Shown in pieces: positions 1 through 64,000 of a DNA stretch of 64,000 bases. This stretch comes from Streptomyces sp. ERV7. Its GTDB lineage: Bacteria > Actinomycetota > Actinomycetes > Streptomycetales > Streptomycetaceae. The stretch's first letter is position 1. Every line of letters begins with the position of its first letter. The DNA lies in the NCBI RefSeq assembly GCF_001653515.1, contig NZ_LYOY01000029.1:558001-622000 (forward strand). The letters run 5' to 3'. The position numbers were made by a program, and so were the translations under genes. Under the pieces are notes generated by a model, which was given only the letters and a program-made list of their open reading frames with translations, made no database searches and was not told where the DNA came from.

Positions 1-8
1 AGTTCACC

Positions 9-176
9 TGCGGGCCGGTGGAGGGTTGCTCGCGCCGTTCCCCGCGCCCCTCAATCGCCCGGGGGCATCCGCGGGTTGAGTTGGGCTGGTCGCGCCGTTC
101 CCCGCGCCCCTGGAGGGCGCATCGGCGCTGGGCAACCCCAACCCCGTAGGGGCGCGGGGAACTGCGCGAGCAACCA
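9..176. repeat. cluster of dispersed inverted-repeat arms
   Basis: Three copies of the same ~28-bp arm lie at 24-51 and 84-111 (direct) and 148-175 (inverted). The shared core is GTTCCCCGCGCCCCT or its complement. The last two form a large imperfect hairpin just upstream of the ABC operon. The same arm recurs near 3.9, 16.0 and 60.7 kb. No gene is seen in bases 1-295. Confidence 0.8.
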
Positions 177-295
177 CACTCAACCTGCGGATGACCCCCG
201 GCCGCAGACAACCGACCCGCCAGGACATTTGTCCCGCCCAACCCCGTACAAGAACATCTGCCGGGCACCGGGGCCCGATCCGTAGCGTCAAGGAC

Positions 296-1255
296 ATGAC
301 GCAGACAGCACCGAGCGCCCCGGCCGCCGTAAGCCTCACCCACGTGGTCAAGGCCTACGGCTCCGTACGGGCAGTCGACCGTATCGACCTCGACATCCGC
401 CGGGGCGAAACCGTCGCCCTGCTCGGCCGCAACGGCGCCGGCAAGTCCACCACCATCGGCCTCCTGCTCGGCCTCGACGAGCCGGACGCGGGCGAGGTGC
501 GGCTCTTCGGCCGCACGCCGGAGCGGGCGGTACGGGCCGGGCTCACCGGGGCGATGCTCCAGGAGGGGCAGCCGATCCCCCGCGTCACCGTACGGGAGCT
601 CATCGCGTTCGTCGGCTCGACCTACCCCGAGCCGATGCCGGTCGACGAGGCGCTGGCGCTCGCCGGGCTCACCGGCTTCGCGGACCGCCGGGTCGACAGG
701 CTCTCCGGCGGCCAGGCCCAGCGCGTGAGGTTCGCGGTGGCGATCGCCGGGGCGCCCGCGCTGCTGGTCCTGGACGAGCCGACCGCCGCACTCGACGTGG
801 CGGCGCGCCGAGCGTTCTGGGACGCGATGCGCAGCTACGCGGCCCGGGGCAACACCGTGCTGTTCTCCACCCACTACCTGGAGGAGGCGGACGACAACGC
901 CGACCGGATCGTGGTCGTCGACCAGGGCCGTGTCGTGGCCGACGGCCCCGGCGAGCGGATCAAGCGCGCGGCCGGCGGCAGCCTGGTCTCCTTCGACCTG
1001 GCGGGCGGCCCCAGCGCGGGCCTGGCCGCGCTGCCGGGCGTGGTCTCGGTCGAGGTGCGCGGCGACCGCGCCCGGCTGCGTACGGACGACTCGGACGCCA
1101 CGGTCGTGGAGCTCGCCCGGCGCGGCGCGGTCCGGCGCCTCGAAGTCGCCCCGGCCAGCCTGGAGGACGCCTTCCTCTCCCTCACCTCCACCGTCTCCCC
1201 GACCGCCACCGCCACCGCCACCGTCGGCTCCGTACGCGAAAGCGAGACCGTCTGA
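296..1255 (+). CDS. ABC-2 type transporter ATP-binding protein
   Basis: This is the ATP-hydrolysing subunit of an ABC-2 type exporter at the inner face of the membrane. From the ATG at 296 it has 319 residues: Walker A GRNGAGKS at 44-51, Q-loop near Q89, signature LSGGQ at 136-140, Walker B LLVLDEP at 156-162 and switch His193. The C-terminal ~100 residues are the usual variable extension. An upstream in-frame ATG at 191 would add residues encoded by repeat-rich leader, so 296 is preferred. Its stop overlaps the permease start (TGATG), and a histidine kinase and response regulator follow in the same operon. That resembles ABC systems whose TCS senses envelope or membrane state. The substrate cannot be read from the sequence. 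Confidence 0.93.
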   Translation: MTQTAPSAPAAVSLTHVVKAYGSVRAVDRIDLDIRRGETVALLGRNGAGKSTTIGLLLGLDEPDAGEVRLFGRTPERAVRAGLTGAMLQEGQPIPRVTVRELIAFVGSTYPEPMPVDEALALAGLTGFADRRVDRLSGGQAQRVRFAVAIAGAPALLVLDEPTAALDVAARRAFWDAMRSYAARGNTVLFSTHYLEEADDNADRIVVVDQGRVVADGPGERIKRAAGGSLVSFDLAGGPSAGLAALPGVVSVEVRGDRARLRTDDSDATVVELARRGAVRRLEVAPASLEDAFLSLTSTVSPTATATATVGSVRESETV

Positions 1256-1980
1256 TGCTCGGCTACATCACGCTCGAAATCCGGCGCACCCTCCGCGACG
1301 CGTCCTTCGTGATCTTCGGTATCGGGATGCCGGTGCTCATGTACCTCCTCTTCACCAACATCGGCTCGGGGGGCGGCGACTCGGCCGACTGGAAGGCCGC
1401 ATCGATGGTCGGCATGGCCGCGTACGGGGCGCTCGGCGCGTCGCTGAACGCCGGTGGCCAAGTGGCCTCCGACAGGAGCGCGGGCTGGCTGAGGCAGCTG
1501 CGGATCACCCCGCTGGCGCCGTCCCGGGTGGTGGCGGGCCGCGCGGTCAGCGGCTCGGCGACCGTGCTGCCGGCCGTCCTCGCGGTGCTCGCGGCGGGCG
1601 CGCTCGTCAACGGCGTACGCCTGGAAGCCTGGCAGTGGGCGGCGCTCGCGCTGCTGCTGTGGGCCGGGGCGCTCCCCTTCACCCTGCTGGGCCTCGGCAA
1701 CGGCTACCGGCTGAGCCCGCAGGCCATGGGCGTGGTCAATGTGGCGTGTCTGATGGGGCTCGCGGTGCTCGGCGGACTGTGGTTCCCGCTCTCCTCCTTC
1801 CCCCACTGGCTCGCCTCGATCGCCGCGTACAGCCCGGCCCACCGGTTCGGGGACCTCGGCTGGGCGGTCTCGCACGGCTCGGCCCCCGGACTCGGGACGG
1901 TCGCGGTGCTCGGCGGCTGGCTGCTGGCGTTCGGCTCGTACGCCGTGGTCTCCTACCGACGGTCCGCGAGGGCCGTGTGA
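1255..1980 (+). CDS. ABC-2 type transporter permease
   Basis: This 241-residue integral membrane subunit pairs with the preceding ATPase. About six hydrophobic segments are visible, including IFGIGMPVLMYLLF near the N terminus and VNVACLMGLAVLGGLWFPLSSFP, the latter typical of the ABC-2 family C-terminal half. The start codon overlaps the ATPase stop by one base and the stop overlaps the kinase GTG, so the genes are translationally coupled. Length and topology are normal for the family. Substrate unknown; drug, lipid or peptide export are all possible. Confidence 0.92.
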   Translation: MLGYITLEIRRTLRDASFVIFGIGMPVLMYLLFTNIGSGGGDSADWKAASMVGMAAYGALGASLNAGGQVASDRSAGWLRQLRITPLAPSRVVAGRAVSGSATVLPAVLAVLAAGALVNGVRLEAWQWAALALLLWAGALPFTLLGLGNGYRLSPQAMGVVNVACLMGLAVLGGLWFPLSSFPHWLASIAAYSPAHRFGDLGWAVSHGSAPGLGTVAVLGGWLLAFGSYAVVSYRRSARAV

Positions 1981-3248
1981 GCACGATGAACGGGGAGAAC
2001 GAGACAGTGGCGCCCAGCCTGCCGAAACTGCCGGAGCTACCGAAACTGCCGGAGCTGCCGAGGAGGAGCGAGCGGGACGCCGACCTCGCCGGTCCCCCGG
2101 CGAACGGCTACGCCCTGCTGCCCTGGCTCCTGATGGGCCTGGGCGCGTTCTCCAACCTCGTCGAGGGCAGGACCCCGAACCCGTGGATCGGGGGCGCCGG
2201 GCTGCTGGCCTTCAACTCGCTCTACGTCACGGTCGCCTTCCGCGCCTTCGACAAGGAGAAGCGCGAGAGCCGCGCCACGCTCGCGGCCCTGGCCGCGATG
2301 GCCGCGATCACCTACGCGCTGACCCTCCTTTACGGCGGCACCTGGCTGTTCTTCTTCCCGCTGCTCTCGCTGGCCTGCGGCGCGGTGCTGCGGGACCGCA
2401 GGCTGGGCCTGGTGATCATGGTCCTGGCGAGCTCGGCGGGCGCCATCTCCGGCATGGAGGCGGGCGAGGTCTGGGACAACGTGACCATCGCGTACGGCAC
2501 GTTCCTCTCCGGCATGGTGACGGCGGCGGTCCTCTCGCTCTCCCAGACCGTGCGCGAACTGCGCGACACCCGCCAGGAGCTGGCCCGTACCGCCGTGGAG
2601 AAGGAACGTCTCCGCTTCTCCCGGGACCTGCACGACCTGCTCGGCCACACGCTCTCGGTGATCGTGGTGAAGTCGGAGGCGGCCCGCCGCCTCGCCCCGC
2701 GCGACCTGGACGCCGCGCTCGGCCAGGTCGCCGACATCGAGTCGGTCGGCCGCCAGGCGCTCACCGAGATCCGCGAGGCCGTCACCGGCTACCGCGAGGG
2801 CAGCCTCGGCACCGAGCTGGACCGGGCCCGCTCGGCACTGCTGGCGGCCGAAGTGGAGCCGGTGGTACGCCTGTCGGGCCCGCCGCTGCCCTCACAGGTG
2901 GAGGCGCTGCTTGGCTGGGTGGTACGGGAGGCGGTCACCAACGTCGTACGGCACAGCGGGGCGGCCCACTGCGAGATCGTGGTCGACGGCGCGCCCGAGC
3001 GGGTACGGCTGAAGATCACCGACGACGGGCGCGGCGTACCATCCGAACAGCCCGTCGCCCCCGGTCCACGCATCGGCGGCACGGGCCTGAAGGGTCTCAC
3101 CGAACGCCTCGCGGCGGCCGGCGGCTCACTCGAAGCGGGCCCCGGGCCGCGCGGCGGCTTCCAGGTGAACGCCGAGCTCCCGGTCGACCCGCTCGACGCC
3201 GAGCTCGAAGCGGAGCTGGAGACCGAACGCGGGGTCGCACGGGGATGA
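1977..3248 (+). CDS. sensor histidine kinase, DesK/NarX-type (HisKA_3)
   Basis: This is a membrane sensor kinase that should phosphorylate the adjacent response regulator. The 423-residue product starts at a GTG overlapping the permease stop (ATG at 1986 is the alternative). After a short Pro-rich repeat (PKLPELPKLPELP, residues ~16-28) come four to five hydrophobic segments between ~45 and 190. A dimerisation helix with H-box RDLHDLLGHTL (phospho-acceptor His219) follows, then a HATPase_c domain with DDGRGV and the GGTGLKGL glycine box. The extracytoplasmic part is minimal, so sensing is probably within the membrane, as in DesK-like kinases. Operon position suggests it controls the ABC exporter; the signal is unknown. 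Confidence 0.92.
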   Translation: MSTMNGENETVAPSLPKLPELPKLPELPRRSERDADLAGPPANGYALLPWLLMGLGAFSNLVEGRTPNPWIGGAGLLAFNSLYVTVAFRAFDKEKRESRATLAALAAMAAITYALTLLYGGTWLFFFPLLSLACGAVLRDRRLGLVIMVLASSAGAISGMEAGEVWDNVTIAYGTFLSGMVTAAVLSLSQTVRELRDTRQELARTAVEKERLRFSRDLHDLLGHTLSVIVVKSEAARRLAPRDLDAALGQVADIESVGRQALTEIREAVTGYREGSLGTELDRARSALLAAEVEPVVRLSGPPLPSQVEALLGWVVREAVTNVVRHSGAAHCEIVVDGAPERVRLKITDDGRGVPSEQPVAPGPRIGGTGLKGLTERLAAAGGSLEAGPGPRGGFQVNAELPVDPLDAELEAELETERGVARG

Positions 3249-3272
3249 GACCGGCACGATGGGGAGAACGGC

Positions 3273-3914
3273 ATGATCAGAGTCCTGCTCGCCGAGGACC
3301 AGGGCATGATGCGGGGCGCGCTGGCCCTGCTGCTCGGGCTTGAGGAGGACATCGAGGTGGTCGCCCAGGTGTCGGCGGGCGACAAGATCGTGTCCGAGGC
3401 GCTCGTCGCCCGGCCCGACGTCGCCCTCCTGGACATCGAACTGCCCGGCCGCAGCGGGCTCGACGCGGCGGCCGAGCTGCGCGAGGAGTGCCCCGACTGC
3501 CGGGTGCTGATCCTCACCACCTTCGGGCGGCCGGGGTATCTGCGGCGCGCGATGGAGGCGGGCGCGGCCGGGTTCCTGGTGAAGGACGGGCCGGTGGAGG
3601 ATCTGGCCGAGGCGATCCGGCGGGTGCTGCGCGGCGAGACGGTGATCGACCCGGCGCTGGCCGCGGCCGCGCTGAGCGCGGGCGCCAACCCGCTGACCGC
3701 GCGGGAGCGGGACGTCCTGAACGCCTCGGTGGACGGCGCGACGGTGGCCGACATCGCGGGCAGGCTGCACCTGTCGGAGTCGACGGTACGCAACTACCTC
3801 TCGTCGGCGATCGGCAAGACGGGCACCCGCAACCGCATGGAGGCGGTGCGGGCGGCGCGGCAGCAGGGCTGCGGGCCGGTGGGGGCTGGTCGCGCAGTTC
3901 CCCGCGCCCCTTGA
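3273..3914 (+). CDS. NarL/LuxR-family response regulator
   Basis: This DNA-binding response regulator is the partner of the preceding kinase. The receiver domain has acidic residues E8-D9, phospho-acceptor D54, T82 and K104. The LuxR-type HTH spans about residues 140-195 (LTARERDVL...LSESTVRNYLSSAIGK). It starts at an ATG after GGGAGAA. The last ~14 residues (GPVGAGRAVPRAP) are not part of the family: they are translated from the dispersed repeat arm at 3869-3911, which also provides the stop codon. The native C-terminus was probably near ARQQG. The expected target is the ABC operon. Confidence 0.93.
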   Translation: MIRVLLAEDQGMMRGALALLLGLEEDIEVVAQVSAGDKIVSEALVARPDVALLDIELPGRSGLDAAAELREECPDCRVLILTTFGRPGYLRRAMEAGAAGFLVKDGPVEDLAEAIRRVLRGETVIDPALAAAALSAGANPLTARERDVLNASVDGATVADIAGRLHLSESTVRNYLSSAIGKTGTRNRMEAVRAARQQGCGPVGAGRAVPRAP

Positions 3915-4055
3915 GAGCCTGGGGCTGCGCCCCGGCTCCCAAAGACGTCCGCCCCGGGACCATTTGGTCCCGGGGCAGACGCACTACCTACGGGGCGCGA
4001 GCGTCCCCGGGTCAGACCATCCCCCTAAGGGGCGCGGGGAACCGCGCGACCAGCC
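3869..4055. repeat. long inverted-repeat element between convergent genes
   Basis: The left arm at 3869-3911 and the inverted right arm at 4028-4055 belong to the same family as the repeats at 0, 16.0 and 60.7 kb. The left arm overlaps the 3' end of the response regulator. A separate strong hairpin (3951-3976) lies between the arms. The element occupies the gap between two convergent genes. Confidence 0.85.
3951..3976. terminator. bidirectional hairpin terminator
   Basis: GCCCCGGGACC (3951-3961) pairs perfectly with GGTCCCGGGGC (3966-3976) around a 4-nt loop. It lies between the ends of the response regulator (plus) and the sedolisin gene (minus), so it can serve both. No U-tract, as is usual in Streptomyces. 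Confidence 0.75.
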
Positions 4056-4089
4056 ACAGACGGCCCGCGGGCAAAGGCCGGGCTAAAAA

Positions 4090-6036
4090 CTAGTGGCGCC
4101 GGCCGTACGACGCCACGTAACCGCGTGACGGCGTGCCCACGCCCGTCACGTCGTCGTAGCCGCGCACCGCGTGCAGTGAGCTGTCCGCGCCCAGCGTGCG
4201 CACGGACGTGGTCAGGCCACCCGACGCGTCGACCGCGTTCACGAAGTCCACGCGGGCCACCGCGAGGCCACGCGCACCCAGCGGGTGGTCCGTGACGTCG
4301 TGGTACAGCGGCGACCCGTAGCGCGCGTAGATCGACGGGTTCGCGAAACCGATCGGGAAGTGCCGCGCCTGCTGCGCCAGCGCCTGCACACCCGCGATCA
4401 CCGGCGCCGCCAGCGACGTCCCGCCGATGCGGTACTCGTCGTACTTCACCGCACCGTCCGGGAACGTCTGCGTCTGGCCGACCAGGAAGCCCGTGTTGGG
4501 GTCCGCGACCGCCGCGATGTCCGGGATCGTACGCATACGGGCCGGGCCGTTCGCCTTGGCGAGCGAGTCGGGGACGACACCCCGCTGGTAGAACGGCTGC
4601 TTCACCGTGGAGCTGGTGCCGCCGCCCGCGCCCGAGGTGTACGCGCCGGGGAAGCCCGTCCAGCTCTTGCCGTCCGCCGCCAGCGGGGCCTTCAGCGTGC
4701 CCCAGCCCGTCTCGAACTTGTACGTGTCGCCCTTGCCGACCGCCAGCGACGTGCCGCCGACCGCCGTCACCCACGCCGAGTTGGCCGGGGTGTCGACCTG
4801 CTTCTTGCCGGTGTTGGCGACCTCGTCGCCGTCGTCGCCGGAGGAGAAGTAGAAGCCGATGCCCTCGACCGCGCCCAGCTTGAACGTCTGGTCGTAGGCG
4901 GCCGCGACGTCCGGCGTCTCGTTGGCCTCGATGTCGCCCCACGAGTTGGAGACGATGTCGGCCAGGTGATCGTCGACGACCTTGTTCAGCGCGTCGAGCA
5001 GATCCGCGTCGTTGCAGGACGCGCCCGCCACGTACACGATGTCCGCGTCCGGCGCGACCGCGTGCACGGCCTCGACGTCCAGCGACTCCTCGCCGTACCA
5101 GCCGGCCGCGTCGCACGCCTCCACGCTGTTGTAGTCGGCGGGCTTCACCTCGCTGTACTGGCCGTGCTTGTACGCCTTGTCGCCGTTGCGCAGCGCGTAC
5201 CGCTGGGCGTCCTTCGCCATCGTCGGCGAGGCGTACGCGTCGGTGATCGCGACGGTCACGCCCTTGCCGGTGTAGCCGCCCGCGCCGTACGCCGCCCGCA
5301 GCTGCTTGCCGGTGTACCCCTTGACCGCGTACGGGACCTTGGTGCCGTACGCGTCCGGCAGGGTGGTGGCGATGTTCGAGCCGTAGTACGTCGAGAACGG
5401 CCCGGAGTTCTTGAAGGCGGGGCCCGGCCCCGGCAGCGTCTCGTGGTGCGTCGCCTTGTGCGGGGCGTTGTCCAGACCGGTCACGGTGAGCACCGCGTCG
5501 GCCAGCGCGCCCGGCGCGGAGGCGGTCTTCACCGGGGCGCGGTAGGTGCGGCCGCCCTTGCGGTAGTCGTGCAGCTCGGTGGCGAACGCCTTCTCGGCCG
5601 CGGCGACGTCGCCGGAGACCGAGATGTAGTGCTGGTTGTCGCCCGTGACGGTCAGCCCGGCCGACTTCAGCCAGCTGGTGACCGCCGCGACCTGCTCCTC
5701 GGTCGCCCCGAAGCGCTGCTGCGTCCGCTCCGCGCTCAGGAACTTCCCGTACGACGCCGAGCTCGGGTCCGACACCGCCGCGGCGTACGCGGCGAGGCCC
5801 TTGGCGTCGCGGCCCGCGAGATAGACCCGCGCGTCGACCTTGTTGCCGTTCGCCGTGGCGCCCTGGTCGGCGGAGCCGGTGGCCCACGTGGGCTTGGTGC
5901 CCGTGAGGGCGGCCCGCCCGGACGGCACGGGGTCCGCCGCGTGGGCGGACGGTATGCCGAGAGCGAGCGCGCCGGCGAGCAGAGGCAGTGTCGCTGCCAT
6001 GCTCACGGCACGCCGCCTGGTGCGGCTTGTTCTCAT
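4090..6036 (-). CDS. secreted sedolisin-family (S53) serine-carboxyl protease
   Basis: This is a secreted endopeptidase of the sedolisin/kumamolisin family, made as a preproenzyme of 648 residues. The signal peptide is residues 1-33 (twin-Arg-rich start, cut after AHA). The activation propeptide is ~45-200 (YLAGRDAKGLAAYAAAVSDP and following). The catalytic domain has the E316/D320 pair (EESLD), oxyanion Asp401 in SSGDDG and nucleophile Ser541 in GGTSLAAP. A C-terminal DDVTGVGTP loop matches the family calcium site. Start ATG at 6036 follows AGGGGG. It is a single-gene unit, convergent with the response regulator. An inverted-repeat operator candidate lies 34-59 bp upstream. Confidence 0.94.
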   Translation of the reverse strand: MRTSRTRRRAVSMAATLPLLAGALALGIPSAHAADPVPSGRAALTGTKPTWATGSADQGATANGNKVDARVYLAGRDAKGLAAYAAAVSDPSSASYGKFLSAERTQQRFGATEEQVAAVTSWLKSAGLTVTGDNQHYISVSGDVAAAEKAFATELHDYRKGGRTYRAPVKTASAPGALADAVLTVTGLDNAPHKATHHETLPGPGPAFKNSGPFSTYYGSNIATTLPDAYGTKVPYAVKGYTGKQLRAAYGAGGYTGKGVTVAITDAYASPTMAKDAQRYALRNGDKAYKHGQYSEVKPADYNSVEACDAAGWYGEESLDVEAVHAVAPDADIVYVAGASCNDADLLDALNKVVDDHLADIVSNSWGDIEANETPDVAAAYDQTFKLGAVEGIGFYFSSGDDGDEVANTGKKQVDTPANSAWVTAVGGTSLAVGKGDTYKFETGWGTLKAPLAADGKSWTGFPGAYTSGAGGGTSSTVKQPFYQRGVVPDSLAKANGPARMRTIPDIAAVADPNTGFLVGQTQTFPDGAVKYDEYRIGGTSLAAPVIAGVQALAQQARHFPIGFANPSIYARYGSPLYHDVTDHPLGARGLAVARVDFVNAVDASGGLTTSVRTLGADSSLHAVRGYDDVTGVGTPSRGYVASYGRRH

Positions 6037-6069
6037 GTGACCCCCTGCATAAGGCTCTTCACCTGGGAG

Positions 6070-6141
6070 GCATGCGCACGTTGAGCTGCGCATGCACAGC
6101 GTCACTCTGGTGAGGAACGGTTCATGCGGGGGACATGCGCA
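6070..6141 (-). promoter_or_regulatory. candidate operator array (CATGCGCA) upstream of the sedolisin gene
   Basis: GCATGCGCA (6070-6078) and TGCGCATGC (6087-6095) form a perfect 9-bp inverted repeat with an 8-bp spacer. A further direct CATGCGCA lies at 6134-6141. They flank the place where the protease promoter should be. The cognate regulator is unknown. Confidence 0.5.
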
Positions 6142-6151
6142 TACCAAGAGA

Positions 6152-6186
6152 AACCCAAGTCCCGCCAGGGTGGCGGGACTTGGGTT
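6152..6186 (-). terminator. hairpin terminator after the DUF305 operon
   Basis: A perfect 15-bp stem (AACCCAAGTCCCGCC, 6152-6166, with 6172-6186) encloses a 5-nt loop. It lies 68 bp beyond the stop of the minus-strand DUF305 gene and upstream of the sedolisin promoter, so it should insulate the two units. Confidence 0.8.
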
Positions 6187-6254
6187 CCTTTGGTGGCGCA
6201 AATGCCGACTCGGGCGGATTGCGTACGCCGCCCGGCCCGGGGGTGCCCATCGCG

Positions 6255-6887
6255 TTACGTACGCGGTGTGGCTCCCCGCGCCTTCAGCATCCCGGCCATC
6301 AGGTCGATCTCCGACTGCTGGGAGTCGACCATGCCCTGCGCCAGATTGCGCTCCACCTCGGTCGTACACCGCTGGGCGCACCCCTGGGCCATGTGGATAC
6401 CGCCCTTGTGGTGCTCGGTCATCAGCTGGAGGTAGAGGATCTCCGCCTGCTTGCCGTCGGCCGCGCGCAGCCGGTCGAGCTCGGTGTTGGTCGCCATCCC
6501 GGGCATCAGCGCGCCGTCCGCACCGGGCTCGCTGCCCATGCCCATCCAGGCCATCGGCAGCCGCTCCGGCTCCGACTTGGGCAGCCCCCACAGATCGAGC
6601 CAGCCGAGCAGCATGCCCCGCTGGTTGGCCTGGGTGTTGGCGATGTCGTACGCCAGCCGGCGGGCCTCCTCGTCCTTCGTGCGGTCGCGCACGATGAACG
6701 ACATCTCCACCGCCTGCTGGTGGTGGACGGCCATGTCACGGGCGAACCCGGCGTCCGCCGAGGCCGCCACGGGGGTGTGCGCGGCGGGCTTCGAGTCGCC
6801 GCCGGTGGCGCTGGCGACCGTGGCCACCGTCGCGAACACCAGGGCCGCCACCACCGCCGCCAGGGACGCCCAGTAGGTGCGGTTCAC
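6255..6887 (-). CDS. DUF305-domain exported protein
   Basis: The 210-residue product has an N-terminal membrane anchor or signal (ASLAAVVAALVFATVATVASA). The domain that follows carries the two His-rich helices of DUF305: FARDMAVHHQQAVEMS and LQLMTEHHKGGIHMAQG. DUF305 proteins are extracytoplasmic four-helix, ferritin-like folds often found near copper and metal genes; the function is unproven. It starts at a GTG overlapping the stop of the DUF3105 gene (GTGA), so the two are coupled. The paired His motifs suggest metal binding, which is inference. Confidence 0.88.
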   Translation of the reverse strand: MNRTYWASLAAVVAALVFATVATVASATGGDSKPAAHTPVAASADAGFARDMAVHHQQAVEMSFIVRDRTKDEEARRLAYDIANTQANQRGMLLGWLDLWGLPKSEPERLPMAWMGMGSEPGADGALMPGMATNTELDRLRAADGKQAEILYLQLMTEHHKGGIHMAQGCAQRCTTEVERNLAQGMVDSQQSEIDLMAGMLKARGATPRT

Positions 6888-7543
6888 TTCTGGTCCAGCC
6901 CGCCCGTGCACGCCGCGCCCGGCTCCGGCGTCTGCGCGCCCTGCACGTACTTGGCGAAGAACTGGTTGACCCGCGGGTCGTCCGCGCTGGTCACGGTGAC
7001 CTGCTTGCCCCAGGCACTGAGCATGATCGCCCCGGTCTGCTCCTGGTACGGGCTCATCAGCGAGTACGGAGTCTTGGACACCTTGTCGGAGAGCTTCTGG
7101 ACATCGGCGGCGGGCGCCTTGTCGGTGTATGTGACCCACACCGAGCCGTGCTCCAGGGAGTGCACCGCGTTCATGTCGGGGATCGGCTTCTTGTAGGCCA
7201 CGCCACCGCAGTTCATCCACACCTGGCTGTGGTCGCCGCCGACCGGGGGCTTCATCGGGTACGAGACCGTCTTGTCGACGTGGTTGCGGCCGAGCTTCTT
7301 CGGGTCCCAGTCCTTCTCGCCCGCGATCGTCGCCTTGGCGTCGGCGGCCTTCTGGGCCTGCTGCTTGTCCTTGTCGTCGGACTCCTTGTTCAGCAGGTAC
7401 GCGCCGGTGCCGACGAGTCCGGCGACGATCACCACGGACGCGGTGATGGCGATGAGCTTGTTGCGCCGCTCGCGGGCCTGCTCGGCACGCCGCATCTCGG
7501 CTATCCGCGCCTGTCGCGAGTTCTTGGATTCCTTGGTGGCCAT
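6884..7543 (-). CDS. DUF3105 membrane-anchored protein
   Basis: 219 residues: a charged cytoplasmic N-terminus, one membrane segment (LIAITASVVIVAGLVGTGAYLL, ~30-51) and an extracytoplasmic DUF3105 domain. The conserved patches are PPVGGDHSQVWMNCGGVAY, HSLEHGSVWVTY and LSAWGKQVTV. Two Cys and several His are in the external domain. No biochemical role is established. The gene is directly upstream of and coupled to DUF305, a pairing I recall from other streptomycetes. A small exported protein is encoded just upstream. Confidence 0.88.
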   Translation of the reverse strand: MATKESKNSRQARIAEMRRAEQARERRNKLIAITASVVIVAGLVGTGAYLLNKESDDKDKQQAQKAADAKATIAGEKDWDPKKLGRNHVDKTVSYPMKPPVGGDHSQVWMNCGGVAYKKPIPDMNAVHSLEHGSVWVTYTDKAPAADVQKLSDKVSKTPYSLMSPYQEQTGAIMLSAWGKQVTVTSADDPRVNQFFAKYVQGAQTPEPGAACTGGLDQK

Positions 7544-7605
7544 GGGGGCTCAAGTCCTTCTGGTAAAGGGGAAGTCGGGGGAGGTTCTCAGCACAACCGG
7601 CGCGG

Positions 7606-7980
7606 CTATGTCCGAAGGACCTGAAGGACGTGAAGGTCGGGGGCGCGGGGCCGAGCCCCGGACCGAACGGGCGCCCCCGAGGGCACAACCGCGGCGACCC
7701 GCACCGTATGCGCGGCCCCCGGCGCCGGCGGATCGAGCGGCGGAGCCGTCAGCACGGCCGGATCCGCGTGCGGAAAGAGCCCGCAGTCGTCCCGGTCGTA
7801 CGGACAGCTGTACTGCGCCGCCCCGCTCACCGCCACGGCGTGATGGACCCGGGGAGCGGCGGGGTCCGCGCTCGCCTCGCCGCCCGCGGTGAGACAGAGG
7901 AAGAGCGCGGCGAGGAGCGTCGCCATGGCGCTCACCAGCGCCACGGGACGTGTGATGCGAAGGCGTCTCACTCCCCCCAT
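7606..7980 (-). CDS. small exported protein upstream of DUF3105
   Basis: A 124-residue product if started at the ATG at 7980 (a TTG at 8034 would add 18 residues). It has a positively charged start and one hydrophobic stretch (VALVSAMATLLAALFLCLTAGG), likely a signal peptide or anchor. A short external region with YSCPYDRDDCGLF (two Cys) and a Pro/Ala-rich tail follow. Domain unknown. It is upstream of, and co-oriented with, DUF3105 and DUF305, with 62 bp between. The Cys pair and location suggest an accessory to those proteins, which is inference. Moderately sure it is a real gene. Confidence 0.6.
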   Translation of the reverse strand: MGGVRRLRITRPVALVSAMATLLAALFLCLTAGGEASADPAAPRVHHAVAVSGAAQYSCPYDRDDCGLFPHADPAVLTAPPLDPPAPGAAHTVRVAAVVPSGAPVRSGARPRAPDLHVLQVLRT

Positions 7981-8112
7981 AGCCGCAGATGCTAGGCGAG
8001 GGAGCGCGCCGCGCGGCAGGGTGGGGTCGGCCAAGATCCGGCCACCCGGCCGGAACCGGCCGCCGCGGGCCGGGTGGCGGCCCGCGGCGGACCCGGAGCT
8101 CAGCCCACGAGG

Positions 8113-10101
8113 TCAGCCCACGTGGACGCGAGGACGCCGCTTCAGGTCCGGCTCGGCGCGCCGCAGCACCTCGCGGGTGACCGGGGCGACCTCGCCGTCG
8201 CCGAAGACCAGGAAGCGCAGCAGATGGCTGAGCGGATGGCCCTCGGTCCAGTTGAAGTAGGCGTGCGGCACCTCGCCGGTGCGCTCGCGCAGCTTCATCA
8301 TCACCGCCGCGATGGTGTTGGGCACCACCGCGCCCTCCACCCGCAGCCTGCGCACCCCGTGCTTCTCGTCGCCGTGCACGGTCAGCTCGGTGGTGAAGTC
8401 CGAGGAGTTCTGGACGAACACCTCCAGGAACAGCACCGGCCGCCCGTCCGGGATATGGGTCTCCTCGCGCTGGCTGTACTCCTTGGCGCGGTACTCCCGG
8501 GTGCTGTGCTCCTGCGGCTCGTTGGCGATCAGCCGCAGCGGCCCGCTCGCCGCCGCCTCGTCGATGAACCGGCTCGCCGCCTCGTCGAAGGTCACCTCGG
8601 TGGCCCGCAGCTCGAACGCCCGGTGCACCCGGGACGCGAACGAGGACAGCAGGATCGCCAGGATGAACAGCAGCGCGATCTTGAGACCGTCGGGCCGCTC
8701 GATGACATTGGTGACCAGGGTGTACGCGAAGACGGCGGTGATGACGCCGAACCCGACGGCGGCTCCCTTCCCGCCCCGGTGCAGTACGGCGACGGTCGAG
8801 GCGAACGCCGCCGAGAGCATCAGCACGAGCACCCCGGTGGCGTACGCGCCGCTCTGCGCGTCCACGTCGGCGTCGAACCACCAGGTGATGAAGAAGGCGA
8901 TGGCCACGAAGAGCAGCACCAGGGGGCGCACCGCGCGGGTCCACTCCGGGGCCATGCCGTAGCGCGGCAGATAGCGCGGGACGAGGTTGAGCAGCCCGGC
9001 CGTCGCCGACGCCCCGGCGAACCAGAGGATCGCGATGGTCGAGATGTCGTACACCGTGCCGAAGGCCTCGCCCAGGTGCTGGTGGGCCAGATAGGCGAGC
9101 GCGCGGCCGTTGGCGTCGCCGCCCGCCTTGAACTCGGCCTCCGGGATGAGGATCGTCGTGGCGAGACTGGAGACCAGCAGGAAGCCGCTCATCACCAGGG
9201 CCGCGGTGGTGAGCAGCTTGCGGGTGTCGCGGATGCGGCCGAGGGGCTTGGCGTACGTGTCGGAGGCGTCCCCGGTGATCTGCGGCATCACCGCCACGCC
9301 CGTCTCGAAGCCGGACATGCCGAGCGCGAGTTTGGGGAAGACGAGCAGCGCCACGCCGACCATCGCCAGCGGTGAGGAGTGCTCGGCGCTCGCGGCGTGC
9401 CACCAGTCGTCGACGACGACGGGCTCGGTGGCTATCTTGCCGACGGCGGTGGCCAGCACCACCAGGTTGAGCGTCAGATACACGGCCACGAGCACCACGG
9501 CGACGCCCATGGCCTCCTTGAACCCCTTGAGGAAGACCGCGCCGAGGGCCGCGACCAGGGCCAGCGTGATCCAGAGGTTGGAGCCGTGCAGCCAGTTCGG
9601 GGCGAAGGGGTTCTCCACCACGTGGGCCGAGGCGTCGGCCGCCGACAGGGTGATCGTGATCATGAAGTCGGTGGCCGCGAAGCCCAGCAGCACCAGGACG
9701 AAGATCTTCCCCGCCCACCAGGGCAGCAGCCGCTCCAGCATGGCGATGGAGCCCTCGCCGTTGGGGGACTCCTTGGCCACCCGCCGGTAGACCGGCAGCG
9801 CGCCGAGCAGGGTCAGCGCGATCAGTACGAGGGTGGCCATCGGGGAGAGCAGCCCGGCCGCGAGGGCCGCGATGCCCGGCTGGTAGCCGAGGGTGGAGAA
9901 GTAGTCGACACCCGTCAGGCACATCACCCGCCACCACGAGTGGCCCCGGTGCTCCTGCGGCGGGGTGCCGTGCGGTCCGGGGTGGCGGGCGGAGTGCTCG
10001 GAGAGGCCGTCCAGGAGCCAGGCCCGCCAGCGGCGGACGGCTGCCTCGCGTGCGGGCGGGGCGGCGACGGTATCCGGGGGCTCCATCTTGGTGCCGGTCA
10101 T
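8113..10101 (-). CDS. APC-superfamily amino acid permease with cytoplasmic C-terminal domain
   Basis: A 662-residue secondary transporter. About 12 membrane segments lie between residues ~60 and 490, beginning with the characteristic [30 protein letters not shown] ~170-residue soluble C-terminal domain ([19 protein letters not shown]... to the end) follows. The start at 10101 is preferred because GGAG lies 9 nt upstream; an ATG at 10116 has no clear ribosome site. The gene is divergent from glnA2. Since GlnA2 homologues act on polyamines or related amines, a role in amino acid or polyamine uptake is possible, but the substrate cannot be read. Confidence 0.88.
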
Positions 10102-10281
10102 CCTGCGGTTCTCCATAGCCGTACTCGTTGGCAGTACTCGGGTCCGTGCCCGGTGGCCGTAATCGACCGTTGCGGGGACGTTTCTGCTTGCGACGAGCAG
10201 CGAGTATCCCCCACGGCCTCGCCCCGCGCGGCACCCGGTGCGAGTGTGGGGAGGCAACGTGCAACAGCTCATATGGGGTGC

Positions 10282-10297
10282 GTAATGTGTCGGTAAT
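10282..10297. promoter_or_regulatory. possible degenerate GlnR-type site
   Basis: GTAAT (10282-10286) and GTAAT (10293-10297) are separated by 6 nt, resembling the a-site/b-site layout (gTnAc-n6-GaAAc) of GlnR boxes. The site lies 79-94 bp before glnA2 in the divergent promoter region. The match is weak in both half-sites. Confidence 0.25.
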
Positions 10298-10375
10298 CCC
10301 GGGCCCTGATACTGATGGTTCCCCCTCATGCCCGGGCGGTGGTGCACAGACCGTCTGAACTGCAAGGATGTGGCT

Positions 10376-11737
10376 ATGGACAAGCAGCAGGAGTTCGTGC
10401 TCCGCACCCTCGAAGAGCGTGACATCCGGTTTGTGCGTTTGTGGTTCACCGATGTGCTCGGCTTCCTGAAGTCGGTCGCGGTGGCTCCTGCCGAACTGGA
10501 GCAGGCGTTCGACGAGGGCATCGGCTTCGACGGATCGGCCATCGAGGGCTTCGCCCGGGTGTACGAGTCCGACATGATCGCCAAGCCGGACCCGAGCACG
10601 TTCCAGATCCTGCCGTGGCGCGCCGAGGCCCCGGGCACCGCGCGGATGTTCTGCGACATCCTGATGCCCGACGGCTCCCCGTCCTTCGCGGACCCGCGCT
10701 TCGTCCTCAAGCGCATCCTCAACAAGACCTCGGACCTGGGCTTCACCTTCTACACCCACCCCGAGATCGAGTTCTTCCTGCTGAAGGACAAGCCGCTGGA
10801 CGGCACCCGCCCGGTGCCCGCCGACAACTCCGGCTACTTCGACCACACCCCGCAGAACGTTGGCATGGACTTCCGCCGCCAGGCGATCACCATGCTGGAG
10901 TCGATGGGCATCTCGGTAGAGTTCAGCCACCACGAGGGCGCGCCGGGCCAGCAGGAGATCGACCTGCGCTATGCGGACGCCCTCTCCACGGCCGACAACA
11001 TCATGACGTTCCGCCTGGTCATGAAGCAGGTGGCGCTTGAGCAGGGGGTCCAGGCGACCTTCATGCCGAAGCCGTTCTCGGAGTTCCCCGGCTCCGGTAT
11101 GCACACCCACCTCTCCCTCTTCGAGGGCGACCGCAACGCGTTCTACGAGTCGGGCGCCGAGTACCAGCTCTCCAAGGTCGGCCGCTCCTTCATCGCGGGC
11201 CTGCTCAAGCACGCCGCCGAGATCTCGGCCGTCACCAACCAGTGGGTCAACTCCTACAAGCGCATCTGGGGCGGCTCGGAGCGCACGGCGGGCGCGGGCG
11301 GCGAGGCCCCCTCGTACATCTGCTGGGGCCACAACAACCGCTCCGCGCTGATCCGGGTGCCGATGTACAAGCCCGGCAAGACCGGCTCCGCCCGCGTCGA
11401 GGTCCGCTCCCTGGACTCCGGCTGCAACCCCTACCTGGCGTACTCGCTGCTCCTCGCGTCCGGCCTCAAGGGCATCGAGGAGGGCTACGAGCTCCCGGCG
11501 GGCGCCGACGACGACGTCTGGGCGCTCACCGACTCCGAGCGCCGCGCGATGGGCATCGAGCCGCTGCCGCAGAACCTGGGCGAGGCGATCTCGCTGATGG
11601 AGCGCAGCGAACTGGTCGCCGAGACGCTCGGCGAGCACGTCTTCGACTTCTTCCTGCGCAACAAGAAGCAGGAGTGGGAGGAGTACCGCTCCGAGGTGAC
11701 CGCGTTCGAGCTGCGGAAGAACCTGCCGGTGCTGTAG
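10376..11737 (+). CDS. glnA2: glutamine synthetase-like protein GlnA2
   Basis: A 453-residue GSI-fold ligase with the hallmarks of the family: [10 protein letters not shown] near the N-terminus, metal ligands in [25 protein letters not shown] and [12 protein letters not shown], and the [10 protein letters not shown] and R-x-E (RVEVRSLD) segments near the active site. Sequence and genomic position match GlnA2 of Streptomyces, which published work describes as a gamma-glutamylpolyamine synthetase rather than a classical GS. The Tyr that GlnE adenylylates in GSI-beta enzymes is replaced (DDDVWALTD where N-L-Y-D-L-P is expected). Start ATG follows AAGGA. Divergent from the APC permease. Confidence 0.93.
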
Positions 11738-11851
11738 GGGCATTCGGGTCCGGCATTCGGGTGGTCCCGGCGGGCGGGTCCGGGCGGTGGGGTGTGTCAT
11801 GGCAGGGGCGGCCGGAAGCCGCCCGCGCCATGCACTGCGAGGAGCACCCCC

Positions 11852-12196
11852 ATGACCCAAGGCCTGAAGACGATCATCTACCCCGTCAAGGACATCGCCC
11901 GGGCGAAGGCCCTGTTCGGCGGGCTGCTGGGCGCCGAGCCCGTGATGGACGAGCCGTACTACGTGCAGTTCAACGCGGGCGGCCAGGAAGTCGGCCTCGA
12001 CCCCAACGGGCACGGCAAGGGGATGACGGGGCCGGTCCCCTACTGGCACGTCGACGACATCGAGAAGACCGTGAAGGCCCTGCTCGACGCGGGCGCGGAG
12101 TCGCTCCAGGACGTCCAGGACGTCGGCGGCGGGCGGCGGACGGCGTCGGTGAAGGACGCCGACGGCAACGTCATCGGGCTGGTCCAGCCGTCCTGA
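11852..12196 (+). CDS. VOC-family (glyoxalase-like) protein
   Basis: A 114-residue vicinal-oxygen-chelate protein with the single-domain pattern: an N-terminal KTIIYPVKDIARAKALFGGLLG, a central YYVQF...VGLDPN and a C-terminal ASVKDADGNVIGLVQPS with the conserved D-x-D-G-N turn. ATG at 11852 follows GAGGAG. Such proteins act as small dioxygenases, isomerases or resistance proteins; the substrate is not predictable. It lies 114 bp after glnA2, same strand. Confidence 0.88.
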   Translation: MTQGLKTIIYPVKDIARAKALFGGLLGAEPVMDEPYYVQFNAGGQEVGLDPNGHGKGMTGPVPYWHVDDIEKTVKALLDAGAESLQDVQDVGGGRRTASVKDADGNVIGLVQPS

Positions 12197-12308
12197 CGGG
12201 CGCGTGCGGCGGGGCCGCCCCCGCCGCCGGGCGGGAATACCGTCCGGCGGCGGCCGGTTGCGGCTGCTGAGAGCCAGCCGGTTCTGCCGTGCGACCAGAG
12301 GATTGACC

Positions 12309-12668
12309 ATGCCGTTCGTCCATGTCGAGTACTCGGAACGTCTCACCGAGACCTTCGACCGCCAGGCCTTCGCGCGCGAGGTGCACGCCGCCGCGCCGGC
12401 CATCGTCGACGCCCCGGGCGTGGCCTTCAAGAGCCGCTTCCGCCGGATAGAGGAGTCGTACTTCGGCGAGGGCGACGACGGCATCGACGCCGTCTTCGTC
12501 CAGCTCTCGATCCTCACCGGCCGTACCCCGGAGGCCCGCGAGAAGCTCGCCGAGACGGTCCGCGACATCGCCCTCAAGCACGCGACGGCCCCCGAGGGCC
12601 GCCGACTGCACCTCATGGTCGAGGTCCGCGAGATGGAGCGGGAGTCCTACCGCTTCCACAAGGACTAG
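12309..12668 (+). CDS. tautomerase-superfamily protein (CHMI-like)
   Basis: A 119-residue protein beginning Met-Pro (MPFVHVEYS), so Pro would become the N-terminal catalytic base after Met removal, as in 4-oxalocrotonate tautomerase and 5-carboxymethyl-2-hydroxymuconate isomerase (CHMI). Length and the segments VDAPGVAFKSRFRRIEESYFG and VFVQLSILTGRTPEAREKLAE fit the CHMI family. No aromatic-degradation cluster surrounds it, so the substrate is open. Start ATG at 12309 follows AGAGG. Confidence 0.83.
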   Translation: MPFVHVEYSERLTETFDRQAFAREVHAAAPAIVDAPGVAFKSRFRRIEESYFGEGDDGIDAVFVQLSILTGRTPEAREKLAETVRDIALKHATAPEGRRLHLMVEVREMERESYRFHKD

Positions 12669-12679
12669 CCGCCCCGCTC

Positions 12680-13711
12680 TCAGTCGAGGTACGCCGGCGC
12701 CAGCCCCGCCGTCAGCAGACGGCGGGGCTTGCCCGTGCCGTTGGCCGGGAGGGTGTAGAGGTCGGCTCCGTAGTCGCCCGGCAGGGAGTACGCCACCGTG
12801 CTGTCGTCCTGCCACACCAGCTGGTCGTCCACGCTGCGCGGCTCGGCCAGCGGGGTCTCGCGCATCGTGGCGAGGTCCAGGACGTACAGGCGCCAGGGCG
12901 CGTCCGTCGGGAGGCCCCGGACGCGCTTCTTGAAGGCGAGGCGGGTGCCGTCGGGGGAGAGGGAGGGGCACTCCAGGTTGGTGCGGAGCGTGGTGACCTT
13001 GCGCGAGGTGAGGTCGCCGTGGACCAGATACGTCTTCTTGGCCGTCGCCATCGTCGCGTAGAAGTGCTCGTCGTCGGCGAAGGTGACTCCCCAGAAGTTC
13101 ACGTCCGAGGCGCGGTACGGGTGCCCGTCGCGCTCGATCGCGAAGTCCTCCAGCGTCTTGGTCAGCTTGCCGGTGCGGGTGTCCAGGATCGCGGTGCGGG
13201 TGGAGAAGTCGGTGCCCGCGTACGAGTCGCCGCCCACGAAGACCGTCCAGGCGGCCAGATGGCCGGACGGGGAGACCCGCGCCCGGGTCGGGATGCCCGG
13301 CAGGCTGTAGTGGGCGCGCTCCTTGAGCCGCGCGTCCAGGATCACCGCACGGTAGCCGTCCCGCACCGCGCCCCGCTCGGCCTGCAGGCACACCCCGGTC
13401 CCGGCGGCGGCGTAGAAGCGCAGGCAGGTCACGCCGGAGGCGGTGCGCGGCCCCGACGGGTCGGCGGCCGGGACCGTGGCGAGCTCGTCGCGGTGCGGGC
13501 CCCAGGCCATGTTGCGGAAGACGATCCGGCGGCCGGAGCCCGGGGCGAGCGAGACCTCGCCGCCCCGCACCGGCGGGCCGCCCGCCTGGACCTGGTTCTT
13601 GCGGTCCTCGCGGCCCACCGCGTGCAGCACGGACGCGGTGGCCACGCCCGCGAGCACGACCAGGGCCGTCACCAGGACGATCAGCTTGTCGCGCAGGGTC
13701 AGCCGGGTCAT
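12680..13711 (-). CDS. membrane-anchored TolB-like beta-propeller protein
   Basis: 343 residues: one N-terminal membrane segment (LIVLVTALVVLAGVATASVL) and an external domain of WD/TolB-like blades. Repeated S-P-D/S-G motifs are visible (ARVSPSGHLAAWTVF, ECPSLSPDGTRLAFKKR, VWQDDSTVAYSLP). Such propellers bind proteins or peptides; no specific function is assigned. Its start overlaps the stop of the upstream MFS gene (ATGA), giving a coupled pair. The 3' end is 11 bp from the convergent tautomerase gene. Confidence 0.85.
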   Translation of the reverse strand: MTRLTLRDKLIVLVTALVVLAGVATASVLHAVGREDRKNQVQAGGPPVRGGEVSLAPGSGRRIVFRNMAWGPHRDELATVPAADPSGPRTASGVTCLRFYAAAGTGVCLQAERGAVRDGYRAVILDARLKERAHYSLPGIPTRARVSPSGHLAAWTVFVGGDSYAGTDFSTRTAILDTRTGKLTKTLEDFAIERDGHPYRASDVNFWGVTFADDEHFYATMATAKKTYLVHGDLTSRKVTTLRTNLECPSLSPDGTRLAFKKRVRGLPTDAPWRLYVLDLATMRETPLAEPRSVDDQLVWQDDSTVAYSLPGDYGADLYTLPANGTGKPRRLLTAGLAPAYLD

Positions 13712-14976
13712 GCGGGCCTACCTCCGTCGGTTTCGGCCGCGTCCGCCGGGCGCAGGAGCACCGCCCCCGCCGCGCACACCGCCAGCGCCACGGCCGCCGT
13801 GCCCAGCGCCGTCCGGTCGCCCCACGCCGTCCATGCCGCGCCGAACGCGATCGAGCAGACGAAGCGGGCCGACGCCTGACCGGTCTGGATCAACGCGAGC
13901 CCGCTGGAGCGCAGTTCGGCCGGGACGCCGCCCGCCGCCGCGGCCATCAGGACGCCGTCGGTCGCCGCGTAGAAGAGGCCGTGCAGGGCGAGGACGACAT
14001 ACGGCAGCGCGTCGCCGCGCCAGCCCGGCAGCAGCAGGGCGTACGCGCACAGCAGGGCCGCGTGGCCGCCGAGGAAGACCTGCCAGCGGCCCACCCGGTC
14101 GGCGAGGCGGCCCAGCGGGACGGCCAGCAGCAGGAACGCGGCCGCCGTCCCGAGCGGCAGCAGCGCGAACCAGCGGTCGGGCACGTCCAGGCGCCGCTGG
14201 AGCAGGAGGTAGACGAAGGAGTCGCTGACCGTGGCGAGCCCCAACAGGAGGGCGCAGAGCGCCAGTCGGCGCACCTCGCGCTCACCGAGCAGGGCGAGCG
14301 CCGCCTTCAGCGAGGCGCGCGGCGCGCCCGGGGCCCGCTCGGGGGCGGTGCGCCCGGGTACGAACAGCACCAGGACGAGGACGCCGACCGCCGCCACGCA
14401 GAAGCTCACGGTGAACACCGCGTCGTATCCGTCCACCGCCTGACGCAGAATCAGGAACGCGACCAGCGGGCCGAGCAGCGCGCCCGCCGTGTCCATCGCG
14501 CGGTGCACACCGAACGCCCGCCCGCGTGCCTCGGGTGCCGAGGCCAGCGAGATCATCGCGTCGCGCGGCGCCGTGCGCAGCCCCTTGCCCGTACGGTCGG
14601 CCGCGAGCACCGCGCCGATCACCGGCAGCGAACCGGCCACCAGGAGCAGGGGTTTGCACACCGCCGACAGTCCGTAACCGAGGACCGCGACGGACTTGTG
14701 GCGCCCGCCCCGGTCGGCCAGATGCCCGCCGACCAGGCGCACCAGCGCACTGAAGCCGTTGTAGACACCGTCGAGCAGGCCGAACCCGAGCGGTGACAGG
14801 CCCAGGCCCGTGACCAGGTAGAGCGGCAGGACGGCGGTGACCATCTCCGAGGAGACGTCGGTGATCAGGCTGACCGCGCCCAGGGCCAGCACGGTCGGGG
14901 CCACGGCGGACCGCCGCCCGGTGGTGAGCCGGGCGGCGGGGGCCGCGGGAGTGCTGCGGCTGTCTGCTACGTACAC
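13708..14976 (-). CDS. MFS transporter
   Basis: A 422-residue major facilitator with 12 hydrophobic segments and the loop motif GHLADRGGRHKS between TM2 and TM3, with a second GRLADRVGRWQV in the C-terminal half. Start GTG at 14976 is one base after the phosphoesterase stop, with no clear ribosome site, so translation probably couples to that gene. It overlaps the beta-propeller gene at its 3' end. Substrate unknown; drug or metabolite efflux is the usual annotation. Confidence 0.9.
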   Translation of the reverse strand: MYVADSRSTPAAPAARLTTGRRSAVAPTVLALGAVSLITDVSSEMVTAVLPLYLVTGLGLSPLGFGLLDGVYNGFSALVRLVGGHLADRGGRHKSVAVLGYGLSAVCKPLLLVAGSLPVIGAVLAADRTGKGLRTAPRDAMISLASAPEARGRAFGVHRAMDTAGALLGPLVAFLILRQAVDGYDAVFTVSFCVAAVGVLVLVLFVPGRTAPERAPGAPRASLKAALALLGEREVRRLALCALLLGLATVSDSFVYLLLQRRLDVPDRWFALLPLGTAAAFLLLAVPLGRLADRVGRWQVFLGGHAALLCAYALLLPGWRGDALPYVVLALHGLFYAATDGVLMAAAAGGVPAELRSSGLALIQTGQASARFVCSIAFGAAWTAWGDRTALGTAAVALAVCAAGAVLLRPADAAETDGGRPA

Positions 14977-14977
14977 G

Positions 14978-15868
14978 TCAGGAGGCCCAGATGCCCGTGA
15001 TGTCCGAGGCGTTGGCGGCCTGGCCGGCGTGCGTGGTGCCGTACATGTCCTCGATCGTGCGGAGCACGTTGTAGTGGTTGTACGTGGTCGAGGAGGTCGA
15101 GCCCGGGATGACCTGCTGGCCGTAGAGGACGGTCGGGATCTTGTTGCCCGCGAGCCGGTTGTCCTCGTCGAAGGTGACGACGAGCAGGCTGTTGTGGGTC
15201 TTGGCCCAGTCCGCGTACGCCTTCAGCTTGTTCTTCAGCCAGGTGTCACCGGTCGAGACCGAGCAGTCGTGCATGTCGCTGCACAGGTTCGGCACGACGA
15301 AGGAGACCTGCGGCAGCGTGGTGAAGTCGGTGGGGAACTGGGTCATCGTCTTGGCCGTGGAGGTCGGCACGTTGCTGAAGGCGAACCAGGGGTTGTGCTT
15401 GCGGGCGTACTTGCCGCTGCTGCACGTGGTGGAGCCCTGGCTGGGCAGGGTCTCGTTGTAGCTGCCCCAGGTCTTGCCCGCGGCGATCAGCTCGGAGCCC
15501 AGGTTGGCCGCGGAGCTGAAGCCGGGGGTGTAGCAGCTGTCGTCCGTGACGCCCTGGTTGCTGCCCGAGAAGAGCTGGAGGTAGTTGGGCTGGCTCGGGT
15601 GCGTGACGCCGAACGACTGCGTGAGGTTGGCGCCGCCGCTCTTCAGCGAGTTGATGTACGGGGCGCTTGAGCTGCCGATGACCTGGTTGTACGCGTGGTT
15701 CTCGAAGACCACCACCACGGTGTGGTCGGGGGTGGGCAGGACCGCCGTCGTCGACGCGGCGGACGTGCCCCCGAGCCCGGCCCACAGGCCGGCGGACGCG
15801 GCGGCGAGACCGAGGGCGGTGAAGAGGGCGGTGCGGGTACGGCGGCGGGGTATGGACCAGCCGGACAC
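14978..15868 (-). CDS. secreted phosphoesterase-family (acid phosphatase-like) protein
   Basis: 296 residues. A Tat-like RRR leader and hydrophobic core (ALFTALGLAAASAGLWAGLGG) give secretion. The mature part is a PF04185-type phosphoesterase: HTVVVVFENHAYNQVIGSSSAPYIN (first metal site), THPSQPNYLQLFSG, VPNLCSDMHDCSV and VTFDEDNR (metal ligands). It probably releases phosphate from extracellular esters. Start GTG at 15868 has GGAGG 8 nt upstream. First gene of an apparent three-gene run with MFS and propeller genes. A PhoP-box-like repeat lies ~90 bp upstream, consistent with phosphate control. Confidence 0.9.
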   Translation of the reverse strand: MSGWSIPRRRTRTALFTALGLAAASAGLWAGLGGTSAASTTAVLPTPDHTVVVVFENHAYNQVIGSSSAPYINSLKSGGANLTQSFGVTHPSQPNYLQLFSGSNQGVTDDSCYTPGFSSAANLGSELIAAGKTWGSYNETLPSQGSTTCSSGKYARKHNPWFAFSNVPTSTAKTMTQFPTDFTTLPQVSFVVPNLCSDMHDCSVSTGDTWLKNKLKAYADWAKTHNSLLVVTFDEDNRLAGNKIPTVLYGQQVIPGSTSSTTYNHYNVLRTIEDMYGTTHAGQAANASDITGIWAS

Positions 15869-15952
15869 GGCGGTACCTCCGGTGAGGGGGATTGTGGGGG
15901 GCGGTGCACCGAGAGGTTAGGGCGGGCTGTTGAAGACGGGAAGATCCTTGCG

Positions 15953-15970
15953 GGTGAAGGTAGTGGGAAC
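15953..15970 (-). promoter_or_regulatory. PhoP-box-like direct repeat
   Basis: On the minus strand the sequence reads GTTCCCA-CTAC-CTTCACC, two 7-nt units with 4-nt spacing, close to the Streptomyces PhoP box (GTTCACC repeats every 11 nt). It lies ~85-102 bp before the phosphoesterase start. Confidence 0.45.
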
Positions 15971-15990
15971 GAATGGGGTTGTTCGCTGTC

Positions 15991-16120
15991 CGCGGGCCGT
16001 CCCCAACCGGTCGCGCAGTTCCCCGCGGTAAAGGCCTATGGCTGAGCTGGATTCTCCGGCTGCGACCAACGCCCTGAGGGGCGCGGGGAACTGCGCGCCC
16101 AGCCCACCACCGGCCCGCAG
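15991..16120. repeat. long inverted-repeat element (degenerate left arm)
   Basis: The left arm at 15991-16028 is diverged or shortened. The right arm at 16077-16120 is intact. The 48-bp centre shares CTGAGCTGG and TTCTCCGGCTGC with the copy at 60.69-60.74 kb, showing that the whole element is homologous and not only its arms. It sits between the phosphoesterase promoter region and the 3' end of glnE. Confidence 0.85.
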
Positions 16121-16134
16121 CCGCCCCCAAAGCG

Positions 16135-19125
16135 CTACGCCCCGTAGAACAGGCGCTCCACCACGGCCCGGGCCCGCCGCGTAACCCGGCGGTAGTCGTC
16201 GAGCATGTCCCCGACATGGCCCGGCTCGTACCCCAGATACCGGCCGACGGCCGCCAGCTCGCGCCCGTCGGACGGGAACGTGTCACCCGCGCGCCCCCGC
16301 ACCAGCATCACCCCGTTCCGCACCCGCGTCGCCAGCACCCACGCGTCGTCCAGTATCACCGCGTCCTCGGTGGCGATCAGGCCCGCCGCGTGGGCGGCGG
16401 AGAGCGCGTCCCGGGTGCGGGTGGTGCGCAGGCCCGGCTCGGCCCAGCCGTGCCGCATCTGGAGGAGCTGGACCGTCCACTCGACGTCCGAGAGGCCGCC
16501 GCGCCCCAGCTTGGTGTGGAGCGTGGGATCGGCGCCGCGCGGCATCCGCTCCGACTCCATCCGGGCCTTGAGGCGTCTGATCTCCCGCTCCGCGTCGTCC
16601 CCGAGCCCTTCGGCCGGGTAGCGCAGCGGGTCGATGAGTTCGATGAACCGCCGCCCCAGGTCCTCGTCGCCGGCCATCGGCTCGGCGCGCAGCAGCGCCT
16701 GGCTCTCCCACACCAGGGACCAGCGGCGGTAGTACGCGGCGTAGGACGCCAGGGTGCGGACCATCGGGCCGCTCTTGCCCTCCGGGCGCAGATCCGCGTC
16801 GATCAGCAACGGCGGGTCCGCCGTGGGGAGCTGGAGCAGCCGGCGCATCTCGGCGACGACCCGGTTGGCGGTCCGGGTCGCCTCCTGCTCGTCGACGAAC
16901 TCGCGCGGCTCGTGGACGAACAGGACGTCCGCGTCCGAGCCGTAGCTCAGCTCGTGCCCGCCGAAGCGGCCCATGCCGATGACCGCGAACCGGGTGGGCA
17001 GGGTCTCGCCCCACTCCGCCCGCACGGCCGCCCGCAGCGCGCCCGCGAGCGTCGCCGCGTTCAGGTCCGTCACCGCGTTCCCGACCCGGTCGACCAGCGC
17101 CCCCGGGTCCTCCTCGGCGGGGCTGTCCTCCGTACCGTAACTGCCGATCAGATCGGCCGCGGCGGTGCGGAACAGCTCCCGGCGCCGTACCCCGCGGGCC
17201 GCCGCGACCGCGCCCTCGGCGCTCTCGGAGCGGCCCACCGCGGCCAGCACCTCCTGCTCCAGCGGCTCGCGGACCCGCGGCCCCAGGCCCTCCGGGTCGC
17301 CCAGGATCGCCACCGCCTCCGGGGCGCGGAGCAGCAGGTCGGGGGCGAGGCGCCCGGCGGAGAGCACCCGGGCCAGGTTCTCCGCGGCCGCGCCCTCGTC
17401 CCGCAGCAGCCGCAGGTACCAGGGCGTCTTGCCGAGGGCGTCGGAGACCTTGCGGAAGCCCAGCAGGCCCGCGTCCGGGTCGGCGGAGTCGGCGAACCAG
17501 CCGAGCAGCACCGGCAGCAGGGTGCGCTGGATGGCGGCCTTGCGGGTCACGCCCGAGGAGAGCGCCTCCAGATGTCTCAGGGCCGCGGCCGGGTCCGCGT
17601 ACCCCAGGGCCTCCAGACGCTGTCCGGCCGCGCGCGGGCTGAGCCGGGTCTCGCCGGGGGAGAGCTGGGCGACGGCGTCCAGCAGTGGCCGGTAGAAGAG
17701 CTTCTCGTGCAGCCGCCGCACCACGGAGGCGTGCTTCTTCCACTCCCGGTTGAGGCTGCTGACCGGCTCGGTGCGCAGACCGAGCGAGCGGCCAAGGCGC
17801 CGCAGAGCGGCCTCGTCCTCGGGGACGAGATGGGTGCGGCGCAGCCGGTAGAGCTGGATGCGGTGCTCCATCGCGCGCAGGAAGCGGTACGCCTCGTCGA
17901 GCTGGGCGGCGTCCGCGCGCCCCACATAGCCGCCCGCCGCGAGCGCGCCGAGCGCGTCCAGGGTGGTGCCGCTGTGCAGGGTCGCGTCGCCGCGCCCGTG
18001 CACCAGCTGGAGCAGCTGTACGGCGAACTCGACGTCCCGCAGCCCGCCGGGCCCCAGCTTCAGCTCGCGCTCCACCTGGGCGGCCGGGATGTTGTCGACG
18101 ACCCGGCGGCGCATCTTCTGTACGTCCGCGACGAAGTTGTCGCGCTCGGCCGCCTGCCACACCAGGGGCGACACCGCCTCGATGTACGCGGCCCCCAGCT
18201 CCGGGTCACCGGCCACCGCCCGCGCCTTGAGCAGTGCCTGGAACTCCCAGGTCTTGGCCCAGCGCTGGTAGTAGGCGAGGTGCGAGGAGAGCGTGCGCAC
18301 CAGCGGGCCGTTGCGGCCCTCGGGGCGCAGATTGGCGTCGACGGGCCAGATGGTGCCCTCGACGGTGGTCTCCGAGCAGATCCGCATCAGATGCGAGGCG
18401 AGGCGGGTGGCGGCCTGGAGCGCCTTGCGCTCGTCGGCGCCGTCCGCGGGCTCCGCCACGAAGATCACGTCGACGTCGGAGACGTAGTTCAGCTCGTGCC
18501 CGCCGCACTTGCCCATCGCGATCACCGCGAGCCGGCATATCGCGGCGTCCTCGGGGGCCGCGGTCCGGGCGATGGCGAGCGCCGCCCGCAGCGTGGCGGT
18601 GGCCAGGTCCGCGAGCTCGGCGGCCGCCTCGGCCACATCGGTCGTCCCGCACACATCACGGGCCGCTATGGTCAGCAGGCATCTGCGGTAGGCGATCCGC
18701 AGCGACACCGGGTCCTGGGCCCGCGCGAGGCCCCGCTCGAACTCCGCGACCCCCGGGTGCAGGTCCACGGCCTCGTAGGTGACGAGCGCGTGCCAGTCGC
18801 GCGGATGCCGGGCCAGATGGTCGCCGAGCGCCTCGGAGGCCCCCAGGACCCCCAGCAGACGGTCCCGCAGCGGCTTGGCGGTGATCAGGGTGTCGAGCAG
18901 CGCCTGCCGCTCGGCCGGGTCCTGCGCCTCCGCGATCCGCACCAGACCGGCGAGCGCCAGATCGGGGTCGGCGGTCGCGCCCAGCGCGTCCAGGAGCACC
19001 GGATCGCTCCGTACGGGGGCCAGCTCCGGGGTGTCGAGCAGGCGCTCGGCCGCCGACGGATCGGTGAAGCCGAACCGCAGCAGCCGTGTGAAGGTGCTGC
19101 TCCTGCGCCCCGGCACCGCCGTCAT
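16135..19125 (-). CDS. glnE: bifunctional glutamine synthetase adenylyltransferase/deadenylase
   Basis: A 996-residue enzyme that adds or removes AMP on GSI to match nitrogen supply. It has two nucleotidyltransferase domains: MGKCGGHELNYVSDVDVIFV (residues ~204-223), usually deadenylylase, and MGRFGGHELSYGSDADVLFV in the second half, usually adenylylase. Each is followed by its helical domain (LKLGPGGLRDVEFAVQLLQLVHG and LGRGGLSDVEWTVQLLQMRHG). ATG at 19125 has GGGAGG 7 nt upstream; GTG at 19146 is less likely. The neighbouring GlnA2 lacks the modified Tyr, so the target should be a GSI elsewhere in the genome. Confidence 0.96.
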   Translation of the reverse strand: MTAVPGRRSSTFTRLLRFGFTDPSAAERLLDTPELAPVRSDPVLLDALGATADPDLALAGLVRIAEAQDPAERQALLDTLITAKPLRDRLLGVLGASEALGDHLARHPRDWHALVTYEAVDLHPGVAEFERGLARAQDPVSLRIAYRRCLLTIAARDVCGTTDVAEAAAELADLATATLRAALAIARTAAPEDAAICRLAVIAMGKCGGHELNYVSDVDVIFVAEPADGADERKALQAATRLASHLMRICSETTVEGTIWPVDANLRPEGRNGPLVRTLSSHLAYYQRWAKTWEFQALLKARAVAGDPELGAAYIEAVSPLVWQAAERDNFVADVQKMRRRVVDNIPAAQVERELKLGPGGLRDVEFAVQLLQLVHGRGDATLHSGTTLDALGALAAGGYVGRADAAQLDEAYRFLRAMEHRIQLYRLRRTHLVPEDEAALRRLGRSLGLRTEPVSSLNREWKKHASVVRRLHEKLFYRPLLDAVAQLSPGETRLSPRAAGQRLEALGYADPAAALRHLEALSSGVTRKAAIQRTLLPVLLGWFADSADPDAGLLGFRKVSDALGKTPWYLRLLRDEGAAAENLARVLSAGRLAPDLLLRAPEAVAILGDPEGLGPRVREPLEQEVLAAVGRSESAEGAVAAARGVRRRELFRTAAADLIGSYGTEDSPAEEDPGALVDRVGNAVTDLNAATLAGALRAAVRAEWGETLPTRFAVIGMGRFGGHELSYGSDADVLFVHEPREFVDEQEATRTANRVVAEMRRLLQLPTADPPLLIDADLRPEGKSGPMVRTLASYAAYYRRWSLVWESQALLRAEPMAGDEDLGRRFIELIDPLRYPAEGLGDDAEREIRRLKARMESERMPRGADPTLHTKLGRGGLSDVEWTVQLLQMRHGWAEPGLRTTRTRDALSAAHAAGLIATEDAVILDDAWVLATRVRNGVMLVRGRAGDTFPSDGRELAAVGRYLGYEPGHVGDMLDDYRRVTRRARAVVERLFYGA

Positions 19126-19224
19126 ACCGCCGCCTCCCACTGCCACCGCACCCGGCTCCGCGCCGGATCAAGGTCGGATCCGAGCCTATCCGCAGCGGGC
19201 CGGGCAGGGGCAGGCGAGGAGTGG

Positions 19225-20145
19225 CTACACCCGTGCGGCACCGGTCACCACGCGGCCGCGTGGCGCGTTCTCGATCCGCCTGGACAGCCGGTGCGGCAGC
19301 TTGCCGTACCAGACGTACGAGACCAGGAAGCCGAAGGCCAGGCAGAGGATGCCGCCCACCGCGTCCAGCCAGAAGTGGTTGGCCGTCGAGACGATGACGA
19401 CCAGGGTCGCCGCCGGGTAGAGCAGGCCGAGGATCCGGGCCCATGGCGCCTTGGCGAGCGCGAAGACCGTCAGACCGCACCACAGCGACCAGCCGATGTG
19501 CATCGACGGCATCGCCGCGTACTGGTTCGACATGTTCTTCAGGTCGCCCGAGGCCATCGAGCCCCATGTCTGGTGGACCAGGACGGTGTCGACGAAGCCC
19601 CCGTTGTTCATCAGCCGGGGCGGTGCCAGCGGGTAGAAGAAGTAGCCCACCAGGGCCACGCCGGTGGTGGCGAAGAGGATCAGCCGGGACGCGGCGTAAC
19701 GGCCGGGCTGGCTGCGGAAGAGCCACACCAGGACGCCGATCGTCACCACGAAGTGGAGCGTGGCGTAGTAGTAGTTCATGCCGGTGATCAGCCATGTCAC
19801 CGAGTTGACGCCGTGGTTGACGGAGCGCTCCACCGCGATGCCCAGGTGCTGCTCGACCGACCAGATCCAGTCGGCGTTGTCGAGCGCCTGCGACTTCTGT
19901 TCGGGGACGGCGTTGCGGATCAGTGAGTACGTCCAGTAACTCACCGCGATCAGGAGGACTTCGAACCAGATCCGGGGGCGGCGCGGGGTGCGCAGCCGCT
20001 GGAGGAGAGTGTCGGGCGGTGCCGGGACCGGCGGCGTCGGCGCTTCGGTGACGTGTTCTTCACTGACGGGTGTGGGCGCAGCCGACGAGGCGGCCGACGG
20101 GGTGTCCGCCGTACCTTCCAGAGTCTTCACGGTCATTTCACCCAT
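19225..20145 (-). CDS. PAP2-superfamily membrane phosphatase (AUR1-like)
   Basis: A 306-residue membrane protein with ~6 TM segments. The conserved phosphatase motifs are AAMPSMHIGWSLW (catalytic His) and ANHFWLDAVGG (second His and Asp). The first motif is degenerate or placed as in inositolphosphotransferase-like PAP2_3 proteins. The N-terminal ~45 residues are Pro/Ala-rich and likely cytoplasmic. The start is taken at 20145; 20136 is possible. It may act on lipid phosphates or transfer phospho-head-groups. Monocistronic by spacing, 99 bp upstream of glnE on the same strand. Confidence 0.87.
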   Translation of the reverse strand: MGEMTVKTLEGTADTPSAASSAAPTPVSEEHVTEAPTPPVPAPPDTLLQRLRTPRRPRIWFEVLLIAVSYWTYSLIRNAVPEQKSQALDNADWIWSVEQHLGIAVERSVNHGVNSVTWLITGMNYYYATLHFVVTIGVLVWLFRSQPGRYAASRLILFATTGVALVGYFFYPLAPPRLMNNGGFVDTVLVHQTWGSMASGDLKNMSNQYAAMPSMHIGWSLWCGLTVFALAKAPWARILGLLYPAATLVVIVSTANHFWLDAVGGILCLAFGFLVSYVWYGKLPHRLSRRIENAPRGRVVTGAARV

Positions 20146-20282
20146 AGCGAGAGAGTCTGCCAGATGGACCTGGGCCCCGCAGATCGTCCTCCGGTCGGGT
20201 TCGGTCCGGATTCCTACTCCCAGTGGAGGACTCCTCACGGAGGAGAGGGCGACTCTTGCCTCGATTTTATGCCGAATCGGGC

Positions 20283-20302
20283 AGCCCTCCCACTGGAGGG
20301 CT
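20283..20302 (-). terminator. short hairpin at the end of malR
   Basis: AGCCCTCC (20283-20290) pairs with GGAGGGCT (20295-20302) around CACT. The hairpin abuts the malR stop codon. Likely end of the aglA-malR transcript. A second small hairpin (CTCCT/AGGAG) lies at 20229-20243. Confidence 0.5.
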
Positions 20303-21347
20303 ACTTGGGAGCCGGTCCAGAAGCGGTTGAACCGCGAACCACCAGTTCGGGCATGAAGACGAACTCGCTGTGCGGGGCCGGAGTGCCCCCGATCTCCTCA
20401 AGGAGCGCGCGGACCGCCGCCTGCCCCATGGCCGTCACCGGCTTGCGGATCGTGGTCAGCGGGGGATCGGTGAAGGCTATGAGCGGGGAGTCGTCGAAAC
20501 CGACCACCGAGATGTCCTTCGGCACGTCGAGCCCGGCCTGGCGGGCCGCCCGGATCGCGCCGAGCGCCATCATGTCGCTGGCGCACACCACCGCCGTGCA
20601 CCCCGCCGCGATCAGCGCGGTGGTCGCGGCCTGGCCGCCCTCCAGCGTGTACAGCGAGTGCTGGACCAGCGCCTCGGCCTCGGCCGGGGTCAGCCCCAGC
20701 GAGTCCTCCATCGCGGCCGTGAAGCCCTCGATCTTGCGCAGTACGGGGACGAACCGCTTGGGGCCCACGGCCAGCCCGATACGGGTGTGGCCGAGCGCGG
20801 CGAGGTGGGTGACCGCGAGCCGCATCGCGGCCCGGTCGTCGGGGGAGATGAACGGCGCCTGCACCTTCGGCGAGAAGCCGTCCACCAGCACGTACGGCAC
20901 GCCCTGGGCGCGCAGCTGCTCGTAGCGGTCCATGTCGGCCGTGGTGTCGGCGTGCAGTCCGGAGACGAAGATGATGCCCGAGACGCCCCGGTCCACCAGC
21001 ATCTCGGTGAGTTCGTCCTCGGTGGAGCCGCCGGGGGTCTGGGTGGCGAGGACCGGGGTGTACCCCTGGCGGGTCAGGGACTGGCCGATGACCTGGGCGA
21101 GCGCCGGGAAGATCGGGTTCTCCAGCTCCGGCGTTATCAGACCGACCAGACCGGCGCTGCGTCTGCGCAGCCGCACCGGGCGCTCGTAGCCGAGGACGTC
21201 GAGGGCGGCAAGCACGGATTCACGGGTGCCCGCGGCCACACCGGGCTTGCCGTTGAGCACGCGGCTGACTGTGGCTTCGCTGACCCCCGCCTGGGCTGCG
21301 ATGTCGGCAAGCCGTGCGGTCACGGGATTGGACTGTACCGGTCGCAC
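20301..21347 (-). CDS. malR: LacI-family maltose regulon repressor
   Basis: A 348-residue repressor. The HTH is near the N-terminus (ARLADIAAQAGVSEATVSRVLNGK) with hinge helix VLAALDVLGYERP. The periplasmic-binding-protein-like effector domain follows (GLVGLITPELENPIFPALAQVIGQ ... SVVGFDDSPLIAFTDPPLTTI). It closely matches MalR of S. coelicolor/S. lividans, which represses malEFG and is induced by maltose/maltotriose. GTG at 21347 is one base after the aglA stop; an internal GTG (VTARLADI) may be the true start. Here malR is the second gene of an aglA-malR operon, so it should be partly self-controlled. Confidence 0.95.
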   Translation of the reverse strand: MRPVQSNPVTARLADIAAQAGVSEATVSRVLNGKPGVAAGTRESVLAALDVLGYERPVRLRRRSAGLVGLITPELENPIFPALAQVIGQSLTRQGYTPVLATQTPGGSTEDELTEMLVDRGVSGIIFVSGLHADTTADMDRYEQLRAQGVPYVLVDGFSPKVQAPFISPDDRAAMRLAVTHLAALGHTRIGLAVGPKRFVPVLRKIEGFTAAMEDSLGLTPAEAEALVQHSLYTLEGGQAATTALIAAGCTAVVCASDMMALGAIRAARQAGLDVPKDISVVGFDDSPLIAFTDPPLTTIRKPVTAMGQAAVRALLEEIGGTPAPHSEFVFMPELVVRGSTASGPAPK

Positions 21348-21348
21348 G

Positions 21349-22980
<1,632 letters not shown>

Positions 22981-23010
22981 GAACGGGTCCCTCTCCGACG
23001 GCCTGCACGA

Positions 23011-23220
23011 GGTCTTGCGACTACGGGATCAACGCCGCTGCACCTCGAAGGTAACAGTGCTGCAAGGTCTTGCGGAAGCCTTGCAAAGGCGGCGGACAGG
23101 TCCCGGGCGTGCCCATGGGGTACGGAAGGCCCTCCTGACAAGGCGCGCATCGGCAACCGTGTGGACACGCGGATGTAACGATCGACCGGCCTTGCAGAAA
23201 TTCTTCGCAAGGTCTTTCGG
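23011..23220. promoter_or_regulatory. MalR operator region between aglA and malE
   Basis: The 312-bp divergent gap contains several copies of a CTTGC/GCAAG element. GCAAGGTCTTGC is at 23062-23073, GCCTTGCAAAGGC at 23078-23090, and CTTGC-n11-GCAAG at 23191-23211. GGTCTTGCG recurs at 23011 and 23066, with GGTCTTTCG at 23211. LacI-family repressors bind such inverted repeats, and TTGCAA-type motifs are reported for MalR. The sites flank both promoters, so aglA-malR and malEFG are probably co-repressed. Confidence 0.7.
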
Positions 23221-23292
23221 TCTTCTTTCATCCTTGTTACGTTCCTGGCGATCCGGCGCCGTGATGGCGCGGCACCCGTTGAAGGAGTTCAC

Positions 23293-24567
23293 ATGCGACG
23301 TGGCATAGCGGCCACCGCGCTGGTCGCGACCCTGGCGCTCGCGGCGACGGCCTGCGGCGACAGTGACAGCAGTGACAGCGGTGACAAGAAGAGCTCGGGT
23401 GAGCTCTCCGGCACCGTCACGTGGTGGGACACCTCGAACGACACCGAGAAGGCGACCTTCAAGAAGATCGCCGAGGACTTCCACGCGCAGCACCCCAAGG
23501 TCACCGTCAAGTACGTCAACGTGCCGTACGGCGACGCGCAGAACAAGATCAAGAACGCGTTCAGCAGCGGCTCCGACGCCCCGGACGTGATCCGCGCCGA
23601 CGTCGGCTGGGTCGCCGACTTCGCCTCGCTCGGCTACCTGGACAAGGTCCCGGACGCCAAGGCCAAGGAAGTGGACTCCGCCTTCCTCAAGCAGGCCGCG
23701 GCCAGCGGCAAGTACGACGGCCAGATGTACGCCGTCCCGCAGGTGATCGACACCCTCGGCCTCTTCTACAACAAGAAGATGCTCAAGGACGCGGGCGTCG
23801 AGCCGCCGAAGTCCCTCGAAGAGATGAAGACGGCCGCCGCCGCCATCAAGTCCAAGACCGGCAAGACCGGCATGTACCTGCGCGGCGACGACTCGTACTG
23901 GTTCCTGCCGTTCATCTACGGCGAGGGCGGCGACCTCGTCGACGCCAAGAACAAGAAGGTCACCGTCGACGGGCCGGCCGGGGTCAAGGCCTTCAAGGCC
24001 GCCCGTGAGCTGGTCACCTCCGGCGCCGCGATCACCAACGCGACCGACGGCTGGAACAACATGGAGACCGCCTTCAAGTCGGGCAAGGTCGCCATGATGG
24101 TCAACGGCCCCTGGGCCGTGGCCGACGCCTACGCCGGCGACGAGTTCAAGGACAAGGCGAACCTCGGCATCGCCGCGGTCCCGGCCGGCTCCGCCGCCCA
24201 GGGCGCCCCGCAGGGCGGCCACGACCTCGCGGTCTACGCGGGCTCCAAGAACCGCGACGCCTCGCACGCCTTCGTGGACTACCTGACCTCGCAGACCGTC
24301 CAGGTGCAGACCACCAAGGCGCTCAGCCTGCTGCCGACCCGGACCGCCGCGTACGACCAGCCGGACGTCAAGTCCAACGAGATGGTCCAGTTCTTCAAGC
24401 CGGCCGTCGACAAGGCCGTCGAGCGCGCCTGGATCCCGGAGAACGGCGCCCTCTTCGAGCCGCTGAAGCTCCAGTTCACCAAGGCCGTGACCGGCGCCTC
24501 CTCGCCCGAGGACGCGGCCAAGGCCTCCGCCACCGCCTTCCACAAGATCCTCAAGGACTGGAAGTAG
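23293..24567 (+). CDS. malE: maltose/maltodextrin-binding lipoprotein
   Basis: 424 residues: a lipoprotein signal with lipobox ending in Cys21 (LAATAC) and an extracytoplasmic solute-binding domain of the MalE type (GTVTWWDTSNDTEKATFKKIAEDF near the start; AMMVNGPWAVADAYAG at the hinge region). It captures maltose or maltodextrins for MalFG. ATG at 23293 is preceded by GAAGGAG. First gene of malEFG. No ATPase gene is in the operon; streptomycete sugar importers typically share MsiK encoded elsewhere. Confidence 0.95.
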   Translation: MRRGIAATALVATLALAATACGDSDSSDSGDKKSSGELSGTVTWWDTSNDTEKATFKKIAEDFHAQHPKVTVKYVNVPYGDAQNKIKNAFSSGSDAPDVIRADVGWVADFASLGYLDKVPDAKAKEVDSAFLKQAAASGKYDGQMYAVPQVIDTLGLFYNKKMLKDAGVEPPKSLEEMKTAAAAIKSKTGKTGMYLRGDDSYWFLPFIYGEGGDLVDAKNKKVTVDGPAGVKAFKAARELVTSGAAITNATDGWNNMETAFKSGKVAMMVNGPWAVADAYAGDEFKDKANLGIAAVPAGSAAQGAPQGGHDLAVYAGSKNRDASHAFVDYLTSQTVQVQTTKALSLLPTRTAAYDQPDVKSNEMVQFFKPAVDKAVERAWIPENGALFEPLKLQFTKAVTGASSPEDAAKASATAFHKILKDWK

Positions 24568-24600
24568 CGGACGGGCAGCGGGAGACGGGTACTGACTGAC

Positions 24601-25608
24601 ATGACTGTCCACACCGGCCAGTCGACGGCGAAGGCCGCGGGCGAGGACGCCCGCGGCCGGGGCCGTGCGACCGGCGAGCGCCCCGGCCGGCTCCGGCGGG
24701 CGCTCTCGACGCACTGGTACGCCTGGACGATGGTCGCCCCCGTGGTGATCGTCCTCGGCGTGATCATCGGATGGCCGCTCGGCCGCGGCGTCTATCTGTC
24801 GCTGACCGACGCCAACGAGCGCAACGTCGGCCGCACGATCGGCGCCAACCACATCGACGCCACGTACGAGTTCGTCGGCCTCGACAACTATGTGGACGCG
24901 CTGAGCGACCCCATCTTCGTGCAGCGTCTGGTGTGGACCGTGGTGTGGACGGTGTGCTGTGTCTCCGCCACGTTCCTGCTCGGCCTGGTCCTGGCGAACA
25001 TGCTCAACCGGGAGTTCCGGGGCCGGGCGGCCTACCGGATGATGCTGATCCTGCCGTGGGCGGTGCCGGGCTTCGTCTCGGTGTTCGCCTGGCGCTTCCT
25101 CTTCAACCGCGACAACGGCCTGCTCAACAAGGTCCTGGACGGCGGCGGCATCTCCGCGGTGCCGTGGCTGGACGACCCGACCTGGGCGAAGTTCTCGGTC
25201 ATCGCGGTCAACGTCTGGCTGGGCGTGCCGTTCATGATGGTGGCGCTGCTCGGCGGGCTCCAGTCGATCCCGGGCGAGCTGTACGAGGCCGCGGAGATGG
25301 ACGGGGCGGGGCCGTGGAAGCGCTTCCTCTACATCACCGTCCCCGGCCTGCGCGCGGTCTCCTCCACGGTGATCCTGCTCTCCACCATCTGGACGTTCAA
25401 CATGTTCCCGGTGATCTTCCTGCTCACCCGGGGCGGTCCCGGTGACTCCACGGAGATCCTGGTGACGCAGGCGTTCCGGCAGGCCTTCGTGGAGAGCCCG
25501 CGCGACTTCGCCGGGTCGGCGACGTGGGGCGTGCTGATCCTGGCGGTGCTGATGATCTTCGCGTTCGTGTACCGGCGGTCGCTTCGCAAGCAGGGAGAGG
25601 TGTGGTGA
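24601..25608 (+). CDS. malF: maltose ABC transporter permease MalF
   Basis: A 335-residue permease. A basic N-terminal tail (~40 residues) is followed by six TM segments. The coupling EAA loop is EAAEMDGAGPWKRFLYITVPGLR at ~225-247. It forms the membrane channel with MalG. It begins 33 bp after malE and overlaps malG by 4 bp (GTGA). Hydrophobicity and EAA motif fit the carbohydrate-uptake CUT1 family. Confidence 0.94.
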   Translation: MTVHTGQSTAKAAGEDARGRGRATGERPGRLRRALSTHWYAWTMVAPVVIVLGVIIGWPLGRGVYLSLTDANERNVGRTIGANHIDATYEFVGLDNYVDALSDPIFVQRLVWTVVWTVCCVSATFLLGLVLANMLNREFRGRAAYRMMLILPWAVPGFVSVFAWRFLFNRDNGLLNKVLDGGGISAVPWLDDPTWAKFSVIAVNVWLGVPFMMVALLGGLQSIPGELYEAAEMDGAGPWKRFLYITVPGLRAVSSTVILLSTIWTFNMFPVIFLLTRGGPGDSTEILVTQAFRQAFVESPRDFAGSATWGVLILAVLMIFAFVYRRSLRKQGEVW

Positions 25609-26477
25609 CGATGTCGTCGGTACGGGAGCCCGCGGATACGCGTGGTCCGGTGCGGGGCAAGCGGTCGCCGCTCGCCTCGGTCGGTCTGCACGCCACGCTG
25701 ATCGTGGCGTCGGTCATCGCCGTCTTCCCCGTCCTGTGGGTGCTGCTGACCTCGCTGAAGCCGGCGAAGTACGCGATCACCACGGACTTCTTCAAGGACA
25801 CGACGCTCGACAACTACCGCTATCTGGTGGACAAGACGAGCTTCTTCACCTGGTTCGGGAACTCGGCGCTGATCGCCGGGGTGACCACGCTGCTCGGCGT
25901 GTTCATCTCCGCGACGACGGGCTACGCGGTGAGCCGCTTCAAGTTCCCCGGGATGCGGCCGCTGATGTGGACGCTGCTGATCACCCAGATGTTCCCCATG
26001 GCGATCCTGATCGTCCCGCTCTACAACCTGATGGGCCAGCTGGGGCTGCTGAACCAGCCGGTGGGCCTGATCATCACGTATCTGACGATCGCCGTCCCGT
26101 TCTGCGCCTGGATGATGAAGGGCTTCTTCGACGGGATCCCGGTGGAGATCGACGAGTCGGGGCGGGTGGACGGGCTGAACCCGTTCGGCACGTTCTGGCG
26201 CCTGATCCTGCCGCTGGCGAAGCCGGGTCTCGCGGTGACGGCGTTCTACTCCTTCATCACGGCGTGGGGCGAGGTCGCGTACTCGTCGGCGTTCATGGTC
26301 GGGGACGAGAACCTGACGCTGGCGGGCGGGCTCCAGACGTTCGTCACCCAGTACACGGCGAACTGGGGTCCGATGACGGCGGCGTCCGTGCTGATCGCGG
26401 TGCCGGCGGCGGCGTTCTTCCTGTTCGCGCAGAAGCATCTGGTTGCGGGGATGACGGCGGGGGCGACGAAGGGGTGA
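25605..26477 (+). CDS. malG: maltose ABC transporter permease MalG
   Basis: A 290-residue CUT1 permease with six TM segments. The start motif HATLIVASVIAVFPVLWVLLTSLKP is typical of MalG. The EAA loop appears as EIDESGRVDGLNPFGTFWRLILPLAKPG. GTG at 25605 overlaps the malF stop, with GGAG 7 nt upstream; ATG at 25611 is the alternative. It is the last gene of malEFG. A convergent truncated hydrolase gene ends 30 bp downstream. Confidence 0.93.
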   Translation: MTMSSVREPADTRGPVRGKRSPLASVGLHATLIVASVIAVFPVLWVLLTSLKPAKYAITTDFFKDTTLDNYRYLVDKTSFFTWFGNSALIAGVTTLLGVFISATTGYAVSRFKFPGMRPLMWTLLITQMFPMAILIVPLYNLMGQLGLLNQPVGLIITYLTIAVPFCAWMMKGFFDGIPVEIDESGRVDGLNPFGTFWRLILPLAKPGLAVTAFYSFITAWGEVAYSSAFMVGDENLTLAGGLQTFVTQYTANWGPMTAASVLIAVPAAAFFLFAQKHLVAGMTAGATKG

Positions 26478-26507
26478 CGTGTTTATGGCCCCTCCCCGCC
26501 CGTTCCC

Positions 26508-26936
26508 TCAACCCTCCGGGGGCGCCGACACCACCCGCGCCCCCGCCGCCACCGGCACCCGTACGTCCGGCTCCACGCTGGAGTCCACCAGGACGAGCGC
26601 GGCCGTGCGGTCCGGGTGCAGCCGGGCGTACGCCTCCGCGTGGAAGCCCGCGATGGAGTGCCCCACCACCGTCACCGGCCCGGCCACCCCCACCGCGTCC
26701 AGGACGGCCGCGATCCGGTGGGCCTCCCCCGAGGCCGTCGGCGGCGCCGGTGCCGGGCCGGAGAGGCCGTGGCCGGGGCGGTCGAAGCGGACGACCGTGC
26801 GGTGCGGGGCGAGGAGGTCCGCCACCTCGTCCCAGTCGAACCAGGCCATGCCCAGGCCCGCGCTGAGCAGCACGGGCGGACCGCTGCCCGCCACCACCAC
26901 ATGGTGCGGCACCCCGTCGATCCGTACGAAGGTCAT
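26508..26936 (-). pseudogene. truncated alpha/beta-hydrolase
   Basis: The 142-residue product has the beginning of an alpha/beta-hydrolase fold: PPVLLSAGLGMAWFDW (oxyanion region), VVRFDRPGHGLSGP and nucleophile elbow VVGHSIAGFHAEAYA (Ser in GHSIAG). It stops ~45 residues after the Ser, so the cap, the catalytic acid and the catalytic His of a ~270-residue enzyme are absent. The missing part is not encoded nearby, because malG occupies the DNA beyond the stop. Its ATG overlaps the DUF998 stop. Likely a 3'-truncated remnant. Confidence 0.6.
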
Positions 26937-27637
26937 ACTCGATTGTCGCGCGCGACCGCGTACGCGAGCACCCCCAGCCACACCGCCACGATCAGCACCT
27001 GTGCCCGCTGCCCGGCCCCCAGCGACCAGGTGCCGCGCCCGGCCTGGAACGCGGCGATCGCGGCCAGCGTCCAGACGGTGACGGCCAGTTCGAGGACGGC
27101 GAGCACCGGGCCGTACCGGGCCAGCGGGGCCCAGCGGCCGTAGCGGCGGGCCGCGACGGTGAGCGCCACCACCGCCACCAGCGCGCCGGTCATCGCGAGG
27201 CTGCTGCTCACCGCGTGCGCGGTGTGCGTGGCCGGGACCAGACCGGCCGTCTCGCGGGCCGCGCACTCGGGGTCGGCGGTCGGCGCGCAGCTCAGCGGGA
27301 GCCGGGAGTCGGCCACGGTCGCCGCGCCGAACAGCACGAGCCCCGCCCACCCGGCCACCGACCAGGCCCGCCGCTCGCACCGGTACAGCGCCCACGACGA
27401 CCCGGCGAGCACCAGCGCCCCGGCCGTCAGGTCCGTCGCCCGGAAGAGCCCGCCGAGCGGCTGGTCGGCGGCGGCGAGCTCGCTCACGTACGTCCGCACG
27501 GGGTCGAGGCCGGTGTGCAGGACCACTTCGAGCACCCACGCGGTGTACGCGAGCGCGCCGAGCGCCAGCAGGACCACCGCGGGCCGGACGCGCGAGATGG
27601 GTTCGTCCTCTTCGGCCGCCGCGTCCGTGGTCGTCAT
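26933..27637 (-). CDS. DUF998 integral membrane protein
   Basis: A 234-residue membrane protein with about six hydrophobic segments and the DUF998 features near the N-terminus (YTAWVLEVVLHTGLDPVRTYVSELAAADQPLGGLFRATD). A short external loop has three Cys (LSCAPTADPECAARE). Function unknown for the family. ATG at 27637 is chosen; there is no strong ribosome site. Upstream of and coupled to the truncated hydrolase; divergent from the DUF6153 gene 70 bp away. Confidence 0.82.
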   Translation of the reverse strand: MTTTDAAAEEDEPISRVRPAVVLLALGALAYTAWVLEVVLHTGLDPVRTYVSELAAADQPLGGLFRATDLTAGALVLAGSSWALYRCERRAWSVAGWAGLVLFGAATVADSRLPLSCAPTADPECAARETAGLVPATHTAHAVSSSLAMTGALVAVVALTVAARRYGRWAPLARYGPVLAVLELAVTVWTLAAIAAFQAGRGTWSLGAGQRAQVLIVAVWLGVLAYAVARDNRV

Positions 27638-27707
27638 GGGGTCATGCTCGCCGGGGCGCCCCGGCCCCGCACGTCGAGCGATACCGGGTGGGGGTAGGGT
27701 GCGGTCC

Positions 27708-28142
27708 ATGGTGAGCGCGGGGAGGACGACGGCGTACGGGCAGCTGCTGCTCTGCGCCGCGCTGCTCTTCGGCATCTTTACGATGCACACGGTCGGGCAT
27801 CCGGCGGAGCACTCGGCCGGGGCCGGGGAACACGCCCCGATGGCCGCCGGGGAGCACGCCCCGGCAGCCATGACCATGGCGGCGCCCGCCTCCGTGACCG
27901 CCGGTCACCACCAGGCCGCCGCGCCCCGCCACGAACCCCCGCTCGGGATGGACCCCGGGTCCGTGTGTCTCGCGGTGCTCGGCGTGTGGAGGCTCGCCCT
28001 GCTCGCCATACGGCTGCTGTCGGCGCGCGGCCGCACCCCGGACGCGAGCGCCGCACGCGGCCGGACCCTGCGGCCGCCGTGGCCCAACCCTCCCCCTCCC
28101 TACGGGAGTTCCGTCGCCGCCTTGTCGGTGCTGCGCCAGTAG
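27708..28142 (+). CDS. DUF6153-like His/Met-rich membrane protein
   Basis: 144 residues: a TM segment with the family-like LLLCAALLFGIFTMHTVGHP. A ~60-residue external loop rich in His and Met follows (GEHAP repeats, AAMTMAAP, TAGHHQAAAPRHEP). Then come a second TM (VCLAVLGVWRLALLAIRLLSA) and a short basic Pro-rich tail. It lies 66 bp upstream of a multicopper oxidase on the same strand. His/Met-rich extracytoplasmic segments next to copper enzymes suggest copper handling, which is inference. Confidence 0.75.
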   Translation: MVSAGRTTAYGQLLLCAALLFGIFTMHTVGHPAEHSAGAGEHAPMAAGEHAPAAMTMAAPASVTAGHHQAAAPRHEPPLGMDPGSVCLAVLGVWRLALLAIRLLSARGRTPDASAARGRTLRPPWPNPPPPYGSSVAALSVLRQ

Positions 28143-28208
28143 GAGCGCGCGAAGCAGCAGACGCGCCCCTACGTTTTCGCATGCCCACACCACGAGGTGC
28201 ACCCAGTC

Positions 28209-29807
28209 ATGTCCGCACACCCCACCCGACGCGCCGTGCTCGGCGCCACCACCGCCGTCGCGGGCGGCGCCCTGCTCGCCGCCTGCTCGGACTCCGGCTC
28301 CATGGACGGTATGGACCACGGCGCGGGCCACGGCTCCACGCCGTCGTCGACACCGAACGGCTTCGTCGACCCGGGCGGTCCCGAGGTCGCCGCCGCCGAG
28401 GCCCGGCGCGGCTCCGGGCCCGTCCGCGACGTCCGGCTCACCGCCACCGCGACCCCGCTCGACCTGGGCGGCCGTACCGTCCGGTCCTGGGCGTACGGCG
28501 ACCGGCTGCCCGGGCAGGAGGTGCGGGTCACCGCGGGCGACACGCTCGCGCTCACCCTCGCCAACCACCTTCCCGAGCCGACCTCGCTGCACTGGCACGG
28601 CCTCGCCCTGCGCAACGACATGGACGGCGTGCCCGGTCTGACCCAGCGGCCCGTCGCGCCGGGCGCGTCCTTCGCCTACCGGTTCGCCGTCACCCACCCC
28701 GGCACCTACTGGTTCCACCCGCACTCCGGCGTCCAGCAGGACCGCGGCCTGTACGCCCCGCTGATCGTGGAGGACCCGAAGGAGCCGCTGGCCTACGACC
28801 GGGAGTGGGTCGTGGTCCTGGACGACTGGGTCGACGGGGTGGACGGCTCGACCCCGGACGCGGTCCTCGCGGAGCTGCGGAAGGGGATGGGGGGCACGGG
28901 CGACGGCTCCATGGACCACTCCGGCCACGACATGCCCGGCATGGCCTCGCCGACCCCGGCCGGTCCCGGCGGCCCCTCCCGCATGCTCATGGGCGCCGAC
29001 AGCCCGCTGCTCGGCGGCGACGCGGGCGACGTCGCCTACCCGTACTACCTGGTCAACGGCCGTACGCCGCAGGCTCCTTCCTCCTTCACGGCCAAGCCGG
29101 GCGAGCGCATCCGGCTGCGGATCGTCAACGCGGGCGGGGACACCGCGTTCCGGGTGGCGCTCGGCGGCCACGAGCTGACCGTGACCCACACGGACGGCTT
29201 CCCGGTCCGGCACACCACGACGGACGCGCTGCTGCTGGGCATGGGCGAGCGGTACGACGTGCTGGTGACGGCGGGCGACGGAGTGTTCCCGCTGGTGGCG
29301 CAGGCCGAGGGGAAGGGCGCGGCGGCGCTCGCGGTGCTGCGCACCGGCGGCGGGGCCGCGCCCACCGCCTCCGTACGCCCCAAGGAGCTGACCGGGCGGC
29401 TGCTCACGGCCGACAAGCTCGTGCCCGACGCCTCCGTGGCACTGTCCTCGAAGGCGCCCGACCGGACCGTGAAGCTGACGCTGACCGGCGGGATGGCGAA
29501 GTACGACTGGGCCTTCGACGGGAAGCCGTACCGGCCGGACGCGCGGCACCCGGTCGGCGCGGGTGAGCGGGTGCGGATGGTCTTCGCCAACACGACGTCG
29601 ATGTGGCACCCGGTGCATCTGCACGGCCACACGTTCGCGCTGGCGGGCGGCGCGGGCGGGGCCCGCAAGGACACGGCGCTGGTACTGCCGGGGAAGACGC
29701 TGACCGTGGACTTCGACGCGGACAACCCCGGGCTCTGGATGGTCCACTGCCACAACGTCTACCACTCGGAGGCCGGGATGATGACGGTCCTGGGCTACCG
29801 GAAGTAG
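28209..29807 (+). CDS. multicopper oxidase, lipoprotein
   Basis: 532 residues. A twin-Arg leader (PTRRAVLGATTAVAGGALLAAC) has its lipobox Cys at ~26, so export is Tat-dependent and the protein lipid-anchored. Three cupredoxin domains follow. Copper ligands visible: LHWHGLAL and FHPHSG (trinuclear site), and near the C-terminus WHPVHLHGHTFAL and VHCHNVYHSEAGMM (type 1 and trinuclear). Met/His-rich linkers (GSMDGMDHGAGHG; SMDHSGHDMPGMA) may bind extra copper. Likely oxidises Cu(I) or phenolics outside the cell. The start at 28209 gives the clean leader. Confidence 0.92.
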   Translation: MSAHPTRRAVLGATTAVAGGALLAACSDSGSMDGMDHGAGHGSTPSSTPNGFVDPGGPEVAAAEARRGSGPVRDVRLTATATPLDLGGRTVRSWAYGDRLPGQEVRVTAGDTLALTLANHLPEPTSLHWHGLALRNDMDGVPGLTQRPVAPGASFAYRFAVTHPGTYWFHPHSGVQQDRGLYAPLIVEDPKEPLAYDREWVVVLDDWVDGVDGSTPDAVLAELRKGMGGTGDGSMDHSGHDMPGMASPTPAGPGGPSRMLMGADSPLLGGDAGDVAYPYYLVNGRTPQAPSSFTAKPGERIRLRIVNAGGDTAFRVALGGHELTVTHTDGFPVRHTTTDALLLGMGERYDVLVTAGDGVFPLVAQAEGKGAAALAVLRTGGGAAPTASVRPKELTGRLLTADKLVPDASVALSSKAPDRTVKLTLTGGMAKYDWAFDGKPYRPDARHPVGAGERVRMVFANTTSMWHPVHLHGHTFALAGGAGGARKDTALVLPGKTLTVDFDADNPGLWMVHCHNVYHSEAGMMTVLGYRK

Positions 29808-29815
29808 GCCGGTGA

Positions 29816-29853
29816 GGGGGTGGAGCGGGGCACGGCTGCCTCGCTCCACCCCC
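29816..29853 (+). terminator. hairpin terminator of the multicopper oxidase gene
   Basis: GGGGGTGGAGCG (29816-29827) pairs perfectly with CGCTCCACCCCC (29842-29853) around a 14-nt loop, 8 bp after the stop codon. It ends only 32 bp before the nadE start, so the nadE promoter must overlap or directly follow it. Confidence 0.75.
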
Positions 29854-29885
29854 CATCGCGTCGCTTTGACGATTACACTGGCGGG

Positions 29886-31634
29886 GTGCCTCAACTACGT
29901 CTCGCTCTGAATCAGATCGACTCGACCGTCGGCGACATCGCCGCGAACGCCGAGGCGATCACGCACTGGACCCGGCACTCCGCCGAGCAGGGGGCGCACC
30001 TCGTCGCCTTCCCCGAGATGATGCTGACCGGCTACCCCGTCGAGGACCTGGCGCTGCGGTCCTCGTTCGTCGAGGCGTCCCGGCAGGCGCTGACCGGCCT
30101 CGCGGCGCGGCTGGCCGCCGACGGCCTGGGCGAGATCCCGGTCGTCGTCGGCTATCTCGACCGGTCGGCCGACCGCCCCCGCTACGGCCAGCCCGCGGGC
30201 GCCCCGCGCAACGCGGGCGCCGTGCTGCACCGCGGCGAGGTCGTCCTCAGATACGCCAAGCACCATCTGCCCAACTACGGCGTCTTCGACGAGTTCCGGT
30301 ACTTCGTGCCGGGCGACACCATGCCCGTGGTCCGGGTCCACGGCGTCGATGTGGCCCTCGCCATCTGCGAGGACCTCTGGCAGGACGGCGGCCGCGTCCC
30401 GGCCACCCGCTCCGCCGGGGCCGGGCTCCTGCTCTCGATCAACGCCTCGCCGTACGAGCAGGACAAGGACGACACCCGCCTCGAACTGGTCCGCAAGCGC
30501 GCCCAGGAGGCCGGGTGCACCACCGCCTATCTGGCGATGACCGGCGGCCAGGACGAGCTGGTCTTCGACGGCGACTCGATCGTCGTCGACCGGGACGGCG
30601 AAGTCGTCGCCCGCGCCCCGCAGTTCACCGAGGGCTGCGTCCTGCTCGACCTGGAGCTGCCGGCCGCGGGCCCGGTGCCGTCCGGGACCGTCGACGACGG
30701 GCTGCGGATCGAGCACGTGATCCTCTCCGAGGAGCCCGTCCCGGCGTACGAACCGGAGCTGACCGGAGGGCAGGCGGCCCGTCTCGACGACGACGAGGAG
30801 GTGTACTCGGCGCTGGTCACCGGGCTGCGCGCGTATGTCGTCAAGAACGGCTTCCGGTCCGTCCTGATCGGTCTGTCCGGGGGCATCGACTCGGCGCTGG
30901 TCGCCGCGATCGCCTGCGACGCGCTCGGCGCGGAGAACGTGTACGGCGTGTCGATGCCGTCCAAGTACTCCTCCGAGCACTCCAAGGGCGACGCGGCCGA
31001 GCTGGCCCGGCGCACCGGGCTGAACCTGCGCACGGTGAGCATCGAGCCGATGTTCAGCGCGTACATGGTCTCGCTGGGCCTCACCGGGCTCGCCGAGGAG
31101 AACCTCCAGTCGCGGCTGCGCGGCACCCTGCTGATGGCGATCTCCAACCAGGAGGGCCACCTGGTGCTCGCGCCGGGCAACAAGTCCGAGCTGGCGGTGG
31201 GGTACTCGACCCTGTACGGCGACTCGGTCGGCGCGTACGGCCCGATCAAGGACGTCTACAAGACCACCGTCTTCCGGCTCGCCAACTGGCGCAACGAGGC
31301 CGCGGCCGAGCGGGGCGAGGTGGCGCCCGTCCCGGAGAACTCGATCACCAAGCCGCCCAGCGCCGAGCTCCGCCCGGACCAGGTCGACACGGACTCGCTG
31401 CCGGACTACGCGGTGCTGGACGCGATCCTGGCCATGTACGTCGACCGCGACCAGGGCCGTGAGGCGATCGTGGCGGCGGGGTTCGACGCGGAGCTGGTGG
31501 CGCGGACGCTGCGGATGGTCGACACCGCCGAGTACAAGCGGCGCCAGTACCCGCCGGGCACCAAGATCTCCGCGAAGGGCTTCGGCAAGGACCGGCGGCT
31601 GCCGATCACCAACCGGTGGCGCGAGTCGGTCTGA
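29886..31634 (+). CDS. nadE: glutamine-dependent NAD+ synthetase
   Basis: A 582-residue cytoplasmic enzyme converting NaAD to NAD+ with glutamine as nitrogen donor. The N-terminal nitrilase-fold amidase has the Glu-Lys-Cys triad in FPEMMLTGYP, KHHLPNYGVFDE and ICEDLW. The C-terminal ATP-dependent synthetase has the PP-loop GLSGGIDSALVAAIA and the LAPGNKSELAVGY segment. GTG at 29886 has no ribosome site; TACACT at 29874-29879 is a fair -10, so the mRNA may be leaderless. Single gene by context. Confidence 0.95.
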   Translation: MPQLRLALNQIDSTVGDIAANAEAITHWTRHSAEQGAHLVAFPEMMLTGYPVEDLALRSSFVEASRQALTGLAARLAADGLGEIPVVVGYLDRSADRPRYGQPAGAPRNAGAVLHRGEVVLRYAKHHLPNYGVFDEFRYFVPGDTMPVVRVHGVDVALAICEDLWQDGGRVPATRSAGAGLLLSINASPYEQDKDDTRLELVRKRAQEAGCTTAYLAMTGGQDELVFDGDSIVVDRDGEVVARAPQFTEGCVLLDLELPAAGPVPSGTVDDGLRIEHVILSEEPVPAYEPELTGGQAARLDDDEEVYSALVTGLRAYVVKNGFRSVLIGLSGGIDSALVAAIACDALGAENVYGVSMPSKYSSEHSKGDAAELARRTGLNLRTVSIEPMFSAYMVSLGLTGLAEENLQSRLRGTLLMAISNQEGHLVLAPGNKSELAVGYSTLYGDSVGAYGPIKDVYKTTVFRLANWRNEAAAERGEVAPVPENSITKPPSAELRPDQVDTDSLPDYAVLDAILAMYVDRDQGREAIVAAGFDAELVARTLRMVDTAEYKRRQYPPGTKISAKGFGKDRRLPITNRWRESV

Positions 31635-31656
31635 GGCGGTCGCGGCGGCCCTCGGC

Positions 31657-32679
31657 TCAGATCTTGAGCCGGGCCGCGATCGGCAGGTGGTCGCTCGGGG
31701 TCCGGCCCAGCGTCCACGACGACTTCGGCTCGACGCCCTTGACCATGATCTGGTCGATCCGGGCCATCGGGAACGACGCGGGCCAGCTGAAGCCGAAGCC
31801 GTTGCCCGCCGCGCCCTGGGTGGAGCGCATCTGCGAGGTGATGTTGTTCAGGGCGCGGTCGTTCATGGTGCCGTTGAGGTCACCGAGCAGGACCACCTTC
31901 TTCAGCGACTCGCCCGCGATGGCGTCGCCCAGGGCGTCCGCGCTGGCGTCCCGCTGGCGCGCGGTGAACCCGGCGCTCAGCTTCACCCGTACCGAGGGCA
32001 TGTGCGCCACGTACACCTTCACCTGGCCGGCGGGGGTGCTCACGGTGGCCCGCATGGCGCGGGTCCAGCCCATCTTGATGTCGACCGGCTCGGCGTCGCT
32101 CAGCGGGAACCTGGACCACAGGCCGACCGTGCCCTGCACCGAGTGGTGCGGGTAGGTCCCGGCCAGCGCCTGCTCGTAGGCGTCGACGCTGCGGCCGGGC
32201 AGCTCCTCCAGGGCCAGGACGTCGGCGCCGGAGGCGATGAGCTTGCGGGCGGTACCGGCCGGGTCGGGGTTGTCGGCGTTCACGTTGTGGGTGGCGACGA
32301 CCAGGTTGCCGCCCTTGCTCTCCTTGTCGGTGAGCAGCCCGCCGAAGAGATTGAGCCAGACGACCGCCGGCAGGACCAGGGCGATCAGCGCGGTCGCCGA
32401 GCGGCGCCACAGGGCCAGGCCCAGGAGCACCGGGACGAAGATCCCGAGCCACGGCAGGAAGGTTTCCGTGAGGCTGCCCAGGTTGCCGATCCGGTTGGGG
32501 ATCTGCGCGTGGACCAGCATGACCAGGGCGATCAGCACCGCGAGCCCGGCCAGGACCAGACCGCGGCGCCAGATGCCGGGATCGTTTCTCCAGCCGTCCA
32601 GCAGGCGCCGGACCCGGGATCCGGAGCGCTCGCCCTCCGCGCTGCCGTTCCCCGTCTCCGTCAAGTACGCCCGCGTCAT
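31657..32679 (-). CDS. membrane-anchored endonuclease/exonuclease/phosphatase-fold protein
   Basis: 340 residues: three TM segments (~35-110) followed by an external EEP domain. The EEP motifs are VVATHNVNADNPD, ADVLALEELPG (metal-binding Glu), VLLGDLNGTMND and TPSDHLPIAARL (catalytic Asp-His). ATG at 32679 has GAGGA ~8 nt upstream. The fold acts on phosphodiesters such as nucleic acids or phospholipids; the actual substrate is unknown. Convergent with nadE and divergent from panB. Confidence 0.87.
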   Translation of the reverse strand: MTRAYLTETGNGSAEGERSGSRVRRLLDGWRNDPGIWRRGLVLAGLAVLIALVMLVHAQIPNRIGNLGSLTETFLPWLGIFVPVLLGLALWRRSATALIALVLPAVVWLNLFGGLLTDKESKGGNLVVATHNVNADNPDPAGTARKLIASGADVLALEELPGRSVDAYEQALAGTYPHHSVQGTVGLWSRFPLSDAEPVDIKMGWTRAMRATVSTPAGQVKVYVAHMPSVRVKLSAGFTARQRDASADALGDAIAGESLKKVVLLGDLNGTMNDRALNNITSQMRSTQGAAGNGFGFSWPASFPMARIDQIMVKGVEPKSSWTLGRTPSDHLPIAARLKI

Positions 32680-32867
32680 ACCGCTGTCCTCACTGCCTTG
32701 CCGTTCGCACACCGTCGCCCCTGTGACCCTAGGCGATGGAGGGCGGCTTTCCCTGTCGTCGTACGGCCTCGATGACGACGGGGCGCCGTGCCGGGTTCCA
32801 GCGGGTCACGGCCGTGGGGGCAGCTGTGACAAAACGCGCATATTTGCGGGCCAAGATGGTTTAAAAC

Positions 32868-32883
32868 TCACGTATTTACGTGA
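32868..32883. promoter_or_regulatory. palindromic operator candidate upstream of panB
   Basis: TCACGTATTTACGTGA has 7-bp arms around TT, in an unusually A/T-rich stretch (32830-32885) of the 305-bp gap between the EEP gene and panB. It lies ~100 bp before panB. A second imperfect repeat, CGCATATTTGCG, is just upstream. Nothing else was recognised in this gap. Confidence 0.5.
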
Positions 32884-32984
32884 CCGAGGCACCCACTTCC
32901 CGTCGGAGGGGGTGGGATGCCACCATGGAAGTGGTCCGGAGACGCCGTCAGGGCGCTTCGAGATGACGAACAGGAGCCGTTGCG

Positions 32985-33863
32985 ATGACGCAACAACTTA
33001 AGGCTGCGCAGAATCCGCCCGGAGAACGTTCCGACAGCAGCAAGGCGCTGTACGGGGGCAAGTCCACGCGCCGCGTCACGATCCACGACATCGCCTCCGC
33101 CAAGGCCCGCGGCGAGAAGTGGCCCATGCTCACCGCGTACGACGCGATGACCGCGTCCGTCTTCGACGAGGCCGGGATCCCGGTGCTCCTCGTGGGCGAC
33201 TCGATGGGCAACTGCCACCTGGGCTACGAGACGACCGTCCCGGTCACGCTCGACGAGATCGCCATGCTGTCCGCCGCCGTCGTCCGGGGCACCAAGCGCG
33301 CCCTGGTCGTCGCGGACCTGCCGTTCGGCACCTACCAGGAGGGCCCGGTGCAGGCCCTGCGCAGCGCCACCCGCCTGATCAAGGAGGCCGGCGTCGGGGC
33401 CGTCAAGCTGGAGGGCGGCGAGCGCTCGCTGGCCCAGACCGAGCTGCTCGTGCAGTCCGGCATCCCGGTCATGTCCCACCTGGGCCTGACCCCGCAGTCC
33501 GTGAACGCCATGGGCTACCGGGTGCAGGGCCGCTCCGACGAGGCCGCGCACCAGCTGCTGCACGACGCGAAGGCCGCGCAGGACGCGGGCGCGTTCGCGG
33601 TGGTGCTCGAACTCGTACCGGCCGAGGTGGCCGCCGAGATCACGCGCTCGCTGCACATCCCGACCGTCGGCATCGGGGCGGGTGTGAACTGCGACGCGCA
33701 GGTGCTGGTGTACACCGACATGGTCGGGCTGACCGGCGGCAAGGTGCCGCGGTTCACCAAGCAGTACGCGAACGTGCGTGGCGTGCTCGGTGACGCGGCG
33801 AAGGCGTTCGCCGACGAGGTGATCGGGTCGCGGTTCCCGGCGGAGGAGCACACGTTCCACTAG
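32985..33863 (+). CDS. panB: 3-methyl-2-oxobutanoate hydroxymethyltransferase
   Basis: A 292-residue TIM-barrel enzyme that makes ketopantoate from 2-oxoisovalerate and methylene-THF, the first step of pantothenate/CoA synthesis. Motifs: MLTAYDAMTASVFDEAGIPVLLVGDSMG near residue 50-75 (Mg-binding Asp), VKLEGGE and PVMSHLGLTPQSV (active-site region), and TVGIGAGVNCDAQVLVYTDMVGL. ATG at 32985 is preceded by AGGAG. A ~30-residue N-terminal extension is typical for actinomycetes. Single gene ending in a double hairpin. Confidence 0.96.
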   Translation: MTQQLKAAQNPPGERSDSSKALYGGKSTRRVTIHDIASAKARGEKWPMLTAYDAMTASVFDEAGIPVLLVGDSMGNCHLGYETTVPVTLDEIAMLSAAVVRGTKRALVVADLPFGTYQEGPVQALRSATRLIKEAGVGAVKLEGGERSLAQTELLVQSGIPVMSHLGLTPQSVNAMGYRVQGRSDEAAHQLLHDAKAAQDAGAFAVVLELVPAEVAAEITRSLHIPTVGIGAGVNCDAQVLVYTDMVGLTGGKVPRFTKQYANVRGVLGDAAKAFADEVIGSRFPAEEHTFH

Positions 33864-33900
33864 GCGTGACCGGTCCACCGCGGACCGTGCGTGACGTGAC

Positions 33901-33954
33901 GCGCCCCTTCGGGGCGCTCAGGCAGCCCGCCGGCATCTGCGTGTCGGCGGGCTG
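33901..33954 (+). terminator. double hairpin terminator after panB
   Basis: The first hairpin is GCGCCCC-TTC-GGGGCGC at 33901-33917. The second pairs CAGCCCGCCG (33923-33932) with CGGCGGGCTG (33945-33954). GCGGGCTGTCGG is repeated directly just after. It begins 38 bp after the panB stop. Confidence 0.7.
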
Positions 33955-34012
33955 TCGGCGTCTGTAGGCGGGCTGTCGGTGGATTGTCGGTGGCGGCTGG
34001 CACCTTAGGGGC

Positions 34013-35038
34013 ATGACGCGAATCGACGACAACCCCGAAGGCGGCGCGGCCAACGCCGTCACGGTGCGGGGGCTGGTGAAGCACTTCGGCGACACCAAGG
34101 CACTGGACGGCGTGGACCTGGACGTACGCGAGGGCACGGTCCTCGGAGTCCTGGGGCCCAACGGCGCCGGCAAGACCACCCTCGTCCGCTGCCTGTCCAC
34201 CCTGATCGTGCCGGACGCCGGCACCGCCACCGTCGCCGGGTACGACGTGGTGCGCCAGCCCCGCCAGCTGCGCCGCACCATAGGCCTCACCGGGCAGTAC
34301 GCCTCGGTGGACGAGAAGCTGTCCGGCTGGGAGAACCTGTACATGATCGGGCGGCTGCTCGATCTGTCCCGCAAGGACTCCAGGGCCCGCGCCGACGAGC
34401 TCCTGGAGCGCTTCTCGCTGACCGAGGCGGCGAAGCGGCCCGCGATGAACTACTCCGGTGGCATGCGCCGCCGCCTGGACCTCGCGGCCTCGATGATCGG
34501 CAACCCGGCCGTGCTCTATCTCGACGAGCCGACCACCGGTCTCGACCCGCGCACCCGCAACGAGGTGTGGGACGAGGTCCAGCGGATGGTGGCCGAGGGC
34601 GCCACCGTGCTGCTCACCACCCAGTACATGGAAGAGGCCGAGCAGCTGGCGAACGAGCTGACGGTCATCGACCGCGGCAAGGTCATCGCCAACGGCGGGA
34701 TCAACGAGCTGAAGGCGAAGGTCGGCGGCCGCACCCTGCAGATCCGGCCCACCGACCCGGCCCAGCTGGGCGCCATGGCCCGCGCCATCACCGAGGCCGG
34801 TCTGGACGGGGTCTCCGGCACCCAGGCGGTCCCCGACGAGGGCCTGCTGAACGTGCCGATCCTCAGCGACGAGCAGCTGACCGCGGTGGTCGGCCTGCTG
34901 GGCGCCCGCGGCTTCGGTATCGCCCACATCGGCACCCATCTGCCCAGCCTGGACGAGGTGTTCCTGGCCATCACCGGCCAGAAGCCCACCCTCCAGGAGT
35001 CCGAGAGCGACGACACGACCGAGGAGGTCGCGGCATGA
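34013..35038 (+). CDS. ABC exporter ATP-binding protein, DrrA-like
   Basis: 341 residues with Walker A GPNGAGKTT near residue 48, signature NYSGGMRRRLDLAASM (the SGGM form typical of daunorubicin-resistance DrrA-type ATPases), Walker B VLYLDEPTTGLD and switch TTQYMEEAEQ. The C-terminal domain (DUF4162-like, GTHLPSLDEVFLAITG) is characteristic of the subfamily. Coupled to the permease by an ATGA overlap. Probably exports a hydrophobic compound; no biosynthetic cluster is adjacent. Confidence 0.93.
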   Translation: MTRIDDNPEGGAANAVTVRGLVKHFGDTKALDGVDLDVREGTVLGVLGPNGAGKTTLVRCLSTLIVPDAGTATVAGYDVVRQPRQLRRTIGLTGQYASVDEKLSGWENLYMIGRLLDLSRKDSRARADELLERFSLTEAAKRPAMNYSGGMRRRLDLAASMIGNPAVLYLDEPTTGLDPRTRNEVWDEVQRMVAEGATVLLTTQYMEEAEQLANELTVIDRGKVIANGGINELKAKVGGRTLQIRPTDPAQLGAMARAITEAGLDGVSGTQAVPDEGLLNVPILSDEQLTAVVGLLGARGFGIAHIGTHLPSLDEVFLAITGQKPTLQESESDDTTEEVAA

Positions 35039-35886
35039 GCACCGCCACCACCGCCAAGGCCCCCGCGAAGGCGCCGACCGGTATCCGCCCGCCCGTCACG
35101 TCCGCCGACGCCCGGATCAGCCCGCGCGCCAATCTGCGGCACATAGGCGCCCTGGTGCGCCGCAACGCGCTCCAGATCAAGCAGGACCCGGAGTCGATGT
35201 TCGACGCCGTGCTCATGCCGATCATCTTCACCCTGCTGTTCGTGTACGTGTTCGGCGGCGCCGTCTCCGGCAAGGGCAATCAGGACGCGTACGTCAACTA
35301 CCTGATCCCGGGCCTGATGGCGATGCAGGGCCTGAACATCGCGATGGCGGTGGGCACCGGCATCAACGACGACTTCAAGAAGGGCGTCATGGACCGGTTC
35401 CGGACCATGCCCATCGCCCGCTCGTCGGTCCTGATCGCCAAGATCGTGGTCGAGATCGGCCGTATGGTCGTCGCCACCACGATCCTGCTCACCATGGGCT
35501 TCATCCTCGGTCTGTCCATCCACACCTCGGTCTTCGAACTGCTCGCGGCGGTGGGTCTGTCGCTGGTGTTCGGCGCCTCGCTGATGTGGATCTTCATCCT
35601 GCTCGGTCTCACCATGAAGACGGCGCAGGCCGTCCAGGGAGTGGCGATGCTGGTGCTGATGCCGCTGCAGTTCGGCTCGTCGATCTTCGCCAAGCCGACC
35701 ACGATGCCGGGCTGGCTGCAGACCTTCACGGACTACAACCCGCTCTCCAACCTCGCCGACGCGGCCCGCAACCTGGTCAACGGCGGCCCGGTCGCCCACT
35801 CGGCACTGATGACGCTGGGCTGGGCGGTGGCGATCACCGCGGTGACGGCTCCGCTGGCCGTCGCCAAGTTCCGCAAGCGGACCTGA
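35035..35886 (+). CDS. ABC-2 exporter permease, DrrB-like
   Basis: A 283-residue membrane subunit with about six TM segments. The DrrB-type motif VLMPIIFTLLFVYVFGGA is near residue 60 and MDRFRTMPIARSSVLIAK at ~115. A ~45-residue Ala/Lys-rich N-terminal tail is cytoplasmic. Starts inside the ATPase stop codon. Its end is 13 bp from the end of the convergent SARP regulator, with no room for a terminator between. Confidence 0.93.
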   Translation: MSTATTAKAPAKAPTGIRPPVTSADARISPRANLRHIGALVRRNALQIKQDPESMFDAVLMPIIFTLLFVYVFGGAVSGKGNQDAYVNYLIPGLMAMQGLNIAMAVGTGINDDFKKGVMDRFRTMPIARSSVLIAKIVVEIGRMVVATTILLTMGFILGLSIHTSVFELLAAVGLSLVFGASLMWIFILLGLTMKTAQAVQGVAMLVLMPLQFGSSIFAKPTTMPGWLQTFTDYNPLSNLADAARNLVNGGPVAHSALMTLGWAVAITAVTAPLAVAKFRKRT

Positions 35887-35899
35887 CCCTGACGGTGCG

Positions 35900-38800
35900 T
35901 CAATCGCGTTCGCGTTGTGCCAGGGCGGCGGCCTCCTCCAGGGAGAGGCCGCCGCCCTCGGCGTACGCGGCCTCGTAGACGGTGTCGTCGAGCAGCGGGC
36001 GGACCAGCGCCTCCACCTTCTGCCGCAGCTGCACCTCCATGGGCGAGGCGAAGTGGACCGCCGGCAGCAGGGCGTCGTGCGCGCCGATCAGCCGCGCCGC
36101 GTCGGCGGCGGTCGCGCTGCCGGGCGCCACCAGACCGGCCCACGCCCAGGCCACGGAGAGCAGGTGCACCGGGACCATCTGGGGCGCCACCATCCGGGCC
36201 ATCGGCTCCACGGACCGGGTCAGCGCGGCGCGGGAGTCGGCCAGCGCCTTGTCGTAGACGCCCTCCTCGTTCTCCAGCCAGGCCCGGATGCCGATCACGA
36301 AGCCCTCGAAGAGCGAGAGGTTGCTCGACCTGAACTCCTCCAGCATCAGCGCGATCTGCTCCCGGGCCTCCGGGATCCGCCCGGTGCGCCCCAGCCACAT
36401 GGCCAGGAACATCCGGGCGGCGGGCTGCGCCTCGTACCCCGCCTGGCGGCCCGCGGAGACGATCTCGCGCAGCATCGCCTCGCCGCGCTCGCCCTCGCCG
36501 GTCTCAAGCAGCACCGACGCGAGCCGCGCCTTCAGGAGCGACACCTGCCCCTGGGCGCCCAGCCGTTCCGCGTACCGCACGGCCTCGCTGTAGTCCTCGC
36601 CGGCCAGCGCGTACTCGCCGCGCCGCTCGCGTGCCTCGCCGCGCGCGGAGAGCGCCTCGGCGGCGCCCCAGTCGTCGCCGAGGCGCCGGAAGATGTCGAG
36701 CCCCGCCTCGGCGTCCCGGGTCGCCTCACCGGCCCAGTCGCTGCGGTTGGCGAGGACGTTGGCCCGCATCTGGAGGGCGTTGCCGAGCTCCCACTCGTAA
36801 CCGAACTCCTCGCAGGCCCGGACCGTCGCGTCCAGCAGCTCCTTGAGCGCGTCCGAGTCGCTGATCATGATCACCGGGAAGAACCAGAGCGCGCCGGGCA
36901 TCCGGCAGGTCTGCGGCAGCCCCGGCCGGTAGACGCCCACGATGGTGCGCAGCCGCTCCTGCGCCTCGGGCGTCGTCCAGTCGTCGCCGGTGTGGTCCAT
37001 GGAGGCGAGCAGGAACAGCCGGACCCCGCGCCGGGCCTCCTGGAGCACCTCGGGCTCCATGGGCGGCGGGCTGTCGGTGCAGCGCGCGAAGACCGGGGGC
37101 GCGGGCTCGGCGGGCGGCGCGAACGGGTCGGGGCCGAGCTCCGCGGTCTCCCCGCACCAGCGGCGGGACTCGCCGCGCAGATCGCGCATGTGCCAGTACG
37201 TGGCCAGCGCGTGCACCAGGCAGAGCGCCTCCTGCTCGTCGGCGAGGTCCACCGCCCGGCGCAGCGCGGTGCGCAGGTTCTCGTACTCCCGCTCCAGGAG
37301 CTCGACCGCGGCGCGCTGCCCCCGGCCGCGCAGCTCGGGGTCGGTGGTGCGGGCCAGCTCGCGGTAGTGCACCAGGTGGCGGCGCTCGGTGGCGGCCCGG
37401 TCCCCGGCGGCGTCGAGGCGCTCGCCCGCGTACTCGCCGACGGTCTCCAGGAGCCGGTAGCGCATCTCGCCGCCGTCCCCGGGCGCGGCCACCACCAGCG
37501 ACTTGTCGACGAGGGAGCCGAGGAGCGGGGCGACGTCGAAGGCGTCGACGCCCTCGCCGTCCGCGCACACCTCCTCCGCCGCCGCGAGGACGCAGCCGCC
37601 CGCGAAGACGGAGAGGCGGCGCAGAACCGTGCGCTCGGGGGCCTCCAGCAGGTCCCAGGACCAGTCGACGACCGCGCGCAGGGTCTGCTGACGCGGCAGT
37701 ACGGTCCGGCTGCCGCTGGTCAGCAGACGGAACCGGTCGTCGAGCCGGTCCGCGATCTGACGAGGCGTCAACATACGCAGCCGGGCGGCGGCGAGCTCCA
37801 CCGCGAGCGGCAGACCGTCGAGGCGGCGGCAGATCTCGGCGGCCGCCCCGGGGTCCTCCTCCACCCGGAAGCCCGGCCGCGCCGCCGCGCCCCGGTCCGC
37901 GAGGAGCCGCAGCGCCACCGGACCCGGCAGCGGCTCCACCGGCCGCACCAGCTCGCCCGGCACGCCCAGCGGCTCCCGGCTGGTGGCGAGGATGGTCAGC
38001 CCCGGGCAGCGGGCCAGCAGATACTCCGCGAGCCCGGCGGCCGCGTCGATCACATGCTCGCAGTTGTCCAGGAGCAGCAGCATCCGGCGGCGCTCGCAGT
38101 GCGCGGCGAGGTGGACGAGCGGATCGCCTGCGGTGCGGTCGGCGGCCCGCAGCTCCTCGGCTCCGGCGCCGTGCAGCACGGTCTCGCGGGCGCCGACCGA
38201 GGTGAGGACGGCGGCGGGCACGGCCGCCGGGTCGGCCACCGGGGCGAGTTCGGCCAGCCACACCCCGTCGGGCCAGCCGTCCCCGGCCGCGCCGACGGCC
38301 TCGGCGGCCTCCTGGGAGAGCCGGGTCTTGCCGGCGCCGCCGGGCCCGAGCAGCGTCACCAGGCGCGCGGCGCCCAGGTCCCCCCGGATCGCCTCGATAT
38401 CGGTCTCGCGCCCCACGAAGGAGGTGAGCCGGGCGCGCAGATTGCCGGGGGCGGCGGGACGGGCTGCGGGCGCGGACTCCGGGCCCGGCGCGTCCGTCCG
38501 GGCCGGGGCCGCGTCCGGGGTGTGCAGCAACTCGCCGTGCAGCGCGCGCAGTTCGGGGCCCGGGTCGGCGCCCAGGCGGTCGGCGAGGGTGCGGCGGACG
38601 TCGTCGTACGCCGCGAGGGCCTCGGCGGTGCGGCCCGCCGCGCGCAGGGCGCGGATGCGCAGGGCGTGCAGCGGCTCGTCGAGCGGGTGGGCGGCGCAGA
38701 GCGCGGCCAGCTCGGGCAGCACCTCGTCGGCCCGGCCCAGGGCGAGCGCGGCGGCCGGCCGGGCGCGGCGGGCGTCCAGGCGGCGGGCCTCCCAGCGGGC

Positions 38801-39238
38801 CGCCTCGGCCGTCCGGTCGGGCAGATCGGCGAGGACCGGCCCGCTCCACAGCGCCAGCGCGTCGTCGAGCCGGGACAGGGCCTTCGCCGGGTCGCCCTGG
38901 TCCAGGGCGCGGGTCCCGTCCCCGGCGAGCCGCTCGAACCGGTACAGGTCGATGTCGTCCGGCTCGGCGTCGAGGCGGTAGCCGCCGCCCTCGACCGAGG
39001 CGACCGCGGTGTGCCCGACGGCCCGCCGCAGCCGGCCCACCAGAGCCTGGAGCGCACCGGCCGCGTCGGCGGGCGGCTCGCCGTTCCACACCTCGTCGAC
39101 GAGCAGGCCCACCGGGACCGTACGGCCGGGGCGCAGCGCGAGCACCGTCAGCAGGGCGCGCAGCCGCGCCCCGCCGACGGAGACCGCCGTGCCCTCGGGG
39201 TTGAGCAGTTGGGTGGTGCCGATAATCCGGTAGCGCAC
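35900..39238 (-). CDS. AfsR/SARP-family transcriptional regulator with NTPase and TPR domains
   Basis: A 1112-residue regulator. An OmpR-like winged helix (residues ~1-92) with GGARLRALLTVLALRPG begins the protein. The bacterial transcriptional activation domain runs to ~240 (DLYRFERLAGDG...YDDVRRTLADRLGADPGPELRALH). An STAND/NB-ARC NTPase has P-loop GPGGAGKT (298-305) and Walker B MLLLLDNCEHV. The C-terminal half is TPR-like helices. Start GTG at 39238 (RYRIIGTTQLL) is chosen because it begins the domain; GGAG lies ~9 nt upstream. AfsR-type proteins activate secondary metabolism. The target here is unknown; the adjacent convergent DrrAB exporter is a possibility. Confidence 0.93.
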   Translation of the reverse strand: MRYRIIGTTQLLNPEGTAVSVGGARLRALLTVLALRPGRTVPVGLLVDEVWNGEPPADAAGALQALVGRLRRAVGHTAVASVEGGGYRLDAEPDDIDLYRFERLAGDGTRALDQGDPAKALSRLDDALALWSGPVLADLPDRTAEAARWEARRLDARRARPAAALALGRADEVLPELAALCAAHPLDEPLHALRIRALRAAGRTAEALAAYDDVRRTLADRLGADPGPELRALHGELLHTPDAAPARTDAPGPESAPAARPAAPGNLRARLTSFVGRETDIEAIRGDLGAARLVTLLGPGGAGKTRLSQEAAEAVGAAGDGWPDGVWLAELAPVADPAAVPAAVLTSVGARETVLHGAGAEELRAADRTAGDPLVHLAAHCERRRMLLLLDNCEHVIDAAAGLAEYLLARCPGLTILATSREPLGVPGELVRPVEPLPGPVALRLLADRGAAARPGFRVEEDPGAAAEICRRLDGLPLAVELAAARLRMLTPRQIADRLDDRFRLLTSGSRTVLPRQQTLRAVVDWSWDLLEAPERTVLRRLSVFAGGCVLAAAEEVCADGEGVDAFDVAPLLGSLVDKSLVVAAPGDGGEMRYRLLETVGEYAGERLDAAGDRAATERRHLVHYRELARTTDPELRGRGQRAAVELLEREYENLRTALRRAVDLADEQEALCLVHALATYWHMRDLRGESRRWCGETAELGPDPFAPPAEPAPPVFARCTDSPPPMEPEVLQEARRGVRLFLLASMDHTGDDWTTPEAQERLRTIVGVYRPGLPQTCRMPGALWFFPVIMISDSDALKELLDATVRACEEFGYEWELGNALQMRANVLANRSDWAGEATRDAEAGLDIFRRLGDDWGAAEALSARGEARERRGEYALAGEDYSEAVRYAERLGAQGQVSLLKARLASVLLETGEGERGEAMLREIVSAGRQAGYEAQPAARMFLAMWLGRTGRIPEAREQIALMLEEFRSSNLSLFEGFVIGIRAWLENEEGVYDKALADSRAALTRSVEPMARMVAPQMVPVHLLSVAWAWAGLVAPGSATAADAARLIGAHDALLPAVHFASPMEVQLRQKVEALVRPLLDDTVYEAAYAEGGGLSLEEAAALAQRERD

Positions 39239-39405
39239 GGCCCCATTCTCCGCGACGCGCGAAGGCCCCGTGCCCCCGCCCGCCAACTCCGGGCCAAGCG
39301 ACGGTGGCCAGGGGTGGAACTCGCATGGGATCGCCGGACGTTCAGGGGGTATCACCTGTACGGTCGGGGCCGTCCGACCGCACCTCCACCCCAGGAGCCC
39401 CGCAC

Positions 39406-40206
39406 ATGGCCACCGCCACCTCGCGTCGCAGCGACCGGAGGATCAGCCCGGTCTTCCTGGGGATCGTCGCCGTCACGGCGGTCGGCGGATGGGCGGTGTG
39501 GACGGGCTTCTCGACCGCGCCGGGCTTCGCCGTCTTCCTCTTCGTGACGGGCGCCTGGATCGTCTCCCTGTGCCTGCACGAGTACGCGCACGCCCGCACC
39601 GCGCTGCACGGCGGGGACATCACGGTGGGCGCCAAGGGCTATCTGACGCTCAACCCGCTGAAGTACACCCACGCGATGCTGTCGATCGTGCTGCCGGTCA
39701 TCTTCGTGATCATGGGTGGCATCGGTCTGCCCGGCGGCGCCGTGTTCATCGAGCACAGCCGGATCCGGGGCCGCTGGAAGCACAGCCTGATCGCGGCGGC
39801 GGGCCCGCTCACCAACGTGCTCTTCGCCGTGATCTGCACCGCGCCGTTCTGGCTGCACGCACTGGACGGCGTCCCCGCCGGGTTCCGCTACGCGCTGGCG
39901 TTCCTGGCGCTGCTCCAGGTGACGGCGGCGATCCTGAACTTCCTGCCGGTCCCGGGCCTGGACGGGTACGGGGTGATAGAGCCCTGGCTGTCGCACGGGG
40001 TGCGCCGCCAGATCGAGCCGTTCGCGCCCTTCGGGCTGCTCGCGGTCTTCGCGTTCCTGTGGCTGCCGTCGGTGAACGAGGTGTTCTTCGACGCCATCCA
40101 CTCGATCCTGCGCGGGCTCGGCGTCACCGAGTGGGACACCTACTGGGGCCAGCGCCTCTACCGCTTCTGGCAGGGCACGCCGGACATCCCCTCGCTCACC
40201 GGCTGA
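39406..40206 (+). CDS. M50 site-2-protease-family membrane protein
   Basis: 266 residues with ~6 TM segments. The zinc motif HEYAH (HExxH) is in TM2-3 (SLCLHEYAHARTALHGGD). The third-ligand motif is NFLPVPGLDGYGV. It belongs to the compact peptidase M50 group that cleaves within membranes. ATG at 39406 is preceded by AGGAG. Its 3' end overlaps the convergent 63-residue membrane protein by 11 bp. Substrate unknown. Confidence 0.9.
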   Translation: MATATSRRSDRRISPVFLGIVAVTAVGGWAVWTGFSTAPGFAVFLFVTGAWIVSLCLHEYAHARTALHGGDITVGAKGYLTLNPLKYTHAMLSIVLPVIFVIMGGIGLPGGAVFIEHSRIRGRWKHSLIAAAGPLTNVLFAVICTAPFWLHALDGVPAGFRYALAFLALLQVTAAILNFLPVPGLDGYGVIEPWLSHGVRRQIEPFAPFGLLAVFAFLWLPSVNEVFFDAIHSILRGLGVTEWDTYWGQRLYRFWQGTPDIPSLTG

Positions 40207-40387
40207 CGGCCGCCGACCGCTGGGCGTCGGCCTTCGCCTTGCGCAGGTAGTACCAGGCCATGTTGGAGGAGAGCCCGGCGAGCAGGATCCAGACGACGCC
40301 GGTCCAGTTGCCCTGGACGAAGGAGACCACGGCCGCGGCGACCGCGAGGACGCAGACGGCGAGGGCGTACAGAGCGAGGCGGGGCAT
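40196..40387 (-). CDS. small two-TM membrane protein
   Basis: A 63-residue protein with two hydrophobic helices (LALYALAVCVLAVAAAVVSFV and VVWILLAGLSSNMAWYYL) and a basic, polar tail (RKAKADAQRS). AGGAG precedes the ATG at proper spacing, and the codon bias is normal, which supports a real gene. No known domain. The 3' end overlaps the M50 protease gene. Confidence 0.75.
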   Translation of the reverse strand: MPRLALYALAVCVLAVAAAVVSFVQGNWTGVVWILLAGLSSNMAWYYLRKAKADAQRSAAVSR

Positions 40388-40453
40388 GGGGGTCGGCTCC
40401 TGTCCGGGTGCGGCGCTGATGCCCGTCCAGTGTCCCCCATGCCCCGGGCGGAC

Positions 40454-41167
40454 CTACACGTCGGTCACCCGCAGCCCGGCGTGCGCCTTGTAGCGGCGGT
40501 TGACGGAGATCAGGTTGGCGACCAGCGACTCCACCTGGTGGGCATTGCGCAGCCGCCCCGAGAAGACACCCCGCATACCGGGGATCCGGGCGGCCAGGGC
40601 CTGCACCAGGTCGGTGTCGGCGCGGCTCTCGCCGAGCACCATCACATCGGTGTCGATCTCCTCGACCGAGGCGTCCTGGAGGAGCACGGCCGAGAGGTGG
40701 TGGAAGGCGGCGGTGACCCGCGAGTCCGGCAGCAGGGCGGCGGCCTGCTCGGCGGCGCTGCCCTCCTCGGGCTTCAGGGCGTACGCGCCCTTCTTGTCGA
40801 AGCCGAGCGGGTTGACGCAGTCGACGACGAGCTTGCCGGCCAACTCCTCGCGCAGCGCCTCCAGCGTCTTGGCGTGGCCGTCCCACGGCACGGCGACGAT
40901 CACGATGTCGCTGCGGCGCGCGCACTCGGCGTTGTCCGCGCCCTCGATCCCGAGGCCGAGCTCGTCGGCGGCCGACCGCGCCCGCTCGGCGGCCCGCGAG
41001 CCGATGATCACCTTCTGGCCGGCCCGGGCCAGCCGGTAGGCGAGACCGCGGCCCTGGTCACCGGTGCCACCGAGTACGCCGACCACCAGGCCGGAGACGT
41101 CGGGCAGGTCCCAGGGGTCCTTGGCGGCGGGCTTCGGGGGGTTCTCAGCACTGTCAGTGGAAGTCAT
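40454..41167 (-). CDS. npdG: NADPH-dependent F420 reductase
   Basis: 237 residues. A Rossmann fold at ~28-60 (VVGVLGGTGDQGRGLAYRLARAGQKVIIGSR) and an F420/NADP-binding domain (IVIVAVPWDGHAKTLEAL; VVDCVNPLGFDKKGAYALKP; AAFHHLSAVLLQD) match F420H2:NADP+ oxidoreductases. It passes hydride between NADPH and coenzyme F420, supplying F420H2-dependent enzymes. ATG at 41167. It is the last intact gene before the accessory segment that begins ~200 bp to the right. Confidence 0.92.
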   Translation of the reverse strand: MTSTDSAENPPKPAAKDPWDLPDVSGLVVGVLGGTGDQGRGLAYRLARAGQKVIIGSRAAERARSAADELGLGIEGADNAECARRSDIVIVAVPWDGHAKTLEALREELAGKLVVDCVNPLGFDKKGAYALKPEEGSAAEQAAALLPDSRVTAAFHHLSAVLLQDASVEEIDTDVMVLGESRADTDLVQALAARIPGMRGVFSGRLRNAHQVESLVANLISVNRRYKAHAGLRVTDV

Positions 41168-41307
41168 GGGCCGACCTTACGCCGGGCGTTACCCGGCGGT
41201 ATGCGCCAGGTGCGGCCGGAAGCGACCCGGGTGGCGGCGGCTCCCGTTCGGGTGAGGAGGGGCGGTTGCGGCCCGCCGGGGCGTGCGGTGCGGCAGGATG
41301 CCGGGCC

Positions 41308-41382
41308 ATGGATGCCGTACGCGTCGCACTGTTGCGGGAAGTCCTCGCGGGGACGGAGTGGCTGCGCGGGACGCGCCCCGCC
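41308..41382 (+). pseudogene. 5' fragment of a conserved actinomycete gene
   Basis: An ATG at 41308 opens MDAVRVALLREVLAGTEWLRGTR, which I recognise (from memory) as the amino terminus of a conserved streptomycete protein of unknown function. After about 25 codons the reading frame runs into DNA encoding an ABC ATPase in another frame, and the rest of the gene is missing. It marks the left edge of the accessory segment. Confidence 0.5.
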
Positions 41383-41705
41383 CCGCCGAGCTCTCCGGCG
41401 GTCAGCAGCAGCGCGTCGCCGTGGCCCGCGCCCTGGTCTCCCGCCCGGAGATCGTCTTCGCCGACGAGCCGACCGGCAACCTCGACTCCCGCTCCGGCGC
41501 CGAAGTACTCGGCTTCCTGCGCGACTCGGTACGGGAGCTCGGCCAGAGCGTGGTGATGGTCACCCACGACCCCGTGGCCGCGGCCCACGCCGACCGTGTG
41601 GTGTTCCTCGCCGACGGCCGCCTGGTGGACGAACTGCACCAGCCGACCTCGGGGGCCGTGCTGGACCGGATGCTCGCGTTCGAAGCCCACGACCGGGCCC
41701 GCTGA
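41373..41705 (+). pseudogene. 5'-truncated ABC transporter ATPase (MacB/LolD type)
   Basis: Only the back half of an ATPase remains: signature LSGGQQQRVAVARAL, Walker B IVFADEPTGNLD and switch VVMVTHDPVAAAHADRVVFLADG. The Walker A half (about 130 residues) is absent and replaced by the 5' fragment of another gene. No ribosome site or start fits the remaining frame. In intact systems this ATPase drives the FtsX-like permease that follows 65 bp downstream. The permease therefore appears to have lost its ATPase here. Confidence 0.85.
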
Positions 41706-41769
41706 CCGCGCCCCGCCCAGTCCCCCCTCGTCCCCTCTCGTCCCCGTAGAAGCTCTCCGAAAGCCCACC

Positions 41770-44337
41770 ATGCTGCGAACAGCCCTGCGCAACGTCCTCG
41801 CGCACAAGGCCCGTCTGATCATGACCGTCCTCGCGGTCGGTCTCGGGGTCGCGTTCATCTCCGGCTCGCTCGTCTTCGCCGACTCCACCACCTCCGCCTA
41901 CCGCGCGTCCATGGCGAAGAACTACTCCGGCATCGCGGTCACCGTGGACCCGAAATACCCCCCGGGCACCCCCGCGGACGCCCGCGCGACCGTCCTCGAC
42001 GACGCGCTCGTACGCGAGCTGGCCGCCGTGCCCGGTGTCAGCGCGGTCCGCCCGACGGTCGACGGGTCCGTCACCCTGGCCGCCAAGGACGGCTCCCCGA
42101 TGCGCGCCGACAACGCCATGGGCAAGCTGGCCGCCGCCTATCTCCCCGGCGCCGACGGCACGGACAGCCGCTACCGGCTGACGGCCGGGCGCGCACCGCA
42201 CACCGGCGGCGAAGTGGTCCTGGACCAAGGCACCGCGAAGGCGGGCAAGTACGCGCTGGGTGACACCGTCACGCTCGCCGCGGACGGCCCCGTGCTGCGG
42301 ATGCGGCTGGTCGGCACCGTCTCCACCGACGACACCCGGGTCACCTCCGGCGGCACCCTCGCGGTGTTCGACCGGACCACCGCGCAGCAGCTCTTCGCCA
42401 CGCCGGGCCGCTACACCGGCATCGACGTGTCCGCCGCGCCCGGCACCGACCAGTTCGCGCTCGCCCAGCGCATCGGCGCACTGCTGCCGGCCGACCGCGC
42501 CGAGGCCACCACCGCGACCGCGAAGGCCAACCAGCAGTCGATGTTCATCGACACCAAGACGCGTAGCTACGCACGGCTGCCCATGATCTTCGCCGTGGTG
42601 TCGCTGTTCATCGGCTCGTTCCTCATCATCAACACCTTCACCATGCTCATCACGCGGCGCTCCCGGGAGATCGCGCTGCTCCGCGCGATCGGTGCCACCC
42701 GCCGCCAAGTGGTCCGCTCCGTGCTCGCCGAGGCGGCCCTGGTCGGGCTCGTCGCCTCCGCGACGGGGTTCGTCCTCGGGCTCGGCGTCGCCACCGTCCT
42801 GCCCGGCCTGCTCGGTACCGATGAGGATCTGCTGCCCCGGGGCCCGCTGGTGGTCGGAGCCGCCCCGGTGCTCGCCTCCCTCGCCGTCGGCGTCGGCGTC
42901 ACGGTCCTGGCCGCGTGGCTGCCCACCCGGCGCGCGGCCAGGATCGCCCCCGTCGAGGCGATGCGCACCGCCGAGCAGCCCGCCTCCACGGCCCTGTTCC
43001 GCCTCCGGGGCGCCGTGGGCGCGGCCGTGCTCCTCCTCGGCGCGGGCCTGCTCTTCTCCCTCAACGACGCCATGGACGCCAAGGACGCGAACCTGCAGAC
43101 CGCGATGCTCGGCTGCGGCATCCTGGTGACCGGTGTGATCGTGCTGGCGCCGCTGCTCGCGAGCCCGGTGATCCGTCTGTTCGGCCGGCTCACCGCCCGG
43201 CTCGGCGTCGTCGGCGACCTCGCCAAGGACAACGCCCTGCGCGATCCCCGCCGTACCGCGGCCACCGCCGCCGCCCTGATGATCAGCACCGCGCTGGTCT
43301 CCGGACTCGCCGTCATCGACCACTCCTCCAGCCGGGCCCTCGACAGCCAGGCGGCCGCCGGTCTGAGCGCCGACTACGTCATCAGCACCCGCAACACCAC
43401 CACCGCCATCGACACGGCCGCCGTCCGACGCGTCGCCGACCTGCCCGGTGTGCGGACCGCTTCGGCCGTCGCGGACTCCACCATCTCCACCGGCTCCTTC
43501 GCCCGGCAGGTCTCCGGCGTCGACCCGAAGACCGTGGGCAGCGTCATGAAGCTGCACTTCACGAGCGGTTCCGCCACCGACATCGGACCGGGCCGGATCG
43601 CCGTCTCCAGCGGCTTCGCCCAGGAGAACCGGATCAGCACCGGCCGACAGCTCAAGGCGAGCATCGGCCCCGGCGAGGGCGACCGCGAAAAGCCGTACAC
43701 CGTCGTCGGGATCTACCAGGACAACCCCACCGCGCAGGACGCTCTCGCCTACCGAGGCGACGTCCAACAGCACGGCTATCTGCGGAACTCCGTCCAGCGC
43801 ATCCTGGTGGCCACCGACCACCACACCTCCTCCCCGGGTATGGAGAAGCGGTTGCGCGGCGCCGTCGACAACAGCCCCCTGCTGAAGGTCCAGACCCGCA
43901 GCCGGCTCGTCCAGGAACAGGCCGGTGTCGCCGGCGACCTGATCACCATGGTCTTCGGACTGCTCGCCATCGGCGTGATCATCTCCGCGCTCGGCATGGT
44001 CAACACACTCGCCATGTCGGTCGCCGAACGCACCCGGGAGATCGGCGTGCTGCGCGCCATCGGCATGGACCGCACCGGCATCCGCCGCATGATCCGCGTC
44101 GAATCCCTCACGGTCGCCGCCTACGGCACGCTGCTGGGCCTCGTCGGCGGCCTGTTCGGGGCGTGGAAGGTCAGCGGACTGGCCAGTGGAGCGATCCCCC
44201 AGTACACCTTCAGCCTCCCCTGGGGCACCCTCGCCCTGGTCGTCGTCCTCTCCCTCGCCGTCGGCGCCGCCGCGGCCGCCCTCCCCGCACGCCGGGCCGC
44301 CGCACTGAGCCCCCTGCAAGCCGTCAACGACTCCTGA
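41770..44337 (+). CDS. MacB/FtsX-like ABC transporter permease
   Basis: An 855-residue permease with a duplicated FtsX architecture. TM1 is near residue 20 and a large external domain follows (~45-270). Three TM helices then include [21 protein letters not shown] with [16 protein letters not shown]. Another TM pair, a second external domain and a final FtsX core ([31 protein letters not shown]) complete it. Such permeases couple to a LolD-like ATPase for mechanotransmission or for lipid or antibiotic export. Its own ATPase gene upstream is truncated, so it is non-functional or uses another ATPase. The frame is intact. Confidence 0.9.
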
Positions 44338-45175
44338 GGGAGCGCAAGGTGCCGCGCACGACGGCCTCCTTGAAGGCGGCGGCGGTACGTCCGGTCAGCA
44401 CGACGGGACGCGGGCGGTCGTCGGCGCGGGTGAACTGGACGACGCCGTCGTGGCCGGCCCCGGAACCCGGAACCCGGCGGTCCAGACCACGGCGTCGGCC
44501 GCGAAGGAGGCGCCGTCGCGGGTGGCCAGGCCGTCCGGGCGCACCGCTGTCACGGCGGTGTTCGGGTGGACGCCGATCCCCAACCGGTCGAGTGCGTGCC
44601 GCAGATGGCGCCGGGCTCTCGGCGAGAGCCCGGCGCCGACGTCCTCGGCACCCGTGAACAGCCGTACCCGCAGCCCAGGGTGGCTCTCCGCCAGCTCGGC
44701 GGCGGCCTCCACCCCCGTCAGCCCGCCGCCGACCACCGCCAGGGTGCCGCCGGAGGCGATCTCGGCGACCCGGTGCCGCAGCCGTACCGCCTGCTCGAAG
44801 TCGGCGATCGTGTGGGCGTACTCGGCCGCTCCCGGGACGGCGGTCGTCTCCGCGCGGCTCCCCAGGGCGTACACCAACGTGTCGTAACCGATGGTGGGGC
44901 TCCCGGTCGGTCCTCACCAACCGGGCGGACGCGTCGACGGCGGTCACCCGCGCGACGACCAACTCGACCGGTGTGCCACGGAGGTGATCGCTCAACGAGG
45001 TCTCCTCCAGCCGCTGCCCGGCGGCGAGTTGGTGAAGGCGGACGCGTTCCACGAACCGGTCGACGGCATTGACCAGCGTGACGGTGGCATCGGTGCGGCG
45101 CAGGTTCCTGGCGGCGCGCTTGGCCGCGAGCAGACCGGCATAGCCGGCGCCCACGACGACGATGCGATGACTCAT
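44324..45175 (-). pseudogene. degenerate NDH-2-like NAD(P)/FAD oxidoreductase
   Basis: The N-terminal FAD-binding part is clear (MSHRIVVVGAGYAGLLAAKRAARN) and runs to RLVRTD. There an extra base near 44907 shifts the frame; the protein continues in the next frame as GYDTLVYALGSRAETTAVPG...VVGGGLTGVEAAAELAE...VVWTAGFRVPG. Near 44450 the frame changes again and the family's C-terminus resumes as DGVVQFTRADDRPRPVVLTGR...KEAVVRGTL. The ~60-70 residues normally between WTAGFRVP and DGVVQFTR are deleted. So there are two lesions: a 1-base insertion and an internal deletion. The 3' end overlaps the permease gene. Confidence 0.85.
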
Positions 45176-45272
45176 GACATGACTCCCTCTGTGACGACAA
45201 GTGACTCCGGAGCGGGCCCGGCGCCGTCGGACCGCGCTCCCGGCCACCGAGAGCGCGCCCACCGGACGGGCG

Positions 45273-45644
45273 TCACGCCGCGAACCGGGCCACAGACACC
45301 GCCCAGCCGATGTACAGGACGTTCACGACCAGCCGTGCCAACGCCGGAACCGGCCGTTCCAGCAGCCGAGGGCGGTCCGCTCGCGCACGCCGCAACGCGT
45401 CCGCATGGGACACCAGATAGCCGGTGATGAGTCCTGCGGCGGCCCAGCCCCCGGCCGCCCTGGCGGACGGTACGAGCACCAGCGCACCCACCGCGATCTC
45501 CGCCGCCCCGCCGGCATACACCAGCAGATCCCCACGGCCCAGCCATACGGGCACCAGCCTGCGGAAGTATCCCGGGAGCAGGAAGTGTGCGATCCCCGTG
45601 ACGACCAGGAAGCCCGCCAACCCGGCGGCAGCGATAGCGTGCAT
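45273..45644 (-). CDS. DoxX-family membrane protein
   Basis: A 123-residue protein with four TM helices; the segment FLVVTGIAHFLLPGYFRRLVPVWLG and GGAAEIAVGALVLVPSAR fit DoxX-like proteins. It lies upstream of the decayed NADH dehydrogenase-like gene on the same strand. DoxX proteins are associated with quinone or thiol redox functions, but their activity is poorly defined. GAGGAG precedes the ATG but at 11 nt. The start codon is only 6 bp from that of the divergent regulator. Confidence 0.82.
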   Translation of the reverse strand: MHAIAAAGLAGFLVVTGIAHFLLPGYFRRLVPVWLGRGDLLVYAGGAAEIAVGALVLVPSARAAGGWAAAGLITGYLVSHADALRRARADRPRLLERPVPALARLVVNVLYIGWAVSVARFAA

Positions 45645-45650
45645 GCCACG

Positions 45651-46391
45651 ATGGTCTCCTCACCCCGCGCCCGGACGCTTGAACAAAACGATCGCCGCCT
45701 GGTCCTCGCCACCGGCCCCGAGGCGACGCTGTTCGCCGAGTCACGCCCGTTCGCCGTGGCCCGGCATCGGCTGCCCGCCTGGAAGGTCGTCCTGCCGATC
45801 GGCGGTCACACCGAACTCGGCCGGCAGGGGCGGCCCATGGCTGCGGACGGGTTGATCGTGCCGCCCCAGCTGGCCCACTCCTGTGCGTCGACCTCGCCCT
45901 ACGCCGCGCTGTTCATCGACTCCTGGCTGCTTCCCCCGGCCCCGGAGCCGATCCGCCTCGACGCCGCCGAGGTCCGCCGCCTGCTCGCCGCGCTCGGATC
46001 CGGCGACCGTGACGGCCCCGACGCCGACGCCGATACAGCCGCCGCCTACGCCGAGTTGCGTGCTCGCTCGGGCGCCCCGTCCCCGCTCGACCCGAGAGTG
46101 GCCCACGCTCTCCACCTGTGCGTGCAACCCGATCCGGACACGCCCCTCACATCCGTCGCCACCGAAGTCGGTCTGTCCGCCCCGAGGTTGCGTGCCCTGG
46201 TCGGGCAGTCCGTGGGCATCCCGCTCGCCCGCCTGCGCCAATGGGGACGGCTCCGTACCGCGATCACCGACCTCCCCCGTGCGACCGCGGCCATGGCCGC
46301 CGCAGGCGCGGGCTTCGCCGACCAGGCCCATCTCAGCCGCACCGCCCGCACCCTCATCGGCCGTACACCGGCGTCCCTGCGCCACATGTGA
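45651..46391 (+). CDS. AraC-family transcriptional regulator
   Basis: 246 residues. The N-terminal part (~1-110) is a cupin-like sensing domain (RPFAVARHRLPAWKVVLPIGGHTELGRQG). The C-terminal part has two HTH motifs: LTSVATEVGLSAPRLRALVGQSVGIPLARLRQWGRL and AGFADQAHLSRTARTLIGRTPASLR. No clear ribosome site precedes ATG 45651. The divergent DoxX gene is the obvious target, but start-to-start spacing is 6 bp, so each promoter must lie in the other's coding region. The effector is unknown. Confidence 0.85.
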   Translation: MVSSPRARTLEQNDRRLVLATGPEATLFAESRPFAVARHRLPAWKVVLPIGGHTELGRQGRPMAADGLIVPPQLAHSCASTSPYAALFIDSWLLPPAPEPIRLDAAEVRRLLAALGSGDRDGPDADADTAAAYAELRARSGAPSPLDPRVAHALHLCVQPDPDTPLTSVATEVGLSAPRLRALVGQSVGIPLARLRQWGRLRTAITDLPRATAAMAAAGAGFADQAHLSRTARTLIGRTPASLRHM

Positions 46392-46522
46392 GACCCGCCA
46401 AGGTTGGCGCGGGACCGTCGTGATCCGGCGTCCTCACCGTGCCAGGGTGAAGCGCACGGCGAACATGTCCGGCGGGCCGGGCAGCCCAGGGGGACGGCGA
46501 GGGGAACGGGAAACGATGGCGC

Positions 46523-46999
46523 GTGGAAGAAGCCCTCAGGACGGCGGGTCCGGCATCCCTGCCGGACGGGGGCGTCCTGGAGGGCGCGTTCCTCCCGTCC
46601 GTCGGCGCCACGACCGTAGTGACCGGGATCCCCGGCGCGGCCCATGAGTTCTTTCCCCATCTGCCCGGACAGACCCTGCCGCCCGACAGCGCCGCCGATG
46701 TCGTCTTCGCCGCGTCCGGACCAGGCGCGGACCCGCCCCCGGGCCACTCCGCGAACCAGTGGGCCCGCCGGCTGCGCCGGGCACGCGAGTACGGAGCGGA
46801 CCTCCACGCGTACGAATGGGAGGGTGAGCGCTCCTGTCTCGCCGCACCGGTGCACGCACCTTCGGGCAAGGTCGTCGCCGCGGTCGGAGTGGCCCTCGTC
46901 GACAGCCGGCACCTGTCCACCACCGCCGAGGCCGTGCAGCGCGCCGCCCGCATGGTCAGCTCGAACCTCCACCGGCTGCCCAGGGCCGGGCTGCGCTGA
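46523..46999 (+). CDS. IclR-type effector-domain-only protein
   Basis: 158 residues resembling the C-terminal effector-binding domain of IclR regulators: REYGADLHAYEWEGERSCLAAPVHAPSGKVVAAVGVALVD followed by a closing helix STTAEAVQRAARMVSSNLHRL. The usual N-terminal HTH is absent and no HTH was found in the 130 bp upstream. It may be a stand-alone sensor or a 5'-truncated remnant. The first ~45 residues do not resemble the family. GTG at 46523 lacks a good ribosome site. Confidence 0.5.
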   Translation: MEEALRTAGPASLPDGGVLEGAFLPSVGATTVVTGIPGAAHEFFPHLPGQTLPPDSAADVVFAASGPGADPPPGHSANQWARRLRRAREYGADLHAYEWEGERSCLAAPVHAPSGKVVAAVGVALVDSRHLSTTAEAVQRAARMVSSNLHRLPRAGLR

Positions 47000-47067
47000 A
47001 AAGGACGCGCCCTACTCCGCGGGCGCGCGGCACGGGCCGCGCGCCCTTGGGTGGGCCACCCCGCACG

Positions 47068-47766
47068 TCAGATGAGACCGTTCTCCCTCGCGTACAGCGC
47101 GGCCTGTGTACGGTCGCGCAGGCCGAGGCGGCTCAGTACGCGGGAGATGTGGTTCTTGACGGTGCCTTCGCTGAGATAGAGGCGGGAGGCTATCTCCTTG
47201 TTCGTGGATCCGGCCGAGATCAGGCGGAGCACTTCCGTCTCGCGGGGAGTGAGCAGGTCGGGGGCCGGGAGACCGGCCGCCAGGCCGGCGATGACCGTCT
47301 GGTCGAACTGGGCGATGCCCGCATGGGCCAGGCGCACCGCCCGGGCCAGCTCGGCGGCGGGCAGGTTCTTCAGGAGGTAGCCGACGGCGCCGGCCTTGAG
47401 CGCCCGAGCGACGTACTCGTCGTCGTCGAACGTCGTCAGCATCACCACCTTGCAGGCGGGCAGGCTGCGGCGGAGCAGGGCCGTGGCCGCCACACCGTCG
47501 ATGCCGGGCATCCGGACGTCCATCAGCACGACGTCGGGGCGGCAGGCGGGGGCCAGTTCGGCGGCCTCGGCGCCGTCGCGGGCGCTGCCCGCGACCTCGA
47601 TGCCCGGCTGGATGCCGAGGAGAGCGGTGATGCCCTCCCTCACCAGATCCTGGTCGTCGACGACGAAGACCCGTACAGGTGTGCCTGCTGTGCTTTCGGC
47701 GCCGCCGGTCCTGCCGATGCTGTCGGTCCTGCCAGTGCTGTCGGTCCTGCCAGTGTTCTCCGTCAC
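47068..47766 (-). CDS. NarL/LuxR-family response regulator
   Basis: 232 residues: an unusual ~30-residue Gly/Arg/Thr repeat leader (GRTDST/GRTDSI/GRTGGA), then the receiver domain (VFVVDDQDLVREGITALLG; phospho-acceptor in DVVLMDVRMPG; LTTFDDDEYV; K in YLLKNLPA) and LuxR HTH (LTPRETEVLRLISAGSTNKEIASRLYLSEGTVKNHISRVLSRLGLRDR). GTG at 47766 overlaps the kinase stop. The leader is encoded by 18-bp tandem repeats. Regulon unknown; the divergent secreted esterase and MFS genes are candidates. Confidence 0.9.
   Translation of the reverse strand: MTENTGRTDSTGRTDSIGRTGGAESTAGTPVRVFVVDDQDLVREGITALLGIQPGIEVAGSARDGAEAAELAPACRPDVVLMDVRMPGIDGVAATALLRRSLPACKVVMLTTFDDDEYVARALKAGAVGYLLKNLPAAELARAVRLAHAGIAQFDQTVIAGLAAGLPAPDLLTPRETEVLRLISAGSTNKEIASRLYLSEGTVKNHISRVLSRLGLRDRTQAALYARENGLI
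47706..47759. repeat. three 18-bp tandem repeats in the response regulator 5' end
   Basis: Units start at 47706, 47724 and 47742 (CGGTCCTGCC[AG][AG]TGCTGT pattern); the second and third are nearly identical. Each adds six residues (GRTDSx) before the receiver domain, so copy number could vary in frame. Confidence 0.8.
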
Positions 47767-48851
47767 CAGGGAACTCCTACCGTGAGCGCGGTGCCGTCGG
47801 GCGAGCTGTCGATGGCCACGGTTCCCTCGGCCAGGCGGACCCGCTCGCGCAGCCCCGAGAGCCCGAACCCTTCGTCGGCCGCGTCGAATCCGGTGCCGTT
47901 GTCGACGACTTGGAGGTGTGCGCCATGTTCGTCGTACACGACACTCACCCCGATCTCGCTGGCCCCGGAGTGACGGCAGGCATTGGTCAGTCCTTCCTGC
48001 GCCGCCCGGTAGAGCACCAGCAGGGGCCGGCGTTCGACGCCCGTCATCTTGAGGGTGACGCGGCGGCTCCCGCCGTCCAGGTGGTGGACGAGGTCGGCCA
48101 GCGCCCGGGAGAGACCGGCCGGTTCCGCCTCGGACTCGGGACCGAGGGTGCGCACCGAGGCCCGTACCTCTTCCAGCGCCCGGTTCGCCGACCAACGGGC
48201 ATGGGAGACCGCCTGCGCCGAACCCGGTGGATCGAGTGAGGCGAACGCCTCGGCCTTCTCCAACTGGATGCCGATCGCGGTCAGATGGTGGCCGAGGCTG
48301 TCGTGGATCTCGCGGGCGAGCCGGTTGCGTTCGCGGGCCGCGGACAGCTCCGCGACCTGGGCGAGCGTGCCCTCCAGACGGGCGCGGGCCTGCTGCTCGC
48401 GGACGGCGACCGCGGCCATGGCGAGCGCCAGGACGACACCCAGGCCGAACATCAGCAGATCGCCGATGTACTCGGCCCGCGTCTGCCAGTGCGGCACCCG
48501 CAGGGTGAACACACCCGCCAGGGCCGTCACACAGCCGATGCCGAGCCCGATGGCGACGGTCGAGCCGTAGGCGAAGAAGGCCAGGAACGGTACGAGGACG
48601 AACAGCACGCGCGACAGACCGGACTCGTCGAGCACCGCGACCGCGCACAGCAGCACCACCCTGAGCACCGACACCGCGCCCGGTGGCATCCTCGGCCACT
48701 CGCGCCGGTCCAGCGCGATCAGGGCGCCGAGCAGGGCCGTGTATCCGGCGGTGCGCGCGCCGAGGCCCGGACCGATCACGGCGTAGTAGACACCCCCGAG
48801 CAGCACGGAGCCGTACAGGACGGCGGGTATCCACAGAACGGGCCGCGGCAT
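47763..48851 (-). CDS. sensor histidine kinase (HisKA_3 type)
   Basis: 362 residues: five or more TM segments in the first ~150 (LWIPAVLYGSVLLGGVYYAV through LLMFGLGVVLALAMAAVAV). A coiled linker precedes the H-box REIHDSLGHHLTAIGIQLEKAE (phospho-acceptor His) and a HATPase_c domain with VVDNGTGFD and FGLSGLRERV. It has no sizeable external loop. ATG at 48851 is preceded by GAGGAGG. Coupled to its regulator; divergent from a secreted esterase-like gene 223 bp away. Confidence 0.9.
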   Translation of the reverse strand: MPRPVLWIPAVLYGSVLLGGVYYAVIGPGLGARTAGYTALLGALIALDRREWPRMPPGAVSVLRVVLLCAVAVLDESGLSRVLFVLVPFLAFFAYGSTVAIGLGIGCVTALAGVFTLRVPHWQTRAEYIGDLLMFGLGVVLALAMAAVAVREQQARARLEGTLAQVAELSAARERNRLAREIHDSLGHHLTAIGIQLEKAEAFASLDPPGSAQAVSHARWSANRALEEVRASVRTLGPESEAEPAGLSRALADLVHHLDGGSRRVTLKMTGVERRPLLVLYRAAQEGLTNACRHSGASEIGVSVVYDEHGAHLQVVDNGTGFDAADEGFGLSGLRERVRLAEGTVAIDSSPDGTALTVGVPW

Positions 48852-49074
48852 CGGGCCTCCTCAGGGGGCTCTTGAAGGCTCGAAGGCTCTCTTCGCGTGC
48901 AGAGTACGCGGCCGCCACCCTGATCCCCCATCCGGTCGACACACCGGCCCAGAGTGTGGCCAGAGGTCATGTGCCCGCTGGCCAAAGCCCACCGGGCCGT
49001 CTCACACTTACCCACGGTGACCTGGGCTTTCTAGATTTCGAGGCGTGACCGACCGCAACGAGAAGAGGACCACC

Positions 49075-50355
49075 GTGCTGCGCCGCCTCGCCGTCGCCCC
49101 CTTGCTGCTCGTGGGCGCCCTGACCGTTCCGCCGGCCGCCGCCCAGGCGGCCGGCTGCCACTCCGTGCGGGTTCCGGGGGCCGAGTACGCGCTCTCCAGT
49201 TGCCTGTCCGATCTCACCACCACCGGAACCCGGTTGAGCGGGCACACCGACGACAAGGACTGGCTGGGTCTGATCGTGCCGGGCACCGCCACCCCGTCCG
49301 GCGTCCCGGGAGTCCAGATCGACGGCTACTTCCCCGACACCTCCACCACCAACACCAACCACGGCTGGAACCACGACAGCCAGTTCGTCATCCGGCTGCC
49401 CAAGAAGTGGAACGGCGGCCTCGTCGTCGCGGGCCCGCCCGGAACGCGCGAGCAGTACGCCAACGACCCGATCATCAGCGACCAGGTGCTCGCCAAGGGG
49501 TACGCCTACGCCGCCACCGACAAGGGCAACACCGGCGACGAGCTCTACAAGGACGGCGACCGGCCCGGCGACGCGATCATGGAGTGGCACCGCCGCATGG
49601 CACAACTCACCGTGGCGGCGAAGAGGGTCACCGACCAGTACTACGGGCGCACCCCGCGCGCCACATACGCCGCCGGGCTCTCCGCGGGCGGATATCTGGT
49701 CCGCTGGCAGCTGGAGCACTACCCGCAGCTGTACACCGGCGGCATCGACTGGAACGCCCTCACCTTCACCAAGAAGGGCAGCCTGCTCACCACGCTCCCG
49801 CCCGCGCTGCGCGCCTACGCCCGCCTCCTCAAGGGCGATCCGAGCGCCCCGGCCGAGATCGTGGCCGCCGGGTACCCCGAGAACTCCAAGTCGCAGTGGG
49901 GCTACCACTACAAGAAGCAGTGGGACCTGCTGCAGCGTGTGATCCGCGAGGAGGTCGACCCCGACTACGACGGCCCGAACCAGGCGGGCACCCCGTTCTG
50001 CCCCGCGGCCACGACGCGCGGCTGCGACACGGACTACGACTTCGCCTCGCGCCCGGAGTCGGTGCACCATGCGGTCGACCGGATCTCGCTCACGGGGAGG
50101 ATCCGGCGCCCGCTGATCAGCATCCAGGGCACCCTCGACGCGCTGACCCCGCCGGCCACCTTCGGTGATGTGTACGACCGGATGGTCACCGACGCGGGGC
50201 TCGCCCCGCTGCACCGCTACGTCCACGTCCCCGACGGCCCGCACACCGACGGGCTGGTGGCGATCGACGACAAGACACTCAAGCCGATGCTGCCGTCCTT
50301 CGTCGCCGCGTTCAACGAACTGGAGACCTGGACACGCCCCACCTCCCGCTCCTAG
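49075..50355 (+). CDS. secreted alpha/beta-hydrolase (tannase/3HB-oligomer hydrolase-like)
   Basis: 426 residues: a signal peptide (LRRLAVAPLLLVGALTVPPAAAQA, cut ~26), then a hydrolase with nucleophile elbow AAGLSAGGYLVRW. A late RPLISIQGTLDALTPP (acid residue region) and HVPDGPHTDG (His) complete the fold. It most resembles large secreted esterases of the tannase/feruloyl esterase and 3-hydroxybutyrate oligomer hydrolase groups. GTG at 49075 is preferred over 49045 because AGAGG sits at proper distance and it starts the signal peptide cleanly. The exact substrate is uncertain. Confidence 0.82.
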   Translation: MLRRLAVAPLLLVGALTVPPAAAQAAGCHSVRVPGAEYALSSCLSDLTTTGTRLSGHTDDKDWLGLIVPGTATPSGVPGVQIDGYFPDTSTTNTNHGWNHDSQFVIRLPKKWNGGLVVAGPPGTREQYANDPIISDQVLAKGYAYAATDKGNTGDELYKDGDRPGDAIMEWHRRMAQLTVAAKRVTDQYYGRTPRATYAAGLSAGGYLVRWQLEHYPQLYTGGIDWNALTFTKKGSLLTTLPPALRAYARLLKGDPSAPAEIVAAGYPENSKSQWGYHYKKQWDLLQRVIREEVDPDYDGPNQAGTPFCPAATTRGCDTDYDFASRPESVHHAVDRISLTGRIRRPLISIQGTLDALTPPATFGDVYDRMVTDAGLAPLHRYVHVPDGPHTDGLVAIDDKTLKPMLPSFVAAFNELETWTRPTSRS

Positions 50356-50463
50356 CCGGTACCGACGGGGTCCAGGGTCCGAGTGCGGACCCGGGACCCC
50401 GTCGCGCCTGCCGCTGAAAATTCGATTGCCCTGGATCGGCACGGCCCCACAACATCGTCACTC

Positions 50464-51792
50464 GTGACCAGTAAGACCTCCCCCACCCCCAGACGCTCAC
50501 GTCTCTCCGGCATGCTCCCGGACCTGTCCCCCTGGCGGTCCTCCGCCGACTTCCGGCTGCTCTGGGTGCAGGGCATCGTCGCGATCCTCGCCAGTTCGAC
50601 GGCCATGGTCGCGCTGCCGCTCCAGATCAAGGAGCTCACCGACTCACCGCTCGCGGTGGGTGCGATGGGGCTGGTCGAGCTGGTCCCACTGGTGGTGTTC
50701 GGCTTGTACGGCGGGGCGCTGGCCGACGCCGTGGACCGCCGCAAGGTGATCCTGGCGACGGAAGCCGGGCTGGCCGTGCTCGCGGTGCTGCTCCTGGGGA
50801 ACGCGGTCCTGGCCACACCGCGGCTGTGGCCGCTGTACGTGGTCGCCGCCTGCGTCTCGGCCCTGGCCGGGCTCCAGCGGCCCGCACTGGACTCGCTGAT
50901 GGCCCGGATCGTGCCGCACGAGCAGCAGACGGCCGCCGCCGCGCTGAACGCGGTGCGCTGGCAGATCGGCATGATCGCGGGCCCGGCCGCCGCCGGGCTC
51001 GTGGTGGCGTACGCGGGTCACGGCACGGCGTACGCCCTCACAGCGGCGGGCTTCCTGTGCTCCGCGCTGCTGTGTCTGCGCCTCTCCCCCGCACCGCCCG
51101 CGCACGGCGCGGACAAGCCGTCGCTGCGCGGCATCGCCGAGGGCGCGCGCTACGCCTGGTCGCGGCCGGTGCTGCTGGGCACGTACGCCGTCGACCTGGC
51201 GGCGATGTTCTTCGCGTTCCCCAACACCATCTTCCCGTTCCTCGCGGACGAGCTGGACGCGCCGTGGGCGCTCGGCCTGATGTACGCGGCCGGGTCGGCC
51301 GGGTCCGTGCTGGTGAGCCTCACCAGTGGTTGGACCTCGCGGGTACGGCGGCACGGGCTGCTCGTGGTCTTCGGCGCGGCCGGATGGGGGCTGGCGATCG
51401 CGGCGGCGGGGTGGTTCTCCCACATCTGGCTGGTGCTGCTCTGCCTGGGCGCGGCGGGCGCCGGCGACATGCTGAGCGGCCTGGGCCGCTCCACCATCTG
51501 GAACCAGACGATCCCGGAGCAGCTGCGGGGACGGCTCGCGGGCATAGAGGTGCTCTCGTACAGCGTCGGACCGCAGCTGGGACAGGTGCGGGCGGGCGGG
51601 ATGGCCGGGTGGACCGGCACCCGGCCCGCCTTCTGGTCCGGCGGCCTGGCCTGTCTGGCCTCCGTGGCGCTGCTGTCGGCGGCCCTGCCGAAGCTGCTCA
51701 CCTACGACGCGGCCACCGACGAGGAGGCGCTCCGCCGTAAGGCTCAGCGGGAGGGGGCCCCGGTGGTGCGGCTCACCGAGCGCACCGACTGA
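50464..51792 (+). CDS. MFS exporter (EntS-like)
   Basis: A 442-residue major facilitator with 12 predicted TM segments. The pattern matches the EntS/DHA3 siderophore/drug exporter group: FRLLWVQGIVAILASSTAMVALPLQIKELTDSPLAVGAMGLVELVP, loop GGALADAVDRRKV and RPALDSLMARIVPHEQQTAAAALN. GTG at 50464. Same strand as the secreted esterase, 108 bp apart. It may export a siderophore or drug; no siderophore genes are nearby. Confidence 0.88.
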   Translation: MTSKTSPTPRRSRLSGMLPDLSPWRSSADFRLLWVQGIVAILASSTAMVALPLQIKELTDSPLAVGAMGLVELVPLVVFGLYGGALADAVDRRKVILATEAGLAVLAVLLLGNAVLATPRLWPLYVVAACVSALAGLQRPALDSLMARIVPHEQQTAAAALNAVRWQIGMIAGPAAAGLVVAYAGHGTAYALTAAGFLCSALLCLRLSPAPPAHGADKPSLRGIAEGARYAWSRPVLLGTYAVDLAAMFFAFPNTIFPFLADELDAPWALGLMYAAGSAGSVLVSLTSGWTSRVRRHGLLVVFGAAGWGLAIAAAGWFSHIWLVLLCLGAAGAGDMLSGLGRSTIWNQTIPEQLRGRLAGIEVLSYSVGPQLGQVRAGGMAGWTGTRPAFWSGGLACLASVALLSAALPKLLTYDAATDEEALRRKAQREGAPVVRLTERTD

Positions 51793-51840
51793 CGCAGGCC
51801 ACGCCGCCGTCCTCGCCGGACCCCGTTCCTCTGGTGGGCG

Positions 51841-53211
51841 TCACGCCAATTCGGGCTGCGGTTCCCGTTCCGTCCGCTCCGCTCGCGCGGACTCCGGCTC
51901 CCACCGCTTGGTGGTCCGTACATAGCCGTAGACCACCGAGGACATCGCCAGAAGGAGAAGGGGCCCGAATGCCCAGGGATGCCTGGCCATTTCCACGGGC
52001 AGATAGCGGTAGGACAGCAAGAGCGCGGAGAATACCGTCGCACCGTAAATGATGAACTGAATTCCCGAGCGGTCCCAGCCGTGGTCGAACGAGCGCATCG
52101 CGGCCTCGACCGTGACGGCGAACACCACACCGGCGAGAAGGTCCGCGCCGTAGTGATAGCCGAATCCCAGCGTCGCGCTGAGCGTGGCGACAAGCCAGAA
52201 CGTACCTGCGATCCGCCCGAGCCGCGGGGCATTGCGCGAGTGAATGAAGATCGTGGTGGCCCATGCCGTGTGCAGGCTGGGCATGCAGTTGCGCGGGGTG
52301 ATCTCGTCGTACGGGAACGGGCGCGGGGCACCGATCGAGGGCACCGTGTCGGGCCACATCTGGGCCAGCGCCCAGTGCCCGCCGCCGGTGCCGAAGGCGC
52401 CGTCGCCGTAGGTGAAGACCGGTCCGACCACCGGGAAGATCATGTAAATGGCCGGCCCGAGCAGGCCGATCGCCAGGAAGGTGCGCACCAGGTGGTGGCC
52501 CGGGAAGCGGCGCTCGGCCGCCACGTTGCGCAGCTGGTACAGCGCGAAGAGGGCCGCTGCCAGCGGAAGCTGGCCGTAGACGAAGTCGAGGACGTGCGAG
52601 CCGACCGGGCCGGAGGCCTCGACGATCTGGCCCGCCACCCACGACGGGTTGCCCAGCGCGTGATCGGCGGTCACCACGTACTGGTCGAGCACGTTCGAGC
52701 GGGTCTTGGAGGTGATGAGCAGCCAGGTGTCGCCCGTCTTGTGGCCGACCACCAGCAGCATGCCCAGGCCGACGCCCTTGAGCAGCAGGACGCGTTCCTT
52801 GCCGGTGCGGCGCACGAGGGCGATGACCACGCAGGCCGCCATGACCCACAACGGGCCGTTACCGAAGGCCATTTTGGCGTCGACAGCCCAGCGCACGGAC
52901 ATGAAGACGGCGTCGATACCGACCGCGACACCGGCCGCGACGAACCGTTGCCGCCAGGTGAGCACCACCATCATCAGTGCCATACCGGCATACAGAAGCG
53001 GCCCCGACTTGGGGGCGAATACCAACTCCGGCACCTGGCCCGTAATCGGCCCCGACATACCGTAATGACGCGCGACGATCTCCAGCGCGACGAAGAACCC
53101 GAGGGTCACCACAGTGGCGGCGGCCCATAGCATCACTCGCGGTTGACGCAACGTGGTGAACTCAATTTTGAAGTTTATTCGCGAAAGCGCCCGAGATATT
53201 ATCGATTTCAA
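51841..53211 (-). CDS. PAP2-like integral membrane protein
   Basis: 456 residues with about ten TM segments. The C-terminal half carries PAP2-type motifs CMPSLHTAWATTIFIHSR (catalytic His) and GYHYGADLLAGVVFAV (His/Asp); a phosphate-binding-like KTGDTW segment lies earlier. A charged tail ends in PQPELA. Probably acts on lipid-linked phosphates. The start is uncertain: the longest frame begins with TTG at 53211 with no ribosome site, in A/T-rich DNA. Internal ATG/GTG codons just before MLWAAATVVTLGFF also lack one. Confidence 0.78.
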   Translation of the reverse strand: MKSIISRALSRINFKIEFTTLRQPRVMLWAAATVVTLGFFVALEIVARHYGMSGPITGQVPELVFAPKSGPLLYAGMALMMVVLTWRQRFVAAGVAVGIDAVFMSVRWAVDAKMAFGNGPLWVMAACVVIALVRRTGKERVLLLKGVGLGMLLVVGHKTGDTWLLITSKTRSNVLDQYVVTADHALGNPSWVAGQIVEASGPVGSHVLDFVYGQLPLAAALFALYQLRNVAAERRFPGHHLVRTFLAIGLLGPAIYMIFPVVGPVFTYGDGAFGTGGGHWALAQMWPDTVPSIGAPRPFPYDEITPRNCMPSLHTAWATTIFIHSRNAPRLGRIAGTFWLVATLSATLGFGYHYGADLLAGVVFAVTVEAAMRSFDHGWDRSGIQFIIYGATVFSALLLSYRYLPVEMARHPWAFGPLLLLAMSSVVYGYVRTTKRWEPESARAERTEREPQPELA

Positions 53212-53576
53212 TTAATTGGCCGATTTGTTAGATTTTTAGTTAATGGGTCACCCCTGGTGCCGGAGAGCATGGTTTTCCCGGTGGAGCACGGGCGTTGAGG
53301 GCGACCGCCGTTCGATCATGCTATCCGAGCTGTGCAGGTGGGTTTCACGGGTCATGGGTGGCGCGGCGGGCAGTGGCGTGGTACTCGATTCCGCGCAGTG
53401 ATCGACCGGCTCGGGGATGACCATGAAAATGCCGACGCCGGGAGGGCATGGCCCGGTAAAACAGGGCCACCCCGTCCTCGCGCAACGAAGCGGTTCGTCA
53501 GACCGAGGGCCCATGAGTTCACCGAATGGAAGGTGACCGACCCAGCAGGGTGACGCCTGTCCTCGGCCGCACCCTC
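53212..53576. other. gene-free, partly A/T-rich region
   Basis: About 365 bp between the PAP2-like start and the end of the Vat-like gene. Bases 53195-53250 are clearly A/T-rich for this genome. Short open frames exist on both strands but none has a ribosome site or recognisable protein. No hairpin strong enough to call. Confidence 0.6.
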
Positions 53577-54227
53577 CTACACCCCAGGAGCCTTTGGGGC
53601 AGCCGCTTCGAGGTCGGCGATGGTGCCCGCCATGATCGTTCGTACCTGCTCGGTGATGTGCTCCGCAGGCCAGTCCCACCAGGCCACGGCCAGGAGCCGG
53701 GTGATGTCCTGCTCGCTGTAGCGGGTGCGGATGAGGCGCGCCGGGTTGCCGCCGACGACGCCGTAGTCGGGTACGTCGGTGGTGACCACGGCGCCGGAGG
53801 CGATGATCGCGCCGTGCCCGATCCGTACGCCGGGCATCACCCTCGTGTCGTAGCCGAACCAGACGTCGTTGCCGACGACCGTGTCTCCTCGGTTCGGCAG
53901 GCCGGTGAGCAGGTCGAAGTGCTCGGACCACGAGCCGCCCATGGTGGGGAAGGGGAAGGTCGAGGGGCCGTCCATGCGGTGGTTGGCACCGTTCATGAGG
54001 AACCGCACGCCCGTGCCCAGCGCGCAGAACCTGCCGATGATCAGCTTCTCCGGCCCGTAGTGATAGAGCACGTTCCGCGTCTCGAACGCGGTCGCGTCGT
54101 CCGGGTCGTCGTAGTACGAGTACTCCCCGACCTCGATCAGCGGGGACTTCACCAGCGGCCTCAGCAGCACCACGCGCGGCTGTCCGGGCATCGGATGGAG
54201 GACGGTCGGGTCGGCAGGCACCGGCAT
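53577..54227 (-). CDS. Vat/CatB-type xenobiotic O-acetyltransferase
   Basis: A 216-residue left-handed beta-helix acetyltransferase. Hexapeptide repeats are visible ([50 protein letters not shown]). The catalytic-His loop [12 protein letters not shown] is as in streptogramin (Vat) and CatB acetyltransferases. Uses acetyl-CoA to acetylate a hydroxyl on an antibiotic or sugar. ATG at 54227 begins MPVPADP after GGAAGG. It could confer streptogramin- or chloramphenicol-type resistance, but many homologues are not resistance enzymes. Confidence 0.88.
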
Positions 54228-54301
54228 GGTGAGCGGTCCTTCCAGGCTGCGTTCACTGTCGACTCCATGATCGCGCTCCTGCCACCTGCCAGGAAACCGG
54301 T

Positions 54302-55630
54302 TTACGCCTTGTCGAACATGGCGCACATCGCGGCCGTCTGGAGCGACCTGGCGGCCTCGGCGAGCTCGGGGAAGGCGTCCGGGTGCTCGGCGAAGGCCTC
54401 CGTCGAGACCAGGACGGTGGCCGTGCGGGTGCCGGTGGGGTCGGTGACGTGGGTGCTGAGGTAGCCGGGGATGCCGCCGTCGTGCGCCCACACCGTGCCG
54501 CACGGGGTCACGGCGGTCTCGATGCCCAGCCCGTAGCCGGGCCCGTCCGGCCGGTCCGGGAACATCGGCACGGTGGTGCGCATCTGGGCCAGCTGGGCGG
54601 CGGGCAGCAGCTTGCCGGACATCAACGCGGTGGAGAACCGGGCCCAGTCGTGCGCGGTGGACACCACGGCCCCGGCCGCCCCGCCCCACGAGGGGTTGTT
54701 GTCGGAGACGTCCACATGACCGTCGCGGTGAGCCCCGGCGTAGTCCCGGTACTCGGCCGGCACCTTCGGCGGCATGTGGGCCGCATCGGGTTCGTACCCG
54801 TGGGCGTGCGGGCCGTGCCAGGCGGAGTCCGTCGCGTAGGAGGTGTGCCGGAGGCCGAGCGGCCGGGCGATTCGGTCACGTACCAGATCGGCCAGGCTCA
54901 CTCCCGTGACCTTCTCCAACACGGCACCGATCGCCGCGTAGTTGGTGTTGCTGTACGCCCATGCGCTGCCCGGCGCGAAGACCGGATCGTGCCCCACCCC
55001 GATCGCGAGCAGCTCCTCCGACGTCCATCGCCTCTGGTCCTTGCCCAATATCGCGGGCAGGAGCGCGGCATCCTCGGTGTAGTCGGACAGGCCACTGGTG
55101 TGGTTCAGCAGCATACGTATCGTGATCGCACGACCGTGGGGAACCTGGCCAGGAAGCCACTTGTCGACCGGGTCGGTGAGGGAAAGCCTGCTCTGAGCGA
55201 CGAGCTGCAGCACGAGGGTGGCCATCATGGTCTTGGTGTTGGAGCCCATCCGGAACTCGTCCCCCACCCCGAGGCGGTGATCCGACCGGGTCCAGGAAGC
55301 CTGCTCGGTGATCTCCAACGGCCGGCCTCGGCCGTCGTCCACCCGTACGATCACACCAGGCGCCCCTGCGCTGACCAATTCCCTTGCCAGCCGCTCCAGT
55401 CGGGCGTGCTGCCGCGCCTCGGTGCCGCCGGTCCCGGTGGCGTACGACGTGGTCGTGGCCACGGCCGTTCGGGCGGCCGCCCGTCCTGGCTGATCGAGGG
55501 TCATGAGGAGACCGGTCACCGCCAGGAGGGACGCCGCCGCCGTGAGGCGCCGACGGCGTCGGTGGACAGCGGGCCGGGACAGGGGCCGGGATGCCTGGGG
55601 CGAGCTGTCGGGCTGTAAGCCTGTGGTCAT
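54302..55630 (-). CDS. secreted serine hydrolase, class C beta-lactamase/DD-peptidase fold
   Basis: 442 residues. A long basic leader ([23 protein letters not shown]) gives export. The catalytic motifs are GSNTKTMM (SxxK), AYSNTNY (YxN) and [10 protein letters not shown] (HxG), in correct order and spacing for class C beta-lactamase-related D-alanyl-D-alanine carboxypeptidases and esterases. Likely acts on peptidoglycan peptides or esters outside the membrane. ATG at 55630; divergent from a VOC gene 201 bp away, with palindromic G/C tracts (GTTGTCCCCCAAC) in between. Confidence 0.88.
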
Positions 55631-55831
55631 ACCGACCAGCCTGGTGCACCGGCCATCGCTCTGTCAGTGAGGTATACCCCCGACTTGAGGGTGAGGTTGT
55701 CCCCCAACACCCACTCTGTCCCACCGCCTCGGTTTCTGGTTTGGGAGCCGTGACGGTGGAGAAGTCACTGGATGCTCACAGCTGCGACGCCGCCGCTTCT
55801 CGTACCGTTCCCTCAGCCCATGGAGACCCTC

Positions 55832-56620
55832 ATGTCCGATGTCAACAGCCCTTACCGGCCCGGCACTCCCTGCTGGGTCGACCTCGTGGCACCCGACCAG
55901 CAAGCGGCACTCGACTTCTACTGCGGCCTCTTCGGCTGGCAGGGCGAGGCCGGGGCGCCGGAGACCGGTGGGTACGCCGTCTGCACACTGAACGGGAAAC
56001 CCGTGGCCGGGATCACCACCGCGATATCGTCCGACGGCGGGTCCGCCCCACGGACCGTGTGGACCACCTACTTCGCCGTCTCGGACGTCGACGCGAGCGA
56101 GAAGGTGATCGCCGACAACGGGGGCACCGTGATCACCCCCGGCATGGACGTGCGCACGCTCGGCCGTATGTCGCTCGCCACCGACCCCACGGGCGCGGCG
56201 TTCGGCCAGTGGCAGGCCCGGGACTTCATCGGCGCGCAGGTCGTCAACGAACCCGGCGCGTTCATCTGGAGCGAGCTCAACACCAGCGACCCCGATGCCG
56301 CGGCACGCTTCTACACCAGTGCCCTGGGCATCACGAGCGCGCCGATGGAGGGCGAGGAGGGGTACTCCGCCCTCGCGGTGGAGGGGCGGGTCGTCGCCGG
56401 GATGCAGGGGCTCGACAAGCTCCCCGAGGGCACGCCGTCGCACTGGCTGACGTACTTCGCCGTCGACGACGCCGACGCCACCGCCGAGGCCGCGACCCGT
56501 ACCGGTGGCAGGGTCCTGAAGCCGCCGTTCGACATGAGCACCGGCCGGATGGCCGTCGTACAGGACCCGCAGGGCGGCAAGTTCGCCGTCATCACCCCGT
56601 TCCGCGCCGAAGCCGGCTGA
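55832..56620 (+). CDS. two-domain VOC-family protein
   Basis: 262 residues with two vicinal-oxygen-chelate domains: PGTPCWVDLVAPDQQAALDFYCGLFGW (first) and PGAFIWSELNTSDPDAAARFYTSALGI (second), each ending in a D-P-x-G turn (TDPTGAAF; QDPQGGKFAVI). The layout matches the CFP30B/glyoxalase-like group of actinobacteria. ATG at 55832 has GGAG upstream. Enzymatic role unknown. Ends in a strong hairpin. Confidence 0.9.
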   Translation: MSDVNSPYRPGTPCWVDLVAPDQQAALDFYCGLFGWQGEAGAPETGGYAVCTLNGKPVAGITTAISSDGGSAPRTVWTTYFAVSDVDASEKVIADNGGTVITPGMDVRTLGRMSLATDPTGAAFGQWQARDFIGAQVVNEPGAFIWSELNTSDPDAAARFYTSALGITSAPMEGEEGYSALAVEGRVVAGMQGLDKLPEGTPSHWLTYFAVDDADATAEAATRTGGRVLKPPFDMSTGRMAVVQDPQGGKFAVITPFRAEAG

Positions 56621-56642
56621 CCCGGGAATCCCCCTGGGAGAC

Positions 56643-56694
56643 GACCGCGACGGAGGAGGGGACCGGGGTCCGTTCTCCCTCCTCCGTCGTGGTC
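56643..56694 (+). terminator. strong hairpin terminator after the VOC gene
   Basis: An 18-bp stem with one mismatch (GACCGCGACGGAGGAGGG, 56643-56660, with 56677-56694) encloses a 16-nt loop, 23 bp after the stop. Confidence 0.8.
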
Positions 56695-57007
56695 GATGCC
56701 CCTATGACGAAGTAGCCGCCGCCCCGGTCCCACAGATGCCGCATGGACAGAGCTGGACCCTCGGATCCAAGGGAGATCAACGGAAGCTCAACGAGCCCCA
56801 ACGTGCCGCCGAGCGCGGGCACTTCGGTCCGGCTCAGCGAGGTCGATCCCGATCCGCCTGCCACCGCCTCGACCGGAGACAAGGAATCGCTACACAACGT
56901 GTCCGGATATGTGCGGTGCGTACTTGAGGTGTGGTGTGCGGAATGAGACAGTCACAGACTGCAAGGGCCTTCAGGCGCGACCGCAGGGCGTTCGGAGGGG
57001 TACACCG
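56695..57007. other. unassigned intergenic stretch
   Basis: About 310 bp between the terminator and the small-gene operon. A 67-codon plus-strand frame (56743-56946, MDRAGPSDPREINGSS...) is open but has no ribosome site and only moderate codon bias; a minus-strand frame is equally plausible. I cannot decide whether any is a gene. The promoter of the following operon should lie in the last ~100 bp. Confidence 0.4.
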
Positions 57008-57349
57008 ATGACCGTGCTCAGCATCTACTCACCAGGGACACTCACCACCGGCGGGTCCGGCTTCCACTCGGCCTCGCAGGGCGTCAGCAACCCGTTCGCC
57101 ACACCGAGCGCGGTGTGGATCCAGTGCACGACCAAGTACGTCGCCGGGAACGGGCAGTCCGACTTCGGGATCTCCCAGGTCAACCTCATCGACGACAACG
57201 GGCAGTTCCAGGCGGTGAACTACGGGGACGACCGCTTCGGCACGTACCTGGCGCGGCTGTTCGTGCCACGGCTGCTCGGGCTCACCGTCATCGCCCGCAC
57301 CTACGACGCGGCCATCGAGGGCACACTGACCCTCTTCTCCTGGGGATGA
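57008..57349 (+). CDS. hypothetical small beta-rich protein
   Basis: A 113-residue protein with no signal peptide and no recognised domain. It is rich in Gly, Ser, Thr and aromatic residues in an alternating pattern (TTKYVAGNGQSDFGISQVNLIDDNGQFQAVNY; LTVIARTYDAAIEGTLTLFSWG), suggesting a small beta-sandwich. ATG at 57008 is preceded by GGAGGGG at good spacing, and codon use is typical, so it is probably real. Its stop overlaps the start of the next gene (ATGA). Function unknown. Confidence 0.7.
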   Translation: MTVLSIYSPGTLTTGGSGFHSASQGVSNPFATPSAVWIQCTTKYVAGNGQSDFGISQVNLIDDNGQFQAVNYGDDRFGTYLARLFVPRLLGLTVIARTYDAAIEGTLTLFSWG

Positions 57350-57606
57350 TGACCACCATGCAGCCACAGTCGACCGACGGCATCCAGACGACCGTGCGCA
57401 CCTTCGTGGTCCGCTCGGCCGAGACCGGCGACATCATCCACGTCCACGAAGAGCTCACCTTCGCCCACACCCCGCCCAGCGAGGAACGCGGCGAGGACCG
57501 GGCGCTCCGCCTCCTCGGCGAGCAAGGCCGCAACGCCACGGCCGAAGAGGTCGAACCTGGCTACCGCCACCCCGTCACCCTGCCGGACGGCCCCTCGCGC
57601 GCCTGA
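57346..57606 (+). CDS. hypothetical small acidic protein, coupled to the preceding gene
   Basis: An 86-residue product from ATG 57346 (57349 or 57358 possible). An N-terminal beta segment (IQTTVRTFVVRSAETGDIIHVHEELTFA) is followed by a charged helix (PSEERGEDRALRLLGEQGRNATAEEV) and a Pro-rich end. No domain recognised. The 4-bp overlap implies co-translation with the 113-residue protein, so the two may interact. A hairpin follows 25 bp after the stop. Confidence 0.65.
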   Translation: MMTTMQPQSTDGIQTTVRTFVVRSAETGDIIHVHEELTFAHTPPSEERGEDRALRLLGEQGRNATAEEVEPGYRHPVTLPDGPSRA

Positions 57607-57631
57607 CCCGGCAGGCGCGTCGAGACCGGGC

Positions 57632-57667
57632 GCGGCGGCGCCCCCGCGCTCCCGGGTGCGCCGCCGC
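57632..57667 (+). terminator. hairpin terminator after the small-gene operon
   Basis: GCGGCGGCGC (57632-57641) pairs with GCGCCGCCGC (57658-57667) around a 16-nt loop, shortly after the stop at 57606. Confidence 0.65.
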
Positions 57668-57722
57668 GGCAGCGGAGCGCGGTGCTCAGTGTGCGGACGG
57701 TCACCTTGACGACCGTCGACGC

Positions 57723-57741
57723 TTAGGCCAGCCTTACCTTC
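57723..57741 (+). promoter_or_regulatory. iron-box-like operator (DmdR type)
   Basis: TTAGGCCAGCCTTACCTTC resembles the 19-bp iron box (TTAGGTTAGGCTAACCTAA) bound by DmdR/DtxR repressors in Streptomyces, best in the left half. It lies ~55-70 bp before the membrane-protein ATG, where an operator would be expected. Confidence 0.6.
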
Positions 57742-57793
57742 GCTCACCGCGCACCGGGGTGGGCACGCCCCGCAGAAGATCCCTGGAGCAACC

Positions 57794-58372
57794 ATGTCCG
57801 CCGCCGACGTCACCGCGAGCCCCCACAGACCGGGGCACGACACGGAGCTGCTCCAGCTGCCCCGGTGGTGCGGGTCCGTGGCGGTGTCCCTCGCGGTATG
57901 CGCCGGCTGGGCGGCCACGATATGGATCGCCCTGCATCTGAAGGCCGACGCCACGCTGCACACCGCGGCGCTGTTCGTGCACCTCGCCTCCCTGATCCTG
58001 GGCTTCGGCGCCGTGCTCGCGGTCGACTACTACGGCGCCCTGTGGCTCAGGGGCCGCAAGACCCTCCGCGAGGTGCTCGACTTCACGGGCCCCTTGCACG
58101 TCCCCGTGTGGCTCGGCCTCGGCGGGCTGCTCTTCAGCGGCGCCTTCCTGCATCCCGATCTCGGTTCACCGCTGACGTGCCTCAAGCTCGTCCTCGTTCT
58201 TGTGCTCTCGCTCAACGGTGTCCAGGCGTCCGCCCTGCACCGCCGGCTCGCCGCCGTCGACGGTGGCCCGGTCGGCCCCTCACTGCTGATCCGCAGCGCC
58301 GTGACCGCCGCTGTCTCGCAGGGCGCCTGGTGGGGCGCCGTCGTGATCGGCTTCCTGAACAGCCGGCACTGA
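57794..58372 (+). CDS. four/five-TM membrane protein, putatively iron-regulated
   Basis: 192 residues with hydrophobic segments at ~28-48, 55-78 (LHTAALFVHLASLILGFGAVLAVDYYGALWL), ~102-118, ~130-148 and ~165-188. The family is not confidently recognised. His/Tyr residues inside helices (FVHLASL, VDYYGAL) could bind heme or metal, but this is speculative. ATG at 57794 has TGGAG upstream. An iron-box-like site in its promoter suggests expression in iron shortage. Alone between the small-gene operon and epoxide hydrolase. Confidence 0.8.
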   Translation: MSAADVTASPHRPGHDTELLQLPRWCGSVAVSLAVCAGWAATIWIALHLKADATLHTAALFVHLASLILGFGAVLAVDYYGALWLRGRKTLREVLDFTGPLHVPVWLGLGGLLFSGAFLHPDLGSPLTCLKLVLVLVLSLNGVQASALHRRLAAVDGGPVGPSLLIRSAVTAAVSQGAWWGAVVIGFLNSRH

Positions 58373-58470
58373 TAGCCCCACCGGGCAGCGTGGACGACAG
58401 GCGCTGACGCCCGGGCCTCCCGTTAAATCCCTTGATCACCCATCGGGCCGTCCATCTAGGCTGCGCCCCC

Positions 58471-59694
58471 ATGACGACATCCCCGGACGAGGGCATCCGA
58501 CCGTTCCGTATTGCGATTCCGGACAGCGAGCTGGACGACCTGCACCACCGCCTCGACCGCACCCGCTGGCCCGACGAGCTGCCGGGCGTCGGCTGGGCCT
58601 ACGGTGTTCCGCGCGACTATCTGCGGGAGCTGGTGCACCACTGGCGGTACGCGTACGACTGGCGGGCGGCGGAGGCGCGGCTGAACCAATGGCCGCAGTT
58701 CACGACCACGATCGACGGCGCCGATGTCCACTTCGCGCACATCCGCTCCCCGGAACCGGACGCCACGCCTCTGATCATCACGCACGGCTGGCCGGGCTCC
58801 TTCGTCGAGTTCGAGCGGATCGTGGGCCCGCTCACCGACCCCCGCGCACACGGCGGCGACCCCGCCGACGCCTTCCACCTGGTCCTGCCGAGCATTCCCG
58901 GCTTCGGGTTCTCCGGCCCCACCCGCGAGACGGGCTGGGAGTACCACCGCGTCGGCGCCGCCTTCGCCGAGCTGATGCACCGGCTGGGCTACGAGCGTTA
59001 CGGCACCCAGGGCGGTGACTGGGGCGCGGCCATCTCGCGTGAACTCGGCCGCATCCGCCCCGGCCAGGTCATCGGCGTCCACCTCAACATCATCCCCGGC
59101 GCCGGAGCGACGGCCGAGCCGACCGCGGCGGAACTCGCCGCCCTGACCCCCGCGGAGCGGGAACGCACCCTCGCCTCCTGGGAGCGGATGCGGGCCTGGA
59201 GCCGCGAGAAGCAGGGCTACGCCGACCTCCAGTCGACCCGTCCGCAGACCCTCGCCTACGCCCTCACCGACTCCCCCGTCGGCCAGCTCGCCTGGATAGC
59301 CGAGAAGTTCAAGGAGTGGACGGACTCCGGCGACCGGCCGGAGGACGCCGTAGACCGCGACCACCTCCTGACGAACGTGATGCTCTACTGGCTCACCGGC
59401 ACCGCGGGCTCCTCCGGGCGCATCTACTACGAGCGTGCCCACGCGGACCACTGGGGCCTGCCGCCCGAGCCGTCCGCGACCCCCACCGCGTACGCCGCGT
59501 TCCCGCAGGAGAACTTCATCGTCCTGCGCCACATCGCCGAACGCACCAACAACATCGTCCGCTGGACGGAGTTCGACCGAGGCGGCCACTTCGCCGCGAT
59601 GGAACAACCCGACCTGCTCATCGGCGACATCCGCGCCTTCTTCCGGGACTTGCGCGGCTCCACCCCCTCGGGGACGGGGGAAGCAACCGCGTAA
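58471..59694 (+). CDS. epoxide hydrolase (microsomal type)
   Basis: A 407-residue alpha/beta-hydrolase with an EHN N-terminal domain (IRPFRIAIPDSELDDLHHRLDRTRWPDELPG). Other motifs are oxyanion motif HGWPGSFVEFERI, nucleophile Asp in TQGGDWGAAISRELG, ring-opening Tyr in SSGRIYYERA and catalytic His in RGGHFAAMEQPDLL. It hydrates epoxides to diols; substrates range from xenobiotics to natural products. ATG at 58471. It is the last gene of the accessory segment; the stop is 6 bp from the GNAT remnant. Confidence 0.94.
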   Translation: MTTSPDEGIRPFRIAIPDSELDDLHHRLDRTRWPDELPGVGWAYGVPRDYLRELVHHWRYAYDWRAAEARLNQWPQFTTTIDGADVHFAHIRSPEPDATPLIITHGWPGSFVEFERIVGPLTDPRAHGGDPADAFHLVLPSIPGFGFSGPTRETGWEYHRVGAAFAELMHRLGYERYGTQGGDWGAAISRELGRIRPGQVIGVHLNIIPGAGATAEPTAAELAALTPAERERTLASWERMRAWSREKQGYADLQSTRPQTLAYALTDSPVGQLAWIAEKFKEWTDSGDRPEDAVDRDHLLTNVMLYWLTGTAGSSGRIYYERAHADHWGLPPEPSATPTAYAAFPQENFIVLRHIAERTNNIVRWTEFDRGGHFAAMEQPDLLIGDIRAFFRDLRGSTPSGTGEATA

Positions 59695-59700
59695 CGTGCG

Positions 59701-59838
59701 CTGCCCGTCGGGGTGTACCGGGAAGTCGGGCGGAAGTTCGGCAGGTACTGGGACGTGGCCTGGTTCCAGAGGCCGCTGCGGACCGCCGGAACCAGTCCTC
59801 TTCCCGGTGCCGGTGTGCTCGGGTCAGAGGCCGTTTGA
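59701..59838 (+). pseudogene. C-terminal remnant of a GNAT acetyltransferase
   Basis: In the frame starting at 59701 the DNA reads LPVGVYREVGRKFGRYWDV, continuing AWFQRPL and a short tail to a TGA at 59836-59838. G-x-Y-R-E-V-G-x-K-F-G-R-x-x-D-V is the classic C-terminus of phosphinothricin-type GNAT acetyltransferases. The other ~130 residues are missing; the epoxide hydrolase stop lies 6 bp upstream. The remnant overlaps the 3' end of the zinc-ribbon gene by 15 bp, as an ancestral convergent pair might. Confidence 0.75.
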
Positions 59839-60606
59839 GCTGGACCGGCCGAAGAACTCGACCTCCGCGATGGCGACCTGCTTGTCGCCGGAGGCCGCGT
59901 AGGCCGACTCGACCGTGAGGCGGACCCGGACGGCGTCGCCGACGCGGAAGGGGCGGCGCTGGCCGCCCGCGCCCTGGTCCAGGGTGATCTCGCGGGTCGT
60001 GGTCTTCCCGTCCTTCGTCAGCACCGTCGCCTTGATGCGGTGCGGCAGCGCCGAGCCGCCCAGCTTGTCCGCGCGCGCGGAGACACCGGGGGTGATGATC
60101 ACGTCCAGCAGCCGGGTGGGCTCGGTGAAGTTGAACTCGATCCACTCCCCCCGGCCCGAGTCCGAGACACCCGGACCCCACCAGGTGTTGCTGCGCTTGT
60201 CGATGGCGAGCTGCGGCTGGTGACCACCGTAGGAGTGGGAGGCCCGGACGCCGTCCGGCGCGACGGGGGCACGCTTGGCGAAGTGGTCGCGTACGGAATG
60301 GACGCCGTCGGGGATGTAGACGACGCCGAGGATGACGAGGGTCACGGCGAGCGCCGCACCGACCCAGGTGCCGATGCGGTCGAACACGCGGCGCAGCGGC
60401 GGCCGTTCCCCGGCCCAGGGAGTCTCGCTCCGCCGTCCGAAGAGCCGACGCCACCAGGGAAGGTGGGCGGGAGGCTGTGCGGCCTCGTCGGCGAGGGGCA
60501 TCGCACAGCGGCCGCAGAAGTGGCGGTCGGGGCGGTTGGGGGTGGAACACCAGCGGCACGGCGGGCCACCGCGACCGAAAGGTTCTGATTTGCGCCCGGC
60601 CTTCAC
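59824..60606 (-). CDS. zinc-ribbon, membrane-anchored discoidin-like protein
   Basis: 260 residues: an N-terminal zinc ribbon with two CxxC pairs (CRWCSTPNRPDRHFCGRC), a basic linker and one TM (VGAALAVTLVILGVVYIP, ~80-97). An external F5/8-type-C (discoidin) carbohydrate-binding-like domain follows (GGHQPQLAIDKRSNTWWGPG...GEWIEFNFTEPTRLLDVIITPG). GTG at 60606 lies inside repeat-like sequence, so the true start may be slightly downstream. Comparable proteins occur across actinobacteria; function unknown. Confidence 0.82.
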   Translation of the reverse strand: MKAGRKSEPFGRGGPPCRWCSTPNRPDRHFCGRCAMPLADEAAQPPAHLPWWRRLFGRRSETPWAGERPPLRRVFDRIGTWVGAALAVTLVILGVVYIPDGVHSVRDHFAKRAPVAPDGVRASHSYGGHQPQLAIDKRSNTWWGPGVSDSGRGEWIEFNFTEPTRLLDVIITPGVSARADKLGGSALPHRIKATVLTKDGKTTTREITLDQGAGGQRRPFRVGDAVRVRLTVESAYAASGDKQVAIAEVEFFGRSSSNGL

Positions 60607-60646
60607 CTGCGGGCCGGTGGGGCCCCTTCTGGGCCCGGTGTTTGTC

Positions 60647-60779
60647 TGCGGGCCGGTGGTGGGCTGGTCGCGCAGTTCCCCGCGCCCCTAAAAGCCTGTG
60701 GCTGAGCTGGGTTCTCCGGCTGCCGCCAACCCCCTCAGGGGCGCGGGGAACTGCGCGAGCAACCCACCACCGGCCCGCA
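60647..60779. repeat. best-preserved copy of the long inverted-repeat element
   Basis: Two 43-bp arms (60647-60689 and 60737-60779) are inverted copies with only two mismatches, around a 47-bp centre. The 133-bp element could fold into a very long hairpin. A partial extra copy of the outer arm (TGCGGGCCGGTGG) is at 60608-60620. It lies between two minus-strand genes. Confidence 0.9.
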
Positions 60780-60844
60780 CACGAACTCCGGGCCAGAAAG
60801 GGGCGCCGGGACGCGGGCGAGCCACGGGTGCGAGAGGGGCGCGC

Positions 60845-61069
60845 TCAGTCCTCCGGGCCGGAGGCCTTGTCGTGCCACTTCGGGTCCGTCTCCCACTCCA
60901 GGTTGCGCTCCTGGGCGGTCTGCATCGCGTGCTCCGCCTCCTCACGGCTCGCGTAGGGGCCGAAGCGGTCCTTCGCGGGGCACTCCGGGCCCTCCTCGAC
61001 CTTGGCGTGGACCAGGCAGTAGTACCACTCGCCCGGTTTGCCGGCCGTGCGCTTCTTGAACAGGGCCAT
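60845..61069 (-). CDS. small conserved protein of unknown function
   Basis: 74 residues ([56 protein letters not shown]...). The compact charged sequence with WYYC and a C-terminal helix is conserved among streptomycetes as far as I recall. ATG at 61069 has GGAG upstream. The two Cys and the [13 protein letters not shown] turn suggest a small folded domain. Divergent from map. Confidence 0.75.
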
Positions 61070-61146
61070 ACGGAGGCTCCTTCCTCGGCCCGTCCTCGGG
61101 CCTTCTCGACCATGCTGCCCCAACGCGGCTCGATAGACTCGCCGGC

Positions 61147-62004
61147 ATGTCCGCCCAGTCGCTGCTCGTACCAGGGGAGCTCTCTCCCACCCGCTCCGTC
61201 CCGGGGAACATCCGCCGCCCCGAGTACGTCGGGAAGCCCATGCCCACGCCGTACACCGGCCCCGAGGTGCAGACCGCCGAAACGATTGAGCTCATGCGGA
61301 TCGCGGGCCGTATCGCCGCCCGCGCGATGGAGGAGGCCGCCAAGCTCATCGCGCCCGGCGTGACCACCGACGAGCTCGACCGCGTCGCGCACGAGTACAT
61401 GTGCGACCACGGCGCGTACCCCTCGACGCTGGGCTACCGGGGCTTCCCCAAGTCCCTGTGCAGCTCGGTCAACGAGGTCATCTGCCACGGCATCCCGGAC
61501 TCCACCGTCCTGAACGACGGCGACATCGTGAACCTCGACGTCACCGCGTACATCGGCGGCGTGCACGGCGACAACAACGCCACCTACTTCTGCGGCGATG
61601 TCGACGAGGAGTCGAAGCTGCTGGTCGAGCGGACCCGGGAGTCCCTCAACCGCGCCATCAAGGCGGTCAGGCCGGGCCGCCAGATCAACATCATCGGGCG
61701 CGTCATCGAGTCGTACGCCAAGCGGTTCGGCTACGGCGTCGTGCGCGACTTCACCGGGCACGGCATCAGCACCGCCTTCCACTCCGGCCTGATCGTGCCG
61801 CACTACGACGCGCCGCACGCCACCACCGTGATCAAGCCGGGGATGACCTTCACCATCGAGCCGATGCTGACGCTGGGGACGCACGAGTACGACATGTGGG
61901 AGGACGGCTGGACGGTCGTCACCCGCGACCGCAAGCGGACGGCCCAGTTCGAGCACACCCTGGTGGTGACCGAGACCGGCGCGGAAATCCTCACGCTGCC
62001 CTGA
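61147..62004 (+). CDS. map: methionine aminopeptidase type I
   Basis: A 285-residue metalloprotease that removes initiator Met. Metal ligands are seen in order: Asp in [20 protein letters not shown] (two Asp), His in [13 protein letters not shown], Glu in FTIEPML and Glu in QFEHTLVVT. The N-terminal ~40-residue extension ([21 protein letters not shown]) is the actinobacterial MapB-like form with a PxxP-type linker. Start ATG 61147. Streptomyces carry more than one map; this copy is not the one in the ribosomal cluster. Confidence 0.95.
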
Positions 62005-62057
62005 TCGGGGCCCCGCCTCCCGGGGTACGTATTTACCGACAGGTCGTCGGGAACCAG

Positions 62058-62086
62058 TTGACTTAGGTAAGCCTAAGTAGCAGGAT
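62058..62086 (+). promoter_or_regulatory. iron-box promoter of the heme oxygenase gene
   Basis: -35 TTGACT (62058-62063) and -10 CAGGAT (62081-62086) are 17 bp apart. Over the -35/spacer lies CTTAGGTAAGCCTAAG (62062-62077), a palindrome with two 6-bp half-sites that matches the DmdR/DtxR iron box. Repression in iron-replete cells is expected. Confidence 0.85.
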
Positions 62087-62127
62087 CGGTGCTGGTTCCC
62101 GTACCCCTCGGTCTCCGGAGGCACGCC

Positions 62128-62778
62128 TTGGACACGCCCTTCTCCACCCTCATCCGCACGGCGTCGCACGAACAGCACACCGAGGCGGAGACCTCCGGCT
62201 TCATGAGCGCCCTGCTCGGCGGACGGCTCGGCGTCGAGGCGTACGCCCGGTACACCGAGCAGCTGTGGTTCGTGTACCAGGCGCTTGAGGAAGGCGCGGG
62301 GGCGCTGCGCGACGACCCGGTGGCGGGGCCGTTCATACGGCCCGAGCTGATGCGTACGGCTGCGCTGGAGCGGGATCTGAACCATCTGCTCGGCGCGGGG
62401 TGGGAGCGGGGCGCTGCGCCGCTCCCCTCGACCCGGGCCTACGCGGCCCGGGTGCGCGAGTGTGCGGTGACGTGGCCCGCCGGATATGTGGCGCACCACT
62501 ACACGCGGTACCTCGGGGATCTCTCCGGAGGGCAGATCATCCGCGACAAGGCGGAGAAGACGTGGGGGTTCGCCCGGAAGGGCGACGGGGTGCGGTTCTA
62601 CGTCTTCGAGTCGATCCCGAACCCGGCGGCGTTCAAGCGGGGGTATCGGGAGCTGCTGGACGCGGTGAACGTCGACGATCTGGAGAAGCAGCGGATCGTG
62701 GACGAGTGCCGGCGGGCGTTCTCGCTGAACACGGCGGTGTTCCGTGAGCTGGGGGACGAGTTCCCGCGCAGCGCGTAG
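62128..62778 (+). CDS. heme oxygenase
   Basis: A 216-residue enzyme that opens heme to biliverdin, CO and Fe2+. The proximal heme His is in SHEQHTEAET (about His17), and the distal-helix GxxxG-type motif is YLGDLSGGQIIRDKA. TTG at 62128 is chosen: GGAGG lies upstream at proper spacing and the product then begins at the expected family N-terminus. An iron-box promoter precedes it, so it serves iron recovery from heme. Length is normal. Confidence 0.93.
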   Translation: MDTPFSTLIRTASHEQHTEAETSGFMSALLGGRLGVEAYARYTEQLWFVYQALEEGAGALRDDPVAGPFIRPELMRTAALERDLNHLLGAGWERGAAPLPSTRAYAARVRECAVTWPAGYVAHHYTRYLGDLSGGQIIRDKAEKTWGFARKGDGVRFYVFESIPNPAAFKRGYRELLDAVNVDDLEKQRIVDECRRAFSLNTAVFRELGDEFPRSA

Positions 62779-62795
62779 CGGGGGCCCGGAGTTTG

Positions 62796-62887
62796 TCTGC
62801 GGCGCCGTCGTGGCTGGTCGCGGTGCGCTTCGCGAGGCCCGGTTTTCGTCTGCGGCGCCGTCGTGGCTGGTCGCGGTGCGCTTCGCG
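62796..62887. repeat. two identical 39-bp direct repeats
   Basis: Copies at 62796-62834 and 62849-62887 are identical (start TCTGCGGCGCCGTCGTGG) and 53 bp apart. They contain a GGCTGGTCGCG core like the dispersed inverted-repeat family, so this may be a related, rearranged element. The copies fill the gap between heme oxygenase and the convergent PhzF gene. Confidence 0.8.
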
Positions 62888-62890
62888 CCC

Positions 62891-63574
62891 CTAGGGGGTT
62901 GGGGTCGCCCTGTGTGTCAGCCTTACCCTGCCGCCCAGTTCTATCGTGTCGTCCGGGCCGGGGGCCGTGAGGAGTTGGGAGCCCTTGCCCTGGGTGATGT
63001 TCAAGGCTCGGGCCAGGTGGGTCGTCAGGAGCAGGGCCGCCGCTCCCGTTGCCTCGTCCTCGTCGATGCCGTCGCCCCGGCCCGGGAACGCCCTGGCCCG
63101 GATACGCCCCGCGGCCTCGTCCTCCCAGGCCCAGGCGTACACCCACTCCCCCGGCTCCGGCACCTCCAGCGCGTCCACCTCGGTGGCCGAGGCGTACTGC
63201 CTCAGGGTGCGCGGCGGGGCCCACTCCGAGCGGGCGGTGATCCAGGTGAACTCGCCGTCCTGGCGCGCGAACACGTCCCCGACGGCCAGTTCCAGTACGT
63301 CTATGTCGAGCAGCCACGCCGCCCCCACCAGCGGGTGACCCGCGAAGGGCAGCCGCAGGCCGGGCGTGTAGATGTCGACCGCGCCCCGCTCGGGGTCGTC
63401 CACGAACACCGTCTCGCTGAAGCCGAGTTCCTTGGCCAGCGCCTGCCGGGCCGCCTCGTCGGGCAGCGCGGAGCCCTCGCGCACCACACCGAGGGCGTTG
63501 CCGTGGCGGCCGTCGGGCCCGCAGAAGACCCGCAGTACGTCGATGAGTACGCCTGGTACGCCGTTTTCCGTCAC
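62891..63574 (-). CDS. PhzF-family isomerase-like protein
   Basis: 227 residues from GTG 63574 (a longer frame begins at GTG 63592). Family motifs: IDVLRVFCGPDGRHGNALGVV, KELGFSETVFVDD (active-site Glu in SET), LRLPFAGHPLVGAAWLL and EDEATGAAALLL. PhzF proteins act as isomerases or epimerases in phenazine and many other pathways. No ribosome site is seen, and a terminator ends 28 bp upstream of the start, so the promoter must be very close; a leaderless mRNA is possible. Confidence 0.85.
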   Translation of the reverse strand: MTENGVPGVLIDVLRVFCGPDGRHGNALGVVREGSALPDEAARQALAKELGFSETVFVDDPERGAVDIYTPGLRLPFAGHPLVGAAWLLDIDVLELAVGDVFARQDGEFTWITARSEWAPPRTLRQYASATEVDALEVPEPGEWVYAWAWEDEAAGRIRARAFPGRGDGIDEDEATGAAALLLTTHLARALNITQGKGSQLLTAPGPDDTIELGGRVRLTHRATPTP

Positions 63575-63601
63575 CCCGGCATTCAACAACACCGGCGACG
63601 G

Positions 63602-63641
63602 CCGCAGGGCCGCACCCTCCCGGAAGGGTGCGGCCCTGCGG
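63602..63641 (-). terminator. strong hairpin terminator
   Basis: A perfect 17-bp stem (CCGCAGGGCCGCACCCT, 63602-63618, with 63625-63641) encloses a 6-nt loop. It is 12 bp past the stop of the minus-strand cell-wall protein gene and immediately upstream of the PhzF gene. Confidence 0.85.
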
Positions 63642-63653
63642 TACGGGTCGGGG

Positions 63654-64000
63654 TCAGGCGCGGCCGAGGGCGGTCCGGCGGCGGGCCGCGTACACCGCCG
63701 CCGCCCCGGTCACCGCTAGCGCGCCCGCGGCGCCGAGCAGCGGTCCCGTCGGGGCGGAGGAGCCGGTGGCGGCGAGGGAGCCGCCGGTCGTCGAGCCGCC
63801 GACGTTCCCGCCCGCCCCCGGCGGCGGTGAAGGACGCCGGTACGGCCGTCAGCCGCACCACGTCCTTGCGAGGCGTGAAGTCGGCCCGGGAGAGGTCCAG
63901 CGAGGCGAACTCGACGTTCCGCTTGACCCCTTGGGGCGTGGCGACGTCGACGTACAGGGCACCCTTGGCGCCGGACGCCTCGACCCGTACCGCACCGAAC
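63654..64000 (-). pseudogene. C-terminal part of a LAXTG cell-wall protein, apparently frameshifted
   Basis: The gene runs off the window at 64000. From there the frame reads ...EASGAKGALYVDVATPQGVKR... to AVPASFTAAGGG, then a one-base shift in a G/C run near 63813-63818. The other frame continues GSTTGGSLAATGSSAPTGPLL..., a hydrophobic helix (LLGAAGALAVTGAAAVYA) and a basic tail ARRRTALGRA. LAATG + helix + basic tail is a class E sortase (LAXTG) anchor. The shift could be real or a sequencing error. Confidence 0.75.

Follow-up and report, generated by a model that had tools for sequence, protein, structure and literature searches.

Results

The element at 60.7 kb and its relatives in the window

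The window analysed in this study is the whole stretch of 64,000 nucleotides (G000:C29:558001-622000) from a 7.1-Mb Streptomyces genome, designated G000, and it carries at 60.7 kb a palindromic element made of two inverted units, in which R denotes the core AGGGGCGCGGGGAACTGCGC on the plus strand and F its reverse complement. The F arm, tail plus core, occupies 60647-60689 on the minus strand (core 60670-60689), as located by direct reading, inverted-repeat search and core scan. It is followed by a 47-nt loop with a small internal hairpin (60690-60736), delimited by aligning 11 F-loop-R copies chosen for having this loop, and by the R arm on the plus strand (60737-60779), which begins with the core AGGGGCGCGGGGAACTGCGC at 60737-60756 and continues into a C-rich tail. 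The near-perfect inverted arms of 43 bp that the original prediction described are indeed present, with 41 of 43 positions matching. Beyond them the inverted repeat reaches outwards through a left extension (60619-60646) and a right extension (60780-60807) to span 60619-60807, with arms of 71 nt that are 87% complementary around the 47-nt loop. The predicted RNA fold of this copy has a free energy of -115.1 kcal/mol, with a z-score of -13.7 relative to shuffled sequences. A scan of 59700-61300 for terminators with a T tract returned a single site against 0.6 expected, at 60620-60636 in the left extension and so outside the 43-nt arms. No Rfam family matched at its gathering score across the window, and the three weak matches at 60.5-60.9 kb all fall far under the cut-off. 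In relatives no core was found near the right-hand flanking gene, apart from one 4-mismatch match at the end of locus L076; gene order differs there, and hence this comparison does not serve as an empty-site test.

The related copies predicted at 0-0.18, 3.87-4.06 and 15.99-16.12 kb all proved real by direct reading and inverted-repeat search. Positions 1-202 hold the right end of an array (cores F at 32-51 and 92-111, R at 148-167); three further F units precede the window, so that the array comprises six units, five F and one R, and starts 158 bp ahead of the window. Positions 3871-4068 hold an F..R copy between convergent genes, with cores at 3892-3911 (F) and 4028-4047 (R) and a loop of 114 nt. 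The 16.0-kb copy (15990-16122) combines a truncated F unit (16013-16027) with a full R core (16077-16096), and its internal sequence is, as claimed, the same loop as at 60.7 kb. The varied placement noted earlier also holds, with copies in tandem gaps (60.7 and 16.0 kb), between convergent genes (3.9 kb) and between divergent genes (0.1 kb). Two tandem units of 53 bp at 62783-62887, found by repeat search, resemble the tail by eye (CTGCGG..GGCTGGTCGCG) and lack the core; they are possibly diverged relatives of the repeat.

A constant core word found across the Streptomycetaceae

The constant part of the repeat family is a core of 20-21 bp, AGGGGCGCGGGGAAC-N-GCGCG, which in Streptomyces is followed by a looser C-rich tail (about GACCAGCCMCCACCGGCCCGCAG) to make up the unit. 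Core positions other than N are at least 90% conserved and tail positions less so among copies with at most 2 mismatches, a selection by which the conservation of the core is partly built in. In the 11 F-loop-R copies the core is invariant in both arms, again with the N position aside. Mismatch counts, scored without gaps at 19 fixed positions, are bimodal, and half-decayed copies are therefore few: copies with 0, 1, 2 and 3 core mismatches number 88, 13, 2 and 3 in G000, 46, 23, 3 and 4 in the genome G125, and 31, 7, 1 and 1 in the genome G144.

The core is abundant. The 800 kb around the window contain 104 cores with at most 3 mismatches in 34 clusters, compared with 0 or 1 core in each of three order-3 Markov shuffles. 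The whole G000 genome has 248 exact 21-mers (none for the reversed pattern) and 317 cores with up to 2 mismatches (control 2). Duplicate segments of G000 were kept in the 800-kb count and in the orientation and neighbour counts, and removed for the analyses of arm similarity, mismatch spectrum and placement. Beyond G000, the exact core was found in 75 of 121 sampled Streptomycetaceae genomes, representing 10 of 17 genera, and was lacking from the other 46, while none of 137 sampled genomes from other families of the class had it. In a class-wide sample the 8 of 148 genomes with an exact core were all Streptomyces, 8 of the 11 members of that genus sampled. A BLAST search with the window copy matched 186 of 295 Streptomyces genomes, and BLAST matches to this copy often end at identical points. 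A plasmid or phage origin was rejected: the ten plasmid records that match are all from Streptomyces and carry 29-38% of the element, and phage records gave no match.

Arrays, polarity and doublets

Units occur singly or as direct arrays, with a period of about 61 bp in G000 and of 34, 41 and 72 bp in G125. A CRISPR array was ruled out, as the whole 61-bp unit repeats and unique spacers are absent. Polarity is fixed in the Streptomyces data: among 136 neighbours within 250 bp, a count whose G000 part includes duplicated segments, 40 are FF, 57 RR, 39 FR and none RF. Single-orientation clusters make up 50 of 87 (11 of 34 in G000, 18 of 27 in G125 and 21 of 26 in G144). A different arrangement is found in G489, G410 and several genomes of genus g12, which have R..F doublets of fixed length (56 or about 109 bp). 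Twelve of 16 doublets in G489 measure 56 bp, and all 16 from G437, G492 and G462, like most from G410, measure 108-112 bp; the places in these five genomes were picked because listings showed pairs, which biases the share of R..F. Five stretches of G413 (100 kb, picked as copy-rich) gave 8 FR and 8 RF. The core is thus common across genera and the compound palindromes are lineage-specific, given fixed R..F doublets outside Streptomyces and F..R within it. Two kinds of sequence, approximately gggcatccc and gggccaaccac, recur as outer flanks of the G489 doublets (L328-L338), frequently one on each side of the R..F cores, which hints that the unit of this genus may be longer and asymmetric.

Retention and turnover between sister species

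G125 and G144 are syntenic sister species whose aligned pieces are mostly 80-93% identical, with 27 and 26 clusters per 500 kb, respectively. G125, a genome of the same genus as G000, aligns with S. tauricus at 92-94%, by which that genus is identified as Streptomyces. Among 194 syntenic gaps, 19 are occupied in G125 and 20 in G144; 12 are occupied in both against 1.96 expected (p 1.1e-9), 7 in G125 only and 8 in G144 only. Orthologous copies are therefore retained, with gains or losses, and filled and empty sites exist among relatives, as the original prediction had proposed to check. The standard core is missing from 15 partner gaps. Four of them have a long-core variant, in which the AACT middle is swapped for a longer hairpin (..CTGTGACATATGCGGCTCCGCCGCGTGG..) with both sides conserved, and 1 has a core at one edit; the other 10 have nothing nearer than 5-7 edits, as in unoccupied gaps. 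By the same strict pattern, adopted because a looser one produced false matches, the long core occurs in 0 of 167 unoccupied gaps in G125 and 1 of 167 in G144. Some form of unit is thus present in both species at 17 of 27 occupied gaps, and these variants in 5 of 15 partner gaps strengthen the case for retention and weaken that for invariance of the middle of the core. Sites of the long-core variant include L120 near 11.1 kb, the purM gap of G144 and G125 near 4992657.

One of the 12 shared gaps has opposite orientations in the two species. In the 11 others the core has 0 mismatches to the consensus in 19 of 22 copies and 1 mismatch in 3, and identity between the species is 57% upstream, 68% in the tail and 63% in the outer flanks. 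The corresponding values for non-orthologous units are 51, 57 and 51%, and the references are 51% for random genomic sequence and 73% for unoccupied intergenic sequence. This divergence near the element (57-68% versus 73%) fits re-insertion at favoured gaps and local array turnover equally. Arrays grow or shrink at shared gaps, with 8 versus 2, 5 versus 1 and 3 versus 1 units, and the invariance of the core could stem from rapid turnover or from gene conversion instead of selection.

Variable array length would also fit a repeat with no role at all, in which copies of a GC-rich word arise by slippage and by ectopic recombination and gene conversion keeps them uniform; so would several segmental duplications that end at units in the contig of the window. 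We consider this explanation highly improbable: 10 genera have the 21-mer without any change, the genera compared have tails and loops of their own, and conversion within a genome would not hold a word constant from one genus to another. The segmental duplications of G000:C29 lie at 554108-561871, 624664-640473, 648144-652065, 666902-674539 and 695553-712270, one of which contains positions 1-3871 of the window. Six duplication pairs end at units; they measure 3.5-5.9 kb, are 97.6-100% identical and have direct or inverted orientation. Over all ten pairs, 16 of 40 endpoints lie within 115 bp of a core; for comparison, a distance of 80 bp or less from a core is found for about 2% of random positions. 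Recombination at the units would account for such ends, and so would misassembly of repeats.

Individual gaps illustrate the turnover. In the best-matching 30 loci related to the lsr2 gap, which follows an lsr2-like gene, scored for the standard core, 3 carry F units and 27 do not; the carriers G125, G048 and G144 (3, 2 and 1 F units) are the three closest genomes in a comparison in which 131 of 391 genomes were unscored. Several empty loci (L202, L207, L209, L216, L219) have a terminator-like hairpin; the carriers (L191-L193) lack its left half, as if the array had replaced it there, which favours a transcriptional role. The purM gap has a core in 5 of 80 loci and the long-core form in one more (L120), and a separate hairpin is present in all 80, the 6 carriers included.

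Position at gene ends and the contribution of the hairpin

Using genes predicted with our own simple codon-model caller, we placed 84 deduplicated clusters: 4 within predicted genes, 41 in tandem, 31 in convergent and 8 in divergent gaps. The background of gaps of at least 100 bp comprises 483 tandem, 137 convergent and 246 divergent ones, so that convergent gaps are favoured over divergent ones (odds ratio 7.0, p 1.6e-7). Of the 41 clusters in tandem gaps, 36 lie closer to the upstream stop than to the next start (p 8e-7), with median distances of 57 and 161 nt, respectively. The clusters are thus biased towards gene 3' ends, a preference also shown by REPs of enterobacteria. Single-orientation clusters in tandem gaps show a weak strand preference (19 F-sense, 9 R-sense, p 0.087).

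Such a position suggests a bidirectional RNA element whose F..R hairpin would terminate transcription, or block 3'-5' decay, on both strands. The bias to gene 3' ends and convergent gaps, the strong hairpin of the F..R copy, the position of the lsr2 array where several relatives have a terminator-like hairpin, and a 57-nt median that is near the medians of 66-76 nt between coding sequence and transcript end given for Streptomyces in the available part of PMC12207403 are all consistent with it. Against it, the folding appears confined to places where F and R meet, as neither single units (z -0.26 and 0.03) nor a direct array (z +1.28) fold better than their shuffles, and single-orientation clusters are, as given above, the larger share. 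When up to 5 edits are allowed, 18 of 50 single-orientation clusters have a core of the opposite orientation no more than 200 bp away, and so do 18 of 50 random stretches. Nor do the arms seem to evolve as a pair. The similarity of F and R arms within G000 clusters does not exceed that of shuffled pairs, 279 of 500 shuffles giving at least the observed value; the corresponding counts are 112 of 500 in G144 and 30 of 500 in G125, where the arms tend to be more alike than shuffled pairs. The alignment of 11 copies has two-sided changes in 4 of 54 pairs, with a slightly unfavourable covariation term of +0.81. A co-varying long stem was accordingly set aside, the arm shuffles and these few two-sided changes giving it little support. 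The 43-nt arms, furthermore, are not followed by a T-rich tract, the one terminator-like match of the scan, against 0.6 expected, lying in the outer extension; the purM gap keeps a hairpin of its own whether or not it carries a unit; and divergent genes flank 8 of 80 intergenic clusters. Taken with the empty sites, the last two observations agree with the earlier view that the copies are not simply terminators; the original prediction would have taken them for terminators if copies had no empty sites among strains and always mapped to transcript 3' ends, and empty sites exist. We therefore regard a 3'-end RNA element as an unlikely explanation. The suggestion of a structured RNA survives in part, as a long hairpin does form where F and R meet, and is at odds with the slight covariation and with the 50 clusters of a single orientation. 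It is the core sequence that seems to be preserved, the long hairpin being probably secondary.

Known Streptomyces terminators, including those lacking a U tract, likewise have GC-rich stems at 3' ends according to the available parts of PMC8269248 and PMC8780764, in which the core is not mentioned. The element differs from the terminators described there in having no T tract after its arms, in often consisting of single, weakly folding units and in that it can adjoin a separate hairpin.

Search for a transposase and comparison with known repeats

If the repeat were a selfish non-autonomous mobile element of the REPIN or MITE kind, the inverted cores would be the ends recognised by a transposase acting in trans, and spread, instead of a function for the host, would explain how many copies there are and why their cores are identical. 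Several observations agree with this: F-loop-R copies at different G000 loci have a common loop, BLAST matches end alike, fixed-length R..F doublets recur in other genera (in places chosen from listings), and sites are filled or empty, with the lsr2 gap filled at only 3 of the 30 loci compared, all from the closest three genomes. The RAYT-type Y1 transposase (PF01797), however, is absent from G000, G125 and the genome G014. It was found in 5 of 16 genomes of a first set (G144, G243, G290, G263, G110), with a higher share among the 7 chosen as copy-rich (4) than among the 9 chosen as copy-poor (1), a grouping which rested on first-look numbers. In 13 further copy-carrying genomes it was present in 3 (G489, G435, G505) and absent from 10, including G413 with its 485 exact copies, which brings the total to 8 of 29 genomes searched. 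None of 22 Y1 loci, searched mostly over 1.5 kb on each side, has an adjoining core. A link to RAYT was accordingly rejected as unsupported.

Traces of insertion were sought in the polymorphic gaps. Inspection by eye revealed no target-site duplication in 14 slot alignments, which cover 14 of the 15 polymorphic G125/G144 gaps, or in 41 flanked doublets; these gaps and the lsr2 gap offer no clean case of a precise insertion site with target duplication, and no pair compared has a clean empty site. Between L111 and G125, the candidate gap carries other DNA in each. Few half-decayed copies, the keeping of the core by orthologous copies, and a polarity and length of doublets that vary by lineage, so that one mobile unit cannot explain all of them, weigh in the same direction, and we find a mobile element doubtful. 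The repeat resembles MITEs in being short, non-coding and dispersed, with inverted repeats and a common internal sequence; the MITE suggested in the original prediction is nevertheless unsupported, as no target-site duplication was seen in the sites inspected and neither a linked transposase nor a parent transposon was found in a search directed at the Y1 family.

The other family proposed, REP/BIME, fares better. As described in the available part of PMC3733652, the REPs and BIMEs of enterobacteria are likewise palindromic, 20-40 bp long, intergenic and present in high copy in arrays, and the proposal is borne out by the short intergenic palindromic arrays and the filled and empty sites found here. 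It is contradicted by the lack of Y1, of a GTAG or CGTC tag and of alternating orientation. The GTAG tag, sought in the core plus 8 nt on each side, occurs in 6 of 103 units in G000 and none in G125 or G144, and CGTC in 3 of 103, 7 of 72 and 2 of 39, respectively; the background is 0.115 per 36-mer for GTAG and 0.473 for CGTC, and neither is enriched at the core. Relative to the same partial account (PMC3733652), the Streptomyces repeat thus differs from GTAG-tagged REPs in having neither tag nor, in G000, a RAYT; from BIMEs in an orientation that is F^n R^m only instead of alternating; and from REPs generally in that the single unit is a weak hairpin and one core word extends across 10 genera. 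The REPINs of Pseudomonas, as presented in the available part of PMC3116915, likewise consist of two inverted units with a variable loop in tandem clusters, a likeness strengthened by the fixed-length doublets in other Streptomycetaceae genera. Compared with that description (PMC3116915), however, no RAYT partner was found, doublet polarity varies by genus, and the arms in Streptomyces multiply singly, whole doublets never occurring in succession. The repeat is therefore REP-like in the way it works, but membership of the RAYT-driven REP/REPIN class is unsupported, because features which define that class were tested for and not found.

No description of the repeat was found by keyword in the open-access literature, and core strings had no match in open-access full text; they may be noted in subscription literature. 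The repeat is likewise not described in the available portions of the literature on Streptomyces Term-seq, on REPs and repeats and on the S. coelicolor transcription map.

Discussion

This study describes a REP-like dispersed repeat of the Streptomycetaceae, two inverted units of which make up the copy at 60.7 kb. We give about an even chance to the explanation that its core is a putative protein-recognised site. On this explanation, the core would be a sequence-specific site that most likely binds a putative DNA-binding, chromosome-organising or transposase-derived protein, and such sites would lie mostly downstream of genes. Local tandem duplication would multiply units into arrays, with the periods of 34, 41, about 61 and about 72 bp, and new gaps would gain units by rarer insertion or ectopic recombination. 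Where two units meet head to head a long hairpin would result, which may, as a side effect, stop transcription or shield RNA ends. Judged from sequence comparison, the near-constancy of the core in family-wide and orthologous copies points to selection on it. The long-core variant counts against this explanation, as it shows the middle of the core to be replaceable in orthologous gaps.

A more specific proposal, which we offer tentatively, is that the core is the binding site of a putative sequence-specific protein of the Streptomycetaceae acting at hundreds of gene ends. The possible roles of such a protein include chromosome folding, the handling of supercoils between convergent genes and the protection of transcript ends, through which it might influence DNA topology or transcription. 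Two sites would then be joined in ways that differ by lineage, through the strict F..R polarity of Streptomyces and through R..F doublets in other genera.

What this repeat means for its hosts is of interest because Streptomyces is a main source of antibiotics. A 21-bp word that has 248 exact copies in one genome, occurs in ten sampled genera of the family and stays in place at orthologous gaps whose flanks have diverged needs a cause, and the core offers an exact probe with which a binding protein could be fished out directly. REP-like repeats occur here in genomes that lack the transposase held responsible for REPs elsewhere, and the usual account of how REPs spread therefore does not carry over to these bacteria.
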